From: Bacteroidales bacterium
GTDB lineage: Bacteria > Bacteroidota > Bacteroidia > Bacteroidales > UBA932
Reading direction: 5' to 3'
Assembly: GCA_017428945.1 (NCBI GenBank)
Contig: JAFRPW010000005.1
Span: 52,557-116,556 of the forward strand
DNA length: 64,000 nucleotides
The translations under genes were made by a program, and so were the position numbers. Positions 1-64,000 of the stretch are shown here, one piece after another; positions within the stretch are counted from its first letter, which is position 1, and the number at the start of each line of letters is the position of its first letter. A model generated the notes under the pieces. It did no database searches, had not been told where the DNA came from, and saw only the letters and a program-made list of their open reading frames with translations.

Positions 1-910
1 CCCCTCTTCCATGGGCGGTTATTACCCCACGTGGGTGAACTCCAACGCCATTGACGCCAAAGGTATCGACATACTTGTAAGGCATCATAACCGCTTCAGT
101 CTCCTTGGAGAGCCCCTGTATCTTGAGCTTTCCGGCAGCCTTACCTATTCCAAGACGCGCTGGCTCAAATTCAATGACGACCCCAACATCGTTGAGTGGA
201 GAAAACGCACCGGCACCACCTACGGCAGTATAATGTGCTGGCAGGCCGACGGTCTTTTCAAAAGCGAAGAAGAGATTGACAACGCCTCCTGGTACGGAAC
301 ACGCCCCAACGTGGGCGACATTAAATATATAGACCTCAACGGTGACGGCAAGATTGACGAGGACGACAAGGGCTACTTCGGCCGCAGCAACCGCCCGGAA
401 CTCACCTTCGGCCTCAACGTAAATGCCAGTTGGAAGAACTTCGACTTCAACGCCCAGTTCACAGGGGGTGCACTGTTTGACGTCTCCCTCACCGGTACTT
501 ACTATAACGACAACGACGACAACACTATCTGGACCCAGACTTTCAAGGAAGGCGGCAATTCCCCTTTGTTCCTTGTGGAGAACGCCTATAGCGAATTCAA
601 CAAAGACGGGACCTTCCCACGCATCACCCTGGCCAAAGCCGGCCACGGCGGAGACAACGGCCTGAGTTCCACCTTCTGGATAAGAGATGGAAAATATGTG
701 CGTCTGAAGACTGCGCAGCTTGGCTATACCCTGCCCAAGAAGATCACTTCCAGCCTGGGCATTCAGGCCTTCAGGTTGTTTGTGGAAGGCCAGAACCTGT
801 TCACCATAGACGGACTTCCGGAAGGCATTGATCCGGAGTCCCCCGGAGTGAACAACGGATATTACCCGCAACAGCGTCTCATGATGGGCGGCATAACCAT
901 TACTTTCTAA
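1..910 (+). CDS. SusC/RagA-family TonB-dependent receptor, C-terminal part (5' end outside window)
   Basis: The reading frame is open from the left edge, so this is the last ~302 residues of a longer gene; the ATG at position 11 is internal. The sequence has SusC barrel features: an Asp-rich Ca-binding-like segment (DLNGDGKIDEDD, about residue 115), alternating aromatic beta strands, the late motif IRDGKYVRLKTAQLGYTLPKK, and a C-terminal strand ending in Phe. SusC proteins are outer-membrane barrels that import oligosaccharides with a SusD lid. It is followed after 14 bp by susD, the standard order. The TonB box and plug are not in the window, so the substrate cannot be judged from this piece. 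Confidence 0.93.
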   Translation, partial: PSSMGGYYPTWVNSNAIDAKGIDILVRHHNRFSLLGEPLYLELSGSLTYSKTRWLKFNDDPNIVEWRKRTGTTYGSIMCWQADGLFKSEEEIDNASWYGTRPNVGDIKYIDLNGDGKIDEDDKGYFGRSNRPELTFGLNVNASWKNFDFNAQFTGGALFDVSLTGTYYNDNDDNTIWTQTFKEGGNSPLFLVENAYSEFNKDGTFPRITLAKAGHGGDNGLSSTFWIRDGKYVRLKTAQLGYTLPKKITSSLGIQAFRLFVEGQNLFTIDGLPEGIDPESPGVNNGYYPQQRLMMGGITITF

Positions 911-916
911 AGGAGG
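909..916 (+). promoter_or_regulatory. Strong Shine-Dalgarno site for susD
   Basis: An AAAGGAGG stretch lies 8 nt before the ATG at 925 and overlaps the end of the susC stop region. Most genes in this window, as is usual in Bacteroidota, lack a clear Shine-Dalgarno sequence, so this one stands out and fixes the start. Confidence 0.6.
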
Positions 917-924
917 TTCGAGCT

Positions 925-2568
925 ATGAAAAAAATTATCACTCTCTTTATGGCAACAGCCCTTGCAGTGTCTTGCGGGGACCTTCTGGATATGACTCCGA
1001 GAGGCAGCGTCTCTGCCAAGACCATGTGGGAAAGCACCCGGAATGCCGAGTATTCAATAAATCATCTGTTCTCATACATCTGGTCTTACAACGCATATCC
1101 CACCCAGCTGGGCCTCACCGAAGCTCTGACCGACGAGCTCAAGTACACCTCGTACAACTTCAACGCAATGGCCCTCATCCCCTCCTATATCGCATACTAC
1201 GAATCTACGGTAACAACCGGCACAATAGATGTTTACCTTGGAATGTGGGGTTCCTTGTACGTGGCCGTGAGAGAAACCAACGAGGCTCTTAACTACCTGC
1301 GCACTTACGGTCAGATGTCGGACGAGGACAAAACCCGCCTCAGCGCCGAGCTCCGCTTCCTCAGAGCTTACTTCTACTTTGAACTTGCAAAACGTTACAA
1401 GGACATTATCCTCTACGACGAAGACCTTTCCAAGATAAGCAAGGACAAGGCCCTTTCACCTGAAAGCGAAGTGTGGGATTTCATCCAGGCCGACCTTGAC
1501 TTTGCCGCAGCAAACCTTCCCGCTCAGGCAAAGGCAGGCGGAAGGATAAACCAGGGAATGGCATACGCCCTCATCTCCCGCGCAATGCTTTATGCGCAAC
1601 GCTGGGATGCTGTAATCGATGCGGCAGACAAGGTAAAGGAGCTTGGCTACACCCTGGAAAAGAACTATGCCGATTCCTATTCAAAGGCCCTGTCGGCAGG
1701 AAACACAGAGGCAATTCTTCAATACACATTCTCAAGGGCCAACAACATAGTCCACGATTTTAACTTCTACTACACTCCGGGCGGAGATTACACTGTTGAA
1801 GAGAGTACCGGCGGCGCCTATGCGGTTCCCACACAGGAACTTGTGGAGAGCTATGAACTGGCAACCGGCGGGTTCCCCAACTGGGCTCCCTGGCACGGAA
1901 CGTCATCCTCAAACCCGCCCTACGCTCTTCTGGAGCCTCGTTTCCAGGCCACCATCCTCTATAACGGCAGTTCCTGGAAAGACCGCGCAATCGAGCCTTA
2001 CATAGGCGGCACGGACGGCTGGGCCAAGTGGAAAACGGAGAAGAAGCCTGACGGCAAAACCGTAACCGGCTATTATATGAGAAAGCTTGTCGATGAGACT
2101 TACAATGTCAACACCTCCGGAAGCAGCCAGCCTTTCACCTTCCTCCGCTACGGAGAGGTTCTCCTGAACAAGGCGGAAGCCTGTTATCAGACGGCCGATT
2201 ATGCCGGTGCCAATGCCGCTGTAAAGGAAATCCGGGACCGCGTAGGACTGCCCTACACAGACAAAAGCGGAGACAATCTCTGGAAAGCCATTGTCCAGGA
2301 AAGGAAAGTGGAGCTGGCCTTCGAAGGCCTGCGCTACTGGGATTTGAGGCGTTGGAAAGTTGCCGCCAAGAACTATCCGGAAGGTCTCTCCGGATATCAG
2401 CAGCACGGACTTATGATAGAAAAAACAGGAGATGACAGCTTCCGATACACATACGTTTCCGTGGATGAGAAGGACCGCAATTTCCCGGAGCGCCTGTATC
2501 GCTTTCCTATGCCAGAAAGCGAACTCTCTTCAAATGCCCTTGTAGACCAATATGACGAATGGAAGTAA
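925..2568 (+). CDS. SusD/RagB-family nutrient-binding outer-membrane lipoprotein
   Basis: A 547-residue protein with a lipoprotein signal (Cys17 in LAVSCGD), followed by SusD features: the N-terminal LLDMTPRG segment, a helical TPR-like region around residues 130-260 (RFLRAYFYFELAKRY), and the C-terminal block ERKVELAFEGLRYWDLRRWK typical of the family. SusD proteins cap the SusC barrel and bind the glycan. It is the second gene of a plus-strand operon that runs to about 8.4 kb. The length fits the family (500-650). The ligand is unknown; the following genes suggest a sugar-phosphodiester or amino-sugar glycan, which is inference. Confidence 0.95.
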   Translation: MKKIITLFMATALAVSCGDLLDMTPRGSVSAKTMWESTRNAEYSINHLFSYIWSYNAYPTQLGLTEALTDELKYTSYNFNAMALIPSYIAYYESTVTTGTIDVYLGMWGSLYVAVRETNEALNYLRTYGQMSDEDKTRLSAELRFLRAYFYFELAKRYKDIILYDEDLSKISKDKALSPESEVWDFIQADLDFAAANLPAQAKAGGRINQGMAYALISRAMLYAQRWDAVIDAADKVKELGYTLEKNYADSYSKALSAGNTEAILQYTFSRANNIVHDFNFYYTPGGDYTVEESTGGAYAVPTQELVESYELATGGFPNWAPWHGTSSSNPPYALLEPRFQATILYNGSSWKDRAIEPYIGGTDGWAKWKTEKKPDGKTVTGYYMRKLVDETYNVNTSGSSQPFTFLRYGEVLLNKAEACYQTADYAGANAAVKEIRDRVGLPYTDKSGDNLWKAIVQERKVELAFEGLRYWDLRRWKVAAKNYPEGLSGYQQHGLMIEKTGDDSFRYTYVSVDEKDRNFPERLYRFPMPESELSSNALVDQYDEWK

Positions 2569-2572
2569 TGCT

Positions 2573-4327
2573 ATGAAAAAGATATTCCACATAATCCTGC
2601 TCGCGGCGGTTTGCCTTCAGGCGTGCCACACTCCGGAGTATGTACTTCCCACAGCTACGGAAAGGCAGGGGCTCACCAGCCTGACGGCCATTCTGACTTC
2701 CGGACAGTACGAGGGTCAGGAATTGGCCAAATATGCCATAACAAATCCTGAAGAAACAGACTATGTAATACCCATCCCCTGGTATTACCCGGAAGCATCC
2801 GATGACGAGACGCTGGTCCATATGCTCAAACTCCGCATCCAGGCCCAGCTTCAGCCCAACTGGAAAATTACGCCGACGCTTGGTATCCTGGACCTCACGG
2901 AGGTGAACAAGTTTACCCTGACGGACCCTTACGGGAATTCAAAAGATATAACCATTACCGGCAAGCGCTTTAAACCCACCTCCTGCAGCCTTCTGGCAAT
3001 GATGGTAGAGGACGTAAAGACTTCCTGCGTGGTATATGAAGATGATTCAAAGATACTCATACCATATCTTGACGATCTCTCTTCCGTGAGCATTTCCGGC
3101 CAGGTGTCACCACACGCCACTATCACAAAAGTCAACGGAAAGACATTCTCCACGAGCGGAAAGTTCAACCTCAACACCGGAGCCACCGTAACAGTTACGG
3201 CGGGAGACGGAACAACGACAAAGACATACAACGTGGAGCAGGGTATTCCCGCACTTCTTCCTCAGGGAATGAGGGAGGAGTCGGTAGCCCTTCTCTCCTG
3301 CGTGGACCCCGTAACCGGTACAGGCCTGCCGCCGTTCAGCACCAAGTGCTATGTTTCGCTTGCCGGAATAGACACCAGGATGATAGTGGCAACCGGCGAA
3401 GGACGCACTCCTTTTGTGGTTAACGCCTTCACCGGAACCAAGGAAGGGGAAATGGTGCTTGGAGATGCAGTTGCCGACTGCATCACCAACGATGACGCCG
3501 GACATATACTGATCTGCAACTTTGCTCTTGGCGGGGACAGTGCCCAGACTGTCAATATCTGGATGACAGACTCCCCCGATACTGCGCCCACGCTCATACA
3601 TTCCTTCACCAACCCGCTTATGTTCCCCATCGGCCACAGAATGAAGGTTCTTGGAGATGTTACCTCCGATGCGGTGATATCCTTTACTACGGAAGGCATA
3701 GCCGGAGTGTCCACAAGTTCCACCATATGCTTCCTGACGACAGAGGGCGGTGTGTTCTCCGAAGAAATCGGCACCAAGGACTTTGCCGCTTTCAATCTTG
3801 GATGGGGCGCCGCACCTGTGAATTTTGCCACCGCAGTTCCCGCATCGCTCAATCCCGTGCGCGACGGCTGGTTCATTGACTATTATGAGGGAAATTCCGA
3901 TCCAAGCATTGCGCATGGAAACCAGGACTGTTACATCCTTCACTATATTAGCGGCAAGGACAAGGACAACTGGATAGACCTTGTGGGCAACTGGGCTCAC
4001 AACCCCAACTGCCTGGACATCAAGACTTTCAATGGAGCCAGATACCTTACATTGTTTGCAGTGAGCCATTTCCCCGAATGGGATATCCGCCCTCGCATCC
4101 GCCTGTACGATGCAACGTCTCCCGCTTCTATGACAACATCCGCAGAGCCTATTCTAAAGGAAGACAACATGAAATCCTTCCAAAAGAGCACTACAAACAG
4201 TGATTTCGGCGCTTCCGGCGACGTTGCCCTGGTCCCTTCAAAGGATGGTTACCGCCTGTATATTTACTTTTATGACCACCACGCCCACTCCATTGGTGCA
4301 TACGTGGCAGACTGCTTTGAAATATGA
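2573..4327 (+). CDS. Surface lipoprotein of SusCD operon, DUF5018/DUF4623-like
   Basis: The start at 2573 (MKKIFHIILLAAVCLQAC, lipidated Cys18) is preferred over an in-frame ATG 21 bp upstream that lies inside susD. The product is 584 residues. After the signal there are beta-rich Ig-like segments (about 95-230: repeated VSISGQVSP and VTVTAGDGTTTKTYNV patterns), then a region with repeated strands and the motif CITNDDAGHILICN near residue 305. The same ITNDDAG motif occurs in the lipoprotein at 6714, so the two are probably related propeller-like proteins. Position after susD suggests a cell-surface glycan-binding protein. I recall similar proteins under DUF5018 or DUF4623, but the family assignment is from memory and uncertain. 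Confidence 0.7.
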   Translation: MKKIFHIILLAAVCLQACHTPEYVLPTATERQGLTSLTAILTSGQYEGQELAKYAITNPEETDYVIPIPWYYPEASDDETLVHMLKLRIQAQLQPNWKITPTLGILDLTEVNKFTLTDPYGNSKDITITGKRFKPTSCSLLAMMVEDVKTSCVVYEDDSKILIPYLDDLSSVSISGQVSPHATITKVNGKTFSTSGKFNLNTGATVTVTAGDGTTTKTYNVEQGIPALLPQGMREESVALLSCVDPVTGTGLPPFSTKCYVSLAGIDTRMIVATGEGRTPFVVNAFTGTKEGEMVLGDAVADCITNDDAGHILICNFALGGDSAQTVNIWMTDSPDTAPTLIHSFTNPLMFPIGHRMKVLGDVTSDAVISFTTEGIAGVSTSSTICFLTTEGGVFSEEIGTKDFAAFNLGWGAAPVNFATAVPASLNPVRDGWFIDYYEGNSDPSIAHGNQDCYILHYISGKDKDNWIDLVGNWAHNPNCLDIKTFNGARYLTLFAVSHFPEWDIRPRIRLYDATSPASMTTSAEPILKEDNMKSFQKSTTNSDFGASGDVALVPSKDGYRLYIYFYDHHAHSIGAYVADCFEI

Positions 4328-5334
4328 AAAAGTTTGCAATCATACTCGCCGCCTTTGCCATGGCGGCATGTTCCTCAAAAGGAGGCGACATCCCTTCAGA
4401 ATGGCCCTGGAACGACCCCGACGCCGATGACCAGCCCTGGGTAGAGGTGACGGACGGCAGCTTCGGGACTCTTCCCGATTATATCAGGATTTACCACTCT
4501 CCGGATGTTCTCAAGGGGAAGAATGCCGTGGCCTGGATTGCTACGGCCGACCTTTCAAAAGCTCAGTTCCATGTATGGGGGCTCAATGACCCGGAACTGG
4601 ACGGCAGCGAAGATGCCCTTAAAACTCCCACACAGGCTTACAATGCCTTCGGTGCCCCGGCGCTTGTTGTAAACGGCGGCTACTTCTACGTATCCGATGG
4701 AACCAACTATCCCGCAAGTCTTGCTGTAGAAAACGGCAAACTGCTGTCTCCCAACATCAATTACGCCTCTGAAGACTGGGTGACCATGTATTACCCCACC
4801 AAGGCAGCATTCGTACAGCATGCCGACGGGTCCCTTGAGGTTGGCTGGACATATTTCTCCGATGCGGACAACCATTTCTTCTATCCCGCACCTTCAGAAA
4901 ACGACATGGCCGGAGATCCCAAGCCCATCCCTGACGCGTCATATCCCGAGGGAGGTAAAGCTTTTGAGGCAAAAACCGCTATCGGAGCCGGCCCGGTTCT
5001 TTTGAAGAACGGAGATATAGTCAATTCCTGGCGGTTCGAATGCGTCCCGGGAGACTATGATGTGAATTGCCTTGGTGAGGCGCCGAGGACTGCTGTAGGC
5101 AAGACCGCCGAAGGGCTTCTGGTACTGTTTGTGTGCGAAGGAAGGAATATGACCGAAGGAGTTCCGGGATATTCCACCGAGAATGTAGCGAAAATACTAA
5201 AGGAGTTTGGCTGCACAGACGCCATAAACCTTGACGGAGGCGGTTCCAGCTGCCTTCTTATAAATGGAATAGAAACCATAAAACCTTCGGACGGCGCGCA
5301 ACGTTCCGTAGGAAGTTGCATCTATATTAAGTAG
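4324..5334 (+). CDS. Phosphodiester glycosidase (NAGPA-domain) lipoprotein
   Basis: A 336-residue lipoprotein (Cys16, AMAACSS) whose start overlaps the previous stop (ATGA). Residues about 100-336 match the NAGPA/DUF2233 family: GGYFYVSDGTNYPASLAVENG, then ARTAVGKTAEGLLVLF-like strands (seen as RTAVGKTAEGLLVLFVCEGR), then the diagnostic INLDGGGSSCLLING near the end. In mammals the family removes GlcNAc from GlcNAc-alpha-1-phosphodiester on mannose-6-phosphate; bacterial members cleave sugar-1-phosphodiester bonds. In a SusCD operon it would act in the periplasm or at the surface on a phosphodiester-containing glycan. The exact substrate is not shown by the sequence. Confidence 0.88.
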   Translation: MKKFAIILAAFAMAACSSKGGDIPSEWPWNDPDADDQPWVEVTDGSFGTLPDYIRIYHSPDVLKGKNAVAWIATADLSKAQFHVWGLNDPELDGSEDALKTPTQAYNAFGAPALVVNGGYFYVSDGTNYPASLAVENGKLLSPNINYASEDWVTMYYPTKAAFVQHADGSLEVGWTYFSDADNHFFYPAPSENDMAGDPKPIPDASYPEGGKAFEAKTAIGAGPVLLKNGDIVNSWRFECVPGDYDVNCLGEAPRTAVGKTAEGLLVLFVCEGRNMTEGVPGYSTENVAKILKEFGCTDAINLDGGGSSCLLINGIETIKPSDGAQRSVGSCIYIK

Positions 5335-5337
5335 AGA

Positions 5338-6705
5338 GTGAAGACCATTTGGCTGCACATATTGCCGTTTCTGGTGCTTCTTGGCGCGTGCTACAACAAG
5401 CCCGTGACAGAAGAACCCGCTCCGGAACCGGAACCTGAACCTCAGGTGGAAACGCCTGAGGGAAAGCCGCGTTATGTGTGGATTGACGCGTCGGCCAACT
5501 TCTACTACTACGCCAACGACAAAGCTTATATCGCAAAGGAGCTGAAACAACTGGCCGACTGCGGTTTCACGGACATCATCGTGGATGTAAGGCCCACGGA
5601 AGGCACCGTTCTATGGAATTCAAAAGTGGCCCCCCAGGCAAAACGGCTCGCCGCATGGATTAATTCTTCTTACCGCTTCGTAGAACGTGAGGCCAGCTGG
5701 GACTATCTTCAGGCCTTCATTGATTCCGGGCGGGCGGCCGGACTGAGGGTACATGCTGCAATAAACACTTTCGTGTGCGGCTATGGCGGGTATTACGGAC
5801 TTGAAAGCGAAGGGCCCGTCTTCTCCGGAGAGATACCGGAAACCTGGGCCGCCATGGACTGGGACGGGGAAACTGTTTCCAGCAGTTTCTATCCCGGTGT
5901 TCAAGGTACCGTATTTATGAATCCGGCCAGTGACGATGTCCAGGAATATGTCTTGAAACTTCTCAAGGAACTTGCCGTCTATGATCTTGACGGCATTGTG
6001 CTTGACAGATGCAGATACGACGACAACGGTCTCAGAAGCGAGTTTTCCGACATCTCCAGACAAAAATTCACGGAATATCTTGGCAGGGAGCCTGTGGCAT
6101 GGCCGATGATGAAAACAGAACCTTCCACACTGCCGTATCCGCTTGGAGAGGAACAGAAAGCGTGGCTTACCTTCCGCGCCAAGACCATACATGATTTCAT
6201 AGTCAAAGCGGCCCGCACGGTTCATGCCGTGAACGGCAACATGAAATTCGGCGTATACGTGGGCGCCTGGTACTCTTCTTATTACAGCAGCGGAGTAAAC
6301 TGGGCAAGCCCTGAATACCTGACTCACAATAAATATGCACAGTGGGCGGACAAGGATTATCACAACTACGGCTTTGCAGACCACTGCGACTACATGTTCC
6401 TTGGCTGTTATGCCACTACATCAAGCATTTACGGTACCGGAGAATGGAAAATGGAAGGCTTTGCCAAACAGGGGAAAGACCTCCTTATGGGAGCGACGGA
6501 ATTTGCGGGCGGCCCGGATATCGGCAATCCCGATTACTGGCATCAGGGCGGGAAAAGCGCCTATATTCCAAAGACATTCGATGCGATAACCAAGTATGCA
6601 GACGGTTATTTTGTATTTGACCTCTGCCACATACGTATGTTTGAATACTGGACTGCATTCAAGACAACTTTTAACGATTACCTCAACACATTAACCAATA
6701 AATAG
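5338..6705 (+). CDS. GHL10-type (family 10 hydrolase-like, YngK/DigH-like) lipoprotein
   Basis: GTG start three bases after the previous stop; 455 residues with a lipoprotein signal (Cys18, LLGACYNK) and a Pro/Glu-rich linker. From residue 44 the TIM-barrel of the glycosyl-hydrolase-like 10 family is visible: YVWIDASANFYY, FTDIIVDVRPTEG, GLRVHAAINTFV, LDGIVLDRCRYDD and GVYVGAWYSSYY. Family relatives in Escherichia coli (DigH) cut peptidoglycan glycan strands lacking stem peptides. Here the operon context suggests glycan breakdown outside the cell. A close paralog lies at 13442-14725 on the other strand. The substrate remains open. Confidence 0.85.
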   Translation: MKTIWLHILPFLVLLGACYNKPVTEEPAPEPEPEPQVETPEGKPRYVWIDASANFYYYANDKAYIAKELKQLADCGFTDIIVDVRPTEGTVLWNSKVAPQAKRLAAWINSSYRFVEREASWDYLQAFIDSGRAAGLRVHAAINTFVCGYGGYYGLESEGPVFSGEIPETWAAMDWDGETVSSSFYPGVQGTVFMNPASDDVQEYVLKLLKELAVYDLDGIVLDRCRYDDNGLRSEFSDISRQKFTEYLGREPVAWPMMKTEPSTLPYPLGEEQKAWLTFRAKTIHDFIVKAARTVHAVNGNMKFGVYVGAWYSSYYSSGVNWASPEYLTHNKYAQWADKDYHNYGFADHCDYMFLGCYATTSSIYGTGEWKMEGFAKQGKDLLMGATEFAGGPDIGNPDYWHQGGKSAYIPKTFDAITKYADGYFVFDLCHIRMFEYWTAFKTTFNDYLNTLTNK

Positions 6706-6713
6706 TTTATACT

Positions 6714-8402
6714 ATGAAAAGATTCTTTTATCTCGCAGCAGCGGCTCTTGTAGCCCTGTGGTCCTGCCAGGAGAAGGTTGACCCTACGACCGATCCTGAT
6801 CCCGATTCCATCACCATCACTTCCGATGCCGTGGTCAACATTGATGCCGAGTCTTCAATCACCACCGTTACCTTCAAGACAAACGCAGCATGGAAGGCAA
6901 ATGCCGACCAGGAATTCCTGGTTCTTGACGTAACTTCCGGCGAAGCCACCGAAGAAGGAAAGATTAAGGTTACCGCCCAGAACCTCCCCACTGATGAATA
7001 TGGCCGCGTAGGCCATATGCACATAGTTGCCGGCAAAGCAGAGGCTCTTGTGACCTTCATGCAGGGTAAAGTCTTCATCGTAAACGGCGCCCCTGACCAG
7101 ACTGTTGAGGGAGGAAAAGCCGAATTCGATGTCACCACCAATATTCCGGAATACGACGTGAAAATTTACGACTCTTTTGACTGGGCTCCTGCAACCTATG
7201 ACAAGGCAACCGGCAAGGGAAGTTTCAACGTAGCAAAGAACGAAGGCTATGACGGACGTCAGGCTTATGTAAAGTTCACCGTTTCCGCCATTCAGGTTCC
7301 CGTTTACGACGATGAGGGAAATCTTGTTGAGGGCGAAACTCAGGATGCCGTCTATCGTGCATACGTTTATCAGGCGGGACACTCCAGCCTGGCATGGCAG
7401 AAGGCACTCCCGGCCGATTTTAGCGTGGCCAACTCCGACGAACCCATCCACGACGCCACTGCCTCCATCGCCCTGTTCAACGGCAAGATTCTTGTTTCCG
7501 ACGCAACTGTCGTCCGTGCATACGATCCCGCTACAGGAGATGCCTCCACGGTTACTATCCCCGGCGACCTTCCCGTGCAGTCCATCACCAACGATGACGC
7601 CGGCAACCTCCTGTTTGCCGAACTTATGCCTTACTTGGGTGTAGGACGCATCTATGCCGTAAAAGCCAACGACACAGCCATGTCAAATCCCGTGTGCCTT
7701 ATTCCTTGGGTGAACGAGGCCTGGTCGGGTTCTCGCGGTGCCGATAAGGTGGCCGCCAAGGGCGATGTCTTTGGAAACGGTATCGTAACTATGATTTACG
7801 GCGGTGTAGGCTCATATGGCGGAGCCACTTACGGCCTTGCTTGGGAAGTCAAGAACGGCAGCGCCGATGTGTTCGATTACAACGAATGGAACAAGTCTAC
7901 CCACCGCATCAACAATGACGCCTGGCTCACCATGCCTGAACTTGGCGATGACCTCTGGCTCTCCAACCGTGCAGTCTTTGTTCCTGCCGGCCCCGCAGCT
8001 TCTGACGGCTTCTTCTACAGCGGCTATGATGGCCTCTACAACCTCTATTATTACGACGGCTCAGCCTGGACAGCTGTTGCAGAAGGCCTTGGCGACTGGG
8101 CCACCGCACCCAACGGAATGGGCACAATTACCTGGGACGGCAAGAAGATTCTGGCTGTTGTAGGAATGGCATACTTCCCTCATTGGGGCATGCCTGCAAC
8201 ACTCTATATCTTTGACGTGACCAATCCCAAGGAGCCCGTTCTCCTTTCTTCAAACCAGTACTCTGCTGAAAACTATCTCCACGATGCAGCCGAGGCTGCC
8301 ACAACCGATGTTGTCCTTGCCGTTGAAGGCAACGACCTCACCGCTACCGTGGTTGACTCTGCCTGGGGAGTTCTCTTCAAGGCAAAGTATCCCAAGCTCT
8401 AA
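6714..8402 (+). CDS. BACON-domain lipoprotein, propeller-like C-terminal region
   Basis: A 562-residue lipoprotein (Cys18, LWSCQEK) with an Asp/Pro-rich spacer. Residues about 35-118 resemble a BACON domain (AESSITTVTFKTNAAWKA, then VTFMQGKVF), a beta-sandwich linked to glycan or mucin binding. A second beta-sandwich follows to about residue 225. The C-terminal part (about 230-560) has repeated strands with SITNDDAGNLLFAEL and KGDVFGNGIVTMIYGG, related to the lipoprotein at 2573. It is the last gene before a strong terminator, so it probably closes the operon. It is likely a surface glycan-binding protein; no catalytic motif is visible. Confidence 0.75.
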   Translation: MKRFFYLAAAALVALWSCQEKVDPTTDPDPDSITITSDAVVNIDAESSITTVTFKTNAAWKANADQEFLVLDVTSGEATEEGKIKVTAQNLPTDEYGRVGHMHIVAGKAEALVTFMQGKVFIVNGAPDQTVEGGKAEFDVTTNIPEYDVKIYDSFDWAPATYDKATGKGSFNVAKNEGYDGRQAYVKFTVSAIQVPVYDDEGNLVEGETQDAVYRAYVYQAGHSSLAWQKALPADFSVANSDEPIHDATASIALFNGKILVSDATVVRAYDPATGDASTVTIPGDLPVQSITNDDAGNLLFAELMPYLGVGRIYAVKANDTAMSNPVCLIPWVNEAWSGSRGADKVAAKGDVFGNGIVTMIYGGVGSYGGATYGLAWEVKNGSADVFDYNEWNKSTHRINNDAWLTMPELGDDLWLSNRAVFVPAGPAASDGFFYSGYDGLYNLYYYDGSAWTAVAEGLGDWATAPNGMGTITWDGKKILAVVGMAYFPHWGMPATLYIFDVTNPKEPVLLSSNQYSAENYLHDAAEAATTDVVLAVEGNDLTATVVDSAWGVLFKAKYPKL

Positions 8403-8415
8403 CGCTTAACCCACA

Positions 8416-8447
8416 GCCCCCGGCGGCAACACTGCCGGGGGCTTTTC
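8416..8447 (+). terminator. Rho-independent terminator ending the first SusCD operon
   Basis: A perfect 9-bp GC-rich stem (GCCCCCGGC / GCCGGGGGC at 8416-8424 and 8434-8442) with a 9-nt loop, followed by TTTTCT, 13 bp after the stop of the BACON lipoprotein. Confidence 0.9.
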
Positions 8448-8462
8448 TATAATATCCAATAA

Positions 8463-9719
8463 ATGAAAACCAAACCTAGCGCACGCGTAGTGTTCCTGGC
8501 CGTAGTGGCGGCCGTGGGAGGAATACTTTTCGGCTATGACACGGCTGTCATTTCCGGAACTACTGAAGTTGTAAAATCTCAGTTCGGCCTGTCTACGGGC
8601 CTGGAAGGATGGTATGTGGGTTGTGCTCTCATAGGCTCCATCATAGGAGTCCTGTGCGCAGGCATGCTCTCCGACTTCCTGGGCCGGAAGAAAACAATGC
8701 TCATCAGCGCCGTGCTGTTTTCAATATCGGCCATAGGATGCGCCCTGAGTGCAGATTTCACCCAGCTTGTCATATTCCGCATAATCGGCGGATTCGGAAT
8801 AGGCATCGTCTCCATCGTGTCTCCCGTATATATCTCCGAGGTGTCTCCCGCCGAGGTGCGCGGCACTATGGTCAGCCTGTACCAGCTGTTCATCACCATA
8901 GGTTTCCTGCTGGCATACCTAGCCAATTTCCTGATCCTGCGGGCAACTGAGATGCCGGATTACTGGAGACCCATGCTTGGAGCAGAGGCCATTCCCGACC
9001 TGCTTTTCCTGATTCTTATTTTCTTTATTCCCGAAAGTCCCCGCTGGCTGGCCGTCCGCGGACAGCGCCAGGACAACAGCGAGGCCTGGAAGGCTCTACG
9101 CGAAAAAGGCATTCTCAAGGCCGTCCTCATAGGCTCGGCAATTGCCATCCTGGGCCAGTTCATGGGTGTCAACGCCGTCCTGTACTATGGCCCCAAGATC
9201 TTTGCCGATGCCGGCTTCCAGGATCCGCTGTTCTCCACTGTGCTGGTTGGCGTTGTGAACATGCTCACTACGTTTATCGCCCTGGCAATCATAGACAAGG
9301 TGGGACGCAAGAACCTTGTATGGTGGGGAGTAGGCGGAATGATTTTCTGCCTGCTGATGATAGGTCTCTATTTCCTGCCATTCACAAGCCTTCCTACCTG
9401 GTTCATGCTAGTATTCTTCCTGCTATACGTTTTCTGCACGGCCATTTCCATAAGCGCCGTGGTATTTGTCCTGCTATCGGAAATGTACCCCAACAGGGTG
9501 CGCGGCCTGGCTATGTCCATTGCCGGATTTGCCTTGTGGATAGGCACTTACCTCATTGGCCAGCTCACCCCATGGATGCTGGAGAACCTTACTCCCGCCG
9601 GCACATTCTTCCTCTTTGCCTTCATGTGCATCCCGTACCTCTGGATTATGTATAAGCATGTGCCTGATACTACAGGAAAGACCCTGGAAGAAATTGAAGA
9701 CTACTGGCGCAACAGTTGA
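8463..9719 (+). CDS. Sugar-porter family MFS transporter
   Basis: A 418-residue inner-membrane protein with about 12 hydrophobic segments. It carries sugar-porter signatures: GYDTAVISG at the first helix, DFLGRKK after TM2, PESPRWL after TM6, and SEMYPNRVRGLAMS before TM10. It is somewhat shorter than XylE-like porters (about 460-490), with a short central loop. Sugar porters move monosaccharides by H+ symport or facilitation. It begins 16 bp after the terminator of the upstream operon, so it likely has its own promoter although I see no clear one. It would take up the sugar released by the neighbouring hydrolases; which sugar is unknown. Confidence 0.9.
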   Translation: MKTKPSARVVFLAVVAAVGGILFGYDTAVISGTTEVVKSQFGLSTGLEGWYVGCALIGSIIGVLCAGMLSDFLGRKKTMLISAVLFSISAIGCALSADFTQLVIFRIIGGFGIGIVSIVSPVYISEVSPAEVRGTMVSLYQLFITIGFLLAYLANFLILRATEMPDYWRPMLGAEAIPDLLFLILIFFIPESPRWLAVRGQRQDNSEAWKALREKGILKAVLIGSAIAILGQFMGVNAVLYYGPKIFADAGFQDPLFSTVLVGVVNMLTTFIALAIIDKVGRKNLVWWGVGGMIFCLLMIGLYFLPFTSLPTWFMLVFFLLYVFCTAISISAVVFVLLSEMYPNRVRGLAMSIAGFALWIGTYLIGQLTPWMLENLTPAGTFFLFAFMCIPYLWIMYKHVPDTTGKTLEEIEDYWRNS

Positions 9720-9813
9720 GACATGGGTGGCCGTGACGGCAAATAGTTGATTATTATATAGTTACATACTTATCCATGGGCGTATTTACCAAAGGACAAA
9801 CACTTAAGACACT

Positions 9814-11286
9814 TTGATTCAAAAACTTATCATCACGGGCCTTCTGGTCTTTGCTCTGGGGTGCACCGCCCGGCAGTACGATGTTGTCGTGGTTGGCGGA
9901 GGCACAGGAGGAACTGCGGCTGCAATTGAAGCTGCGAGGGACGGGGCCAGGGTACTGGTGGTGGAGGAGTCTCCCTGGCTGGGCGGCATGCTCACGAGCG
10001 CCGGGGTCAGCGCCTTTGACGGCAACTACCGCCTAAGGGGCGGCATCTTCGGGGAGTTTGCCGATTCCCTTGCCGCCAGGTACGGCGGTTACGAGGTCCT
10101 TAAGTCCGGATGGGTGAGCAACATCCTCTTCAATCCGGCCGTCGGGGCCGATATCCTTGCCAATATGGCCAGGGAGGCGGGAGTGGAGGTCAGGTTCCGG
10201 AACTCAGTGCAAAGTGTCAGGAGACTGCCGGCCGCATCCGGCATTGACGGAACGTGGCGCATCAATCTTGACGACGGGTCAAGGGTTAAAGCCAGGATAC
10301 TCATCGACGGGACGGAGCTTGGAGACGTTGCGCTTGCCGCCGGGGCGGAAGAGCTCAAAGACAGCAGGGCGCTCCAGGATATGACTTATGTGGCAACGGT
10401 TAAGTACTACGATCACGACGTCACGATTCAGGAGCCCGAGGACTACGACCCGGCACACTATGCAGACTGCTGTGCCACATGGTCGGCGGAGATGATGCTC
10501 TCCTACGGAAAGCTTCCGGACGGACATATCATGCTCAACTGGCCGCAAAGCGGCAATGACATTTATCTTGAGTATCTTGACATGCCTCGAGGGGAGGTAT
10601 ATCGGCAGGCGAAAAACCGTACCCTGGGCTATGTCTATTACCTTCAGACAGTGCTGGGTTACAGGAATCTTGGCATTGCCGATGATGTATATCCATCCCC
10701 GGACGGCCTTCCCTTTTATCCGTACTACCGCGAATCCCGCCGTTTTGCCGGCAGGGACACTATGACCGTGGAGGCCGCGAAATCGCCCTATGATTATGAC
10801 CTTTACACCCGCGCAGTGGCTGTAGGTGACTATCCTGTGGACCATCACCATAACCAGCACCCCCTCCGGGAAGAACTTTCGCACCTGTGGTGGGGAAAGA
10901 TTCCCTCCTTCAGCGTGCCTTTGGGGGCTCTTGTTCCGGTAAACGTCGAAGACCTCCTGCTGTGCGACAAAAACATATCCACAAGCTGGGAGATTAACGG
11001 CGGAACGCGTCTGCAGCCGGTTGTACTTGGCATAGGACAGGCAGCAGGGGCGCTGGCGGCAATTGCCGTGAAGACAAGACGGCACCCTTCGGAAGTCCCC
11101 GCCGCAGAAGTCCAGGCCGTGCTTCTGGACCATGGCTGCTACCTTTTGCCTTTCCTGGACCTGAAGCCGGACCAGCCGGGGTTCCGGGAACTTCAGGAAA
11201 AGGGGGTCCGCGGGGAAGTCAAAGGCAGGGGCCGCAGTATCGGCTGGGCAAATGAAACCTGGGTAAACATACCTGAAAATGAATAA
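9814..11286 (+). CDS. FAD-dependent oxidoreductase, lipoprotein-like N-terminus
   Basis: The start is a TTG that yields a hydrophobic leader ending in ALGCTAR, then the dinucleotide-binding motif VVVVGGGTGGTAAAIEAARDG at residues about 24-44 and a late GGTRLQPVVLGIGQAAGALA segment. This matches the FAD_oxidored family often found in Bacteroidota glycan loci, where the reaction is mostly unknown. The 490-residue length fits. A lipobox before a Rossmann fold is typical of this group and implies periplasmic or surface location. The next gene overlaps by 8 bp, so the two are probably co-transcribed. Which substrate it oxidises is not shown. Confidence 0.85.
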   Translation: MIQKLIITGLLVFALGCTARQYDVVVVGGGTGGTAAAIEAARDGARVLVVEESPWLGGMLTSAGVSAFDGNYRLRGGIFGEFADSLAARYGGYEVLKSGWVSNILFNPAVGADILANMAREAGVEVRFRNSVQSVRRLPAASGIDGTWRINLDDGSRVKARILIDGTELGDVALAAGAEELKDSRALQDMTYVATVKYYDHDVTIQEPEDYDPAHYADCCATWSAEMMLSYGKLPDGHIMLNWPQSGNDIYLEYLDMPRGEVYRQAKNRTLGYVYYLQTVLGYRNLGIADDVYPSPDGLPFYPYYRESRRFAGRDTMTVEAAKSPYDYDLYTRAVAVGDYPVDHHHNQHPLREELSHLWWGKIPSFSVPLGALVPVNVEDLLLCDKNISTSWEINGGTRLQPVVLGIGQAAGALAAIAVKTRRHPSEVPAAEVQAVLLDHGCYLLPFLDLKPDQPGFRELQEKGVRGEVKGRGRSIGWANETWVNIPENE

Positions 11287-12430
11287 AAGAAACCTTGCAA
11301 TCGATGTACTGAGGGGTCTCACCATGGCTGTAATGGTAATGGTGAACGACTTCTGGTCTTATCCTGACGTCCCTCACTTCCTGGAACATTTCGCCACCAT
11401 GGAAGATGGAATGGGGCTGTCGGATTATGTCTATCCGCTGTTCCTCTTTGTCATGGGAATGTCCATCCCCTATGCACTGGACCGCAGGCGGGAGAAAGGA
11501 AAAAGCGACTGGGACACCCTCAGGCACATCCTGGGACGGACCTTCGCGCTTCTGGTCATGGGCGTTTTCCTGTATAACACAGAGCCGCCCATGGCCTGGA
11601 ACAAGGGCTGGTACTACATCCTTATGGTTTTGGGTTTCTTCCTTGTTTGGAACTCATACAAGGCCGGCTTCAAACCCGCCAAATGGCTGAAGGCGCTTGG
11701 TGTGGCCATACTTGTCGCGCTGGTGGTATTCTACCGTACGGAAGACGGCGGACTGATGCGCACGGGCTGGTGGGGCATCCTTGGCCAGATTGGATGGGCG
11801 TACCTGTTTGCTTCGCTTGCATATATGCTTTGCAGAAAGCGGGAATGGATGCTTTGGGCGCTCTGGGCAGGATTCTGCCTGATTAACATTTCGGTCGTTC
11901 CAATGCGTAACGGAGAAGTGCTGGCAGGCCACAATGTCCTGTGGGATTTTTCAGAGGCGCTTCACCTTGAGAACGGACATATTATCATAATGACCCTCGG
12001 GGGTGTTCTCACATCACTTACAGAGCGTAAGCTGAACAGACACAAGGTCCTTGCCGGCTTTGGTGCCGCCGCCGTCCTGGCCATCCTTGGCTTTGCATCT
12101 CATCAGGGATGGATTATCTCCAAGAACCTGGGAACACTGCCCTGGTGCTTGTATGTGAGTGCCGTCGGCGTTGCAGTTTACACGCTGTTCCGTATTCTTG
12201 AAAAGCACTCTCTCATGGGCTGGGCAAAGCCGCTGTGGCCAGCAGGAACGGCCACGCTTACCGTATATATGCTTCCTTATCTATACACCAGCCTGTGGTA
12301 TTTCTTTGATATGTCCGCACCGGCCTGGATGTACGGCTGGGTGGGCGTTGCCAAGAGTGCACTGCTGTCGGCAACGTGTATTTTCCTCACATGGTGCCTT
12401 GGGAAGCTTGGCGTAAAGCTTAAGATCTAG
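11279..12430 (+). CDS. NagX/HGSNAT-like (DUF5009) membrane acyltransferase
   Basis: A 383-residue polytopic membrane protein with about ten hydrophobic helices. The start LAIDVLRGLTMAVMVMVND and the segment LSDYVYPLFLFVMGMSIPYAL match the DUF5009/NagX group, which is related to lysosomal heparan-alpha-glucosaminide N-acetyltransferase (HGSNAT). HGSNAT passes an acetyl group across a membrane onto terminal glucosamine. Bacterial homologs often lie beside GlcNAc-use genes. The gene overlaps the FAD oxidoreductase at its start and the convergent phosphoesterase gene by 11 bp at its end. Acceptor and true activity are inferred from family only. Confidence 0.82.
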   Translation: MNKRNLAIDVLRGLTMAVMVMVNDFWSYPDVPHFLEHFATMEDGMGLSDYVYPLFLFVMGMSIPYALDRRREKGKSDWDTLRHILGRTFALLVMGVFLYNTEPPMAWNKGWYYILMVLGFFLVWNSYKAGFKPAKWLKALGVAILVALVVFYRTEDGGLMRTGWWGILGQIGWAYLFASLAYMLCRKREWMLWALWAGFCLINISVVPMRNGEVLAGHNVLWDFSEALHLENGHIIIMTLGGVLTSLTERKLNRHKVLAGFGAAAVLAILGFASHQGWIISKNLGTLPWCLYVSAVGVAVYTLFRILEKHSLMGWAKPLWPAGTATLTVYMLPYLYTSLWYFFDMSAPAWMYGWVGVAKSALLSATCIFLTWCLGKLGVKLKI

Positions 12431-13445
12431 AAAGCGTCAGCGGCTGCTGGATCTCGCCGCCGTACAGGCGCACCCACGTCCTGAAACCCGGCTCTCCACG
12501 GGTGAACTCAAAGACCCGGCAGCCGGAGAGTCCAAGGTGGTTGTACACGGTGTCGCAGCCGCTGTATCGGCCATAGATATAGTACATCTGGCCGTAATCC
12601 AGGACGTAGTCGCAGTCGTGATCATGACCGGTAACTATAGCCCGGACGTCTCCCATCTCACGGAACTGGGCCAGAAGGCCGGAATTCAGGCGTGAAGGAC
12701 ATGGGGGCTCGCCGTTATTGCCGGCCAGGATTGTCCCGGCCGTAAGGCCCTCCTGTATCTCGCAAAGGGGAATATGGAAGAAGGCTATGGACGGAACGGG
12801 GTGGCCGGCTTTGGATGTAAAATGCCGGCTGTGGTCCCGGTACCAGGCAATCTGGTTATGGCGGATATAGTCGTAACAGTGAATCTCCTCCTCTCCTTTC
12901 AGGACAACGGCGTCCATCGAATCAAAGAGGTAGAAAACATGCTCCAAACCGTTTCCGGAGAGGGTTATAACGTCGTTGGAACAACCATAGACGCCTTCCT
13001 TCGGCTCAAGGTTGATACACCCGGGAAGCGACCGGATGGCCCGGAACATATCTTCCCTGGAAGAGCCGAACTGGGAGTCGTGGTTGCCAAGTGCCACGGC
13101 CCAGGGTATGCCGCTGCCGGCTAGCGGTTGCAGGATTTCCAGGGCGCTGGGAATATCCGGCTTTCCAAAAAGGATGTCTCCAGTATGGATTACCAGATCC
13201 GGTTTTACGCCTTCCAGGGCTTCCTGGACACATTTAAGGGCCCTTTCACTCCTTGGGTCTGAGGCAATGTAATGGGTGTCCGTAAACTGGAGCAGCGTGA
13301 ACTTTCCGTCAGGGCCATAGGAAAATCTTCCGGCTACCGACAAGTCTGCTTTCTTTGACGGGGTGCTGCAAGCCTTGAACAGCGGACTGGCAGCCGCTCC
13401 CGCTGCAACAAATGCGGCTCCCTTCAGAAATGATCTGCGTTTCAT
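12420..13445 (-). CDS. Metallophosphoesterase (calcineurin-like), Tat-type leader
   Basis: I place the start at 13445 (MKRRSFLKGAA), which overlaps the upstream stop as ATGA. The leader has a twin-arginine motif RRSFLKG and then a lipobox-like FKAC, so the protein may be folded and metal-loaded before export and then lipidated. The calcineurin-like metal motifs are present in order: FTDTHY, GDILFG, GNHD, and GHDHD. The product is 341 residues. It is the last gene of a minus-strand operon with a prolyl oligopeptidase and a GHL10 hydrolase. With the phosphodiester glycosidase at 4324 it could release phosphate from a phosphoglycan; this is inference. Confidence 0.9.
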   Translation of the reverse strand: MKRRSFLKGAAFVAAGAAASPLFKACSTPSKKADLSVAGRFSYGPDGKFTLLQFTDTHYIASDPRSERALKCVQEALEGVKPDLVIHTGDILFGKPDIPSALEILQPLAGSGIPWAVALGNHDSQFGSSREDMFRAIRSLPGCINLEPKEGVYGCSNDVITLSGNGLEHVFYLFDSMDAVVLKGEEEIHCYDYIRHNQIAWYRDHSRHFTSKAGHPVPSIAFFHIPLCEIQEGLTAGTILAGNNGEPPCPSRLNSGLLAQFREMGDVRAIVTGHDHDCDYVLDYGQMYYIYGRYSGCDTVYNHLGLSGCRVFEFTRGEPGFRTWVRLYGGEIQQPLTLSRS

Positions 13446-14725
13446 AGCTTTATCTGGTCCCAATAATCGAACATCCTGATATGGCAGAGGTCGAAGAGGA
13501 AAAAACCGTCGGCCTCTTTTTCTATAACTCCGGCGATTTCCGGAACGAGGGCGCCCTTGTCACCGGTCTCGAAACCCTTTTCGTTGCCGATGTCCGGGCC
13601 GGCCGCGAACGGAACATCGCCGCACAGACGCTTGCGGCCAAGCCGGGCATAGCCTTCCATGGTCTTTTCCGTGGTTCCGTAAACATTTGCCGCCGGACAA
13701 TATGTTCCAAGAAGCATGAAGTCCACAAGGTCTGCAAAGCCGGTTTCCCGGTATTCTTTTGTGGCCCAACGGTAGGTGGGTTCCTCCTGTGCGATATTGT
13801 ACCTGGGGCTGGTCCAGTTTACGCCGCTGCGGTAATACTCGGAGAACCAGGCGCCGACGTAAACGCCCACGGGAAGGTCTTTCCTGACACCATGGACGGC
13901 GGCTACGCATCGGCCCACAAAGTCGTGGATGACCTTGCAGCGGAAGGTGAGCCACCGGACCTCAAGGGAGTCCGGCTCTTTGTCCAGGAATATATGGCCG
14001 GGTTCGGAGAAAACGGGCCAGCGCTCCGGCTGGTGGCCGATGTAACGGGCAAACTGTTCCCTGGCGGTCTCTGTGTAGCCGGCGTCCAGGGCATAGTCGT
14101 CGTAACGGCAGCGGTCCATGACTATGCCGTCAAGGCCGTCGTAGGCCGCAAGCTCCTGCAGAAGGCGAAGAAGGAACTCCTGCACTTCCCCGTTTGCGGG
14201 GTCGAGGAATCTGCCTCCGACAGTGGTTTCGTCGTCCAGATGGTTTACAAGGCCGCGGGAGCTGTGGTCTACAGCGGCCCAGTCCCGAAGCTCGGGGCGG
14301 TCATAGAGCATGCCCCTTTTTCCCGCCTCGCAGCGGAATCCGCCCACCATCATGTTTATTCCGGCAATTACCTTGAGTCCGGCTTTGTGTCCGGAGTCGA
14401 TGAAGGCCCGGAGATAGTCGAAATCGGCCGTACGCGGTCTGTAACGAAGCCCTTCCGGCGTCCAGCCGGCCACCTCGGTAAGGGCGGGGGCGAGGGCGCT
14501 TTTAAAGAGTACGTTCCCGCTTGTCGGGCGCACCTCAACCACCACGTGGGTAAACCCCATGTCGGCAATACGCCGGCAGTCCAGGGCGATATTTTCCTCG
14601 CTGTTCCCGTACCGGTTGAAATTGGCCCCGACCTCTATCCAGACTATACGTGGCCCTTTCTCCTCAGGTTTTGAACACGCGGCAAGCCCCAGCATGGCCG
14701 CCAGTAAGAGTATCTTTGCTTTCAT
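13442..14725 (-). CDS. GHL10-type (YngK/DigH-like) lipoprotein, paralog of the one at 5338
   Basis: A 427-residue lipoprotein (Cys17, LAACSKPEE). Shared blocks with the protein at 5338 run along the whole length: RIVWIEVGANFNRY, FTHVVVEVRPTSGNVLF, DYLRAFIDSGHKAGLKV, DGIVMDRCRYDDY, VGVYVGAWFSEYYRSG and the final FFLFDLCHIRMFDYW. So the pair arose by duplication, and the two now lie in opposite directions about 7 kb apart. The family is a TIM barrel acting on glycan strands. The start is 10 bp after the oligopeptidase stop, so both are likely one transcript. Confidence 0.87.
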   Translation of the reverse strand: MKAKILLLAAMLGLAACSKPEEKGPRIVWIEVGANFNRYGNSEENIALDCRRIADMGFTHVVVEVRPTSGNVLFKSALAPALTEVAGWTPEGLRYRPRTADFDYLRAFIDSGHKAGLKVIAGINMMVGGFRCEAGKRGMLYDRPELRDWAAVDHSSRGLVNHLDDETTVGGRFLDPANGEVQEFLLRLLQELAAYDGLDGIVMDRCRYDDYALDAGYTETAREQFARYIGHQPERWPVFSEPGHIFLDKEPDSLEVRWLTFRCKVIHDFVGRCVAAVHGVRKDLPVGVYVGAWFSEYYRSGVNWTSPRYNIAQEEPTYRWATKEYRETGFADLVDFMLLGTYCPAANVYGTTEKTMEGYARLGRKRLCGDVPFAAGPDIGNEKGFETGDKGALVPEIAGVIEKEADGFFLFDLCHIRMFDYWDQIKL

Positions 14726-14735
14726 AGAGGGGCAA

Positions 14736-16829
14736 TCAGTATTTCATCCCCAGGTTCTTCATTATGAAGGAGTAGATATCGGCCTGCTCCTCAAGCACTT
14801 TGGCAAGGGGCTTGCCGCCGCCGTGGCCTGCCTTGGAGTCTATGCGGATAAGCTGGGGCTTGCTGCCGGCGTTGCATTCCTGGAGGGTTGCCGCGAACTT
14901 GAATGAGTGGGCGGGGACCACGCGGTCGTCATGATCGGCGGTAGTGACCAGGGTGGCGGGATACTTGGTGCCGGGCTTCAGGTTATGAAGCGGGGAATAT
15001 CCGTAGAGGTATTTGAACATTTCCTCGGAGTCTTCCGATGTGCCGTAATCAGGGGCCCAGTTCCAGCCGATGGTGAACTTGTGGTAGCGGAGCATGTCCA
15101 TGACGCCCACCTGGGGGATGGCAACGCCGTAGAGTTCCGGCCTCTGGGTCATGCAGGCGCCCACAAGCAGGCCGCCGTTACTGCCGCCAACGATGGCAAG
15201 CTTCTCGGGCGATGTATAGCCCTTTGCGATGAGCCACTCTGCCGCGCCGATGAAATCGTCAAAAACGTTCTGTTTCTGCATCTTGGTGCCGGCAAGGTGC
15301 CAGGCCTCGCCGTACTCGGAGCCGCCGCGGAGGTTCACCTGGGCGTAGATGCCGCCGTGCTCGAACCAGGGGACGCGGGAGGCAGAGAATGAAGGAGGCA
15401 GGGAGATGTTGAATCCGCCGTAACCGTAGAGGTATACGGGGTTGCCGCCATCCAGCTTGATGCCTTTCTTATGGGTGATAAACATGGGGATTTTGGTGCC
15501 GTCCTTGGAGGGGAAGAACACCTGCTCGGTTTCCATGTCGGAGAGGTCGAAAGCGGTCTGGGGCTGCTTGTAAACGGTACTTTCGCCGGTTTCTATGTTC
15601 CAGTGATATACAGTTCCGGGAGTTGTGAACGATGCATATGAATAGTAGCACCAGGGCTCGCCTTTACGGCAGTTGAAGCCGGCGCTGCCCACGCCCGGAA
15701 GGTGGATTTCCTCTATCCTGCGGCCGTCAAGGCTGTAAAGGTATGCATGGGTGGAGGCATCCTGGCTGTAGCTTGCTATGATGAGGTCCGTGATGAAGGA
15801 AACGTCCTCAAGCACGCAGTCGCCCTCGGGAATGACGTCTTTCCAGACCCTTGGATTCTTGATGTCCGTTACCACCAGCTTGTTCATGGGGGCGTCAAGG
15901 TTGGTGAAGAGGTATATCTTGTCCCCGTCCGTTTCTGCGGTTGTGCAGGAATTCTTCATGTCCTTTGTAATCTGGACCCACTTGGAGCCGGGCTTACGGA
16001 GGTCCATGACGTAAAGGTTGTTGCCTATGTCGGCGCCGTCCTCATAGAGGAAGGCCATGGTTTCCTCGTCGTTCACGCTAACCTGGTAGAACCTGAGGGG
16101 CTCTGCCGGATTTGAGTAGAAGAGCTGGTCATCGGCCTGGGGAGTGCCAACCTTGTGGTAGTATATCTTGTGGACCTCGTTCTTGCCGCTGAACTCGTGG
16201 CCGTCGCCGGCGGGGGCGTCGTAGGCGCTGTAGTAGAAGCCGTCGCCGCGCCAGGATGCTCCGGTGAACTTTGCCCAGACAATGTGGTCTTCAAGGAGTT
16301 CGCGGGTCTGGGCGTCCATGACGTAGATCTCTTCCCAGTCGCTTCCGCTGCGGGAGATGGTGTATGCAGCGTACTTGCCGTCGTTGGAGAAATACACGCC
16401 CTTGAGGGCTACGGTGCCGTCTTCGCTGAGCTTGTTGGGGTCAAGGAACACGTGAGGCTCTGCGTCCGGTGAATCCATTTCATACAGGACGCTCTGGTTC
16501 TGGAGGCCGTCGTTGCGGTAGTAGTACCACTTGCCGTTCTTACGCTTGCCGGGAACGCCAACCTTCTCATAGTTGGAAACCTCCGTGAGCCTTTGGAGCA
16601 GCTTTGCGCGGAAAGGAATCTTCTTCAGGTATGCGTCCGTCACCTTGTTCTGGGCCTCTACCCAGGCGGCGGTCTCCTCGGAAGCATCGTCCTCAAGCCA
16701 GCGGTAAGGGTCCGCGACCTGGGTGCCGAAATAATCGTCTACAGTATTGTCTTTGCGCGTCACGGGTGTCTTGGGAGCGCAGGCGTCAAACAGAATTGCA
16801 GCCATCAGGAAAGGAATAATACGTTTCAT
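14736..16829 (-). CDS. Prolyl oligopeptidase family serine peptidase (S9A)
   Basis: Start set at 16829 (MKRIIPFLMAAILFDAC, lipobox Cys); an ATG 6 bp upstream is also possible. The product of about 697 residues has the POP layout: N-terminal VADPYRWLEDD, a seven-bladed propeller in the middle, and a C-terminal alpha/beta-hydrolase with Ser in GGSNGGLLVGA, Asp in DHDDRVVP and His in GHGGG. It cuts short peptides after proline. It is the first gene of the operon with the GHL10 hydrolase and the phosphoesterase, suggesting that peptide parts of a glycoconjugate or peptidoglycan may be processed too. A TATCTTTA element just upstream resembles a -7 box. Confidence 0.93.
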   Translation of the reverse strand: MKRIIPFLMAAILFDACAPKTPVTRKDNTVDDYFGTQVADPYRWLEDDASEETAAWVEAQNKVTDAYLKKIPFRAKLLQRLTEVSNYEKVGVPGKRKNGKWYYYRNDGLQNQSVLYEMDSPDAEPHVFLDPNKLSEDGTVALKGVYFSNDGKYAAYTISRSGSDWEEIYVMDAQTRELLEDHIVWAKFTGASWRGDGFYYSAYDAPAGDGHEFSGKNEVHKIYYHKVGTPQADDQLFYSNPAEPLRFYQVSVNDEETMAFLYEDGADIGNNLYVMDLRKPGSKWVQITKDMKNSCTTAETDGDKIYLFTNLDAPMNKLVVTDIKNPRVWKDVIPEGDCVLEDVSFITDLIIASYSQDASTHAYLYSLDGRRIEEIHLPGVGSAGFNCRKGEPWCYYSYASFTTPGTVYHWNIETGESTVYKQPQTAFDLSDMETEQVFFPSKDGTKIPMFITHKKGIKLDGGNPVYLYGYGGFNISLPPSFSASRVPWFEHGGIYAQVNLRGGSEYGEAWHLAGTKMQKQNVFDDFIGAAEWLIAKGYTSPEKLAIVGGSNGGLLVGACMTQRPELYGVAIPQVGVMDMLRYHKFTIGWNWAPDYGTSEDSEEMFKYLYGYSPLHNLKPGTKYPATLVTTADHDDRVVPAHSFKFAATLQECNAGSKPQLIRIDSKAGHGGGKPLAKVLEEQADIYSFIMKNLGMKY

Positions 16830-16872
16830 AGCCATAAAGATACGAATTTTTCCTCACCCATCATTATGTTTT

Positions 16873-17028
16873 GTCACGCCAGGCCACAAAAACGCGGCAA
16901 ACCGTGGCCACGGATGACGGGTACGTCACGCCAGGCCACAGAAACGCCCAAAACCGTGGCCGCGGATGACGGGCACGTCACGCCAGGCCACAAAAACGCC
17001 CGAAAGCGTGGCCGCGGGTGACAGGAGG
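16873..17028. repeat. Three tandem 52-bp units with internal dyad symmetry
   Basis: Units start at 16873, 16925 and 16977, exactly 52 bp apart, and differ at only a few positions. Each unit carries inverted arms (GTCACGCCAGGCCAC on the left, GTGGCCNCGGNTGAC on the right) able to fold as a hairpin. The array sits directly after the feoB stop and before the oligopeptidase gene. A half unit in inverted orientation occurs at 19496-19523 on the other side of feoAB. It resembles REP/BIME-type intergenic repeats in layout. Confidence 0.92.
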
Positions 17029-17029
17029 G

Positions 17030-19417
17030 TTACACAGGCCAGATGAGTAGACCTATGCGGAAGGCGACAAAGGCGCAGAGCCAGGCAACCAGGATGGTGT
17101 AGAGGCACAGGAGGATGGCCCAGCGCCATTTGCCGGTCTCGTTCTTGATGGCTACGAACGTGGCTATGCATGGGAAGTACAGCAGCACGAAGACCATGTA
17201 GGCAAGTGCCGCGGCGGTAGGGACGGTAGCCTTGAGGGCGGCCTGGAGCTGGGTATCGTCACCCTCCTCGTACTCCTGTCCGTCCTGGGCATACACAACG
17301 CCCATGGTGCTGATGACCAGTTCCTTGGCACCCACTCCGGCAAGAAGGCCCACGTCCATCTTCCAGTTGAACCCAAGCGGCTCCATTGCGGGCTCGACGG
17401 CTTTTCCGATACTGCCTATGAACGAGTGCTCCTGCTGGTATGCGGCGCTTTCTCCGGTATGCCTTGGGAAGTATCCCAGGAACCAGATGGCCACGGAGAA
17501 GATGAGTATGGTGGTTGCCATTTTCTCAAGGTACTGCCGGCCTTTTTCCCAGGTATGGCGCCAGATGGCCTTTCCGGTTGGCATGCGGTACGGAGGCAGC
17601 TCCATCACGAAGGGGAGGTCATCGTCCTTGACGAATTTCCCTATCAGGAGGGCCGATAAAATGGCCAGTACAACGCCCAGCAGGTATATGCCCAAAAGCG
17701 CCGTTGCCGGACTTCCCGGGAAGAAAGCTCCCGCAAAGAGTACGAATATGGGAAGCCGGCCGGCGCATGACATGAAAGGTATGATAGCTATGGTGACAAG
17801 CCTGGATTTGCGGCTCTCTATGGAACGCGTTGCCATAATGGCCGGGACATTGCACCCGAAGCCCATGACCATGGGAATGAAACTTTTCCCGTGAAGACCT
17901 ATCTTATGCATGAGCTTATCCACGATGAAAGCCGCCCGCGCCATGTATCCGCTGTCTTCCATAATGGATATGAAGAAGTACAGGATCATGATGTTGGGAA
18001 GGAACACCAGGACGCTTCCCACGCCGGCAATCACGCCGTCAACAATCAAATCCTTCACCCAACCGTCGGCCATCAGGGAGCCAACCCAGTCTCCAAGCCG
18101 TGCCACCAGCCACTCTATCCAGTCCATGGGATACTGGCCGATGGTGAACGTGGCCCAGAACACAAACCACAGCAGCAGGATGAAGATAGGGAATGCCAGC
18201 CACTGGTTGGTGACTATTGCATCCAGCTTGTCCGTGAGCGTGCAGCGGGGCTTTTCTTCCTGGTAACGGGTATATGTCTCTGCCAGGGCGCCCTGGATGA
18301 ACGCGTATTTGGCATCGACAATGGCGCTTTCCGCATTCGTTCCAAGCAGTTCCTGGATGCGGGCGCTTTCCTCCTGGCGCACCATGGCTATCTCCTGGTA
18401 GTTTGGAAGCGCCTTGAGGGTCTTTTCAACATCCTTGTCCGTTTCAAGGTACTTGATGGCCAGATATCTGGTAGAGTAGCTGGCCTTGATGTCCCTGTTC
18501 TGTCCAATGGGATGCTGGAGGGCAACGATGCTCTTTTCCAGTTCTTTTCCGTGGTTGATATGGATGTGGCGGGCAAGCTTGGTGTCCGGATTTTCGTAGA
18601 TTTTTATTACGGTATCGAAGAGCTCGGGGATGCCCTCGCCGTCACGGCTCACCGTGGGGCAGACAGGGATGCCAAGAAGATGTCCCAGCTGCTTGATATC
18701 CAGCTTGTCTCCCTTGTGCTTGAGCTCATCGTACATGTTGAGGGCCATGACAACCCTCAGGTTCATGTCTATGAGCTGGGTGGTAAGGTACAGGTTGCGT
18801 TCTATGTTGGAGGCGTCAACAACGTTTATCACTACGTCCGGCAGGGTCTCAACAAGGTTTTTCCTTACATAGAGCTCTTCCGGGGAATATGCGCTGAGGG
18901 AGTATGTTCCAGGCAGGTCCACAAGGGTGATCTTGTAGCCGCCGTGCTCAAAGTGTCCTTCCTTGGCATCCACGGTGACGCCGGAATAGTTTCCCACGTG
19001 CTCATGGCTGCCCGAGGCTATGTTGAACAGGGATGTCTTGCCGCAGTTGGGGTTTCCAACCAATGCCACCCGGATCACGTGGCCGCGCTCTTCCGCCACG
19101 TGTGCGAGAGCTTTGTCCAGGCGCTCCTTATCTTCCATATCACCGGGAAGCGCCTGGAGGTGCTCATCGGAAACCAGTGCCTCTCTGGCTTCCTCTTCCG
19201 TAACAACATCTATAAGTTTAGCCTCTTCCCGGCGGAGAGAAACCTTATAACCTATTATTTCATATTCAATGGGATCCTTGAGCGGGGCGTTGAGTACAAC
19301 TTTGACCTCCTTCCCCTGGATAAACCCCATTTCTATCAGGCGTTTGCGAAAGCTCCCATGACCATGCACACGCACAATCACTGCCTTTTCGCCCGTCTTC
19401 AGCTCCGATAGTATCAT
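17030..19417 (-). CDS. feoB: FeoA-FeoB fusion, ferrous iron transporter
   Basis: Start chosen at 19417 (MILSELKTGEKA); the frame is open further upstream but that part crosses the promoter. The 795-residue product has a FeoA SH3-like domain (about 1-75: GHGSFRKRLIEMGFIQG), then the FeoB G domain with Walker motif GNPNCGKTSLFN (about 115-126), switch TVDAKEG and DLPGTYSLSAYSPEE, and then gate/core membrane helices from about residue 380 (PFMSCAGRLPIFVLF). FeoB imports Fe(II) across the inner membrane under anaerobic conditions. FeoA-FeoB fusion is common in Bacteroidota. The gene is alone between repeat elements and has a palindromic promoter. Confidence 0.97.
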   Translation of the reverse strand: MILSELKTGEKAVIVRVHGHGSFRKRLIEMGFIQGKEVKVVLNAPLKDPIEYEIIGYKVSLRREEAKLIDVVTEEEAREALVSDEHLQALPGDMEDKERLDKALAHVAEERGHVIRVALVGNPNCGKTSLFNIASGSHEHVGNYSGVTVDAKEGHFEHGGYKITLVDLPGTYSLSAYSPEELYVRKNLVETLPDVVINVVDASNIERNLYLTTQLIDMNLRVVMALNMYDELKHKGDKLDIKQLGHLLGIPVCPTVSRDGEGIPELFDTVIKIYENPDTKLARHIHINHGKELEKSIVALQHPIGQNRDIKASYSTRYLAIKYLETDKDVEKTLKALPNYQEIAMVRQEESARIQELLGTNAESAIVDAKYAFIQGALAETYTRYQEEKPRCTLTDKLDAIVTNQWLAFPIFILLLWFVFWATFTIGQYPMDWIEWLVARLGDWVGSLMADGWVKDLIVDGVIAGVGSVLVFLPNIMILYFFISIMEDSGYMARAAFIVDKLMHKIGLHGKSFIPMVMGFGCNVPAIMATRSIESRKSRLVTIAIIPFMSCAGRLPIFVLFAGAFFPGSPATALLGIYLLGVVLAILSALLIGKFVKDDDLPFVMELPPYRMPTGKAIWRHTWEKGRQYLEKMATTILIFSVAIWFLGYFPRHTGESAAYQQEHSFIGSIGKAVEPAMEPLGFNWKMDVGLLAGVGAKELVISTMGVVYAQDGQEYEEGDDTQLQAALKATVPTAAALAYMVFVLLYFPCIATFVAIKNETGKWRWAILLCLYTILVAWLCAFVAFRIGLLIWPV

Positions 19418-19437
19418 TCTTGCTTGTTTTGCTGCTG

Positions 19438-19472
19438 CAAAATTAAGGGATTGACGCTCGCGAGTCAATCCC
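19438..19472 (-). promoter_or_regulatory. feoAB promoter with embedded palindromic operator candidate
   Basis: On the minus strand a TTG (19466-19468) is followed after 20 bp by TAATTTTG (19438-19445), which matches the Bacteroidota consensus. A 26-bp dyad with perfect 9-bp arms, GGGATTGAC (19447-19455) and GTCAATCCC (19464-19472), fills the space between the two boxes. A repressor bound there would block polymerase. Iron-dependent control (Fur or DtxR type) is the natural guess for feoAB but is inference. Confidence 0.75.
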
Positions 19473-19495
19473 CATAAGTTGGTATTCTGCCACCT

Positions 19496-19523
19496 CCCGT
19501 CATCCGTGGCCACGGTTTTGGGC
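19496..19523. repeat. Inverted half copy of the 52-bp repeat
   Basis: The complement of this 28-bp stretch (GCCCAAAACCGTGGCC, then ACGGATGACGGG) matches the right half of the unit at 16925 with one difference. It begins at the base next to the stop codon of the small Arc-like gene. The left half of the unit is absent. Confidence 0.8.
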
Positions 19524-19688
19524 TTATTTTTTCTTTCTGCCGGATTTTTTGAGGGCTTCGGAGATTATCCATTGCAGCTGCCCGTTGGTGCTGCGGAACT
19601 CGTCCGCAGCCCAACGTTCCAGAGCTTCCATTGTTCCGGCATCAATCCGGAGGACGAAGCTCCTGACAGCATTTTTGTCCGTGGCCAT
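19524..19688 (-). CDS. Small Arc-like (ribbon-helix-helix) DNA-binding protein
   Basis: A 54-residue reading frame, MATDKNAVRSFVLRIDAGTM at the start and ending in SEALKKSGRKKK. It has the size and pattern of an Arc/MetJ ribbon-helix-helix protein: a short strand (RSFVLRID) followed by two helices (TMEALERWAADEF; TNGQLQWIISEAL). It starts 2 bp after the stop of the SPFH gene, so it is translated with it. I recall the same SPFH-Arc pairing in other Bacteroidales. It could autoregulate the pair; this is inference. Confidence 0.8.
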   Translation of the reverse strand: MATDKNAVRSFVLRIDAGTMEALERWAADEFRSTNGQLQWIISEALKKSGRKKK

Positions 19689-19690
19689 TT

Positions 19691-20623
19691 TTAATATATG
19701 GAACCAGAATTGACCACGGGCTGGGCGGGTTCATCGCCGCACAGAACTACCAGAAGGTTGCTCACCATTGCGGCTTTGCGTTCCTCGTCCAGATCTACCA
19801 CGCCTTCGCTCTTCAGTTTATCCAGGGCCATTTTCACCATACTTACCGCTCCGTCCACGATTTTCTCGCGGGCTGCGATTATGGCATCGGCCTGCTGGCG
19901 GCGGAGCATCACTGCTGCAATCTCCGGTGCGTAGGCAAGGTAGTTGATGCGGGCCTCCACTACGTGAAGTCCTGCCATTGAAAGGCGGTCGTTAAGAGTT
20001 TTAACGAGCTGATTATTTATTTCCTCCGCGTTGCTGCGGAGGGTGAGGTCGTCTGCACTGTCCGGGTTGTCGTAGGCGTAGTTGCCGGCCACCTGGCGGA
20101 GGGCGGCGTCGCTCTGCACGCGCACAAAATACTCAAATGCGTTGGCATAGTTCCTGGAGCCGGGACGGGAGTTTGCGCTCACGGGAGCCAGTGACTGGCT
20201 GTCAATCTCGAACAGGGCCTTGTAGGTGTCTTCAAGTTTCCAGACCACAACCATGCCGATGAGGACGGGGTTGCCGGACTTGTCGTTCACCTTGATGGGC
20301 TCCGGATTCAGGTTGCGGGCACGGAGGGTCACGCTCTTTTTGCCAAGAAGAGGGTTAACCCAGAAGAAACCGGTCATGGTGAAGGTGCCGCTGTACTTTC
20401 CGAAGAACACCAGGACCTTGGCCTCGTTGGGCTCCTGCTTGATGAAGCCGTTCATGCAAAGGGAGAACAGAAGCATCCCTATTATGCCCAGGATGGCGAA
20501 TGTGGCGTCAGAATCTGCCAGGACAAAGCAATATATTGACGCGGCAAAAATGACAAGGACAAACAGCAGGGCAAGAAATCCATTGAAACAGATTCCGTTA
20601 TAGGTGAACTCGTTCTTATTCAT
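19691..20623 (-). CDS. SPFH/Band 7 (stomatin/prohibitin-like) membrane protein
   Basis: Start at 20623 (MNKNEFTYNGICFNG); an in-frame ATG 36 bp upstream lies between the promoter -7 box and this start and is less likely. The 310-residue product has two hydrophobic segments at the N-terminus (about 10-50), then an SPFH domain (RARNLNPEPIKVNDKSGNPV, VVVWKLEDTYKALFEID), and an Ala/Glu-rich C-terminal helix (RRQQADAIIAAREKIVDGA). SPFH proteins form ring assemblies in membrane microdomains. It is followed by the small Arc-like gene. A clear promoter lies 22 bp upstream of the start. Confidence 0.9.
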   Translation of the reverse strand: MNKNEFTYNGICFNGFLALLFVLVIFAASIYCFVLADSDATFAILGIIGMLLFSLCMNGFIKQEPNEAKVLVFFGKYSGTFTMTGFFWVNPLLGKKSVTLRARNLNPEPIKVNDKSGNPVLIGMVVVWKLEDTYKALFEIDSQSLAPVSANSRPGSRNYANAFEYFVRVQSDAALRQVAGNYAYDNPDSADDLTLRSNAEEINNQLVKTLNDRLSMAGLHVVEARINYLAYAPEIAAVMLRRQQADAIIAAREKIVDGAVSMVKMALDKLKSEGVVDLDEERKAAMVSNLLVVLCGDEPAQPVVNSGSIY

Positions 20624-20644
20624 AATAATATCATTTTGATATCG

Positions 20645-20675
20645 CAAAGATATAAGCAAATCCCGACATTTCCAA
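20645..20675 (-). promoter_or_regulatory. Promoter of the SPFH-Arc unit
   Basis: On the minus strand TTG (20673-20675) is followed after 20 bp by TATCTTTG (20645-20652), a textbook Bacteroidota promoter. The start codon is 21 nt further on. The -33 region coincides with the T-rich end of the mdh terminator. Confidence 0.8.
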
Positions 20676-20713
20676 ATAAAAATGAAGGCCTGCCGTAAAA
20701 AAGCAGACCTTCA
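20671..20713 (-). terminator. Terminator after mdh
   Basis: On the minus strand, TGAAGGTCTGC and GCAGGCCTTCA form an 11-bp stem with one mismatch around a 9-nt loop (20683-20713), followed by TTTTTATTT. It lies 21 bp after the mdh stop. Confidence 0.8.
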
Positions 20714-20734
20714 TGAGAACACGTTGCTGAAACG

Positions 20735-21760
20735 CTATTTCTCCGGCTTCATGTGCGGAAGCCTGCGGTTCCAGAGGTATGGATTCATCTTGTGCCATTC
20801 CTCTACGGGAGGGATGATTCCCAGCTTGATGATGGTTTCCCTCATTTCCACAAGATGGTTGTAAGAGGCCTTGAGGTCTGCCATCTCTTCCTTGTTGCCT
20901 TCCGGCAGATAGTAATGGATGCCGGTGGCGTCCATGTATGTTGGCATGGCCATGAAAACGTGGCTGTACTCATGGGTGTCAACATACGTTCCGGAGGGCC
21001 AGGGGAAGTTCTCTCCGCCCTTGATTGCCGCCTCGATAGCCTTCACGGACAGGTATGCGGGGCTCTGGATGGAGCTGCGGCCGCGAAGCTTGATGATCTG
21101 GGCGCCGCCCTGGATGGTGTCGTGCTTGATGGCCTCTATGCGTTCCTTGGAAAGGCCCATGCTGGCGATGGGGGTGCCGCAGATGGTGGCCTTGGACATG
21201 AAGACTGCCATGGACTCGCCGTGACCGCCGTATGTGAAGGCGTTCTCTACGTCCGACTGCCTTACGCCGAACTCTTTTGCAAGGTTGGTCTGCAGACGGG
21301 TACTGTCAAGGGCTGCCAGGGAAGACACGCGGCAGGGACGGAGACCGGAGTGGATGAGGACGGTAAGGGCCGTGACATCGGCAGGGTTGAAGATGATGAA
21401 CACATGCTTTACCTCCGGGCAGTACTTGCGGATGTTGTCTCCCAGGTTTGCTGCAATTTCGCAGTTGCCTTTGAGAAGGTCTTCACGGGTCATGCCCTCC
21501 TTACGGGGTGCACCGCCGGAAGAAATGATGTACTTGGCGCCGGTGAAAGCCTCCTTCGGGTCTGTTGTAGCGGTAAAACGCATGCGGGGGAATGCACTGT
21601 GCTGCATCTCGTAGAGCACGCCGATGTTACCGGGCTCATAGACATCGTAAAGGCAGATATTGGGGGTGAGGCGCAGGATGGCGGCGATTGCGGCCATGTT
21701 GGAACCGATCATACCGGCTGCACCCACTATGACAAGTTTTTCGTCTGTAAGAAAATCCAT
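20735..21760 (-). CDS. mdh: Malate dehydrogenase
   Basis: Start at 21760 (MDFLTDEKLVIVGAAGMIGS); upstream frame would overlap the promoter. The 341-residue product has the Rossmann motif VGAAGMIGSNMA (about 13-24), the substrate motif GGAPRKEGMTREDLLKGN, and FIIFNPADVTA near residue 128. This is the lactate/malate dehydrogenase family form typical of Bacteroidales. It interconverts malate and oxaloacetate with NAD(H), feeding the reductive branch to fumarate and succinate in anaerobes. A TATATTTG -7 box lies about 25 nt before the ATG, and a terminator follows the gene, so it is monocistronic. Confidence 0.93.
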   Translation of the reverse strand: MDFLTDEKLVIVGAAGMIGSNMAAIAAILRLTPNICLYDVYEPGNIGVLYEMQHSAFPRMRFTATTDPKEAFTGAKYIISSGGAPRKEGMTREDLLKGNCEIAANLGDNIRKYCPEVKHVFIIFNPADVTALTVLIHSGLRPCRVSSLAALDSTRLQTNLAKEFGVRQSDVENAFTYGGHGESMAVFMSKATICGTPIASMGLSKERIEAIKHDTIQGGAQIIKLRGRSSIQSPAYLSVKAIEAAIKGGENFPWPSGTYVDTHEYSHVFMAMPTYMDATGIHYYLPEGNKEEMADLKASYNHLVEMRETIIKLGIIPPVEEWHKMNPYLWNRRLPHMKPEK

Positions 21761-21816
21761 AAGTGTTGATGCTTTATTTGGAATTGCAAATATACTAATT
21801 TTCAGCCAAAGATATA

Positions 21817-21845
21817 TTGCAAACACAAAAAAATAGCTATATTTG
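21817..21845 (+). promoter_or_regulatory. Promoter of the structured RNA / PPTase transcript
   Basis: TTG at 21817-21819, an 18-bp spacer and TATATTTG at 21838-21845 place the transcription start near 21852, just ahead of the closing stem of the structured RNA. The spacer is 1 bp shorter than the usual 19-21. Confidence 0.65.
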
Positions 21846-21851
21846 CATGTT

Positions 21852-22005
21852 AATTTTAACCAAAGACATGGAGCCTCCCAGTCAGGTCATATCTAATCAA
21901 TTAGCGGGCGTCGGATCAGACGACCCTCTGTCGCGATTATGTATACAACCCAGCTGCAACCCGGTGCCTCAAGGCATGCGGGCGGTTTCCTCCGTGTGGT
22001 TATAA
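21852..22005 (+). ncRNA. Structured RNA or 5' leader, class not recognised
   Basis: About 150 nt without a plausible gene between a promoter and the PPTase start. Three stems can be drawn: a closing stem AACC + ACATGGAG (21858-21861, 21866-21873) with CTCCGTGT + GGTT (21990-22001), interrupted by a 4-nt AAAG bulge; an internal hairpin GGGCGTC / GACG-A-CCC (21906-21926); and a hairpin CCCGGTGCC-TCAA-GGCATGCGGG (21960-21982) with a GU pair and a bulge. This is a closed multibranch fold like a riboswitch or a small regulatory RNA. I do not see consensus cores of the TPP, SAM, cobalamin, FMN or SRP families. No U-run follows, so a leader of the next gene is more likely than a free RNA. Confidence 0.5.
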
Positions 22006-22017
22006 CCCAAATGCTTA

Positions 22018-22656
22018 ATGGCACTATATTTTAAGAAAGAACTTGAAAACGAAGCCACCATCGCAGTGTGGCAGATAACTGAAACGGAAGATGAGCTCAA
22101 GGAGCTGAGCGCCACCCCCACGGACGAGATGGAAGAAATCTCGTTCATCCAGAGCGAATCCCAGCGCAAGCAGCGCCTTGCGGTGAGAGCTCTTCTGAAC
22201 ACCCTGTTTGACGAAAAAGTATACCTGAGCCACCACGACAACGGCAAACCCTATCTGGAGAACAACCCTGTAAACATCTCCATCACTCATACTGAGAAGT
22301 ACGTCGCCGTAATCCTTCACGACGAGGAAGACTGCGGCATAGACGTGGAATCCCTGGACAGGGACTTCTCCGCCGTCGAGAAAAAAGCCCTCTCGGAAGA
22401 AGAAATCGAAGACCTTGACGATGAAAAGCGCAACGAGCAGCTCGCCATCTACTGGTGCGCCAAGGAAGCCGTTTTCAAACTGCTGAGCCGTTACAGCGTA
22501 GACTTCGCGGAGCAGATAGAGATAGAGCGTTTCCACCCCCGCGGAGAAGGCGAACTGGAAGCCACCTTCGTAGACAAGGACGGTGACGAGGACGAGTTCG
22601 ACCTCGAGTACATGACCTTTGACCGCCACGTTCTTGTGTGGGTGGTGGGAGAATAG
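22018..22656 (+). CDS. 4'-phosphopantetheinyl transferase superfamily protein
   Basis: A 212-residue protein with the Sfp/AcpT signatures in order: GKPYLENN, ISITHTEKYVAV, the Mg-binding GIDVESLDRDF, and WCAKEAVFKLLSR. It moves the phosphopantetheine arm from coenzyme A to Ser of a carrier protein. It could be a second PPTase beside AcpS, serving a dedicated carrier protein; no partner gene lies nearby. The ATG at 22018 is 17 nt after the closing stem of the structured RNA, so that RNA may control it. A strong terminator follows the stop. Confidence 0.9.
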   Translation: MALYFKKELENEATIAVWQITETEDELKELSATPTDEMEEISFIQSESQRKQRLAVRALLNTLFDEKVYLSHHDNGKPYLENNPVNISITHTEKYVAVILHDEEDCGIDVESLDRDFSAVEKKALSEEEIEDLDDEKRNEQLAIYWCAKEAVFKLLSRYSVDFAEQIEIERFHPRGEGELEATFVDKDGDEDEFDLEYMTFDRHVLVWVVGE

Positions 22657-22694
22657 CCCCATTTGGAAAGTATCTAATTTAACAAATCTGTTAT

Positions 22695-22728
22695 AACCCT
22701 GTTAATCAGCGAATTAACAGGGTTTTTT
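22695..22728 (+). terminator. Terminator after the PPTase gene
   Basis: A perfect 12-bp stem AACCCTGTTAAT / ATTAACAGGGTT around a 6-nt loop (22695-22724), followed by TTTT, 38 bp after the stop. Confidence 0.92.
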
Positions 22729-22772
22729 ACGTATTGTTCATAACTTATTTTTCAAATAGATTTTTCTTGTTT

Positions 22773-22780
22773 TATATTTG
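22773..22780 (+). promoter_or_regulatory. -7 element of nrdD promoter
   Basis: TATATTTG matches the Bacteroidota -7 box; no clear TTG is seen 20 bp upstream. The leader of about 95 nt before nrdD includes a perfect 6-bp hairpin CCGGCC-CAT-GGCCGG near 22834-22848, of unknown role. Confidence 0.5.
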
Positions 22781-22881
22781 TTCTCCGGAACCACTGACTT
22801 CCGCTAAACGCAAAGACATAAACCTATGGAAAAGCCGGCCCATGGCCGGTGGTACCATCAACGCCCTATAACGATTTTATT

Positions 22882-25092
22882 ATGGTAAAACGTGTACTTA
22901 AACGCGACGGACGCCACGTCGACTTTAACAATCAGAAGATTGTCGCCGCCATCCTGAAGGCAATGGATGTAACCCCCATCGGCGAAGACATCGTACTTGC
23001 GGCACAGATTGCCCACAATATCTCCACCCTCCCCAAGGAAGAGATGAGCGTGGAAGAAATTCAGGACGTAGTTGAGAACGAGCTTATGAACAGCCCCCGC
23101 AAGGAGGTTGCAAAGGAGTATATCCGCTACCGCAACAAGCGTAACCTGGCCCGCAAGGCAAAGAGCAACGAGATTTTCCAGACCATCATCGACGCCCAGG
23201 TGAACGACATCACCCGCGAGAACGCCAACATGAACGCAGACACCCCTGCGGGCATGATGATGAAATTTGCATCGGAAGCAACCAAGAGCTATGTAGACGA
23301 GAACCTTCTCTCCGACCCCGTCCGCGAAGCCGTTCACGGAAACTACATCCACATCCACGACAAGGACTACTATCCCACAAAGTCTCTCACCTGCATCCAG
23401 CACCCCCTGGACCTCATCCTTGAGCACGGCCTCAAGGCCGGTCACGGCGAGTCCCGCCCCGCAAAGCGCATCGAGACCGCTTCCGTCCTTGCCTGTATCT
23501 CCATGGAAACCGTCCAGAACGAGATGCACGGCGGCCAGGCCATCCCTGCCTTCGACTTCTATCTGGCCCCCTTCGTCCGCAAAACCTATGAAGAGGAAAT
23601 CGACCAGATAAGCCAGATGGAAAACCAGGACTACTCTGACCTCAAGCCTGCCAGGATTGACGACTACATCAAGCACGACCTCGTGGGCCTGCAGGGCAAG
23701 GAGAGGGCAAAGCAGCACGCCATCAACCAGACCGTGAGCCGCGTACACCAGGCAATGGAGGCGTTCGTGCACAACATGAACACCATCCACAGCCGCGGCG
23801 GAAACCAGGTTGTGTTCTCCTCCATCAACTACGGCACGGACACCTCGGCAGAAGGCCGCTGCATCATCCGCGAAATCCTGAACACCACCTACGAAGGCGT
23901 GGGCAACGGCAGCACCGCCATCTTCCCCATCCAGATCTGGAAGAAGAAGAGGGGCGTGAGCTACCTCCCCGGCGACCCCAACTACGACCTCTACAAGTTC
24001 GCCTGCAAGGTTACCGCCCGCCGTTTCTTCCCCAACTTCCTGAACCTGGACGCCACCTACAACCAGGACGATGCCTGGAAGGCCGATGACCCCAAACGCT
24101 ACATCCACGAGGTGGCTACCATGGGCTGCCGCACCCGCGTGTACGGCAACCGCTTCGGGCCCAAGACCTCCATCGGCCGCGGCAACCTGAGCTTCACCAC
24201 CATCAACATCGTGAAACTTGCCATCGAGGCCATGAACGAGGAACCCGAAAGGGATCTCCGCATAAAGAAGTTCTTCCAGAAGCTTGACTGGGCACTTGAC
24301 ATTGCCGCACGCCAGCTCAACGAGCGCTTCGACTTCCAGAAGACCGCCCTCAAGAAGCAGTTCCCCCTGCTGATGAACGGCCTCTGGCTTGGCAGCGAGA
24401 AGCTTGAGGACAACGACCCCGTAGAGTCCGTCCTGAACCAGGGCACCCTTTCCATCGGCTTCATCGGCCTGGCGGAATGCCTGATAGCCCTCGTCGGCAA
24501 GCACCACGGAGAAAGCGACGAAGCCCAGGAACTGGGCCTCAGGATTGTCTCCCACATGGCAGAGAAGATAAACGGCTTTGCCGAGACCTTCCAGCACAAC
24601 TTCACCTTCCTGGCAACCCCTGCAGAAGGCCTCTCCGGAAGCTTTACCAAGAGGGACAAGAAGACCTTCGGCATCCTTCCCGGAATCACGGACAAGGACT
24701 ACTACACCAACTCCAGCCACATCCCGGTGTACTATCACTGCACGCCCGAGCACAAGGCAAAGATCGAAGGCCCCTATCACAAGTACGAGAACGCCGGCCA
24801 CATCTTCTACGTAGAGATTGACGGCGACGCCACCCACAATCCGGAAGCCATCATGCAGATTGTAGACCTCATGGACAAGTACGACATTGGCTACGGCTCC
24901 GTGAACCACAACCGCAACCGCTGCCTGGACTGCGGATACGAGAATTCAGAGGAAGGCCTCACGGAGTGCCCCCACTGCCACGGTCATCACATTGACACCC
25001 TGCAGCGCATTACCGGCTACCTCGTAGGCACCACCAACCGCTGGAACTCCGGCAAACTGGCGGAACTCCACGACAGGGTTGTCCACAAATGA
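22882..25092 (+). CDS. nrdD: Anaerobic ribonucleoside-triphosphate reductase, glycyl radical enzyme
   Basis: Start at 22882 (MVKRVLKRDGRHVDF). The 736-residue product starts with an ATP-cone (about 1-95), followed by the class III RNR barrel (HSRGGNQVVFSSINYGTD; ATMGCRTRVYGNR), a zinc site of two CxxC pairs (CLDCGYENSEEGLTECPHC) and the glycyl-radical loop RITGYLVGTTNRWN at the C-terminus. It makes dNTPs from NTPs without oxygen, using the radical made by NrdG. Together with the absence of a class I enzyme here it points to an anaerobic life. nrdG overlaps its end by 4 bp. Confidence 0.97.
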   Translation: MVKRVLKRDGRHVDFNNQKIVAAILKAMDVTPIGEDIVLAAQIAHNISTLPKEEMSVEEIQDVVENELMNSPRKEVAKEYIRYRNKRNLARKAKSNEIFQTIIDAQVNDITRENANMNADTPAGMMMKFASEATKSYVDENLLSDPVREAVHGNYIHIHDKDYYPTKSLTCIQHPLDLILEHGLKAGHGESRPAKRIETASVLACISMETVQNEMHGGQAIPAFDFYLAPFVRKTYEEEIDQISQMENQDYSDLKPARIDDYIKHDLVGLQGKERAKQHAINQTVSRVHQAMEAFVHNMNTIHSRGGNQVVFSSINYGTDTSAEGRCIIREILNTTYEGVGNGSTAIFPIQIWKKKRGVSYLPGDPNYDLYKFACKVTARRFFPNFLNLDATYNQDDAWKADDPKRYIHEVATMGCRTRVYGNRFGPKTSIGRGNLSFTTINIVKLAIEAMNEEPERDLRIKKFFQKLDWALDIAARQLNERFDFQKTALKKQFPLLMNGLWLGSEKLEDNDPVESVLNQGTLSIGFIGLAECLIALVGKHHGESDEAQELGLRIVSHMAEKINGFAETFQHNFTFLATPAEGLSGSFTKRDKKTFGILPGITDKDYYTNSSHIPVYYHCTPEHKAKIEGPYHKYENAGHIFYVEIDGDATHNPEAIMQIVDLMDKYDIGYGSVNHNRNRCLDCGYENSEEGLTECPHCHGHHIDTLQRITGYLVGTTNRWNSGKLAELHDRVVHK

Positions 25093-25595
25093 AGATAAGA
25101 GTACTTGACATCGCTTACCAGACAATGGCGGACGGACCGGGTTTCCGTACCGCCATTTACTGTGCAGGCTGCAAACACCAGTGCAAGGGCTGCCATAACC
25201 CGCAGAGCTGGGACTTCGGCGCAGGCAAATGGATGGAGGTGGAGGAACTCCTTAATATAATAAAGGAAGACTCCATGGCCAACGTGAGCTTCTCCGGAGG
25301 CGATCCCATGTACCAGGCCCCGGCCTTCACGGAGCTTGCCAGGCGCATAAAGGAAGAGACTGACAAGACCATCTGGTGCTGGACCGGATTTACCCTGGAA
25401 GAAGTCCAGGCAGACCCTGAGATGGCCGCAATGCTGCCATGGCTGGACGTCCTTGTGGACGGGCCCTTCATCCTTGAACAGAGAGACACCGACCTCCTTT
25501 TCCGCGGAAGTCCCAACCAGCGCATAATCTACCTTCACGGCAAGCCGGACGATGACACCATCCCCGGGACCGTGCCGCTTGAGCCGTTACGTTAG
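25089..25595 (+). CDS. nrdG: Anaerobic RNR-activating radical SAM protein
   Basis: A 168-residue protein that overlaps the nrdD stop (ATGA). It carries the radical-SAM CxxxCxxC cluster (CKHQCKGC), the AdoMet-binding SFSGGDPM motif near residue 66, and WCWTGFTLEEV. NrdG loads the glycyl radical on NrdD by cleaving S-adenosylmethionine. Its size and direct coupling with nrdD leave little doubt. It converges with the cell-wall gene on the other strand, with only 2 bp between the two stops, so no separate terminator fits between them. Confidence 0.96.
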   Translation: MKIRVLDIAYQTMADGPGFRTAIYCAGCKHQCKGCHNPQSWDFGAGKWMEVEELLNIIKEDSMANVSFSGGDPMYQAPAFTELARRIKEETDKTIWCWTGFTLEEVQADPEMAAMLPWLDVLVDGPFILEQRDTDLLFRGSPNQRIIYLHGKPDDDTIPGTVPLEPLR

Positions 25596-25597
25596 GA

Positions 25598-26803
25598 TTA
25601 CTTCCGGAGCCAGTTCTCCGGATTCTGGGGCTCGTTGCCGTTCCAGAGTTCAAAATGGAAGAGATCTTCCCCGCCTATTGTGTCCACAACGCCTATCTCC
25701 TGGCCTGTGGACACTTTGTCTCCCACCTTCACGGATACGGACTTGAGTTTTGTGTACAGCGTATAATACGCTCCATGGTTCACCAGGACACACTGGTTGT
25801 AGCCGGGCAGAACAAACACCTGGGTAACCTTGCCATTGAACACGGCCATTGCCTTGGCACCGCGCCTCACCGTAAGGGTGACACCGTTGTTCTGCGGCAG
25901 TTCCACATTCTTGTACACCGGGTGCTGATGCTTTCCAAAACGGTCCGTTACAACGCCTTCCACCGGCCATGGCAGACGGCCCTTGTTGGAAGCGAACTCG
26001 TTTGAAAGCTTCACATCTATCTCCGTAGACACTGTCTTTCCCTTGGATTTTCCGGAGCCCGACGGCTTTTTCTGGCTCTGCTGCCTTATAAGGTCTGCAA
26101 TCTTGCGGTTCAGGGATTCTATCTGGCGGTTCTTTTCCCTGAGCTGCTTTTCGTACTGCTTGCGGTCTTTCTGCAGACGGTCCTGCATATTGGCGCTTTC
26201 GGATTCCTCGTCCTTGAGGCGGGAGCGCTCCTTCACTATCTGGCCCCTTACCTGGTCCGACTCTTCCTTCAGGGACTCCAGGCGGGCCTTGCGGGCCTCC
26301 AGTGCGGCCGAAGCCTCCTGAATCTTTGCCGCCTGTGAATTCATCTGGGAAGAAAGGCTCCTGAAATACCCCAGCCGGCGGAAAGCCTGGCCCACGGACT
26401 GGCTGGAAAGGACGTACATGTACCACGTGCGGCTGTCCCTGTTCTTGTAGGCCCCGCGGACCAGTTTTGCGTAGTACGCGGAAAGGGTGTCGTAGCGGTC
26501 CTGGAGGGCGGCAATCTCTCCGCTGCAGATGCTTATGGAATCTCCAAGCACCTTGAGCGTGCGGTCACACTCGTCTATGAGCTGTTCCCTCTTTGCTATC
26601 TTGCTCCTCACAAGGGTAAGGTTGGAGAGGACTTTCTCGCTGGAGCGGGAGTTCTCCGCCAGCTTGCGGTTAATGAGCTCAATGTCCTTCTGCAGCTTTG
26701 CCCTCTCGCTTTCCAGGTTCTTCCGGGTATTCTTCTGGGCAAAAGCCGCCGTCCCGGCCAGAAGGGCCAGGACCGTCAGAATCATATGAAGCCTTCTGGT
26801 CAT
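25598..26803 (-). CDS. EnvC-like murein hydrolase activator (coiled coil + degenerate M23/LytM)
   Basis: A 401-residue exported protein: signal peptide (1-22, ending TAAFAQ), long charged coiled coil (about 25-250), Ser/Lys-rich hinge, and a C-terminal LytM domain (about 278-400: GRLPWPVEGVVTDRFG). The zinc ligands of active M23 enzymes look lost: the place of HxxxD reads NNGVTL, and the HxH position reads YTLYTKL. This matches EnvC, which is not an enzyme but switches on cell-wall amidases at division. It overlaps the TPR gene by ATGA, suggesting joint expression in the envelope. Confidence 0.88.
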   Translation of the reverse strand: MTRRLHMILTVLALLAGTAAFAQKNTRKNLESERAKLQKDIELINRKLAENSRSSEKVLSNLTLVRSKIAKREQLIDECDRTLKVLGDSISICSGEIAALQDRYDTLSAYYAKLVRGAYKNRDSRTWYMYVLSSQSVGQAFRRLGYFRSLSSQMNSQAAKIQEASAALEARKARLESLKEESDQVRGQIVKERSRLKDEESESANMQDRLQKDRKQYEKQLREKNRQIESLNRKIADLIRQQSQKKPSGSGKSKGKTVSTEIDVKLSNEFASNKGRLPWPVEGVVTDRFGKHQHPVYKNVELPQNNGVTLTVRRGAKAMAVFNGKVTQVFVLPGYNQCVLVNHGAYYTLYTKLKSVSVKVGDKVSTGQEIGVVDTIGGEDLFHFELWNGNEPQNPENWLRK

Positions 26804-28422
26804 TTCCTGGCTTTTGCCTGATTACGGTAAATCTTTGCCATATCCGCCTCCCCAAGGGCTTCCAGCACGGTGGCATAATGCTCCAGGATTACTGCGCTGT
26901 CTTTCCCGCCATAGAGCATGGCGTGCTTGAAGAAGGGCTTAGCCTCAAGGTCTTTGCCCTGCAGATGCAGGATCCAGCCAAAGGTGTCAAGGTAGGTGGC
27001 GTTGTCCGGCTCTGCCTCTACCGTTTTTTTGGACATGTTGTATGCCTTCTTGAGTTTTTTCTTCTCAACGGAAAGGTAATAGGCATAATTGTTAAGGACC
27101 GGGGCATAGTCCGGATTTATCTTCAGGGCCTTTTCATATGCCTTGTAGGCCTCCTTGGAATTGCCTTTTTCGTGATATGCGTCACCTATGGAAGACCAGG
27201 CGGAAAGGCACAGGTCATTGTCCTTGGGGTAATTCATCAGGATATACCTGCAGTTCCCTATTATGGCGTCGTAATCCTTGAGATTGTAGTTTGCTATGTT
27301 GGCATACTCCAGGAAGGCCATCTCATGGAAACGGTTGAACGCATCCACGGCCATCTCTTTCAGGGACGGCCAGTTCTGCTGAAGACCCAGGTACTGGATG
27401 GCGGTGGCCGTGAGGGACTTGCTTTCCGGATAAAGCTCTGCGGCCGATATGAACCATAGTCCGGCGGCTTCCTGCCGGCCCGTGGTATAGAAATAGGTGC
27501 CCGTCTCCGAAAGGACGGTGCTGTCCTTGGGATGCACCCTTACCGCCGTCATTGCCAGGGAATCAAACCCTGCGCGGTGTATCTGCTGGATCTTGGGGTC
27601 GATGGTCCGGACCATGTTCCTGAGGTAAAGCCCCTTGGACGCCGCCGGGACATCGGCCGACGAGAAGAAGCCCTGCATTATACGGAAGTATTCCGGATAA
27701 TTGCGCGCCCGCCTGTAAACTTCCGACATTCCCAGCGTTGCAGGCATGTAGCTGCTGTCCAGCTCCAGGGCCTCCGTGTAGCGGGAGCGGGCAAGGGAAT
27801 CGGAATAATCGGCAAGGTAGTAGTCGCCGGCGATGGACAGGATCATGGGCGAGGAGTACTCCCGGTTGAACTTCTCCACGGCGTCGATGGCATCCTGGTG
27901 CCGTCCCATCTGGGTATAGATGTCGTACCGCGTGCGGACGGCATCCTCGGATGTGCCCCTGAGGCGCTCGATCTCGTCCAGGGAGGACAGTGCCTTGTCG
28001 AAACTGCGGGTACGGAGGTAAATGTCCAGGAGCTCGTAGTTTATCTGGCTCCTCTCCGGGAAGTCCCTGACGATGGATTCGTACGCGGAGGTTCCTTCAT
28101 CGGCCTTTCCCTGCGAGAACAGGAGGCGGGCGAGGGTCCTGCGGTACCAGAAGTTCTTTCCGTCCAGCTCGGAGGCTTTCCTGAGGCACTCCTCTGCGCG
28201 GTCCAGATGCCCCTGGGCATAGTGGGACATACCCATGTAGTACCAGACCGCATCGTTTGATGGGTCTGCCTGGGACAGGGTGGTGAGGATGCGCAGTGCA
28301 CGCGTATACTCACCTGCAGAATATAGAGAAACGGCATCCACATAATTGCCGGTCACGTTTTGGGCAAATGCGCCCACAGACAGGCATAACGCCACAAACG
28401 CCGATACCAGAATTCCTTTCAT
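26800..28422 (-). CDS. Exported tetratricopeptide-repeat protein
   Basis: Start at 28422 (MKGILVSAFVALCLSVGAFAQ); the much longer open frame upstream runs over the divergent sigma-factor gene and is not coding. The 540-residue product has a signal peptide and about 12 TPR-like repeats, for example AVWYYMGMSHYAQGHLDRAE and AYKAYEKALKINPDYAPVLN. It is probably a periplasmic or outer-membrane scaffold for envelope work with the EnvC-like partner. In other Bacteroidales I recall a DUF4292 lipoprotein between these two genes; it is absent here. The -7 box TACTTTTG ends 5 nt before the ATG. Confidence 0.88.
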   Translation of the reverse strand: MKGILVSAFVALCLSVGAFAQNVTGNYVDAVSLYSAGEYTRALRILTTLSQADPSNDAVWYYMGMSHYAQGHLDRAEECLRKASELDGKNFWYRRTLARLLFSQGKADEGTSAYESIVRDFPERSQINYELLDIYLRTRSFDKALSSLDEIERLRGTSEDAVRTRYDIYTQMGRHQDAIDAVEKFNREYSSPMILSIAGDYYLADYSDSLARSRYTEALELDSSYMPATLGMSEVYRRARNYPEYFRIMQGFFSSADVPAASKGLYLRNMVRTIDPKIQQIHRAGFDSLAMTAVRVHPKDSTVLSETGTYFYTTGRQEAAGLWFISAAELYPESKSLTATAIQYLGLQQNWPSLKEMAVDAFNRFHEMAFLEYANIANYNLKDYDAIIGNCRYILMNYPKDNDLCLSAWSSIGDAYHEKGNSKEAYKAYEKALKINPDYAPVLNNYAYYLSVEKKKLKKAYNMSKKTVEAEPDNATYLDTFGWILHLQGKDLEAKPFFKHAMLYGGKDSAVILEHYATVLEALGEADMAKIYRNQAKARK

Positions 28423-28424
28423 AA

Positions 28425-28456
28425 TTGCAAAAGTAAGTCTTTTTTTGCTAAATTTG
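28425..28456 (+). promoter_or_regulatory. Promoter of the ECF sigma operon
   Basis: TTG (28425-28427), a 21-bp spacer and TAAATTTG (28449-28456). The predicted transcription start is near 28463, past the first ATG of the frame. It overlaps the divergent -7 box (28428-28435, minus strand) of the TPR gene. Confidence 0.7.
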
Positions 28457-28458
28457 TA

Positions 28459-29082
28459 ATGCTTATACACAAATTCCGAGCCTCCTTGAAACGTTTTGGG
28501 ATAAAATTGCATCTTAATACTTGGGCACGGGTGGAAGATCCCCCCGCGGGGGCGTCGTCCCTCGAGCGCCTGGTACCTGCGTGCAGGGACGGAGACCGCA
28601 AGGCACAGAAGCGTCTTTTCGACGCCCTGTCGCCCAAAATGATGGCGGTCTGCCTTCGCTACATGGGCAACAGGGAAGACGCAGAGGACGTACTCCAGGA
28701 AGGTTTCGTGACCGTGTTCACAAAAATAGACAGCTATACGGGGACTGGTTCCTTTGAAGGCTGGGCAAGAAAGATCTTTGTCAATACTGCACTCATGCAC
28801 CTGAGAAAAACTGACGCCCTGGGGCTCAGTGACGATATCGACGAGGCCAGGTCCCTCTTCACGGAGGAAGCCACCCCGGTAGAGAGAATCGGCTACAAGG
28901 AACTCCTGAGGCTCATTGCCGCACTGCCGGCAGACGCCAGGACGGTATTCAACCTGTATGTAGTTGAAGGGTACTCGCACAAGGACATAGCAGAGCAGCT
29001 TGGGTGCACGGAAGCCACCTCCCGTTCCAAACTTCAGAGAGCGAGGGTAAGGCTGCAGGAAATGATAAGACAATTAAGATGA
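28459..29082 (+). CDS. ECF-type RNA polymerase sigma factor
   Basis: The frame from 28459 gives 207 residues with region 2 (about 38-105: RYMGNREDAEDVLQEGFVTV, GSFEGWARKIFVNTAL) and region 4 (about 150-205: LPADARTVFNLYVVEGYSHK, QLGCTEATSRSKLQRAR). The true start is unsure: the promoter places the mRNA start just after the ATG at 28459, so translation may begin at the GTG at 28531, which still leaves both domains whole. ECF sigma factors answer envelope signals and are held by an anti-sigma partner, which the next gene appears to encode. Stop and next start overlap (ATGA). Confidence 0.93.
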   Translation: MLIHKFRASLKRFGIKLHLNTWARVEDPPAGASSLERLVPACRDGDRKAQKRLFDALSPKMMAVCLRYMGNREDAEDVLQEGFVTVFTKIDSYTGTGSFEGWARKIFVNTALMHLRKTDALGLSDDIDEARSLFTEEATPVERIGYKELLRLIAALPADARTVFNLYVVEGYSHKDIAEQLGCTEATSRSKLQRARVRLQEMIRQLR

Positions 29083-30248
29083 AAGAGAAAGATTTTGACA
29101 TATCCGTAAGGAACATTCTTGAAGGCGCGGAAGTACCCGTGTCCGGAAAGGTATGGAAGGGCGTTGCCGCCTCTCTGGCGCCCCGCCACTTCGCGTTACC
29201 TTTCTGGGCATACGCTCTTTCCGGCGTGGCGGCGGCAGCCGCCATAGCCCTGGGCGTATTCCTGTTCCGTCCCAATAATACGGGTAATATGCATCAGGGC
29301 GCCATTGCACTGGCCCCTTCGGAGATAAATGTGAATCTGACAGACGCCACTGTAGCAGTTCCAATCCAGAAGCAGATTGCACGCTCTTCAAACGTGGGCC
29401 GTACCGCCAGCCTTGAGGAGCCCATGGCCATAGAGGCCCAGGAAGCACCCGAAGTTGCGGACGGCGGCACAATCGTCAAGGAAGTTCCTTCCCCAGTAAA
29501 GGCCGGCACCCCCAAGGCTGCTGTCTCTGAGGACAACGCCGCTTTCAACCGTCTGGCTTTCCAGGAAACCAAGTCACGCAGGCCCAGGCTGGGCATGGGT
29601 GCATCGGCAGACATCCAAAGCAACAGCCGCGGATCGTTCTCCCGCCCCGGTGTCTTCGCCCCCCGCCGCATGGCTCCGGACCCGGACGAACCCGGCATCT
29701 ACAACGCATATCCGGAAGTTGCCTTCGGACTTCCCTTCTCCGTGGGCATAAGCGCAACATACGGCGTTTCGGAAAAGATATCCTTCGGCGTAGGACTCAG
29801 GTACACACGCCTTACACGCACCTTCGTGGCAGACTACTACGATTCCGTTGACGGCGTCGCCCTGTTCCCTTACCTCCAGACAGACATAGACAATTATCAG
29901 CATTGGCTTGGAGTTCCCGTAAACATGTACGTAGACGTGCTCAGCAGCAGGTACTGGCATTTCCATACCTTCGTTGGCGGCACGGCGGAATTCCTCCTGA
30001 ACAACGACTTCCTGGTGCATGCGTCACCTAAAGATATCCATTATCAAGAAAGCAGCGGCTATCCTCCCCAGTTCTCACTGGGAGCCGGCGTGGGCATAGA
30101 GTTCATGGTTATGGACAACGTGGGCCTGTATTTCGACCCCAGCCTCCGCTACTACTTCGGCACGCAGAATCAGCCGCGCTCCATCCGCACCGTGCAACCT
30201 TTCCGCATGGACGTGGAAGCAGGTCTGCGCATGTATTTCGGGAAGTAG
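29079..30248 (+). CDS. Anti-sigma-like membrane-anchored beta-barrel protein
   Basis: Start at 29079 (MKEKDFDISVRNIL), overlapping the sigma stop. The 389-residue product has a short cytoplasmic N-terminus (FDISVRNILEGAEVPVSGKVW) of the kind seen in Bacteroidota anti-sigma proteins, one strong transmembrane helix (about 39-63), a low-complexity linker, and from about residue 205 a run of alternating beta strands (SFGVGLRYTRLTRTF ... VGLYFDPSLRYYFG ... AGLRMYFGK) with the look of an outer-membrane barrel. The N-terminus and position imply sigma control; the C-terminus implies an outer-membrane sensor. A terminator follows. Confidence 0.78.
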   Translation: MKEKDFDISVRNILEGAEVPVSGKVWKGVAASLAPRHFALPFWAYALSGVAAAAAIALGVFLFRPNNTGNMHQGAIALAPSEINVNLTDATVAVPIQKQIARSSNVGRTASLEEPMAIEAQEAPEVADGGTIVKEVPSPVKAGTPKAAVSEDNAAFNRLAFQETKSRRPRLGMGASADIQSNSRGSFSRPGVFAPRRMAPDPDEPGIYNAYPEVAFGLPFSVGISATYGVSEKISFGVGLRYTRLTRTFVADYYDSVDGVALFPYLQTDIDNYQHWLGVPVNMYVDVLSSRYWHFHTFVGGTAEFLLNNDFLVHASPKDIHYQESSGYPPQFSLGAGVGIEFMVMDNVGLYFDPSLRYYFGTQNQPRSIRTVQPFRMDVEAGLRMYFGK

Positions 30249-30270
30249 CCAAACCAACACCCAATATTCA

Positions 30271-30301
30271 CCCTTCCGCTATACCGGCGGGAGGGTTTTT
30301 T
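30271..30301 (+). terminator. Terminator of the sigma/anti-sigma operon
   Basis: CCCTTCCGC / GCGGGAGGG form a 9-bp stem with one GU pair (30271-30279 and 30287-30295), followed by TTTTTT. Confidence 0.88.
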
Positions 30302-30346
30302 GTGATACCACGGGGGTGGGACAAAACTTTTTTACGTTTTGCTGTC

Positions 30347-30388
30347 ATCGGTGGAATTATTCGGGAAAAATTATACGATTCCACCGAT
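30347..30388. repeat. 11-bp inverted repeat upstream of yifB
   Basis: ATCGGTGGAAT (30347-30357) and ATTCCACCGAT (30378-30388) are perfect inverted copies separated by 20 bp, about 50 bp before yifB. It could be a binding site or a leader hairpin; there is no U-run, so it is not an obvious terminator. Confidence 0.6.
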
Positions 30389-30434
30389 TTGGTCCGGAGA
30401 AAATGCATAGCTTGCGAAAAAAACTGCAAGGCTT

Positions 30435-31994
30435 ATGCTGGTATATGTTCATGGCGCAAAATGCATGGGAATCAAAGCCGTTCCGGTAACCATAGAGGTA
30501 GATATTACCCTGGGTATAGGAATCCATCTGGTAGGGCTGGCGGACGCGGCCGTAAAGGAAAGTCTCCTCAGGACGGTAACAGCCCTTCAGGCCATGGGAT
30601 TTCACATTCCCGGGAAGAAAATCATAATAAACCTGGCACCCGCCGACATGCATAAACAGGGCAGCGGGTACGACCTGGCCATAGCCCTTGGCATCATTGC
30701 GGCATCGTCCCAGAGGTTTCTGCCGGGGTTGGAGAAGTATATTATAATGGGGGAGCTGGGGCTGGACGGGAGCGTCCGGGCAGTGAGCGGGACCCTTCCC
30801 ATGGTGGAACTGGCCATGGAAAAGGGGTTCCTGGGGTGCATCCTGCCGGAGGAATCGGCCCTGGAGGCATCGGACTATGCTGGCACGCAGGTGTTCGGGG
30901 TACGGACACTGGACGATGTCCTGCGCATCCTGGAGGAAAGGGACCTGTCGGACGATCTTCTGATATGGAATACGGAGGCATTCCGGAGGGCGCTTGAAGA
31001 GGAACCGCAGCAACAACGGCCATACATGGATTTTGCCGATATAATTGGCCAGGACGGCGCCAAAAGGGGTGTGGAAATTGCCTGCGCCGGAAGCCACAAC
31101 GTACTTCTGGTCGGTGCCCCGGGTTCCGGAAAGAGTTCCATCGCAAAGGCCCTGGCCGGGATTCTGCCGCCCATGAGCCTGGAGGAAAGCGCCATAACTT
31201 CAAAGATATACTCCGTTGCCGGAAGGAGCGCAGGAGGACTTGGACTGGTGAGGCGGAGGCCCTTCCGCGCACCACACATATCGGCCTCAAAGATAGCCAT
31301 CCTCGGGGGCGGGACAGGAGAGAACATTATGCCCGGGGAAGTTTCACTGGCCTCGAACGGTGTGCTCTTCCTGGACGAATTCGTGGAGGCGCCAAAATCT
31401 ACTCTGGAGGCCCTCAGGGGCCCTTTGGAGGACCACAAGGTAACCATTTCCCGCCTTAAGGCAAAGATAGAGTATCCGGCATCGTTCATGCTGGTGGCGG
31501 CGGCAAACCCCTGCCCCTGCGGATACTGGGGCGAAGGAGACCGCTGCACCTGCACAGTGGGCAAAAGAATGGCCTATCTTGGGCGGCTTTCAGGGCCGAT
31601 AATGGACAGGATAGATATTCAGCTCTGGGTCCATCCCGTTGATACCCAGTCACTTGTAAGAGGAGGAAAGGCAGAGCCTTCGGAGGCGGTGGCAAAAAGG
31701 GTGGCTGCGGCAAGGGAAATACAGATGAGGCGGTTCCAGGACTGCGGCATATTCACGAATGCGGAAATGAGCTCCAGGGAACTGGACCGCTTCTGCCCCC
31801 TGGACGAGAACTGCAAGACCCTTCTGGAGGGAATCATAGACCGCCTTGGGCTTTCTGCACGTGCTTACACGCGAATCATTAAGATAGCCCGGACCATAGC
31901 GGACCTGGAGGGGGCGGAAAACATAAAGCCGGCGCACCTGTCGGAGGCCGCCAGCTACAGATTCCTGGACCGAAGAAACATTCCGGACCTATGA
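30435..31994 (+). CDS. YifB-family Mg-chelatase-like AAA+ ATPase (ComM-like)
   Basis: A 519-residue protein of standard length. The N-terminal ChlI-like domain reads VEVDITLGIGIHLVGLADAA, the AAA+ core has Walker A GAPGSGKSS (about 230) and Walker B GVLFLDEF (about 312), and the C-terminal Mg-chelatase domain ends with RAYTRIIKIARTIADLEG. ComM, a family member, is a branch-migration helicase acting in DNA recombination during transformation. A pair of CxC-type cysteines (NPCPCG, RCTC) sits near residue 360, as in the family. The gene converges with ispE with a 6-bp overlap of their ends. Confidence 0.95.
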   Translation: MLVYVHGAKCMGIKAVPVTIEVDITLGIGIHLVGLADAAVKESLLRTVTALQAMGFHIPGKKIIINLAPADMHKQGSGYDLAIALGIIAASSQRFLPGLEKYIIMGELGLDGSVRAVSGTLPMVELAMEKGFLGCILPEESALEASDYAGTQVFGVRTLDDVLRILEERDLSDDLLIWNTEAFRRALEEEPQQQRPYMDFADIIGQDGAKRGVEIACAGSHNVLLVGAPGSGKSSIAKALAGILPPMSLEESAITSKIYSVAGRSAGGLGLVRRRPFRAPHISASKIAILGGGTGENIMPGEVSLASNGVLFLDEFVEAPKSTLEALRGPLEDHKVTISRLKAKIEYPASFMLVAAANPCPCGYWGEGDRCTCTVGKRMAYLGRLSGPIMDRIDIQLWVHPVDTQSLVRGGKAEPSEAVAKRVAAAREIQMRRFQDCGIFTNAEMSSRELDRFCPLDENCKTLLEGIIDRLGLSARAYTRIIKIARTIADLEGAENIKPAHLSEAASYRFLDRRNIPDL

Positions 31995-32810
31995 CAGCGA
32001 GAACAGCGCGGAGCCGCTCCCGGACATGGCGGCATATACTGCCCCCTTACGGTAAAGGGACTCTTTCAGGCCTGCAAGGACGGGATACTTCTGAAAGACG
32101 GTTTTTTCAAAGTCGTTCACAAGGTCCTGCTTCCAGGTTGACGGATCCTGCAGGAGAACCTCCCTGAGGGGCTTTGCGGGCGCGGCCGGGACTATTCCCC
32201 GGTAGGCATCGGCCGTTGAGACCGACACCCCTTCCGGGACCGTTACCTCTATCTTGAAGCGGGAAAGGTCAATGTCAAATGGCTCCAGGACCTCTCCGCG
32301 GCCGGTTCCCAGCATGGGGCGGTTGTACACGAAGAAGGCGCAGTCGCTGCCAAGAAGGGCGGCTTTCCGGGCAATGGCATCATCGGAAAGGCCAAGACCG
32401 GCCAGTTCCGATATCATCCTGAGGGCAAAGGCGGCATCGGCGCTTCCTCCGCCAAGGCCGGCGCCCACGGGGGATGTCTTTTCCAGGAAAATCTTCATGG
32501 GCGGGAGCTTGAATTCTTCGGCCAGAAGGAAGTAGGCCTTTGCCGTAAGGTCCTTCAGGGGATCCCAGTCCACGCCCCCGCGGCGGGCTATGGTAATCAT
32601 GAGCTTCCCGTCCGGGGAAACCGCCTGCACCACGGGAAGGCCTTCGAACCCTGCCACGGTGCGGGAATAATCGGCTCCCTCTACAATTTCAAGGGTGTCG
32701 TGGATGCCCATATACGGGACAAACAGCGTTTCCAGGTTGTGGTAGCCATCCGGCCTTTTGGAGAGCACGTTGAGTCCCAGGTTCAGTTTTACGTTAGGAT
32801 ACGTTATCAT
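31989..32810 (-). CDS. ispE: 4-diphosphocytidyl-2-C-methyl-D-erythritol kinase
   Basis: Start at 32810 (MITYPNVKLNLGLNVLSKRP), since the longer frame would invade the divergent gene. The 273-residue GHMP kinase has the N-terminal KLNLGLNVLSKRPDGYHNLET and the ATP loop PVGAGLGGGSADAA near residue 95, and a C-terminal AMSGSGSALFS. It phosphorylates CDP-methylerythritol in the MEP pathway for isoprenoids. The -7 box TAGCTTTG (32816-32823) ends only 5 nt before the ATG and lies within the first codons of the divergent lipoprotein gene. Confidence 0.95.
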   Translation of the reverse strand: MITYPNVKLNLGLNVLSKRPDGYHNLETLFVPYMGIHDTLEIVEGADYSRTVAGFEGLPVVQAVSPDGKLMITIARRGGVDWDPLKDLTAKAYFLLAEEFKLPPMKIFLEKTSPVGAGLGGGSADAAFALRMISELAGLGLSDDAIARKAALLGSDCAFFVYNRPMLGTGRGEVLEPFDIDLSRFKIEVTVPEGVSVSTADAYRGIVPAAPAKPLREVLLQDPSTWKQDLVNDFEKTVFQKYPVLAGLKESLYRKGAVYAAMSGSGSALFSLS

Positions 32811-32812
32811 AT

Positions 32813-33988
32813 ATGCAAAGCTACAAAAAAACATTGACAATAATAGCCGCCGTGCTGCTTGCGGCCTGTCAAAAGCCGCTGTTTCCAGGAGGGCCGCGAT
32901 ACCTGAGGGAGCCGGGAAGCACCTTCAGGGGCACAAGGGACACTGTCCAAACACCCCGGCATTCCCCTGAACCCAAACTGTATATTACAGCCCTCCAGGG
33001 CGGCGAGGCCGTGCTTTTTGCCGATGGGAAAGAAATCGCCCGCGCCCCGGCGGACAACGACCCGGAGAGGCACCGGGCTAGGCAGGGACACCTGTGGACA
33101 GACCGGATAGAGGGCAAGGAAACCGTCATTTTCAAGGACGGAGAAGAATTATTCCGATTCCCCGGAGAGGAGCTTCTCAGGGGCTTTTTCATAAAGGACG
33201 GCAAGGTCCACACCCTTGGCCAGAGGCCGGGAAACGGCGGCATCTGCTACCGCATAGACGGCGGGGAGGTCTTCTCCGCCCCGGCAGGAAGAATCGTCGG
33301 CTCCGCCAGCAGCCCCCACTGGGACGCCGGCGCCTTCAGTGCCGACTCCTCCGGCATCTACTACGCCTACGGCATCCCCTTCGTCCACAGCGGCTACACC
33401 ACCTGGGAGTACCACGTGATGAAAGGGGCGGACACCTTCATCACCATACCTGACGATGCCTCCGGAACGGTCATGGACCTCAGGGTCTCCGGAGGCAATG
33501 TCTACAGGGCGGTGCTGAAGGGAACCTTTCTACTCTTCCTCTGCGGGGACCATGTGCTCTGGTCCTGGAAACTGGACGTAAAAGACATCCTGTCCGGAGT
33601 GAGGATTATCCCGCTTGACGGCGATATGTGCCTTGAATATACCACCTCCAGGGACCGCTACACAGACCTCTGGCTCATACGGGACGGCCACCACCAGAGG
33701 ATGTCTTATTACGGATATGCCTCTCCCCGTATTCTCCGCAAGGGCCCCGTAACGGCCGCCTGGACGGAAGCCGGCGGCCACGTTCTGGAAATGGTCCTCG
33801 GGGGAAAGCACATTTCCATAAAGGCCAATCGGTACCATCTGGCCAATCCGCTCTGCCTCAACGCCTTCGACTCCACCTTCACCGCCATCCTCACGGACAC
33901 CACCGCCACAGACCATCTCCTCCTCACCGACACCCTCTCCACCCCGCTCCGTTTAAGCGGTGTGCCTACGTCAATTAGAATTGAATAA
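32813..33988 (+). CDS. Lipoprotein of unknown function, beta-propeller-like
   Basis: I do not recognise the family. The 391-residue protein has a lipoprotein signal (Cys19, VLLAACQKP) and then repeated short beta segments of the type DGKEIARAP, DGEELFRFPG, DGGEVFSAP and GKHISIKANRY, each with a Gly/Asp turn and spaced roughly 40-50 residues, which suggests a propeller. No catalytic motif is seen. Its start codon is 2 bp from the ispE start on the other strand. Base composition is like its neighbours. It may be an envelope protein with a binding role. Confidence 0.7.
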   Translation: MQSYKKTLTIIAAVLLAACQKPLFPGGPRYLREPGSTFRGTRDTVQTPRHSPEPKLYITALQGGEAVLFADGKEIARAPADNDPERHRARQGHLWTDRIEGKETVIFKDGEELFRFPGEELLRGFFIKDGKVHTLGQRPGNGGICYRIDGGEVFSAPAGRIVGSASSPHWDAGAFSADSSGIYYAYGIPFVHSGYTTWEYHVMKGADTFITIPDDASGTVMDLRVSGGNVYRAVLKGTFLLFLCGDHVLWSWKLDVKDILSGVRIIPLDGDMCLEYTTSRDRYTDLWLIRDGHHQRMSYYGYASPRILRKGPVTAAWTEAGGHVLEMVLGGKHISIKANRYHLANPLCLNAFDSTFTAILTDTTATDHLLLTDTLSTPLRLSGVPTSIRIE

Positions 33989-34023
33989 ATCTTGCTAATT
34001 GTTATAAATGTTAGAAAAATTAC

Positions 34024-34031
34024 TATCTTTG
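34024..34031 (+). promoter_or_regulatory. -7 element of the hicAB-tsaE transcript
   Basis: TATCTTTG ends 2 nt before the hicA ATG, with a TTG at 33999-34001 (22-bp spacer). Transcription would start at or inside the start codon, so the message would be leaderless. Confidence 0.65.
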
Positions 34032-34033
34032 CA

Positions 34034-34222
34034 ATGAAATACTCGGAACTACACCGCATCTTGCGCGACACGGGATGCTTTATAGTAAGAAACGGAGGGA
34101 GTCACCCTATTTGGAAAAGTCCCATTACCGGACTGTTATTTGAAACTGGCTACCACGAGTCCCAGGAGGTCAGGAAGGGAACACTTAAAAAGATTGCTAA
34201 AAGATCAGGAATTAAACTATGA
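34034..34222 (+). CDS. hicA: HicA-family mRNA interferase toxin
   Basis: The start at 34034 (MKYSELHRILRDTG) is used instead of an upstream in-frame ATG because the promoter -7 box lies in between. The 62-residue product has the HicA dsRBD-like fold pattern: RNGGSHPIWKSP with the catalytic His in GGSH, then GYHESQEVRKGTLKKIAKRSG. HicA cleaves mRNA when the antitoxin is lost. hicB overlaps its stop by 4 bp. The A+T-richer sequence around the promoter hints at acquisition, but the genes are tightly stitched into their surroundings. Confidence 0.93.
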   Translation: MKYSELHRILRDTGCFIVRNGGSHPIWKSPITGLLFETGYHESQEVRKGTLKKIAKRSGIKL

Positions 34223-34641
34223 GTAAAAAACGTCAGGTTACCGCTATTATTGAAACCGGTCCGGACCATCATTTCTCCATTTATGTAGGGGATGATTCAT
34301 ATCCTTACGGGATCATCGGTCTCGGCGACACCATTCCGGAAGCAAAAGAGGATTTTATGCGTGGCTACGAAGAGATGAGGGAATGTGTAGAGAAGGATTT
34401 GGGGGAAAGATTCTTTGAAGCAGAGTTCGTATTCCGCTATGACATTCCGTCTTTCCTTCAAGAATTTGCATATGCCTTTACCCTTGCGGGTTTAGAGAGA
34501 ATTACAGGCATAAACCAAAAGCAACTGGGGCACTATGTAAGCGGCTACAGGAAACCTTCTGCAAAAACTATCAAAAAGATGGAAGAGGGCATCCATAACT
34601 TCAGCGAGCAGCTGAGCATGATTCATTTTGCAGGCGTATGA
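34219..34641 (+). CDS. hicB: HicB-family antitoxin with DNA-binding C-terminus
   Basis: A 140-residue protein that overlaps hicA (ATGA). The N-terminal half has the HicB partial-RNase-H pattern (ITAIIETG-type strand seen as VTAIIETGPDHHFSIYVGDD, then GLGDTIPEAKEDFMRGYEEM). The C-terminal half is a helix-turn-helix (TLAGLERITGINQKQLGHYV, then KPSAKTIKKMEEG), suited to repressing the operon. The toxin-first order is usual for hicAB. Its stop overlaps the tsaE start by 4 bp, so tsaE translation may be tied to the module. Confidence 0.92.
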   Translation: MSKKRQVTAIIETGPDHHFSIYVGDDSYPYGIIGLGDTIPEAKEDFMRGYEEMRECVEKDLGERFFEAEFVFRYDIPSFLQEFAYAFTLAGLERITGINQKQLGHYVSGYRKPSAKTIKKMEEGIHNFSEQLSMIHFAGV

Positions 34642-35063
34642 AACACAGTATTGAGATACAAAGCCTTGCGGAGATTGACAAGGCGGCAAAGGAGTTCCTG
34701 AAGGAGATCGGGGACAATACGCTGGTGGCGTTCTATGCGCCAATGGGGGCGGGTAAAACTACGTTTACCACCGCTGTGTGCAAGGTGCTTGGCGTGGAGG
34801 AAGACGCCATAAGTTCCCCTACGTTTGCAATCGTAAACGAATACCGCGCACGGGGCTCCGAGCCCGTTTTCCACTTCGATTTCTACCGCATAGAGCGCCC
34901 GGAAGAGGCCCTGGACATAGGCCTGTACGACTATCTGGACTCCGGTTGCCTCTGCCTTATGGAATGGCCGGAAAACATCGAAGGGCTTCTTCCTGAAGAA
35001 ACCCTCCGCGTAAAGATAAGTGTATTGGACGATGAGTCCCGGCTGCTTGAGTGGGAAGACTAG
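34638..35063 (+). CDS. tsaE: tRNA threonylcarbamoyladenosine ATPase subunit
   Basis: A 141-residue protein with Walker A PMGAGKTTF near residue 37, SSPTFAIVNEYRARG, HFDFYRIERPEEALDIGLYD and CLMEWPENIEGLLP, all diagnostic of TsaE. It works with TsaB, TsaC and TsaD to build t6A at position 37 of ANN-decoding tRNAs and is usually essential. The start overlaps hicB (ATGA), so it depends on the toxin-antitoxin transcript unless an internal promoter exists. It converges with the CotH gene, with stops overlapping by 4 bp. Confidence 0.95.
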   Translation: MKHSIEIQSLAEIDKAAKEFLKEIGDNTLVAFYAPMGAGKTTFTTAVCKVLGVEEDAISSPTFAIVNEYRARGSEPVFHFDFYRIERPEEALDIGLYDYLDSGCLCLMEWPENIEGLLPEETLRVKISVLDDESRLLEWED

Positions 35064-36598
35064 AGCTTTGACTCTATCACCGCAAGGTGGGTGTTGAAGT
35101 TACTCTTGAGACGGTCTATGGCGGCGTCGAAGGAAAGGTTCTCGTCACCGTTGATGATGCTGCCGCCGTTCATGCTCCTGTCATCGGCAGGGTTCCACAT
35201 TGCAAAGTTCAGTTTTGCCGACTCGCTGAGGAGGGTACGGCACTCTTCCATGTAGTCCGGGATGGCCTGCAGCTGAGGCTTCAGCTCCAGGAAGCGCTCC
35301 CTGACCCTTGCCTTGAAAGCGGGGTCCTGGAACAGGCGGTCGTACCAGATGGCATGGCCGTTTACAAGGCCGTTGGCCCCGTTTGATGTATAGAATGAAA
35401 GAACTCCCCAATCGAAGTCCCAGCAGGGACCGGCGGTAAGCTTGCCGTTCACGTCCTTGTGGAAATAAACACTGCCGGGGTTACCCAGCTCGTGGTTGCA
35501 CATGACCTCGTACACTATCCAGTAATCTATGTACGAATCCACGTCCAGATACTTTGCATAGCCGTTCTGGGGGTCCGTGAAACCGGAGCCGTAAAGGACA
35601 TTGGAAGCCTCCGATATAACGCTTTTGGCGCGGGAAATCTGGTCCGCCGTGATATCGTCCTCGTCCGGGTATTTGACGGCAAAGGGGATTCCATGGTCTT
35701 TCCACTGGACGGTGTTGTCGTAGTGGAAATCAAGCTCGTAGAGAAGGCCGTCCGTCTCGGAGATGTTCACCCTGTTCTTGTCTACCCTCACCTGCTCTAT
35801 GAGAAGGTAGGAGCCTTTGTGATTCCCGTTGAGGATAAGCTCTACCGGCACGCAGCGGGGTGTCCAGGCAAGACCGGTCATCATGGACGATACCTTCATG
35901 GAGACAAGGTTACGCATGAGCGTACGGTCCATGAAGTTTGCAAGCAGCACCCAGCGCTTGTGCTTTGGCATGCCAAGCACGCTCTGGCGGCTGTCAAATG
36001 CAATAAGGTAAGGCTTCTTTGGCCACTCCCAGGTGGTGTTTCCGCGTCCCTTCACGCGGGCCGGAGCCGGAGCAAAATCCTGATACCCGCCAAATCCCCT
36101 GATGCCAACCGTCGCCGTCACATAGGTATCCTTGGACTTGATATCCACACCTCCGGCCGTGTCAATGTACACCACCGGCAGCCCGGTACGGATACCGGCG
36201 GTGGGGTCTTTTGCGGATTTGATTGTGACAAGTGGCGAAAGCACATACGAGTCATTCGCCGTCATGACGGCAAGGGAGACGGAAGTCTCGTACTGAATGC
36301 CAAGACCGGCATCGGCAATTACGGCAACGTAGGAACCCTTGTCCTCACCGGTCAGAACTTCCTTAAGGTAGTACTCCTGAGGGGTTTTTCCGCCGGGAAG
36401 AAGAAGCTGCACCCGGCCCACCTCATAATCCGGGTCCTCTACCTTGAAAGGAAGGTTGACCGTCTTTCCCTGGGGAATTTCCAGAGTCTGCTCCAGCGGA
36501 GTTACGGCGCGGAGAACGGGAGACTGGATTTCCTCCCTTTCCGTGCAGGAAAAAGCCGCCAGAAGGGCGGCCAGTGCCAAAAACCGTCTTGATTTCAT
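35060..36598 (-). CDS. CotH-kinase-family lipoprotein, last gene of the beta-glucan locus
   Basis: A 512-residue lipoprotein (Cys18, AFSCTEREE, acidic after Cys as in surface-exported lipoproteins). An N-terminal Ig-like region (about 25-125) precedes a CotH domain: RVKGRGNTTWEWPKKPYLI, LLANFMDRTLMRNLVSMKVS, GSYLLIEQVRVDKNRVNI, and GPCWDFDWGVLSFY with Asp residues matching the kinase centre. CotH is an atypical protein kinase of spore coats; Bacteroidota members are of unknown target. Its start shares one base with the GH30 stop (TAATG), placing it in the glucan operon, which is unusual company. Confidence 0.88.
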   Translation of the reverse strand: MKSRRFLALAALLAAFSCTEREEIQSPVLRAVTPLEQTLEIPQGKTVNLPFKVEDPDYEVGRVQLLLPGGKTPQEYYLKEVLTGEDKGSYVAVIADAGLGIQYETSVSLAVMTANDSYVLSPLVTIKSAKDPTAGIRTGLPVVYIDTAGGVDIKSKDTYVTATVGIRGFGGYQDFAPAPARVKGRGNTTWEWPKKPYLIAFDSRQSVLGMPKHKRWVLLANFMDRTLMRNLVSMKVSSMMTGLAWTPRCVPVELILNGNHKGSYLLIEQVRVDKNRVNISETDGLLYELDFHYDNTVQWKDHGIPFAVKYPDEDDITADQISRAKSVISEASNVLYGSGFTDPQNGYAKYLDVDSYIDYWIVYEVMCNHELGNPGSVYFHKDVNGKLTAGPCWDFDWGVLSFYTSNGANGLVNGHAIWYDRLFQDPAFKARVRERFLELKPQLQAIPDYMEECRTLLSESAKLNFAMWNPADDRSMNGGSIINGDENLSFDAAIDRLKSNFNTHLAVIESKL

Positions 36599-38067
36599 TA
36601 TTCTTTCCAGGTAATGGATTGTATGCTTTTTGCGGGCAGCTTGCAGGAAACGGAGGCTTTGTCCGTAACAAGGTTCAGCAGGGCGTCAGACCCCTGATTC
36701 AGCACCAGTACGGCATAGGATCCGTCAGGATTCCTGAACCACTCGTAAGTGACATTGTCCGGAGTATAACCCTTCTTTCCCAGCCTCACGGCGCCGGGGA
36801 GAAGCACCTTTGAGCAGTGGGCCACATCGTAATAATGGGAATTGCGCGTGATACCCTTGAGCGAATGGTCTCCTGCCGATATTGTGACCGCACCGAAACA
36901 GGTGCTGCAACCGCCTGGCCTGTAGGGCTTTCCCTCGCTGTCCAGCATCATGTTCCACAGCGTTACGCCCTTTCCCCAGCGGGAAAGCGTTCCCAGGAAG
37001 ATATCCCTGAAATCGTTCATCAGGCAGCCGTCAAACGTATAGTTCCAGGTGCCGATGGACGCCTCGGTGAAAAAGATTTCCTTGTCCGGGAACTTGGAGC
37101 GGATGCCGTCCAGGGTGGTCACGCTGCCCCCGTAGTTATGCCAGGCGGAACCGGCCACGTACTTTGCGGCATCGGCATCTTCCAGGATACGGACAGGATA
37201 GTCCTTCTGGTCCGATATGTTGTCGAAGTTGTAGTTGTGGTCGAATAGAAGCACCTTGGTCTTGAGCCCGGCCTTCTCGAAAGCGGGGCCTACGGCCTGT
37301 TTGATGAAATCCCTCTGCTCCTGCCAGGACATGTACAGGGACATGGAATTGCCACGGTTAAGGGGCTCGTTCTGCAGCGTGACAGCATATACCGGGAATC
37401 CCCTCCCTTCCATCTCCTTTATCCACTTCACGAAATAATCCGCATAATCGGCATAATACTTTGGATTGAGGCGGCCGCCGGTCCAGGCGGTGTAGGAGCT
37501 TTTCATATCGTCCGCCACCTTCATCCAGCGGGGGCAGCTCCAGGGGGAGCCGATTATCTTCACGTCCGGATTGATTTTGAAAATCTGCTCCAGGACCGGG
37601 AAGAACCATTCCTCGTCCAGCGGGTGCACGGCGAAGTTTTCCATGCCCGGGGTGTCGCACCAGGTGAACTCGTCCATGGAGAAATCGGACCCGCCTATGC
37701 ATACGCGGATAAGTGAACTTCCTATGCCTTTTTCACGGCTGAAAACCTCTTCCAGGAAGGCCTGGCGGTCTTCGGCCCTCATGAGAAGGAGGTTGTAGCA
37801 GGTTGCGTGGGTTATGGCAAAACCAAATCCGTCAACCTCCTGGAAAACTTCTCCGGTGAGCTCTGCCGTGTAGGAGTGGACGTCGTCCGGCTTTCCCAGG
37901 CGTATGGTGCTTTCCGCCATCCTTTTGCCGGCCAGGGTTGTTGTATATACGGTTGCGTGAGGGCCTGTTTCCTGCCCGCCGGGGTTGGTCTCCGGCTCAG
38001 GAGAATTGCCTCCGCAGGCACATGCCGCAAAAATGCACGCCGCAAAAATGAGGAAGCACTTGTTCAT
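36598..38067 (-). CDS. Glycoside hydrolase family 30 lipoprotein
   Basis: Start at 38067 (MNKCFLIFAACIFAACAC); a GTG 6 bp upstream overlapping the GH3 stop is also possible. The 489-residue lipoprotein has GH30 hallmarks: VDGFGFAITHATCYNL, IGSPWSCPRWMK, the acid/base Glu in VTLQNEPLN (about 255) and the nucleophile Glu in FFTEASIGTW (about 345). In glucan loci GH30 (subfamily 3) commonly cuts beta-1,6-glucan. With GH16 and GH3 next door this suggests a laminarin-like branched beta-glucan; the subfamily cannot be set by eye. Confidence 0.9.
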   Translation of the reverse strand: MNKCFLIFAACIFAACACGGNSPEPETNPGGQETGPHATVYTTTLAGKRMAESTIRLGKPDDVHSYTAELTGEVFQEVDGFGFAITHATCYNLLLMRAEDRQAFLEEVFSREKGIGSSLIRVCIGGSDFSMDEFTWCDTPGMENFAVHPLDEEWFFPVLEQIFKINPDVKIIGSPWSCPRWMKVADDMKSSYTAWTGGRLNPKYYADYADYFVKWIKEMEGRGFPVYAVTLQNEPLNRGNSMSLYMSWQEQRDFIKQAVGPAFEKAGLKTKVLLFDHNYNFDNISDQKDYPVRILEDADAAKYVAGSAWHNYGGSVTTLDGIRSKFPDKEIFFTEASIGTWNYTFDGCLMNDFRDIFLGTLSRWGKGVTLWNMMLDSEGKPYRPGGCSTCFGAVTISAGDHSLKGITRNSHYYDVAHCSKVLLPGAVRLGKKGYTPDNVTYEWFRNPDGSYAVLVLNQGSDALLNLVTDKASVSCKLPAKSIQSITWKE

Positions 38068-38069
38068 CG

Positions 38070-40304
38070 TCACTTTACTTTGAAAGATACCGGCTTTCCG
38101 GAAGCGCTGTCTCCGGCCACCCAGAGCTGGAAGTCTCCCGGCTCCACTTTCTTCACCATGTCAAGCCCGTAGAAGGCAAGCTCCTCAGTGGGGATGGACA
38201 CGGTGAGCTGACGGCTCTCTCCGGCCTTGAGGAACACTCTCTCAAAGTGCTTGAGCTCCTTCACGGGGCGGGTTACGGAGCCCACGAGGTCGCGCACGTA
38301 TACCTGAACCACCTCTTCTCCGTCATATTTGCCGGTGTTTGCAAGGGTGAAGGATACCTCGATGGTATCGTCCACTCCATATTCCGCCCTGTCCGTGGCT
38401 ATACCGGAATACTCGAAAGAGGTATAGCTGAGTCCGTAGCCGAAGGGGAACAGCGGGTATGCGCCGTAGTCAAGGTAATAAGAGGTGTTGCCAAGGGAGG
38501 TCTGGCCTGCCTCCAGGGGGATATCGTCTATGAGGGTCTGTCCTGTATAGGGACGGCCGGTCATGTTGTGGCTGTAGTAGAGCGGAGCCTGACCAACGGT
38601 CCTCAGGAAGGTAATAGGCGTACGGCCGGAGGGGTTCACGTCGCCGAAGATTACATTGGCCAGAGCCGGACCGCCCATTGTTCCTGGATGGAAGCTATAG
38701 AGCACTGCGTTGCAGTTGGGAAGATCTCTTTCTATGGTGAGCGGCCGGCCGGCCATTACTGTTGCCACAACGGGTTTTCCGGTGGTCTTGAGAGCCGCCA
38801 GGAGGTCGCTCTGCGAGCCCTGGAGGTTAAGGTCTGCAAGGGAATGGGCCTCTCCGGAGAGGATTGCTTCCTCTCCAAGGAATACGAGGATCACATCTGC
38901 CTTTCTGGCCGCGGCAATTACGTCGGCAAAACCCTGGCGCTTTTCGCGGCTGAAGCTGAGGCCGGGCACATAGTCCACCTTGCCCGGGAAACGGTCCCTG
39001 AGGGCCTGAAGCGGCGTTACCGTGTGCTGCTTCTCACCGTCGAAGGCCCAGGTTCCAAGCTGGTCGTGCGGGGCGTCGGCCATGGGACCGGTTACAAGGA
39101 TGCGCCTGCCGGGAGCAAGGGGAAGGATGCCGTCGTTCTTGAGAAGGATTGCCGACTGCTCCGCGCTCTTTTGCGCCGCGGCAAGGTGCTCCGGGGCATA
39201 CTGTACGGCGGCTGCAGCCTCAACGTCGATGTAAGGATTCTCAAAGAGACCAAGGAGAATCTTTACCCTCAGGATGTTCCTTACTGCGTTGTCTATTGTG
39301 GACACTTTTACGTCTCCGCTTTTGACAAGCTCTTCAAGGTGGGAAAGGAAGCCGTAGGTCATCATGTCCATGTCCACTCCGGCGTTCGCCGCCTTTGCGG
39401 CAACGTCCTTGCGGTCTGTGCCAAAGCCGTGGTTTATCATTTCTCCCATGGAGTTCCAGTCCGTGACCACAAGGCCGTCAAAGCCCCATTCGCCGCGGAG
39501 GACGTCCTTTACCACGAAGGTGTTTCCGGTGGAGGGAACGCCGTCGTTGTCGTTGAAGGAAGTCATCAGAGTCATGGCTCCGGCCTTTACCGCAGCCTCG
39601 AAGGGCGGCAGGTAGACGTTACGGAGCTGGCGCTCTGTAAGGTATGTGCTGTTGTAGTCGCGTCCGCCCTCGCCGGCACCGTATCCCACGAAATGCTTGA
39701 TACATGCGGCCATGGAGGTGGAGTCGAGCTGCGTCCCCTGGTAGCCGCGGACCATGGCTTCCGCCATGCGGGCGTCAAGGTAAGTGTCTTCTCCGCTACC
39801 TTCCGCGATGCGGCCCCAGCGGGGGTCGCGCGCTATGTCCAGCATGGGAGAGAAGGTCCACCTGACACCCTGTGCGGTTGCTTCCAGGGCGGCCACCCTG
39901 GCCCCGGCCTCTACCAGGGCGGGGTCAAAGGTGGCGGCCAGTCCCAGAGGAATTGGAAATACCGTGTGGAAACCGTGAATCACGTCACGGGCCACAAGAA
40001 GAGGAATACCCAGACGGGACTCTTCCACGCATATGCGCTGGAATTCATTGATCTTGACGGGGTCCACCTCGTTCAGGATGGAACCTATGCTTCCCGCACG
40101 GAGGGCGTCGGCATAATTGGACACGTCGGCACCGGCGGAAACCTGGTTCATCTGGCCGATCTTCTCGGCCAGGGTCATCTTGGACAGGATTGATTCCACG
40201 CGCTGTTCAACGTCCTTTCCTGCGCCTATGGTAGAATGTGAAGCGCAGGAGCATATGATGGCGCAGGCTATTGCTGCAGGGAAAAGTAATCTGGGGAGTT
40301 TCAT
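38070..40304 (-). CDS. Glycoside hydrolase family 3 beta-glucosidase
   Basis: A 744-residue exported protein of BglX type. It shows the (beta/alpha)8 domain with KHFVGYGAGEGGRDYNSTYL, the nucleophile Asp in GLVVTDWNSMG (about 285), the second alpha/beta domain (ILVTGPMADAPHDQLGTWAF) and a fibronectin-III-like C-terminus (PVKELKHFERVFLKAGESR). The signal ends near Cys19-Cys20 (IICSCAS), so it may be lipidated. It releases terminal glucose from beta-gluco-oligosaccharides. It follows GH16 directly, with stop and start adjacent, and precedes GH30. Confidence 0.95.
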   Translation of the reverse strand: MKLPRLLFPAAIACAIICSCASHSTIGAGKDVEQRVESILSKMTLAEKIGQMNQVSAGADVSNYADALRAGSIGSILNEVDPVKINEFQRICVEESRLGIPLLVARDVIHGFHTVFPIPLGLAATFDPALVEAGARVAALEATAQGVRWTFSPMLDIARDPRWGRIAEGSGEDTYLDARMAEAMVRGYQGTQLDSTSMAACIKHFVGYGAGEGGRDYNSTYLTERQLRNVYLPPFEAAVKAGAMTLMTSFNDNDGVPSTGNTFVVKDVLRGEWGFDGLVVTDWNSMGEMINHGFGTDRKDVAAKAANAGVDMDMMTYGFLSHLEELVKSGDVKVSTIDNAVRNILRVKILLGLFENPYIDVEAAAAVQYAPEHLAAAQKSAEQSAILLKNDGILPLAPGRRILVTGPMADAPHDQLGTWAFDGEKQHTVTPLQALRDRFPGKVDYVPGLSFSREKRQGFADVIAAARKADVILVFLGEEAILSGEAHSLADLNLQGSQSDLLAALKTTGKPVVATVMAGRPLTIERDLPNCNAVLYSFHPGTMGGPALANVIFGDVNPSGRTPITFLRTVGQAPLYYSHNMTGRPYTGQTLIDDIPLEAGQTSLGNTSYYLDYGAYPLFPFGYGLSYTSFEYSGIATDRAEYGVDDTIEVSFTLANTGKYDGEEVVQVYVRDLVGSVTRPVKELKHFERVFLKAGESRQLTVSIPTEELAFYGLDMVKKVEPGDFQLWVAGDSASGKPVSFKVK

Positions 40305-41426
40305 CTATTTCTTCGTAAATACGCGGACGTAGTCCACTTCATAAGTAGCGGGGAGCTGGCCTTCATTGACGGTTCCGCCCATGTTGCCGCCCCACGCCAT
40401 GTTGAATTTAAGATAAAAAGGTGCATCGAACGGCCAGGTATCGTAGCCCTTGCCTTCGTTCTTGAAGAGGAGGTGCTGCTTGCCGTCAATGTAGAAACGC
40501 ATTTCGCTTGCAGTCCATTCCAAAGCGTACACGTGGAACTCGGTAGCGGCGTTGGAAACGTTCTGAACGTGTGTTTTCTGCGTGCCTTTGGGCCAGTTGT
40601 AAGCGTTGCAGTGTACGCTGGAGGAACTCCTGTTCCTGCCCTGGGTGCTTATGGCGTACTCCATGATGTCTATCTCGCCGTCACCGGGCCAGGTCCTGAA
40701 GTTCTTGGGCATCATCCAGAATGCGGGCCATGAGCCGGCCGCGTCGGAGACCTTGAGGCGGGCCTCGAACCAGCCGTACTGCCAGCCACGGGTGGTGTTC
40801 ATCCTTATGGAATACACCGTTCCGCCAATCTTCTTTGCCTGAATCTTGAGGGATCCGTCGGAAATGAATGCAAGTTCTTCGCCGTTATAGGAGCCGGGGG
40901 CGTAGTACTGAAGCTCGTTGTTGCCCCAGCCGCCGGCACCTGTCTCGTACCACCAGTCGGCCGTGGAGGGCCTTCCGGGGGTGTCGAACTCCTCGTTCCA
41001 GTCCAGCACATAGCCTTCCGGAACAACAATCTCGCCGGGTGCGGGAGGGACGTCCTCGTCACTGAAACCCTGGGCTACCGGAACTTCCAGCGTCTTGCCT
41101 TTATAGCGGAAGGTAAGGGCCGTGTTCCTGGGCTTGCCGCTGCGGTTGGTGGTGAGGGTTACCTTTACCTGGGTGTCACCCTTGATGCCTCCGGACGGAG
41201 ACACGGTGCACCAGTCCTTGTCCGCGGCGCTTACGCCCCAGTCACAGTCTGCCGTGACCGTGAGGACCGTGGTTCCCGCCTCGTAGGTGGCGTTTACGGA
41301 CGACGGGCTCACGCTCAGCGTCCCCGCCTCCTCGGGCACGGGTTCCTGACCGCAGGAGCAGTTGAAAAGGGTTGCTGCCATAAACAGCAGCAGCAACCCT
41401 TTATAAATACCATTAGCCGGCACCAT
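40305..41426 (-). CDS. GH16 endo-beta-glucanase lipoprotein with BACON domain
   Basis: Start at 41426 (MVPANGIYKGLLLLF), which overlaps the upstream stop by one base (TAATG). The 373-residue protein has a lipobox (CSCGQEP), a BACON-type sandwich (about 38-125: ADCDWGVSAADKDWCTVSPS), and a GH16 jelly roll with the ExDxxE centre in GDGEIDIMEY near residue 249, FDTPGRPSTADWWYETG and RMNTTRGWQYGWFEARLK. This is the laminarinase/lichenase-like clade that cuts beta-1,3 or mixed-linkage glucan. It is probably the surface endo-enzyme that starts breakdown. Confidence 0.93.
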   Translation of the reverse strand: MVPANGIYKGLLLLFMAATLFNCSCGQEPVPEEAGTLSVSPSSVNATYEAGTTVLTVTADCDWGVSAADKDWCTVSPSGGIKGDTQVKVTLTTNRSGKPRNTALTFRYKGKTLEVPVAQGFSDEDVPPAPGEIVVPEGYVLDWNEEFDTPGRPSTADWWYETGAGGWGNNELQYYAPGSYNGEELAFISDGSLKIQAKKIGGTVYSIRMNTTRGWQYGWFEARLKVSDAAGSWPAFWMMPKNFRTWPGDGEIDIMEYAISTQGRNRSSSSVHCNAYNWPKGTQKTHVQNVSNAATEFHVYALEWTASEMRFYIDGKQHLLFKNEGKGYDTWPFDAPFYLKFNMAWGGNMGGTVNEGQLPATYEVDYVRVFTKK

Positions 41427-43900
41427 TACTTGACTCGTTTCAGAATGTACTGCCAAGCTATTGAGCCTCCGCCGTTTCCGGTAGCCGTGTAGCTCATCAG
41501 AACCAGCTGGTCATTAGTGTATGACTTGACATAGAGCCAGGGCTCGTTGGCAAAATCATCATTGGGAGTGTATGAGAACATGCCTCCGTCTGCGAGTTTG
41601 ATGACTTCGTAATCGCCGACTTCGTCAAGTGTATAGGAAACGGTCATCTTGTCAATCGCAATGACGAAGTCGTCACCGTAAGGGCACTCGCCGTTCTTAA
41701 GGCTCTCATACACCGTGACTCCCTTGTTGATATAAGACTTGCCGTCTACGGGGTCAAGCGTGTATTTGCCGTCTGCCGTGAAAGTAATGATGTCATTGTA
41801 CATAAAGGCGTCATCCTTGCAATGTGCGTCACCATTCCACCAGCCAAGAGGGTTGGCAAGAGTTTCGCCGCAGCCGAAATGGCCTTTCTGGTCTGCGTCC
41901 CAAGTCCAGGAGCCTACAAGGACTTCATCCAGGTCTTTGGCCGGTTCGGGCTGGGCGCTGCCGCCATCCTTCGGACGGAAAATAAGCTGCCATGCAATAC
42001 CGTCATAAACGGCGACCAGCGTAAGCCTGTCCTTGGTGAGTTCCTTGATGTAGAGGCGGTTGGGCTCGTCATCAAGAACCGACGGATGCGGAATGTAGCC
42101 GAACAGGATGCCTGCGGGGAGCTCAATATATTCAGCGATGTCATCCTCGCCAAGGGTATAAGTGCTTTCCTGGCGTTCTGCGGGGGCGTCATAGTCCTCA
42201 TCGCCGGCCAAAAGTTCCGCATGATAGCCAGAGCCTTTGTTTACGTAGACCTTGCCGTCGGCACCCGGGTCAAAGACGTACTTGCCGTCTGCAAAGAAGG
42301 TGATTTCGTCATCGGTTACACCAAAAGCGTCCTTGTCATGGGCGGCACCGTTCCACCATCCGGTAGGGTTGCCGAAGTCAGGGCCGCAGCCCATGTATCC
42401 CTGGACGTCGTTAGCCATAACCCAGGTCTTGCTAACCTTGTCAAATAGAGGATCAGCCTCTTCCTGTCCTTCCTTGGGGCGGAAGATCATCTGCCAGGAT
42501 ATGCCGTTGAACTTGGCAACGACAACAAGCTTTGTCTCAGTGTTCTCCTTTATATACAGATGGGTGGGCTCGGTGAGGACAGCCTTGTTAGGGACATAGC
42601 CGAAGAAGATACCTGCAGGGAGCTCGATATAGTCTCCATCGGCATCGGAACCAAGAGTATAGGTAGATTCCTGCTTTTCTGCCGGAGCGTCATAGTCATC
42701 ATTGTTGACGCCGCTCCACAGCTCTTTGTGGTACTCGGATTCCCAGTTGCAATACACGACACCGTCTGCACCCGGATCAAAGACATACTTGCCGTCCTTG
42801 AAGAAGGTCAGTTCGTCGTCCTTGACGCCATAAGCGTCCTTGTCATGAGGGGCGCCATTCCACCATTCCACAGGATTGGCCACGGAGCCGCCACAGCCAA
42901 GATATCCCTGTGAGTCATTATCATAGACCCAGGTCTTGCTCTCAGTACCGAACAGGGGATCGGCCTTGCCGGCCACTGAACCCTTGGGAACGAACTCGTA
43001 GTACCAGGAGATACCGTCGGTATTGTCCGGGGTATAGACAGTAGCCATGAGCTGAAGTTTCTTCTTCATGTTGGCAGTGGTCTTCTCCATTACAAGATAA
43101 CGGGGGCTCTCAACAATGCTCTTATGAGGAACATAAGAGAGGATTGCTCCGCTTTCAAATACCAGGTAAATCTGCTCGATACCTTCTTCGGTCCATTCGT
43201 TTTCGAAGGTATAGGTGTAAGTCTTGTTCTCCACGGGGAAGAGGTAATCCTCATCTGCGGTCTTGGACTCGGGGCTGAACTCGGAGCCCTTGTTGGCATA
43301 GGCCATGCCGTCAGCTGAGGTGTAGGTGTATTTGCCCTCGTTGTCGAAGGTTAAGACATCGTCATAGAGGAAGCCGCTCTTTCCGTTGGCCTCGCACGAC
43401 CACCATCCCAGAGGATTACCCACGGGACCGCAGCCGAAGTGGCCGTTCTCCGTGCTGTTCCAGACCCAGTCCTGGCTTGCGCCGCCGGAGAGGGCACGGA
43501 TGTAAGGAGAAGGATCGAACGGGTCGCGGTAGGTGTTCTCCAGGGAGAAGTTCTTCACCACGGAGCCCACGGATGTGCCAAAGGTGTTGTAGGCCTTGAC
43601 CTCGACGGAGTAGGTGCCGGCTTCGCGGAAACGGAGCTGAAGGCCGTTTCCGGTATAGGAATATTTCTTATTCTGCTTGCCGTCGATGAGCTGGTCCGAG
43701 CCGAAGATCCAGATAGGGATCATTCCCTGGTTCTTGAGGTTGAAGGTGACGTAGTTTGTCTCCTGGTCAACGTCAATCTGAACGTCAAAGGTGGACGCCT
43801 CGGGGACGGAACCCTGTGAAAGCTCGGGATATTCCGGCATACAGGCAAAAGCGAATGAGGCTATTGCCAGGATGGCTATGATATTCCAAATCTTTTTCAT
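41426..43900 (-). CDS. Surface glycan-binding lipoprotein with PKD-like domain and four repeats
   Basis: An 824-residue lipoprotein (Cys20, FAFACMPEY). After a PKD-like domain (about 35-125: REAGTYSVEVKAYN) come four repeats starting near residues 142, 322, 490 and 662. Each begins W-V/T-W/Y, then GHFGCG or GYLGCG, NPLGWW or NPVEWW, a D-x-I/L-TF strand, DGKYxxDPxADGxxY, and a closing strand around LPAGIFFGYVP. Conserved Trp and Gly fit carbohydrate binding, and the place after susD is that of SusE/F-like binding proteins. No enzyme motif is seen. I do not know a family name for the repeat. Confidence 0.82.
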   Translation of the reverse strand: MKKIWNIIAILAIASFAFACMPEYPELSQGSVPEASTFDVQIDVDQETNYVTFNLKNQGMIPIWIFGSDQLIDGKQNKKYSYTGNGLQLRFREAGTYSVEVKAYNTFGTSVGSVVKNFSLENTYRDPFDPSPYIRALSGGASQDWVWNSTENGHFGCGPVGNPLGWWSCEANGKSGFLYDDVLTFDNEGKYTYTSADGMAYANKGSEFSPESKTADEDYLFPVENKTYTYTFENEWTEEGIEQIYLVFESGAILSYVPHKSIVESPRYLVMEKTTANMKKKLQLMATVYTPDNTDGISWYYEFVPKGSVAGKADPLFGTESKTWVYDNDSQGYLGCGGSVANPVEWWNGAPHDKDAYGVKDDELTFFKDGKYVFDPGADGVVYCNWESEYHKELWSGVNNDDYDAPAEKQESTYTLGSDADGDYIELPAGIFFGYVPNKAVLTEPTHLYIKENTETKLVVVAKFNGISWQMIFRPKEGQEEADPLFDKVSKTWVMANDVQGYMGCGPDFGNPTGWWNGAAHDKDAFGVTDDEITFFADGKYVFDPGADGKVYVNKGSGYHAELLAGDEDYDAPAERQESTYTLGEDDIAEYIELPAGILFGYIPHPSVLDDEPNRLYIKELTKDRLTLVAVYDGIAWQLIFRPKDGGSAQPEPAKDLDEVLVGSWTWDADQKGHFGCGETLANPLGWWNGDAHCKDDAFMYNDIITFTADGKYTLDPVDGKSYINKGVTVYESLKNGECPYGDDFVIAIDKMTVSYTLDEVGDYEVIKLADGGMFSYTPNDDFANEPWLYVKSYTNDQLVLMSYTATGNGGGSIAWQYILKRVK

Positions 43901-43911
43901 GGTCAGTTATA

Positions 43912-45414
43912 TTAATAATTGTTGTTCACAAGCTTGTCGTCCTTGTCAAGTTCGGACTGAGGGATGGGCCAGTACTTCTTGGACTCTGTCCAGTTGCTGC
44001 CGGCGGGACGGAAAGGATGGTTGGAGGCCTGGAGCACGGTTGCTGCCTGGCCGCTGCGGATAAGATCCCAGTAGCGCTTGCCTTCGCCAACGAACTCCTT
44101 GTGGCGCTCTTCGATGATGTCGTCAACGGTGGTTCCGGTATCCTTGCTCTTTGCACGGTCACGGACTTCCTTGAGCCATGCAGAGCCGTCCTGGCCAAGC
44201 CTTGCTGCAAGCTCTGCGGCGTTCAGGAGGGTCTCGGAATAGCGGTAGATGCGCTCGTTGTTGCCATAGTTCATGGTGTCGGCACCCTTGAAACCGTGGT
44301 TGCCGTTCTCACGGGCGATGTACTTGAGGAGGAAGAATCCGGTGTCTTCCCAGCGGGGTGCGTAGTTGTCGCGGTTGTCGGACCAGTTGAGGATACCGCC
44401 GTCCCTGCGGATGTCGGTGTCGTCATACATGTCGTATGCGCTCTTGTTCACGCCGCCGAAGCCCCAGCCGTCTGCGAAACCGCTGCCGGGCTTTGCACCA
44501 GGGATGCCGGTGAGCACGGAAGAAACGTTGCCGCCTGTTGCGATGGGAGCATCCCATGCACGGACGCCGCCTTCGGACACGTAGTTGATTTCCCAGATGG
44601 ACTCAGTGCCCCATTCGCCGGACTCTTCCCAGATGGAAGCGAAATCGGCAACAAGGGCGTACTGCTTGCTGGTGATGATTTCCTTCATGTAATCAAGAGC
44701 CTTCTGGTAACGGCTTTCGTCCTTCTGGTACATGACCATTTCTGCGTAGAGCATGTAAGCCATTGCCTGGGTTACACGGCCCTCGTTGCCAACGGAGGCC
44801 TTCATGGGAAGGGCGTTCATGCCGATGGCTTCCTCCATGGTGGCGATGACCTTGCCGTAAACGGTATCGTGGTCAAGCTGGTCGCAGAAGTAGGGGGTCT
44901 TGAGGTTTTCCTCATAGTAAGGGATGTTGCCCCAGAGCTTCCAGAGGATGTTGTAGTAGTAGCTGCGCAGGACAAGTGCCTCGGCCACCCACTGGTCGCG
45001 CGTCGCCTTTGCAATGCCGTTTACCCCGTCAATATACTGGGGGACGATATTGGCACGGTTGATACCGGAATAGGCGATGGTCCACATCTGGTTGGGCTGG
45101 TCGGTGGAGGTGAGCTGGTAGAAGTGGGTCTTCACCAGGGAAGGCTGGTCGCCCTCGTTGGAACCGCCGCAGTTGATGTCGTCGGCCATGATGTCAAACA
45201 CCAGGTGGAGGGAGTTGTACTGGTAGAAATAGTCGAACCACTCCAGGGGGTCGTATGCTGCCACAAGGCTCTCGAACATGCGGGCCTCGGTGTTGAAATA
45301 CTCGTCAAGGGGCTCGGAAGAGTTGTGTACCGGAGATACAAACTCTGTGGAGCAGGATGCGAAGAGGATGACGGATGCGCTGAGCGCTGCAATTATCTTT
45401 TTCATGGTGTTCAT
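43912..45414 (-). CDS. SusD/RagB-family lipoprotein of the beta-glucan locus
   Basis: Start at 45414 (MNTMKKIIAALS), preceded by AAAAGG; an in-frame ATG upstream lies within susC. The 500-residue lipoprotein (ILFASCSTEF) has SusD features: N-terminal EPLDEYFNTEARMFESLVAA, central TYSGINRAN-like helices (MWTIAYSGINRANIVPQYID), and the C-terminal EERHKEFVGEGKRYWDLIRSG. It pairs with the SusC protein 7 bp upstream and should bind the beta-glucan oligosaccharide at the outer membrane. Confidence 0.95.
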   Translation of the reverse strand: MNTMKKIIAALSASVILFASCSTEFVSPVHNSSEPLDEYFNTEARMFESLVAAYDPLEWFDYFYQYNSLHLVFDIMADDINCGGSNEGDQPSLVKTHFYQLTSTDQPNQMWTIAYSGINRANIVPQYIDGVNGIAKATRDQWVAEALVLRSYYYNILWKLWGNIPYYEENLKTPYFCDQLDHDTVYGKVIATMEEAIGMNALPMKASVGNEGRVTQAMAYMLYAEMVMYQKDESRYQKALDYMKEIITSKQYALVADFASIWEESGEWGTESIWEINYVSEGGVRAWDAPIATGGNVSSVLTGIPGAKPGSGFADGWGFGGVNKSAYDMYDDTDIRRDGGILNWSDNRDNYAPRWEDTGFFLLKYIARENGNHGFKGADTMNYGNNERIYRYSETLLNAAELAARLGQDGSAWLKEVRDRAKSKDTGTTVDDIIEERHKEFVGEGKRYWDLIRSGQAATVLQASNHPFRPAGSNWTESKKYWPIPQSELDKDDKLVNNNY

Positions 45415-45421
45415 CCTTTTA

Positions 45422-48400
45422 TTAGAAGTTAACATTTACGCCGAAGGTGACTGTGCGGGCCTGGGGATATACGCCGCGGTCGATACCGGCCTCTGTGCCG
45501 AAGCCGTTGCCGCCGGTGACTTCAGGGTCGCAGCCGGTGTAGCGGGTGAAAGTGAGAGCGTTCTCTATCTGGGTGTAAACCCTAAGACGTGAGATCCTTG
45601 CCTTCCTGGTTATGTTCTGGGGAAGAGTGTAACCAAGCTGGACGTTACGTACGCGGAGGAAGGAGGCATCCTCTACCCACATGTCGGAAACGCGGTAGTT
45701 CTCGTTTGCAGATTCGAACACAAAGCGGGGGTATTTGTTGGTGGAGCCTTCGCCGGTCCAGCGGTTCAGGATGTTCTTGGGCAGGTTGATGTAGTAGAGG
45801 TCTGTACGGCGGGTAACGTTGAAAGCCTGTACGCCGGCCTGACCCTGCAGGAACAGGGTGAAGTCGAGGCCCTTGTAGTCGAAGCCGAAGTTGAGGCCGT
45901 AGGTCCAGTCGGGCATGCCCTTGCCTATGTAGGTGCGGTCTGCATCGTTCAGGATGCCATCTTTGTTGGTATCCACGAAGCGGATGTCGCCGGGTTCAGC
46001 CTTGGGCTGGAGAAGGGCGCCGTCGGCATTGACGTGTGCGTTGATCTCATCCCAGTTCTGGAAGATGCCATCGGTCTTGTAGCCGTAGAAGTAAGGGAAA
46101 GGCAATCCCACGATACCACGGGTGAGCTGGCCGATTTTATGGCTGGAGCCATAGAGGGAGGCCTCTTCGCCGCTGGCGCTCTGGATACCCAGATCGGTGA
46201 GTTTGTTCCAGTTGCGGGTGGCGTTGAAGTTCACGCGGTAGTGAAGGTCGCCGATGTGGTTGCGGTATCCCAGGTCGAATTCCAGACCGCGGTTCACCAT
46301 GGAGCAGAGGTTGCCGATAGGGGCGGAGTCACCTGCGTATGCGGGAACGGGCATTTCGTGAAGCATGCCGGAGGTGAGCTTGTTGTAGAAGTCCACGGTT
46401 GCGGTAAACTGGTTGCCCCAGAGGCCGAAGTCTACGCCAAGGTCTGTCTGGATGGACTGTTCCCACTTGACGCCGGGGTTGGCAAGGCCGGAAGGCTTGG
46501 TGCCGCTGGCGATGGACTCGGTGCCGTTTCCGCCGGAACCGAAGACGTAGTTGTTGCCGCCGTTTGCGTAAACCGCATAGCGGAAGTCACCGATGGAGTC
46601 GTTACCGTTGACACCCCAGGAGCCACGGAGCTTGAGGGTGGAGATCCTGTCCTGAGCCTTGAGGAAGGGTTCGTTCTTGATGTTCCAGCCAACGGAAACC
46701 GAAGGGAATGTACCCCATTTATTGTCCGGGCCGAAGCGGCTTGATGCATCACGGCGGATGGTGGCTTCTGCCATGTAGCGCTCGTCGTAGTTCCAGGTGA
46801 CACGGCCGAAGTAGGACATGAGGCTGTAAGGAACTGAATTCCAGCGGCCCCAGCCATTGCGGTCACCATCCTCGGACTTGCCGTAGGTGTTGTCTACGGA
46901 AATCTTCCAAGGGTCGTAGTCAAACTTGAGGCCCTTTGCAGAAGCGCCAAGGTAGGAGCTGGTGGAACGGTAGAGGGTCTGGCCAAGGACGGCGTTGATA
47001 CCGTTCTTGCCAATCTGCTTGTCGTATGTGAAAACGTTTTCTACCTGCCAGGTCATGTACTGGTTCATGCTCTGGGAAGCGCCGGTGCCGTAGTTCATCT
47101 TTTCTACGGTGGAGGCGTTTCCGTCCTTGTCATAAACCTCGCTGGTGGTTATCTTGTCCAGGCTGTAGCTCTTTGAGGTAAGGAAATACTGCAGGTTGTA
47201 GCTGTGGCTGGTCACATAGGTGAGGTCTGCACTTGCGGTGGAGCGGAACTTGAGGCCTTCGAAGAGCTGGAGGTCAAGGGCCAGGTTGGCGATGACCTTG
47301 TCAGTGTTGTTCTTTCCGCCGGGCTGGGAAAGCTGTGCAAGAGGGTTTGCCTGCTCGTTGTAGATGGAGCCGTCGGCAATGGTGTAGGGGCGGCCCTGCT
47401 TGTCGCGGATAATATAAGGGTATCCGGCGGCATACATGGTCTTGTAGGCGGCCTCGGTGGCCTCATCGGCAAAAATGGTCTCGGTAGGTGCCATTCCAAG
47501 GGCGGAGCCAAGAGGGGAACCGTACTCGGAGTTGGTGCTGATGCCGGAGGCGTCGATGTTGGAGTAGGAAAGGGTTGTACGGAGGTCAGCCTTGTTCAGG
47601 AAGGTGCGGTCTGCAGTGTGGTCGAAGAGCTTGATGCCAACGTTCTGGTGATAGGTAAAACGCTTGTAGTAGGCCCTGTCGTAGCTTCCGCCGATGGTTC
47701 CCTGACGGTTCAGGTAACCGGCAGAGATGCTGTAGTCCACGTTCTCGGTACCGCCGCTCACGTTGAGGTCGTGCTTGACAACGGGAGCGTTCTTGTCGAA
47801 GATTGCACCTACCCAGTCGGTTCCCACGCCCAGTGAATAGGGATCGTCAAAAGTGGGAATCTGACCGGCGTTGAGGCGGCCTTCGTTCATCATGACGGCA
47901 TACTCGGTGGCGTTCAGGACGGCGGGTTTGCGCCAGGGATTCTGTACGCCGTAGGAGAAGTCGTAGCTTATCTTTGCCTGACCCTTCTGGCCCTTCTTGG
48001 TGGTGATGAGCACTACGCCGTTGGCAGCACGGGCGCCGTACACTGCACCGGAAGCGGCATCCTTCAGGACCTCGATACGCTCAATGTCGTTGGGGTTCAG
48101 ATAGTCGATACCGCCGGAAGGCATACCATCTATAATATAAAGGGGCTCGGAGTTGTTGATGGAGCCCACACCACGGATACGTACCTGGGAACCGGCGTCA
48201 GGGGCACCGGAGCTCTGGGTAACTGTAACACCGGAGGTGAGACCCTGGAGGACGTTGTCCACGCGGGTCTGGGGCGTTGCTTTCAGGTCTTCCGAGGTAA
48301 TGCTGGAGATAGCGGCGGTGACCACGGACTTCTTCTGGACGCCGTAGCCCACTACAACTGTCTCTTCCAGCATCTGGGAATCGTCGGCAAGGACGATGTC

Positions 48401-48664
48401 CAGGACGCTGTCGTTGTTTACCTGTACGGTCTTGGTCTCGTAGCCAAGGCAGGAAACTTCAACGGTTGCGCCTTTCTTCACGCGGAGGCTGAAGGAGCCG
48501 TCCACGTCGGACATGGTGCCGTTGTTTGTTCCCTGCTCAACCACGAAAGCACCCACGACGGGCTGGTTGTCCGCGTCCTTCACGACACCCTTCAGGGTGA
48601 CGTTCTGGGCCAGGGCAGCCAGGCTTAATCCTAGCGAGAGGATCAGAGTGATGATTATTTTCAT
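45422..48664 (-). CDS. SusC/RagA-family TonB-linked outer-membrane receptor
   Basis: A complete 1080-residue SusC. In order: signal peptide (LGLSLAALAQ), carboxypeptidase-regulatory-like beta sandwich (about 22-100: LKGVVKDADNQPVVGAFV), TonB box region (LEETVVVGYG), plug (VRIRGVGSINNSEPLYIIDG; GARAANGVVLITTKKG) and a 22-strand barrel ending in TFGVNVNF. It is the first gene of a seven-gene minus-strand operon for beta-glucan use. Upstream are a -7 box and a candidate operator. The length and domain order are standard. Confidence 0.97.
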   Translation of the reverse strand: MKIIITLILSLGLSLAALAQNVTLKGVVKDADNQPVVGAFVVEQGTNNGTMSDVDGSFSLRVKKGATVEVSCLGYETKTVQVNNDSVLDIVLADDSQMLEETVVVGYGVQKKSVVTAAISSITSEDLKATPQTRVDNVLQGLTSGVTVTQSSGAPDAGSQVRIRGVGSINNSEPLYIIDGMPSGGIDYLNPNDIERIEVLKDAASGAVYGARAANGVVLITTKKGQKGQAKISYDFSYGVQNPWRKPAVLNATEYAVMMNEGRLNAGQIPTFDDPYSLGVGTDWVGAIFDKNAPVVKHDLNVSGGTENVDYSISAGYLNRQGTIGGSYDRAYYKRFTYHQNVGIKLFDHTADRTFLNKADLRTTLSYSNIDASGISTNSEYGSPLGSALGMAPTETIFADEATEAAYKTMYAAGYPYIIRDKQGRPYTIADGSIYNEQANPLAQLSQPGGKNNTDKVIANLALDLQLFEGLKFRSTASADLTYVTSHSYNLQYFLTSKSYSLDKITTSEVYDKDGNASTVEKMNYGTGASQSMNQYMTWQVENVFTYDKQIGKNGINAVLGQTLYRSTSSYLGASAKGLKFDYDPWKISVDNTYGKSEDGDRNGWGRWNSVPYSLMSYFGRVTWNYDERYMAEATIRRDASSRFGPDNKWGTFPSVSVGWNIKNEPFLKAQDRISTLKLRGSWGVNGNDSIGDFRYAVYANGGNNYVFGSGGNGTESIASGTKPSGLANPGVKWEQSIQTDLGVDFGLWGNQFTATVDFYNKLTSGMLHEMPVPAYAGDSAPIGNLCSMVNRGLEFDLGYRNHIGDLHYRVNFNATRNWNKLTDLGIQSASGEEASLYGSSHKIGQLTRGIVGLPFPYFYGYKTDGIFQNWDEINAHVNADGALLQPKAEPGDIRFVDTNKDGILNDADRTYIGKGMPDWTYGLNFGFDYKGLDFTLFLQGQAGVQAFNVTRRTDLYYINLPKNILNRWTGEGSTNKYPRFVFESANENYRVSDMWVEDASFLRVRNVQLGYTLPQNITRKARISRLRVYTQIENALTFTRYTGCDPEVTGGNGFGTEAGIDRGVYPQARTVTFGVNVNF

Positions 48665-48718
48665 ACGCTTAAGGTTGGTTGTGCGTTGGTTATTGGTTTA
48701 AAAAATGTTTTTCTGCCA

Positions 48719-48726
48719 CAAAATTA
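48719..48726 (-). promoter_or_regulatory. -7 element of the beta-glucan susC promoter
   Basis: On the minus strand TAATTTTG matches the -7 consensus and lies about 55 nt before the susC start. No TTG occurs 19-21 bp upstream, which fits a promoter that needs an activator. Confidence 0.55.
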
Positions 48727-48765
48727 TCGCTACTATATATAATGCGCGCACATAATAAAATTAAA

Positions 48766-48790
48766 GTAGTTGCAAGTAGTGAGCAACTAC
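48766..48790. promoter_or_regulatory. Candidate operator upstream of susC
   Basis: A perfect 8-bp dyad GTAGTTGC (48766-48773) and GCAACTAC (48783-48790) with a 9-bp centre, located 40-64 bp upstream of the susC -7 box. That is a usual spot for an activator; the SusR-like protein at 50458 is the likely candidate. It could also be just a hairpin. Confidence 0.45.
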
Positions 48791-48827
48791 CTGCTTATCA
48801 ATAAATTAAAACAATTTAAAAATAGAA

Positions 48828-48865
48828 AAAAGTAGTGGATTAGAAACCCGCAATCCACTACTTTT
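48828..48865. terminator. Bidirectional terminator in the susC-island gap
   Basis: A 14-bp perfect stem AAAAGTAGTGGATT / AATCCACTACTTTT (48828-48841 and 48852-48865) with a 10-nt loop and T-runs on both sides. On the minus strand it would end transcripts coming from the A+T-rich island before the susC promoter. Confidence 0.82.
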
Positions 48866-48888
48866 CTTATAAATCTACAGAGGTTACA

Positions 48889-49145
48889 CTACAGAATATT
48901 AGCTATAGCGACCAGTTCCCGGGGAATAACAAGTTGCTCCAGATTGGCTGCAATGTGAGTTGTACGATGCACTTCGAAAGGAGTGGAACTGGCATGATAA
49001 GAAAAAAGATTTGTGAGAGTCTGGTTTATGTCTCCGGGTTACCTCCCTTGACGCCATAAAGAGCACGATGATATGCCACAAAAGCATCTTTGTTATTACC
49101 GACATCCATTATGGTAAGAGATGTGCTTGATTTAAAATTGCGCAT
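48889..49145 (-). pseudogene. Frameshifted gene remnant
   Basis: From an ATG at 49145 a 39-residue frame reads MRNFKSSTSLTIMDVGNNKD and then AFVAYHRALYGVKGG before stopping at 49026. Another frame continues at once with natural-looking sequence (VTGDINQTLTNLFSYHASST, then PFEVHRTTHIAANL) to a stop at 48889. Joining the two near 49040 gives about 84 residues, so one indel probably split a small gene. The family is not recognised; a short real 39-residue gene is the alternative. Confidence 0.35.
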
Positions 49146-49171
49146 GCGTGTGTCGTTTTCAGCAAATTTAG

Positions 49172-50209
49172 CTAGCTAAAATCTGAGACATAGAGAATTT
49201 GCCAGAGCCCCTCGCGTTTCTTATGCGTATATAACCAAGCCTTTCCATAACGAGGATGATCCCACTCAGACTTGCGAATAACATCTAGATGAAAGCAACT
49301 ATCATTCGAATATGCGACAATATCACTTTTACAAACATTCAAACAATATTGAATTCTTCTCTCATCCTCAAATAGATCAAATTGTTCCGTATACGGTTCA
49401 TCATCATAAGGCCGGATTACCAATCCCACCTGCAATGGGTATTTATAATAGTTTCTTGTTTCTATCATAATATCAAACCAATGCCTAACCGTTTTTAATG
49501 TATCATCAATCTCTCTAGAAGGATGAGGCAAACGGCCACACAAGCCAACATGTGAAGAGACGAGCAGATACGACATAATTTCCTTAGAGTAGTAACACGG
49601 CTCTATGTCCAATTCGGACATGTTCAAATACTCATTATATGGTTCTTTAAACGCATGAAATAGGATTGTTCCTGATGCTTCGTCCAGAAGGTATACGTAT
49701 TCCGTTTTAAGCAATTGGGACAATTTTGATATCAAATTCTTCCAAAAAATATAATCCCCGCCACTATTTTCTCCCGGTGTAAAATAGACATGTGTAGGGA
49801 ACACTATAGTTGAGCTGGCGGGTATCACATCACCAGCATCAGTAACAATATCCGATTCGTCAAAAATCGTACAACAAAAAACCTCATATTTTGGTTTTTT
49901 GGTCCTACGTAAATCAAGATCCAAACCTAGAAAAAGATACTCTTTTACATCGCTGATTGCATCTTGGCTATCAATTTTTTTGACCGGACGGCTTCCGTAC
50001 TTATTTGGAGCAATTATTCCGTCTTCATAGTTTAATAAAAAATCAACAAAAGAAGAAGCCATAGCGTTAAAAGCCTTGCCTCTGTGAGAATTATAATAGT
50101 TACAATGCTCCTCGGGACCCATATATTTTGGCGCGATATCGTGAATGTAATCCATCATCCTCTTGTCGAGGAAACTCTCACTCGACCATATTTTTAAAAA
50201 AAACCCCAT
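49172..50209 (-). CDS. Orphan protein of unknown function in A+T-rich island
   Basis: I do not recognise this 345-residue protein. It has no signal peptide or membrane helix and looks cytoplasmic. It is rich in Tyr, Asp and aromatic residues (EHCNYYNSHRGKAF; YVYLLDEASGTILFHAFKEP; RNYYKYPLQVGLVIRPYDDE). An acidic LGLDLDLRRTKKPKYEVF segment lies near residue 93. The start at 50209 is the first ATG; MMDYIHD at about residue 18 is an alternative. Base composition differs strongly from the neighbours, pointing to transfer. No partner gene is intact beside it. It could be an effector, immunity or phage-derived protein, but there is no direct evidence. Confidence 0.6.
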   Translation of the reverse strand: MGFFLKIWSSESFLDKRMMDYIHDIAPKYMGPEEHCNYYNSHRGKAFNAMASSFVDFLLNYEDGIIAPNKYGSRPVKKIDSQDAISDVKEYLFLGLDLDLRRTKKPKYEVFCCTIFDESDIVTDAGDVIPASSTIVFPTHVYFTPGENSGGDYIFWKNLISKLSQLLKTEYVYLLDEASGTILFHAFKEPYNEYLNMSELDIEPCYYSKEIMSYLLVSSHVGLCGRLPHPSREIDDTLKTVRHWFDIMIETRNYYKYPLQVGLVIRPYDDEPYTEQFDLFEDERRIQYCLNVCKSDIVAYSNDSCFHLDVIRKSEWDHPRYGKAWLYTHKKREGLWQILYVSDFS

Positions 50210-50229
50210 TTTACAGATTTATGTTATTA

Positions 50230-50449
50230 TCTTTCTTCTTAATGAATGTCAGAAAGGACTTCCCTATAAGTACAAAGACCACTCGGATAACGTGGCGCCA
50301 TTCGACAGACTCCTCGTTATTATCTTGAAGTTGACTTCAAAGAGTTCATGTCAAAGATCCCTCAAAAATACGTTAAGAGATACGACGAAGAACATGTACA
50401 GGTCCTGCCGATCCCTACTGACCAACTGTACGAGTTGTTTCAAAACTGA
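50230..50449 (+). pseudogene. Frameshifted 3' remnant of a gene
   Basis: One frame reads NECQKGLPYKYKDHSDNVAP (from about 50238) and a second frame continues from 50312 with YYLEVDFKEFMSKIPQKYVK and then RYDEEHVQVLPIPTDQLYEL to a stop at 50447. Both pieces look like real protein, so a frameshift near 50310 is likely. No start is visible; only the C-terminal part remains. The family is not recognised. Confidence 0.35.
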
Positions 50450-50457
50450 CTATCGTA

Positions 50458-52074
50458 CTATTTTCCTATTTCCCTCACCCTGTCTTCAAACGTGTTCCTG
50501 TCTCCCAGGGATGCGTTTTTTATTGTTACCTTGTGATTGTAGATTGTACTCACGGAGTAATCCAGCATTGCGGCTATTTTCTTGGAGTCGTCCACGCCCA
50601 GGCGAATGAGGGCGAACACCCGGAGTTCGGTGGTAAGCCGCCCTTTTGGAGGGTGAATGCGGGCATCCTCGGCAATCAGGGCGTTGAACTTCTCCACAAA
50701 GTCCGGATACAGGCCAAGGAAGGTGCGGTCGAAGGTTTCGTAGAAGCTTTCACGGACTTTTTCAGAGCGTCCGCTTATGGACAGCTCTTTCAAAAGCTGG
50801 TCCGCCTTGCCCTGCTTTAGGAGGTTGCGGAAGCGGTTGTCTTCCGTACGGACGGTTGTAATCTGCCCGGCAAGATCTTCCAGGAAGCTCAGGATGTATT
50901 CTTCCTTAACCTTGTCCGCCTTGGAAATCTGGCGGTTCTGGTCGTTGAGGGTAATGTTGGCCATGGCCAGCTGGGTATTGCTGCGCTCAAGCTCTTCCCG
51001 CAGTTTGGACAGGGTATTGGTGCGGATGATGAAAGACCAGGAGAGAAGCGTGAGAACTACCGTGAGGACGGCCATTATTACCATAAATATACGTAGCAGG
51101 CGCGTTGTCTTGTCCTGGCGCGCACTGTATGCTCCCTCTACGTCCAGGAGAAAGCGCGATATCTGCCAAGGACGCAGTTTTGCGTTATAGAAAATGGCGT
51201 CTTCCTGCGCTATGCGAAGGTAGTGGAAAGAGTGTTCTACGTCTGTGGGAAGTATGATCTGGGCCACCATTGTAAGTGACGCATAGTCCTTTACGGCGCC
51301 CATGATGTCACTTTCGGCCGATTTTATGAGCCATTCCAGCCGGCTGCGTTCGTTGCCCATGCTGTACTGGATTTCCGCCATCTCAAAGGCGTAGATTGCA
51401 TAATTGTGCTCTTCCGGCGAGAGCCCGGAGAGGAGGGTCCGGCAAAGGCTGTCTGCCGATGCATACCTTCCCTGTTCCACCAGCTGGTTCATCTTCAGGA
51501 TGCGCCAGCGCTCAGAGTCCTTTGGCAGCATGTTGAAAAGGCGTTCACGGTACGTGTTGCGGTCCGGGATGGCAAGCCTTTCCACCATGCCGGAGTTGCC
51601 GGAAAGGTCACGGCTGAAGTCGTACAGCGCAAACAGGTATTCCTGCTTGAGGACTGGTGAGAGGGCGTTTGTATCTATCTGGTCATAGAGGAGATTATAT
51701 GCTTCCATATAGTTTCCCGCCTTGGCGTAGAGGTGGCCAAGCTGGATGGATGCCCTGTTGTAACGTTCATTGTCCCGGAGTTGATTCAGTGCAAGATCCT
51801 GGCAGTGCTTGAGGTAGGCCTGGGTGGAATCGAAGCTGAATGCAAAGTACCGGGAGGCGATGTCCATCTCAAGGTCGTACCTGCGCTGGGGGTCCTGGGT
51901 AGACTGCGCCAGGCGCGTGAGCGCCTCCATCTGGGTTGTTTTTGACGCCATATATACGCTGCGAGCAGCGACGTAGCCGTCCAGTTCTGCCAGCTGATCC
52001 CCTTTCCGGGATTGGGCACAAGCCGAAAGTATGGCAGCAACTGCCAATATGAGTGTTATCTGCCTGTGGTACAT
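50458..52074 (-). CDS. SusR-like membrane regulator (DUF6377-type) with TPR region and C-terminal HTH
   Basis: A 538-residue protein: lipoprotein-like leader (AAILSACAQ), a TPR-rich periplasmic part (about 25-320: RASIQLGHLYAKAGNYMEAY), one transmembrane helix (about 325-350: IFMVIMAVLTVVLTLLSW), a coiled coil (KLREELERSNTQLAMANITL), and a C-terminal domain with a LuxR-like helix-turn-helix (ELRVFALIRLGVDDSKKIAA, LDYSVSTIYNHKV). This is the plan of Bacteroidota sensors that detect oligosaccharide outside and bind DNA inside. It is the probable activator of the glucan operon. The -7 box TATATTTG ends 4 nt before the ATG. Confidence 0.85.
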   Translation of the reverse strand: MYHRQITLILAVAAILSACAQSRKGDQLAELDGYVAARSVYMASKTTQMEALTRLAQSTQDPQRRYDLEMDIASRYFAFSFDSTQAYLKHCQDLALNQLRDNERYNRASIQLGHLYAKAGNYMEAYNLLYDQIDTNALSPVLKQEYLFALYDFSRDLSGNSGMVERLAIPDRNTYRERLFNMLPKDSERWRILKMNQLVEQGRYASADSLCRTLLSGLSPEEHNYAIYAFEMAEIQYSMGNERSRLEWLIKSAESDIMGAVKDYASLTMVAQIILPTDVEHSFHYLRIAQEDAIFYNAKLRPWQISRFLLDVEGAYSARQDKTTRLLRIFMVIMAVLTVVLTLLSWSFIIRTNTLSKLREELERSNTQLAMANITLNDQNRQISKADKVKEEYILSFLEDLAGQITTVRTEDNRFRNLLKQGKADQLLKELSISGRSEKVRESFYETFDRTFLGLYPDFVEKFNALIAEDARIHPPKGRLTTELRVFALIRLGVDDSKKIAAMLDYSVSTIYNHKVTIKNASLGDRNTFEDRVREIGK

Positions 52075-52095
52075 GATGCAAATATAAGGAATTAT

Positions 52096-52680
52096 TTACA
52101 ACGCCCTTACGGCCGCCTCTATCTCTTCCCTCCGGCCTTCCGGGATAACGGGAGACAGGAAGGATAGCATCTGCAGGGTGCGGGCTTCCTTCTCCGGAAT
52201 GCCGCGGGAGCGCATATAGAAAAGTTCGTCCTCTCCCAGGCGGCCGGTAGTGGCACCGTGGGAACATTTTACATCGTCCGCATAAATCTCCAGCTGGGGC
52301 CTGGTCTCTACCTTAGCCTCTTCCGTGAGGACGATGTTGTGGTTTTCCTGATAGGCTTCAGTGCCGTCTGCGCCGGGCGCCACTACGATGACGCCGTCAA
52401 AATGGAAGTTAGAGCTGCCGCCGGCAATGCCGTTGAAAAGCTGCGTGCTTTTGCAACCGGGAGCCTTGTGGTGCATTACAACGCGGATGTTTACTTTCTC
52501 GTCAGAGTTGCACAGATACAGCCCCTTCAAGTGCGCTTCCGCGCCGGGGCCGGCAAGGTCAATGCTTACATCTATATCCCGTGATTCTCCAGGCAATACA
52601 ACATACTGCAGCTCAAGCGTTTCGCCTGCAGCCACCTGGTACTGCGCCTTTGGAGGAGCTATGTACTTACCGTGTCCCAT
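52096..52680 (-). CDS. sufD: SufD-like Fe-S scaffold subunit, short form
   Basis: A 194-residue protein 3 bp after sufC. It contains only the C-terminal half of SufD: beta-helix strands (LELQYVVLPGESRDIDVSID), KVETRPQLEIYADDVKCSHG with the conserved Cys and His, and the end FYMRSRGIPEKEARTLQML. Usual SufD proteins are about 400-450 residues. There is no room upstream for the missing part, because sufC directly precedes it. SufD pairs with SufB in the SufBC2D scaffold; the core beta-helix and C-terminal helices needed for that are kept. It may be a natural short variant. Confidence 0.85.
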   Translation of the reverse strand: MGHGKYIAPPKAQYQVAAGETLELQYVVLPGESRDIDVSIDLAGPGAEAHLKGLYLCNSDEKVNIRVVMHHKAPGCKSTQLFNGIAGGSSNFHFDGVIVVAPGADGTEAYQENHNIVLTEEAKVETRPQLEIYADDVKCSHGATTGRLGEDELFYMRSRGIPEKEARTLQMLSFLSPVIPEGRREEIEAAVRAL

Positions 52681-52683
52681 GCG

Positions 52684-53418
52684 CTAGAACTGGTCAAAGC
52701 CCTTTGACTCAATGGCATCCACTATCTCGCGGCCGCCGGTGGCCACTATGCGGCCGGCCTTGAGCACGTGCACCACATCCGGCTGTACGTACTCCAGGAG
52801 CTTCTGGTAGTGAGTGATTATGATGGCGGAGCGCTCCGGACTGCGGAGGGCGTTTACCCCACCGGCAACTATCTTGAGGGCGTCTACGTCAAGGCCGGAG
52901 TCGGTCTCGTCAAGGATGGAGAGGGTGGGCTCCAGCATGGCCATCTGGAAGATTTCCGCACGCTTTTTCTCTCCGCCGGAAAAGCCCACGTTGACCTCGC
53001 GCTTGGCAAAGTCCGGGTTCATGCCCACGAAGGCCATCTTCTCTTTCTGCAGCTTGAGAAAGTCCCCTGCCTTCATTTCCGGAAGGCCCTGGGCCTTGCG
53101 GCGCGCGGCGATAGCCGCCTTCATGAAAGCGGTATAAGAGACTCCGGGAATCTCTACCGGATACTGGAAACTGAGGAAAATACCAGCCCAGGAGCGCTCC
53201 TCGGGGGCCATGGCCAGAAGGTCCTTGCCCTCAAACAGCACGCTGCCTTCGGTGACAACGTAGTCCGGGCGGCCGGTGAGTACGGCGCTGAGGGTGCTCT
53301 TGCCGGCTCCGTTGGGGCCAAGCACGGCGTGAATCTCTCCCGCCTTTATCTCCATGTCTATACCTTTGAGTATTTCCTTGTCGCCTATGCTGGCGTGAAG
53401 GTTCTGAATCTTAAGCAT
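52684..53418 (-). CDS. sufC: SufC, ATPase of the Fe-S cluster scaffold
   Basis: A 244-residue ABC ATPase with Walker A GPNGAGKSTLS (about 35), the signature VGFSGGEKKRAE (about 145), Walker B LSILDETDSGLD (about 170) and the H-loop IIITHYQKLL. The KKRAE signature and length are typical of SufC. It powers cluster assembly on SufB-SufD. Its start overlaps the pnuC stop by 8 bp. Confidence 0.96.
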   Translation of the reverse strand: MLKIQNLHASIGDKEILKGIDMEIKAGEIHAVLGPNGAGKSTLSAVLTGRPDYVVTEGSVLFEGKDLLAMAPEERSWAGIFLSFQYPVEIPGVSYTAFMKAAIAARRKAQGLPEMKAGDFLKLQKEKMAFVGMNPDFAKREVNVGFSGGEKKRAEIFQMAMLEPTLSILDETDSGLDVDALKIVAGGVNALRSPERSAIIITHYQKLLEYVQPDVVHVLKAGRIVATGGREIVDAIESKGFDQF

Positions 53419-53991
53419 TCTTCCTATACAGTTTAATCCATGTGGCCAGGGACCACAGTCCGTTTATAAGGTAAAGCGAGCAAACTATGGGCATGAAAAC
53501 ATTACCCACGCTTACGTGCAGCACAATCTGAGTGACATTGACCACAAGCCACACAATCCAGCATTCCCACTTCTTGAGGGAGCTCAGCAGCTGTGCCAGC
53601 AGTATGAGAGCAGTAACCACGGAATCCAGATACGGGTGGGGATCCAGCGGGAACAGGCGGTCAAGGAGCCAGCCCCAGAGGCCGGCAACTATGAGCACAA
53701 GGGCGATGGCCAGGATGCGTTCCGTCCAGCCCATCATGCTCACTTTCAGGTTCTTGGGGTCATCGGCACTCTGCTCCTGCGGTTTGGGGTGAGTCCAGCG
53801 CCAGTGGCCAAGGACGTTTATGGCCAGGGACACCGGCTGCAGAAGCAGGCTGGCATACAGGTTCTTGTTCCAGAACAGGAGGAACAGGGCGGCAGTATAC
53901 AGGTACCCCACCCAGAAGTTGTACTTCGAGTTTCGGCCCGCCAGCACCACGCAGGTAAGGCCAAGCACTGCCGATATTATATCCAGCGGGT

Positions 53992-53995
<4 letters not shown>
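53411..53995 (-). CDS. pnuC: PnuC-family nicotinamide riboside/vitamin transporter
   Basis: A 194-residue membrane protein with about seven helices and the aromatic-rich PnuC pattern: [37 protein letters not shown] and [17 protein letters not shown]. PnuC proteins carry nicotinamide riboside; close relatives carry riboflavin or thiamine. It overlaps sufB by 4 bp and sufC by 8 bp, so it is embedded in the suf operon, which is not the usual arrangement. The substrate cannot be set by eye. Confidence 0.85.
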
Positions 53996-55434
<1,439 letters not shown>

Positions 55435-55460
55435 AGGAGTGCAAAGATACGGATTTTTCC

Positions 55461-56444
55461 TCAGCGAAGGAAATCGGCAAGGACGATGGCGGTCATGGCC
55501 TCTACCACAACGGGCGTGCGGATGGCGAAGCAGACATCGTGACGGCCGGGAATTCCGGCTTTGGCTATGCTGGAAGTGGGTTTGAAGGCCACCCTGAACA
55601 CCAGGGGGTTACCGTTTGTAAGGCCTCCGTTCACGCCTCCGGCATGGTTTGTAAGCGGCGGACTCTGACATTTATGCTTGCCGCAGCACTGGTGGTCGGG
55701 GTCATCGTGGTGGTGGCACTGGTGCTCGGGGAAGGGGTCGTTGTGCTCGGAGCCGCGCATGGCGGAGGCCTTGAAGCCGTCGCCGAACTCTATGCCGCGG
55801 ACGCCGGGAATGGCGAATATGGCATGGGAAATCTTAGACTCCACGCTGTCCCAGAAAGGCTCTCCCATGCCTATGGGAAGGCCTTCCGCCACACATTCCA
55901 CCACTCCGCCAAGGGAGTCCCCATCCTGCTCTGCGGCCTTCAGGAGGGCGTTCCAGCTGTCCGGATTGGCGCTGCCGCCAACTTCCGTGAGGTTTGCCTG
56001 AATGTTTGCAAAGTGCACCATCCGCTTGGCAATGACCCCGGCTGCAACTATGCCCAGGGTGAGCCTTCCGCTGAAGTGGCCGCCGCCGCGGGGGTCGTTG
56101 TAACCGCCGAACTTAAGGTTGGCCGTGAAGTCCGCATGGCCGGGCCTGGGGTGCTTCCGGAAGCTCTCATAGTCTTCCGGACGGGTGTTTTCGTTACGGA
56201 ATATCACCGTTACGGGGGCTCCGGTGGTATGGCCCTCATATACTCCGGAGAGGATTTCCGGTACATCGCCTTCTATCCTTGGTGTGGTGCCGGAGGCTCC
56301 TGCCTTGCGGCGGAGGATATCGTCATAAAAGTCTTCTTCGCAGAGCGGGATTCCGGCGAAGACGCCGTCTACGGTGACGCCCAGAGCGGGACCGTGGGAC
56401 TCGCCGAAGATGCTTACTTTGAAGTTGTTGCCAAATGTATTCAT
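55461..56444 (-). CDS. aroC: Chorismate synthase with His/Cys-rich insertion
   Basis: A 327-residue protein with N-terminal [27 protein letters not shown]-type [27 protein letters not shown] and C-terminal [15 protein letters not shown], all chorismate synthase marks. It makes chorismate from EPSP using reduced FMN. Between the conserved [10 protein letters not shown] and NHAGGVNGG there is a segment (about residues 233-258) packed with His and Cys ([20 protein letters not shown]), which is not typical of the family loop and looks metal-binding. The gene overlaps aroDA by 4 bp as the third gene of the shikimate operon. Confidence 0.95.
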
Positions 56445-58465
56445 AGTTTTTCAAAGAGTTCGTAGAAGGTAGGGAAGGACTTTGCCACGCAGGCGGTATC
56501 GTCAATTGTAACGGGGCTGTCTGCGCCAAGGGAGGCAAGGGATAGGGCCATTGCCATGCGGTGGTCGGCGTGGGAACTGTAGCTGCCGCCCTTCAAAAGC
56601 TTTCCGGAAAGGATACGCTGGGTAAGGCCCATGCCTGTAATGGTCATGAGGTCCTCTTCAATGGTTACCGGGACACCCATCTTTGTGAGCATCTCCTCTA
56701 TGGCCGCGGCGCGGTCAGTTTCCTTGTGACGGAGGCGTTCTACGCCCCTGAGATGGGTTTCACCGGGGCAGAAAGCCGCAAGGACGGACACCACGGGGAA
56801 GAGGTCCGGGCAGTTGTTAAGGTCTGCGTCAAAGGCGCTGAGCGGCGCCCTGGCAACGCGTATGGGGCCGATGGGCTGGTCCAGCTGGGACATGCTGGCG
56901 CATGCCTGCATGAGGATGTCCATGATGGAGATATCGGCCTGGAGGCTGCCGGTGTCAAGACCTTCTACCTCAACTTCTCCGAAGATGGCGCCTGCGGCAA
57001 GGAAGGGGGCGGCGCCGGACCAGTCAGCTTCTATGGCAAAACTGGCCGCCTGATAGCGCTGGCCGCCTTTTATCTTGAAATTTATACCCGTGCAGAGGCT
57101 CCAGTCCTGGGTTTCCAGGAAGTCCTCTCCCCCCTCCATTTCAGAGCCGATGCGAATGCCGAACTTTCCAAGCACGTCCATGGTGATGAAAAGATAGGGG
57201 ATGCTCTTGGGGTCGCTCACATAAAGCATTGATTTTCCGTCACATAGCGGAAGAGCGGCAAGGAGGCCGGAAATAAGCTGGGAGCCTCCTTTGCCGGAAA
57301 CGTCGGCCCTTCCCGGAATTATTGGCCCGGCAACCCTGAGGGGAAGGTAACAATCTGATTTTCTGTGGTCTGAAACAACTCCGTTACTTGAAGATGATTC
57401 CGGCAAGCCAGATGTAACAGGATTGTTAACCTCCGGATAGAGCCTCACTCCGCAGGCCGCCATTATGTCGTGGGCGTCCGAAAGAGGGCGGTTAAGGAGG
57501 GTCTTTTCTCCCGTCACAAGTACTTGATTCTTAGCCACTGAGGCAAGAATCGGGATAACAAAACGGGTCAAAAAACCGGACTCTCCGGCATGTACGGCCT
57601 CAATGTCCAGGCTCTGAGGGGATGCTCCTATACCTGTTATAACAAGGGTGTTACCGTCGCGTACCACAGTTGCCCCCAGGGACCTCACCAGCGCAATGGC
57701 GGATTCGTTGTCTCCGCACTCGGAATAACCGGCAAGACGGGAGGTCCCGCCGGCAAGTGCGGCAGCCACTATCGCCCTCTGTGCAAAGCTTTTGGAGGCC
57801 GGCATGGTCAAGGGACCCGCCTTCACCGGACGCCAGTTTCCGTACACGGCCTTTCTCATTTCCGCCGATGTCCACTGTCCCGGTGCAGCCGCTTCTTCTT
57901 CCGAGACGCAGGCGTATGTGAACGGGGCTCCGCGTTTCAGCGCTTCCAGACGGGATTCGCGCCCCTTGTCTCCCATGCAAAAGGCAATCAAAGTGCCCGG
58001 CGCAGCATTGGAGTAGAGGCTCATGACAGTATCGATATCGGCCTTGGAATGGGCTGTGGTGACGATTTTTACCACCTCTCCGCCGAACATGCGACCCCTT
58101 TCCAGTATGCTCTCAAGTACCTCCTTCTGTGGAGTTTCTGTATAGTTGTGGTAAGAGCGGATAAGGACGGTTCCGTAGCTCCGGCAGGCCTCGCGGATGC
58201 GTCTTCCCACGGCGGCGGGGGCTTCCATCTCCAGGTCCACGTACTTGGCACCGGCCTCGATGGCAAGCTCCAGAAGCTCCGGTGCCTGAGGCTCCTCGTC
58301 CAGGCGGCACGTAGCCACAAGCGGCACGTCCGTATCCTGGAACAGAGCCTGGATTTCCTCTTCCTCAAGAGCGCAGCGGTCCAGGCGGATTTCCGCCATT
58401 TCCTCTGTCTTCAGGACTTCCAGGATATTCTGGTATTCCTTATTCTGTATAGATGTACAAATCAT
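56441..58465 (-). CDS. Fused type I 3-dehydroquinate dehydratase - EPSP synthase
   Basis: A 674-residue two-domain enzyme. Residues about 1-210 are a type I dehydroquinase (MAEIRLDRCALEEEEIQALF, VLIRSYHNYTETP with the His, VVKIVTTAHS with the Schiff-base Lys, IAFCMGDKGRESR). Residues about 225-674 are EPSP synthase (LTMPASKSFAQRAIVAAALA, AGESGFLTRFVIPIL, NNCPDLFPVVSVLAAFC, HLRGVERLRHKETDRA). Together they cover steps 3 and 6 of the shikimate pathway, AroD and AroA. It overlaps aroB upstream and aroC downstream, so one transcript carries all three. Confidence 0.95.
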   Translation of the reverse strand: MICTSIQNKEYQNILEVLKTEEMAEIRLDRCALEEEEIQALFQDTDVPLVATCRLDEEPQAPELLELAIEAGAKYVDLEMEAPAAVGRRIREACRSYGTVLIRSYHNYTETPQKEVLESILERGRMFGGEVVKIVTTAHSKADIDTVMSLYSNAAPGTLIAFCMGDKGRESRLEALKRGAPFTYACVSEEEAAAPGQWTSAEMRKAVYGNWRPVKAGPLTMPASKSFAQRAIVAAALAGGTSRLAGYSECGDNESAIALVRSLGATVVRDGNTLVITGIGASPQSLDIEAVHAGESGFLTRFVIPILASVAKNQVLVTGEKTLLNRPLSDAHDIMAACGVRLYPEVNNPVTSGLPESSSSNGVVSDHRKSDCYLPLRVAGPIIPGRADVSGKGGSQLISGLLAALPLCDGKSMLYVSDPKSIPYLFITMDVLGKFGIRIGSEMEGGEDFLETQDWSLCTGINFKIKGGQRYQAASFAIEADWSGAAPFLAAGAIFGEVEVEGLDTGSLQADISIMDILMQACASMSQLDQPIGPIRVARAPLSAFDADLNNCPDLFPVVSVLAAFCPGETHLRGVERLRHKETDRAAAIEEMLTKMGVPVTIEEDLMTITGMGLTQRILSGKLLKGGSYSSHADHRMAMALSLASLGADSPVTIDDTACVAKSFPTFYELFEKL

Positions 58466-59406
58466 TTCACTACTACTGATCCAATCCTCTCCGGCAGCAC
58501 AAAGCGTATCTTCCCTCCGGCGGCTTTCTTATCCTTTGCCATGGAGTCTTCCAGGCCTGTGTAAGGGCAGTCTGTAGGGAGGCCGAGGCTTTGGAAATCG
58601 GCCTTCAGGCGTGCTGCAAGGCCTTTTTCCGCTATTCCCTCACGCTCTGCCATCTCGGCGGCCATTATTATGCCTATGGCCACCGCCTCGCCGTGACGGA
58701 TATCGTCCCCAGCCTCCAGCGCCTTGTGTTCTATTGCGTGCGCGAAGGTATGGCCCAGGTTCAGCTTGATGCGGGGTCCGCGCTCATAAGGATCCATCGT
58801 GACGATGGACTCCTTGATGGCCGCCGCCTTCAGGATAAGGTTCCCGTCCGCAAAAACGGCCTTTTTCAGGGACGAAACGGCCTGGGCGTATGCGGATGCA
58901 TCGGCGATGATGAAGGTTTTGAGCATTTCTGCAAGGCCGGCCTTGATCTGGCGGGCAGGAAGGGTCTTCAGGACATCGGGGCAGATGGCCGTGAACTCCG
59001 GCATGCGGAAGGCGCCAAGCATGTTCTTGTATTCCAGGAAGTTGACCCCGGTTTTTCCGCCGATGGCCGCGTCTACCTGCGCCAGAAGCGTCGTGGGCAC
59101 GTTTGCATAGCGGATGCCGCGCTTGTAGATTGCGGCCGCAAAACCCGCCAGGTCCGTGGTGATTCCTCCGCCTACGGCCAGAAGAAGCGCATCTCTGGTG
59201 GCGTTGTTCTCCAGGAGCCACTTGCAGATTTCCATGACGGTACCCATGGTCTTAAGGGACTCCGACGTGTCTATGGACACAGCCCCCACAAATGTTCCCG
59301 CTTCCCAGGCAACCCATTCCACGTTGCGGTCACATACCACAAACACCTCCCTCTCCCCCTGCAGGAGGGCGGAGATATCGGCAATATGGCGCAATTCCTT
59401 TATCAT
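58462..59406 (-). CDS. aroB: 3-dehydroquinate synthase
   Basis: A 314-residue protein, a little shorter than usual (about 345-360), with the NAD-binding AVGGGITTDLAGFAAAIYKR (about 82-101), NVPTTLLAQVDAAIGGKTGV, and the metal ligands in LNLGHTFAHAIEH and RHGEAVAIG. It makes dehydroquinate from DAHP. First gene of aroB-aroDA-aroC; the order here is not the pathway order. The -7 box TATATTTG ends 6 nt before the ATG, so the mRNA may be leaderless. Confidence 0.96.
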   Translation of the reverse strand: MIKELRHIADISALLQGEREVFVVCDRNVEWVAWEAGTFVGAVSIDTSESLKTMGTVMEICKWLLENNATRDALLLAVGGGITTDLAGFAAAIYKRGIRYANVPTTLLAQVDAAIGGKTGVNFLEYKNMLGAFRMPEFTAICPDVLKTLPARQIKAGLAEMLKTFIIADASAYAQAVSSLKKAVFADGNLILKAAAIKESIVTMDPYERGPRIKLNLGHTFAHAIEHKALEAGDDIRHGEAVAIGIIMAAEMAEREGIAEKGLAARLKADFQSLGLPTDCPYTGLEDSMAKDKKAAGGKIRFVLPERIGSVVVK

Positions 59407-59412
59407 AGATTA

Positions 59413-59441
59413 CAAATATAACTGAAAATTCTGTATTTTTG
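59413..59441. promoter_or_regulatory. Divergent promoter pair for aroB and the PrsW-like gene
   Basis: A minus-strand -7 box TATATTTG (59413-59420) serves aroB and a plus-strand TATTTTTG (59434-59441) serves the protease gene. The 39-bp gap holds both. No TTG is found at the expected -33 distance on either strand. Confidence 0.6.
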
Positions 59442-59445
59442 CAGC

Positions 59446-60171
59446 ATGTTCCACGTAATAGCACTGGCGGTTCTTCCCGCCATTATCCTTATCTATTATA
59501 CTTATCAGCAGGATAAGTTGCAGAGAGAGCCCGTAAGGAATCTGGTCAAGGCGTTTTTCTACGGGTGGATGTCCGTATTCGCATCGTTCCTTATCTCTGT
59601 ACCCAGCATGAAGCTGGGGCTTTTCACCCACGAATTCGCATCCCTCGGGGACGCCTTCCGGACGGCATTTTTCGGCGCCGCCATACCGGAGGAAACGGCT
59701 AAACTGTTCCTGCTGTGGCTGTTTCTCCGCAAATGCCCGGACTTTGACGAAAGGATGGACGGCATTGTGTACGCAGTATGCGTAGGGATGGGCTTTGCGG
59801 CCTTCGAGAATATAGAGTACCTGTTTGCATCAGGGACAGACTGGGTGACGACGGGTATCGGCAGGTCGCTGACCGCCATTCCGGGGCACTTTGCCTTTGC
59901 GGTGATTATGGGCTACTACTACTCCCTGAATCATTTTGACCGCTACCGCGCACCGCTTGCCGGAATAAAGATGTGGCTGTATCCGGTGCTGGCCCACGGG
60001 CTTTACGACACCGTTGCCATGTCCGCCTCCGTAAGGCCGGAGATAAGCGGCGCCGTCACAATCGTGATTCTCCTTGGCTGCTTCTGGGCAATCAAACTGG
60101 CCCGTAAACGCATGCAGAGCCACCTGCTCGCCGACTCCTTCGACACATTCACCGGCATTGACGAGCAATAA
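59446..60171 (+). CDS. PrsW-like intramembrane metalloprotease
   Basis: A 241-residue protein with about seven helices and the PrsW/CPBP-type motifs: PEETAKLFLLWLFL with the EExxK centre (about 83-87), GMGFAAFENIEYLF, and IPGHFAFAVIMGYYY with a conserved His. PrsW in Bacillus subtilis cuts the anti-sigma factor RsiW to free a stress sigma factor. A link with the sigma/anti-sigma pair at 28.4-30.2 kb is possible but there is no direct evidence. Its -7 box ends 4 nt before the ATG. Confidence 0.85.
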   Translation: MFHVIALAVLPAIILIYYTYQQDKLQREPVRNLVKAFFYGWMSVFASFLISVPSMKLGLFTHEFASLGDAFRTAFFGAAIPEETAKLFLLWLFLRKCPDFDERMDGIVYAVCVGMGFAAFENIEYLFASGTDWVTTGIGRSLTAIPGHFAFAVIMGYYYSLNHFDRYRAPLAGIKMWLYPVLAHGLYDTVAMSASVRPEISGAVTIVILLGCFWAIKLARKRMQSHLLADSFDTFTGIDEQ

Positions 60172-60203
60172 TTTGGCGGATTCCGCTTTTTAGCGTAAAT
60201 TTG
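60172..60203 (+). promoter_or_regulatory. Promoter of tRNA-Leu
   Basis: TTTG at 60172-60175, a 20-bp spacer and TAAATTTG at 60196-60203, with the mature tRNA starting 12 nt later. It is the best match to the Bacteroidota consensus in this window. Confidence 0.85.
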
Positions 60204-60215
60204 CAGTCCCCGTTA

Positions 60216-60299
60216 GCCCTGATGGCGGAATTGGTAGACGCGCTGGACTCAAAATCCTGTGGTAGCAATACCGTGGGGGTTCGATTCCCCCTTGGGGCA
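60216..60299 (+). tRNA. tRNA-Leu (anticodon CAA)
   Basis: An 84-nt class II tRNA. The acceptor GCCCTGA pairs with TTGGGGC, the D-arm contains GGAATTGGTAGACGC, the anticodon loop CTCAAAA gives CAA, there is a long variable arm, and the T-arm carries GGTTCGATTCC. CCA is not encoded. Confidence 0.93.
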
Positions 60300-60304
60300 C
60301 AGAA

Positions 60305-60342
60305 CCGGAATCTCCAGAAGAATTTGGAGGTTCTGGTTTTTT
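60305..60342 (+). terminator. Terminator of the tRNA-Leu transcript
   Basis: CCGGAATCTCCA (60305-60316) and TGGAGGTTCTGG (60325-60336) pair at 10 of 12 positions around an 8-nt loop, followed by TTTTTT. Confidence 0.75.
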
Positions 60343-60443
60343 CTTGCCTTGTAATCGCCTGGTTTCCTGAAAGATGTGGTCAGAATCAGTGTTGACAATA
60401 AGGGTTCGATAAAAATTAAGTAACTTTGCATTCGCAAAGATTT

Positions 60444-63323
60444 ATGTCCCTTCTTGATTTCATATTCTCGCGGCGCAACAAGTCGAAAGAGGCTCCAAAG
60501 AAACCGGAGTCGTCCATCGTCATACCAAAAGCGCCTACAGCAGAGTATGCCCGGCTGCTTCAGTTCACCCAGCACTTGAATGCTCTCCTTCTTGAGGACA
60601 GGTATTTGGCTCGCAGTGACTACAAGCAGCTGATTGACGAGTATGCGGACATCAACACCTTCTTCCAGAATCAGAAGACCGCAACTACGCTTGGCCTGTA
60701 CTGCGAGAAGTTCGCCATACCAGCAGCATCCGTCGAGGCTTTCCTGCGGAATTATGCCGACCTTTCTGACCTCCGAGAAGGCTCAACAGGCATCCAGCAG
60801 CACAATCAGACCTTCCTGCAGAGGCACTTGGAAACAGATAAGCACTATCTGGACACGGTCCTATCCAAAGTCGATCCCGCTATCTCCCTGGACGAGGAGC
60901 AACGAAAGGTGGTTCTCACGGACGAGGATTATATGCTGGTAGTGGCCGGTGCTGGAGCCGGAAAGACTACCACGGTGGCCGCCAAAGTGAAGTACCTGGT
61001 CGAGAAGAAGGGCGTCAAACCCGAGCAGATTCTTGTCATCTCCTTCACGAACAAGGCCGTTGGAGAACTTCAAGATAAGATTAACAAGGCACTGAGAATC
61101 AATTGCCCCGTCACCACATTCCATAAGACCGGCTATGCCATCCTCCGTAAGCAGGATGCCGATAAGAAGAATGTGGTGGACAGCGGCTATATGTTTGATG
61201 TCATCAATAACTACCTCAAGAACGATGTCCTCCGGGAGTCGGATATGGTGAATAAACTGATCCTCTTCTTCGGTAGTTATTTCGATGCGCCATACGAAGG
61301 AGATGACCTTAACGCCTTCTTCAACTACATTTCAAAGGCCGATTTCTCCACCATGCGTTCTAATATGAACGAGTACGTGGAGACCATTACCAATAAGCGT
61401 ACAGGCAAATCCATCACCATCAATTACGAATCCCTTCGCTCTTCGCAGGAAGTGATGATTGCAAACTTCCTGTACTTACACAAGATTGACTATGAATATG
61501 AGCGGCCCTACCCTTACGGATTCCGCCATTCTCACAAGCCATATACCCCTGATTTTGTCATCAGGCAAGGAGATCGAACCATCTACATCGAGCATTTCGG
61601 CATCACCGAGGACGGTAAGAACAATCGCTACTCCAAAACGGAACTGAATCGATACAAGAAGGAAGTCAACGATAAGATTCTCTTCCATCGTGAACATGGC
61701 ACCGAGTTGATATATACCTTCTCTGCCTACAATGACGGACGTCCGTTCCTTGAACATCTGGAAGACCAGTTGAAGGAGAAGGGCATTGTCCTGGACCGCC
61801 GCTCCGATATGGAGGTATATCAGAAGATTGTCTCCACGGAGGAGAACAAATACATCTTCAAACTCACTCGCCTCATTTGTGCCTTCATCCAGAATTTCAA
61901 GACCAACGGTTACGATACCGACAAGTTCCGTGAGATGCAGCGGATGACCGATAATGTCCGCACCAAACTCTTCCTGGACGTTTGTCACCAGAGTTATCTG
62001 GAGTACTCCAAGAAGTTGAAGGAACGTGGTGCCGTGGACTTCGAGGACATGATAAATGACTCCGCTAAGATACTGCAGGAGCAGGTGGAAATCGGCGAGA
62101 AACTCGATTTTAAGTACGTTATCATCGACGAGTACCAGGACATATCCCGACAGCGTTTCGACCTTGCACGGGCGCTTTCTAACGTCTGTGACGCCAAGAT
62201 TATAGCCGTGGGAGATGACTGGCAGTCCATCTATGCCTACGCTGGCTCAGACATCACACTCTTCACCCATTTCTCCGATATCATGGGCTACGGCGAAGAG
62301 TTAAAAATCACCAAGACCTACCGTAATTCCCAGGAGGTAATCGACATCGCCGGCAGTTTCATTCAGAAGAACTCATCGCAGATTCGGAAGTCCCTTATCA
62401 GCCCGAAGCATATTCAGCGGCCGATTATCATTGAGGCGTACTCAGAAGAAGCCGATAAGGAGTTGGTGGAAGGAAAGGGCGGCAAATTCTATCTCCGTGC
62501 CAAGGCTGTAGAACGCTGCATCGGCCAGATTCTCGAATCCAATAAGGTCGAGGGGAAACCGGAGGGCTCTTCCATTTTGCTCATAGGCCGATACAACTTC
62601 GACGGATTCCACCTGGCCAAGACAGGCCTCTTCTTCCTCAATGACAAGACTGGCGAGGTCAAGTCAAAGGCCTACCCAAAAGCGAAGATTACCTTCCTGA
62701 CCGCACATCGCGCAAAGGGTCTCGGCTACGACAACGTCATCATCATCAATGCCGCCAACGCCGTCTACGGCTTCCCGTCCAAAATTGAAGACGATCCGGT
62801 GATGAAATTGGTCATCAAGGAGGACCGCACGATTGAATACGCAGAGGAACGTCGCCTATTCTATGTAGCGATGACCCGCACAAAGAATCGTGTCTATATT
62901 GTAGTACCCCAGCAGCGCCCGTCTCGATTCGTGGCAGAACTGATTCAGGACTATTCGGCAGTCCACGTCAACGGCGACCTGGACATCTCCAAGACTGACT
63001 CGCCGGACATCTCAATGATTAAACGCTGCCCGATATGTAGCTATCCGCTTCGAGTTCGACAGAAGAAGGACTTTGGTCTGCGTCTATGGCTCTGCACGAA
63101 TGAGCCTGAAATCTGTGACTTCATGACCAACGACCTCTCCGGCGGCATACTCCCCATCCTCAAGTGTGACTGTTGTAAGGACGGCTATCTCATTGTTAGG
63201 AAGAAAGACAACACACCCTTCCTTGGTTGCACGAACTATAAACCCGATAAGAGCGGCTGCAACCGAAAAATCAACCTGACGTACTATGAGAATATGCTAA
63301 AGCGAGGCGAAATTGAGCTATAG
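60444..63323 (+). CDS. UvrD-superfamily helicase, helicase IV-like, with embedded nuclease-like domain and zinc ribbons
   Basis: Start at 60444 (MSLLDFIFSRRNKSK), because an earlier ATG lies inside the -7 box TAACTTTG (60421-60428). The 959-residue protein has Walker A AGAGAGKTTTVA (about 168), an insertion around 345-446 with KPYTPDFVIRQGDRTIYIEH, a PD-(D/E)xK-like pattern, motif II IIDEYQDISRQRF (about 560), GDDWQSIYAYAG, and the late motif VAMTRTKNRVYI. The C-terminus (about 860-955) carries two to three Cys4-type ribbons (CPICSYPLR; CDCCKDGYLIVRK). The plan recalls Escherichia coli helicase IV. It is a DNA translocase that may also cut DNA; a repair or defence role is inference. Confidence 0.9.
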   Translation: MSLLDFIFSRRNKSKEAPKKPESSIVIPKAPTAEYARLLQFTQHLNALLLEDRYLARSDYKQLIDEYADINTFFQNQKTATTLGLYCEKFAIPAASVEAFLRNYADLSDLREGSTGIQQHNQTFLQRHLETDKHYLDTVLSKVDPAISLDEEQRKVVLTDEDYMLVVAGAGAGKTTTVAAKVKYLVEKKGVKPEQILVISFTNKAVGELQDKINKALRINCPVTTFHKTGYAILRKQDADKKNVVDSGYMFDVINNYLKNDVLRESDMVNKLILFFGSYFDAPYEGDDLNAFFNYISKADFSTMRSNMNEYVETITNKRTGKSITINYESLRSSQEVMIANFLYLHKIDYEYERPYPYGFRHSHKPYTPDFVIRQGDRTIYIEHFGITEDGKNNRYSKTELNRYKKEVNDKILFHREHGTELIYTFSAYNDGRPFLEHLEDQLKEKGIVLDRRSDMEVYQKIVSTEENKYIFKLTRLICAFIQNFKTNGYDTDKFREMQRMTDNVRTKLFLDVCHQSYLEYSKKLKERGAVDFEDMINDSAKILQEQVEIGEKLDFKYVIIDEYQDISRQRFDLARALSNVCDAKIIAVGDDWQSIYAYAGSDITLFTHFSDIMGYGEELKITKTYRNSQEVIDIAGSFIQKNSSQIRKSLISPKHIQRPIIIEAYSEEADKELVEGKGGKFYLRAKAVERCIGQILESNKVEGKPEGSSILLIGRYNFDGFHLAKTGLFFLNDKTGEVKSKAYPKAKITFLTAHRAKGLGYDNVIIINAANAVYGFPSKIEDDPVMKLVIKEDRTIEYAEERRLFYVAMTRTKNRVYIVVPQQRPSRFVAELIQDYSAVHVNGDLDISKTDSPDISMIKRCPICSYPLRVRQKKDFGLRLWLCTNEPEICDFMTNDLSGGILPILKCDCCKDGYLIVRKKDNTPFLGCTNYKPDKSGCNRKINLTYYENMLKRGEIEL

Positions 63324-63854
63324 CTTGAAAAGGTTCTCAAGGATAAAGTGCTGCGCGTTGGCATCATAGGAAACAGCAAGATACTGCCCTTGAGAACCAT
63401 CTCTCCATGCGGATGTCATGCCGATGGATGTCCCGAGTTCTGTCGGAGCCTTGTATTTACGGCCGTCTTTGCTTTGCTGCTCTACAAGGTACCCCACCGA
63501 AACCAGCCACTGGGTTACTTTAGATGCGGCCAAAGGTTGCATATTTTCAGGAATCACCTTGTTGATCTCCTTGACGAACATAGCGATACCCGTTCTCTCG
63601 GCAATATAGACCTTTGACGCTATCTCCGGGGTAAGCTGAAACTCAAGTTCATACTGCTTCTGACGGGAGGATGATTTCTTCCCCGCATCTTCAAGCACAT
63701 GGGATACATAGAACAGGCAGCGGGAGATGTGAACGTTGTTCACGATGTCGCTATCAGGAAGTGTACTACCATCAAGCGGATTCATCCCGTTGGCGAGTTT
63801 GTTAATCCAGTCAATCGCGATTTTTAATTTGTTTTGGTCTATTGTAGTTATCAT
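63318..63854 (-). CDS. Unknown protein with winged-helix-like C-terminus
   Basis: Start at 63854 (MITTIDQNKLKIAIDWIN). The 178-residue soluble protein is not recognised with certainty. The N-terminal half is helical (IVNNVHISRCLFYVSHVLED). The C-terminal half (about 105-165: AASKVTQWLVSVGYLVEQQS, then DGRKYKAPTELG) resembles a winged helix as found in phage or mobile-element regulators. It converges with the helicase gene, with ends overlapping by 6 bp, and lies 39 bp after the partial gene at the window edge, probably in one transcript with it. Confidence 0.6.
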   Translation of the reverse strand: MITTIDQNKLKIAIDWINKLANGMNPLDGSTLPDSDIVNNVHISRCLFYVSHVLEDAGKKSSSRQKQYELEFQLTPEIASKVYIAERTGIAMFVKEINKVIPENMQPLAASKVTQWLVSVGYLVEQQSKDGRKYKAPTELGTSIGMTSAWRDGSQGQYLAVSYDANAQHFILENLFKL

Positions 63855-63893
63855 CGCTGTGTATGGTAAAGATAATTGCACTAATATAATTGG

Positions 63894-64000
63894 TTATTGC
63901 TCCTCTATCTCTTTGGGTGTTTCCGGATTATTCAACGTCTTGGCATTCTCAGAGGATATAATGCTTCTTCCCAACTGGCCTTCCAAGGCTTCGCGAGCCA
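63894..64000 (-). CDS. C-terminal end of a partial gene, antirepressor/DinD-like (uncertain)
   Basis: Only the last 34 codons are inside the window: AREALEGQLGRSIISSENAK, then TLNNPETPKEIEEQ and a stop at 63894. The pattern of a helix followed by LG-x-SIIS-x-NAK recalls the C-termini of BRO-type antirepressors or DinD-like proteins, from memory only. It is upstream of the winged-helix-like gene on the same strand. The frame is open to the right edge. Confidence 0.5.
   Translation of the reverse strand, partial: AREALEGQLGRSIISSENAKTLNNPETPKEIEEQ

Follow-up and report, generated by a model that had tools for sequence, protein, structure and literature searches.

The enterobacterial leader MgtL, located upstream of the gene it regulates (mgtA), is a short M-E-P open reading frame (ORF) with start-proximal proline codons, and early ribosome events within it decide expression (PMC11282234). 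At sites in Listeria phage PSA and at CCC_UGA in Escherichia coli pheL, tRNA-Pro on CCC shifts into the +1 frame, and an early +1 shift serves as a regulatory switch in prfB (PMC5009743). Slips at CCC-N have been attributed to slippage of peptidyl-tRNA-Pro during a pause (PMC3617221). For tRNA-Pro(UGG), +1 shifting on CCC-N was reported to reach its greatest speed and extent at CCC-A, where Val followed in the +1 frame, and AGU appears in the E. coli rare-codon table of the same report (PMC4519876). CCC/U-C pairs are described as selected against in E. coli because they frameshift (PMC8129111).

Here we describe a bacterial locus that resembles MgtL in its short M-E-P ORF, its start-proximal proline codons and its position upstream of a presumed regulated gene. 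As for MgtL, early ribosome events are proposed to decide expression and, as in prfB, an early +1 shift may act as the switch. A first-pass annotation had presented the segment as an unclassified three-stem RNA that might sense a metabolite. Our comparison indicates that, rather than a riboswitch, this stretch of gut-bacterial DNA is probably a short leader gene that is translated and that preserves the beginning of gldE after the rest of that gene was lost.

Results

Comparison points to a translated leader upstream of the PPTase gene

The segment 21852-22005 of the window (the 64-kb stretch of DNA that was analysed) is flanked by a divergent gene of the malate/lactate-dehydrogenase family and by a gene for a 4'-phosphopantetheinyl transferase (PPTase). 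When 200 genomes from the genus, the window's own included, were searched for this enzyme, 182 had it. The features of the locus are as follows.

21817..21845, plus strand: promoter as read from the sequence, with TTG at 21817-21819, 18 nt, and TATATTTG at 21838-21845
21868..22005, plus strand: leader ORF of 45 aa (MEPPSQVISNQLAGVGSDDPLSRL...), ATG at 21868, stop TAA at 22003-22005, constrained part codons 1-24; carried by 83 of 90 upstream regions
21874..21882, plus strand: putative slippery or pausing cassette, codons 3-5, CCT CCC AGT; near-invariant in two genera
21902..21904, plus strand: stop TAG of the +1 frame, placed by sequence position; after a slip at CCC, seven further codons would be read ahead of it
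21906..21926, plus strand: possible hairpin in the coding part (GGGCGUC...GACGACCC), weakly indicated
21960..21982, plus strand: 3' hairpin CCCGGUGCC-UCAA-GGCAUGCGGG, drawn manually from 30 short-form leaders
22018..22656, plus strand: PPTase gene (PF01648, E=1.3e-10), the presumed regulated gene

We take TATATTTG to be a promoter box of the Bacteroidota type. The good promoter of the first-pass annotation thus stands as a reading of this box directly upstream of the segment, and a TAnnTTTG box precedes the leader in relatives too; a sigma-70 scan does not list the promoter. The distance from the promoter to the PPTase start at 22018 is about 150 nt, as had been described, and the gap between the end of the ORF and that start measures 12 nt rather than the 17 nt given for the end of the fold.

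Upstream regions were sampled from 90 of the 182 PPTase loci, comprising the 30 best matches (the window's among them) and 60 picked by hand from the ranking. They were searched with the pattern [ATG]TG GAR CCN CC, in which third bases are free, and the 10 regions without a match were read by eye. The pattern, opening a peptide MEPPS...(D/E)(D/E)P, was present in 80 regions; L070, L071 and L072, which have one additional codon ahead of the cassette, raise the leader count to 83. Start codons among the 80 are ATG (65), GTG (14) and TTG (1), and the (D/E)(D/E)P motif is in frame in all 80 despite differences in length. In 22 short forms of equal length, dN/dS over codons 1-24 is 0.41 in frame 0, whereas the two alternative frames give 0.89 and 1.16. 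For the ten codons after codon 24, a part that was not realigned, the frame-0 value is 0.90. In 20 congeners the ORF takes a long form of 63-70 aa that ends 11-49 nt before the PPTase gene, and here dN/dS from codon 25 to the end is 0.39-0.59 (three length groups, 12 sequences; L102, a further ORF of 61 aa, was omitted from this alignment). Through frame-0 purifying selection and in-frame changes of length, the comparison thus shows the leader ORF to be a translated one, as far as sequences can tell. The segment had been annotated as non-coding; it holds the ORF 21868-22005, with purifying selection in frame 0 up to about codon 24.

The long forms (L088:132-323 and 19 others) make up an orphan peptide family ahead of the PPTase gene, with a conserved C-terminal VCAYSARTGLSYIGT...S. 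Searches of Pfam and NCBIfam with five leader peptides, four long forms and the window's, gave no family match (best E=0.058). Across 295 genomes of the order, the long leader peptide had three matches at E<=0.01: one in the window's genome, one in a congener and one, at 0.0066 within a 285-aa frame, that was taken as chance. In the window's genome, CCTCCCAGT occurs 15 times, and by eye only the leader copy has the promoter-start context. The promoter-plus-motif pattern matches in 24 of the 295 genomes, and among 20 matches viewed in context only G000, G224 and G423 have starts that look real by eye. No leader is present in seven of the 90 regions (L098, L108, L114, L116-L118 and L120), in which the promoter box lies directly ahead of the PPTase gene (two of them read in detail), nor in G325, the single genome inspected from another genus. 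The relatives include six metagenome-assembled genomes named 'Bacteroidales bacterium', four of them from the guts of yak, deer, goat and buffalo.

The closing stem is not conserved, a 3' hairpin is

As a single sequence, 21852-22005 folds with an energy of -53.2 kcal/mol (z -3.04; 1 of 200 shuffles as good). Conservation was assessed in 30 short-form leader relatives, and the minimum-energy fold served to define the closing helices. The two helices of the reported 12-bp closing stem pair in just 44.5% and 40.8% of cells, so that this stem is not kept. Of the two internal hairpins that had been described, the middle one (21906..21926) lies in the coding part and is paired in 90.3% of cells with few changes, double changes occurring in 3 of 10 pairs. 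The 3' hairpin covaries: seven of its nine pairs changed on both sides (36 cells vs 10.7 in shuffles), and its covariation score is 0.413 compared to 0.146±0.021 after shuffling, with 0 of 500 shuffles as high. Sliding the partners destroyed the signal. RNAalifold on the full alignment assigned a covariation term of just 0.22 kcal/mol, which we think reflects misalignment of the inner part of this hairpin there. The check for compensatory changes that the first-pass annotation had called for thus comes out positive for the 3' hairpin and negative for the closing stem. As the region of the 3' hairpin is still coding in the long forms, the hairpin may have been added more recently, as a regulatory element of the short forms.

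At gathering thresholds, Rfam found nothing in the 64-kb window except a tRNA at 60216, and a local Rfam search with E up to 10 returned only SAM-II at 21799-21850, with 15.6 bits far under its cut-off of 44. Like the first-pass annotation, which could match the segment to no riboswitch core, the covariance models thus identify neither a known riboswitch nor 6S RNA. The low folding energy and the covarying 3' hairpin would suit an unclassified metabolite-sensing RNA. We nonetheless regard such an RNA as extremely improbable, because the closing stem is not conserved, the segment is coding and an Rfam match is missing. The strongest constraint falls on codons 3-5 and on the stop in the +1 frame rather than on an aptamer-like core.

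The leader resembles the start of gldE in a sister genus

In G423, which belongs to another genus of the same family, the same promoter and first codons open a 310-aa gene directly upstream of the PPTase gene. Its product matches GldE (TIGR03520, E=1.9e-58) with 198.5 bits, not reaching the curated cut-off of 376.05 bits; the match is limited to model positions 60-319 of 408, and Pfam shows CBS alone. From 25 genomes of this sister genus we took 20 loci, the other five being two full-length, one partial and two distant matches. Loci were required to contain CCNCCNAGY, a pattern that sets residues 3-5 and leaves third bases free (AGC or AGT only for Ser). All 20 loci start with TTG GAA CCT CC[C/G] AGT, are preceded at a distance of 33-36 nt by a TAnnTTTG box and are followed by a PPTase gene on the same strand 1-73 nt past the stop. 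The sister GldE proteins (L175 of G423 and L210-L229) are 309-334 aa long, short for GldE, as if the gene decays stepwise. In a profile comparison, their N-termini matched the long leader peptides over 20 columns (E=1.3e-5 for the single pair, probability 80.9).

A GldE above the TIGR03520 cut-off was found neither in the window's genome nor in 36 sampled congeners; 16 of 24 genomes of other families have one. Weaker TIGR03520 matches in congeners reach 202 and 210 bits (G013 and G029), comparable to the 198.5 bits of the sister protein. Against sister GldE, the true GldE proteins of other families scored 149-183 bits (16/16) and the CNNM-type genes of congeners 68-97 bits (7/7); a PPTase gene is present at 8 of the 16 former loci vs none of the seven latter. 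On the grounds of these low scores and of the missing PPTase genes, the gldE-like genes of congeners are taken as paralogues. Among the 11 inspected of the 16 GldE starts from other families, none begins with EPPS. Since sister gldE has the same first codons and promoter ahead of the PPTase gene, and true gldE was found neither in the window's genome nor in the 36 congeners, we take the window's leader to be the retained 5' end of a lost gldE gene. Our literature search found nothing joining gldE with a phosphopantetheinyl transferase, and nothing on a leader peptide in Cryptobacteroides, a genus name that we presume.

Codons 3-5 are fixed to the third base

In the leaders, codon 3 is CCT in 82 of 83, codon 4 is CCC in 82 of 83 and codon 5 is AGT in 83 of 83, wobble changes occurring in 2 of 83. 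Correspondingly, sister gldE has CCT in 20, CCC in 19 and AGT in 20 of 20 loci, with a wobble change in one. Where proline occurs at codon 6 it varies freely over all four codons (8, 7, 6 and 5 cases), and the proline of the DDP motif is encoded by CCT (39), CCG (39), CCC (3) or CCA (2). In 30 PPTase genes of the genus, CCT makes up 10% and CCC 64% of the Pro codons, and AGT 3% of the Ser codons. This comparison shows a fixation of wobble bases in codons 3-5 that points to a constraint beyond peptide coding.

Such constraint might also stem from an RNA binding site, for a small RNA, a protein or an anti-Shine-Dalgarno-like pairing, which coincides with the start of the ORF. The nine nucleotides CCUCCCAGU are near-invariant in 103 sequences from two genera, and ACCUCC within them resembles the 16S 3' end. 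We regard a binding site as improbable, given that the stretch is in frame and always close behind the start, at codons 3-5 or, in L070-L072, shifted by one codon, and that this reading leaves the early +1 stops described below unexplained. That the leader is an inert remnant of gldE with no function would agree with the C-terminal part being free to vary in short forms and with the absence of the leader from 7 of 90 regions. The retention of the leader in the other 83, a dN/dS of about 0.4 and the fixed wobble bases make this very improbable.

The +1 frame closes early

With the +1 codon overlapping CCT numbered 0, 81 of 82 leaders reach a +1 stop in 11 codons or fewer; both the 11-codon limit and the stop test were chosen after seeing the sequences. 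The expectation was derived from codon-matched simulations of the same peptides, with 1000 runs for each of three codon backgrounds. The first of these, built for each locus from the two longest ORFs of all six frames, may include wrong-frame ORFs and gave 39.8±4.0 of 82 (maximum 55); the 30 PPTase genes gave 51.8±3.6 (maximum 63) and three window genes 46.8±4.0 (maximum 61). Among representatives at 80% identity, the stop was present in 16 of 16 vs 7.0±1.7, 9.1±1.5 and 8.5±1.7 expected, and at 70% identity in 4 of 4 (p=0.047), the congeners being related and not independent. The +2 frame has a stop in 34 of 82 leaders, compared to 33.1 for the first background, 20.4±3.4 for the PPTase genes and 26.3±3.9 for the window genes, and in 6 of 16 representatives (7.1, 4.6 and 5.6 expected). 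With the alignment's own codon pool and a limit of 10 codons, the observed and expected shares are 97.6% and 66% for +1, and 40% and 33% for +2 (p=0.06); the mean +2 stop distance is below expectation as well. The excess of early +1 stops is firm as a property of the sequences. Its specificity for the +1 frame is weakened by the smaller +2 excess seen with the verified-gene backgrounds, and part of the effect may come from the generally AT-rich codon use of the leader.

The +1 stops are TGA (29), TAA (28) and TAG (26; n=83), spread over nine different distances; what recurs is therefore termination and not a fixed word. Among the 30 closest leaders, all 30 have a +1 stop within 11 codons, which is matched at none of 195 PPTase codon positions; within five codons the share is an unremarkable 20%. 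In sister gldE, 19 of 20 loci have a +1 stop within 11 codons (8.7±2.1 expected; representatives 5 of 6, p=0.048), and 19 of 20 within five codons, equalled at none of 280 other codon positions. The +2 stop is equally early there (19 of 20 within five codons), and frame specificity is therefore not established for gldE. Outliers are L104, with its +1 stop at 20, and the gldE locus L213, with the stop at 13 and also CCG at codon 4. A separate ORF in the +1 frame with a start of its own was considered and rejected, an upstream start being present in only 16 of 80.

A possible slippage or pausing switch

Published E. coli work predicts that CCU CCC AGU near a start slips into +1. We tentatively favour, with slightly less than even confidence, the reading that codons 3-5, on the gldE-derived leader, form a switch for the PPTase gene that works by +1 frameshifting or pausing near the start. 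A more specific version is possible, though less likely than not: a programmed +1 frameshift at codon 4 would first have served gldE, outlived it and now control the PPTase gene by way of the early stop, sensing EF-P, m1G37 of tRNA-Pro or the decoding of serine codons. Slippage itself, control of the PPTase gene and the sensed signal are all inferred from sequence.

In such a switch, ribosomes would begin at the ATG at 21868 and promptly reach CCU CCC AGU, two Pro codons followed by a rare Ser codon. On CCC, peptidyl-tRNA-Pro could pause and then move by +1 onto CCA. Ribosomes that had slipped would terminate within a few codons (in the window at TAG 21902), and unslipped ones would pass the conserved SDDPLS to about codon 24 and beyond. 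The ratio of in-frame to slipped ribosomes would set the ribosome cover of the downstream leader, and this cover the output of PPTase (in the sister genus, of GldE plus PPTase). Coupling, Rho access or the 3' hairpin are alternative routes by which slippage might reach PPTase output; because the position of the frame-0 stop varies widely in short forms, no single coupling mechanism fits all. The signal read might be the status of EF-P, of tRNA-Pro m1G37 or of seryl-tRNA, which is a guess. Suppression of +1 shifts by m1G37 is reported to be strongest at the second codon (PMC6335274); in E. coli the second codon is the most shift-prone, whereas the site here is codons 3-4.

The tRNA-Pro anticodons of the window's genome are AGG (A34), UGG and CGG (L238:1498-1573 in G000:C24, L253 and L256). 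Because GGG is absent among the tRNAs typed in this draft genome, CCC is presumably read by the AGG or UGG tRNA-Pro. A search seeded with the tRNA-Pro(AGG) gene found it in 14 of 24 congeners, and our literature search found nothing relevant on tRNAPro AGG. Fragments of the 3' end of this tRNA, in which ARAGORN finds no whole gene, are present in L302 (G000:C9:69921-69972, 96% identical) and L301 (G023:C20:16345-16407, 100% identical) and are possibly attachment-site copies of integrated elements. The window's genome also has a tmRNA gene (L246:1676-2072, tag ANNNYALAA) beside a tRNA-Ala gene.

The same codons could instead belong to an MgtL-like nascent-peptide leader without programmed slippage. 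EPP and the later DDP would pause or destabilise ribosomes, the slowness of CCU CCC AGU would add to this, and the +1 stops would guard against accidental slips. MEPPS resembles the start of MgtL, whose EPDP motif (Glu2, Asp4) gives Mg2+-dependent ribosome drop-off and whose toeprints place Pro3 in the P site, as described in PMC11282234, and PMC8129111 describes a preference for slow Pro codons close to the start of translation. The peptide constraint extends over SDDPLS, and the CNNM/CorC model of Mg/Co transport gives a match to sister GldE as well, below that model's cut-off. However, fixed wobble bases and early +1 stops are not demanded by peptide pausing alone, and MEPPS has one acidic residue compared to two in MgtL, with no second acidic residue adjoining the prolines. 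We consider this explanation somewhat unlikely.

Discussion

The idea of an undescribed regulatory element before the PPTase gene survives in altered form: the leader is probably regulatory, and a three-stem metabolite-sensing RNA is not supported. In this respect, a plausible but wrong riboswitch reading is corrected. If the switch reading is true, this would be a natural leader regulated by early +1 slippage at a Pro pair, a context that E. coli genes are reported to avoid (PMC8129111), and a natural test system for EF-P- or m1G37-dependent frame maintenance as a bacterial signal. The retention of the leader suggests that the first codons of a gene may outlive it as a regulatory element.

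Compared to the known systems, the leader differs from MgtL in its otherwise unrelated sequence, in the conservation of Pro wobble bases and of the early +1 stop, and in having a PPTase gene downstream. At PSA and pheL, a stop codon or a stimulator structure follows the shift site, whereas here the site is codon 4 and translation in the new frame would soon terminate. In prfB the shifted frame yields the functional protein, but here frame 0 is the long one. With GldE (TIGR03520), the leader shares its first codons and N-terminal peptide, both homologous to those of the sister genus's short GldE, while lacking the membrane and CBS parts.
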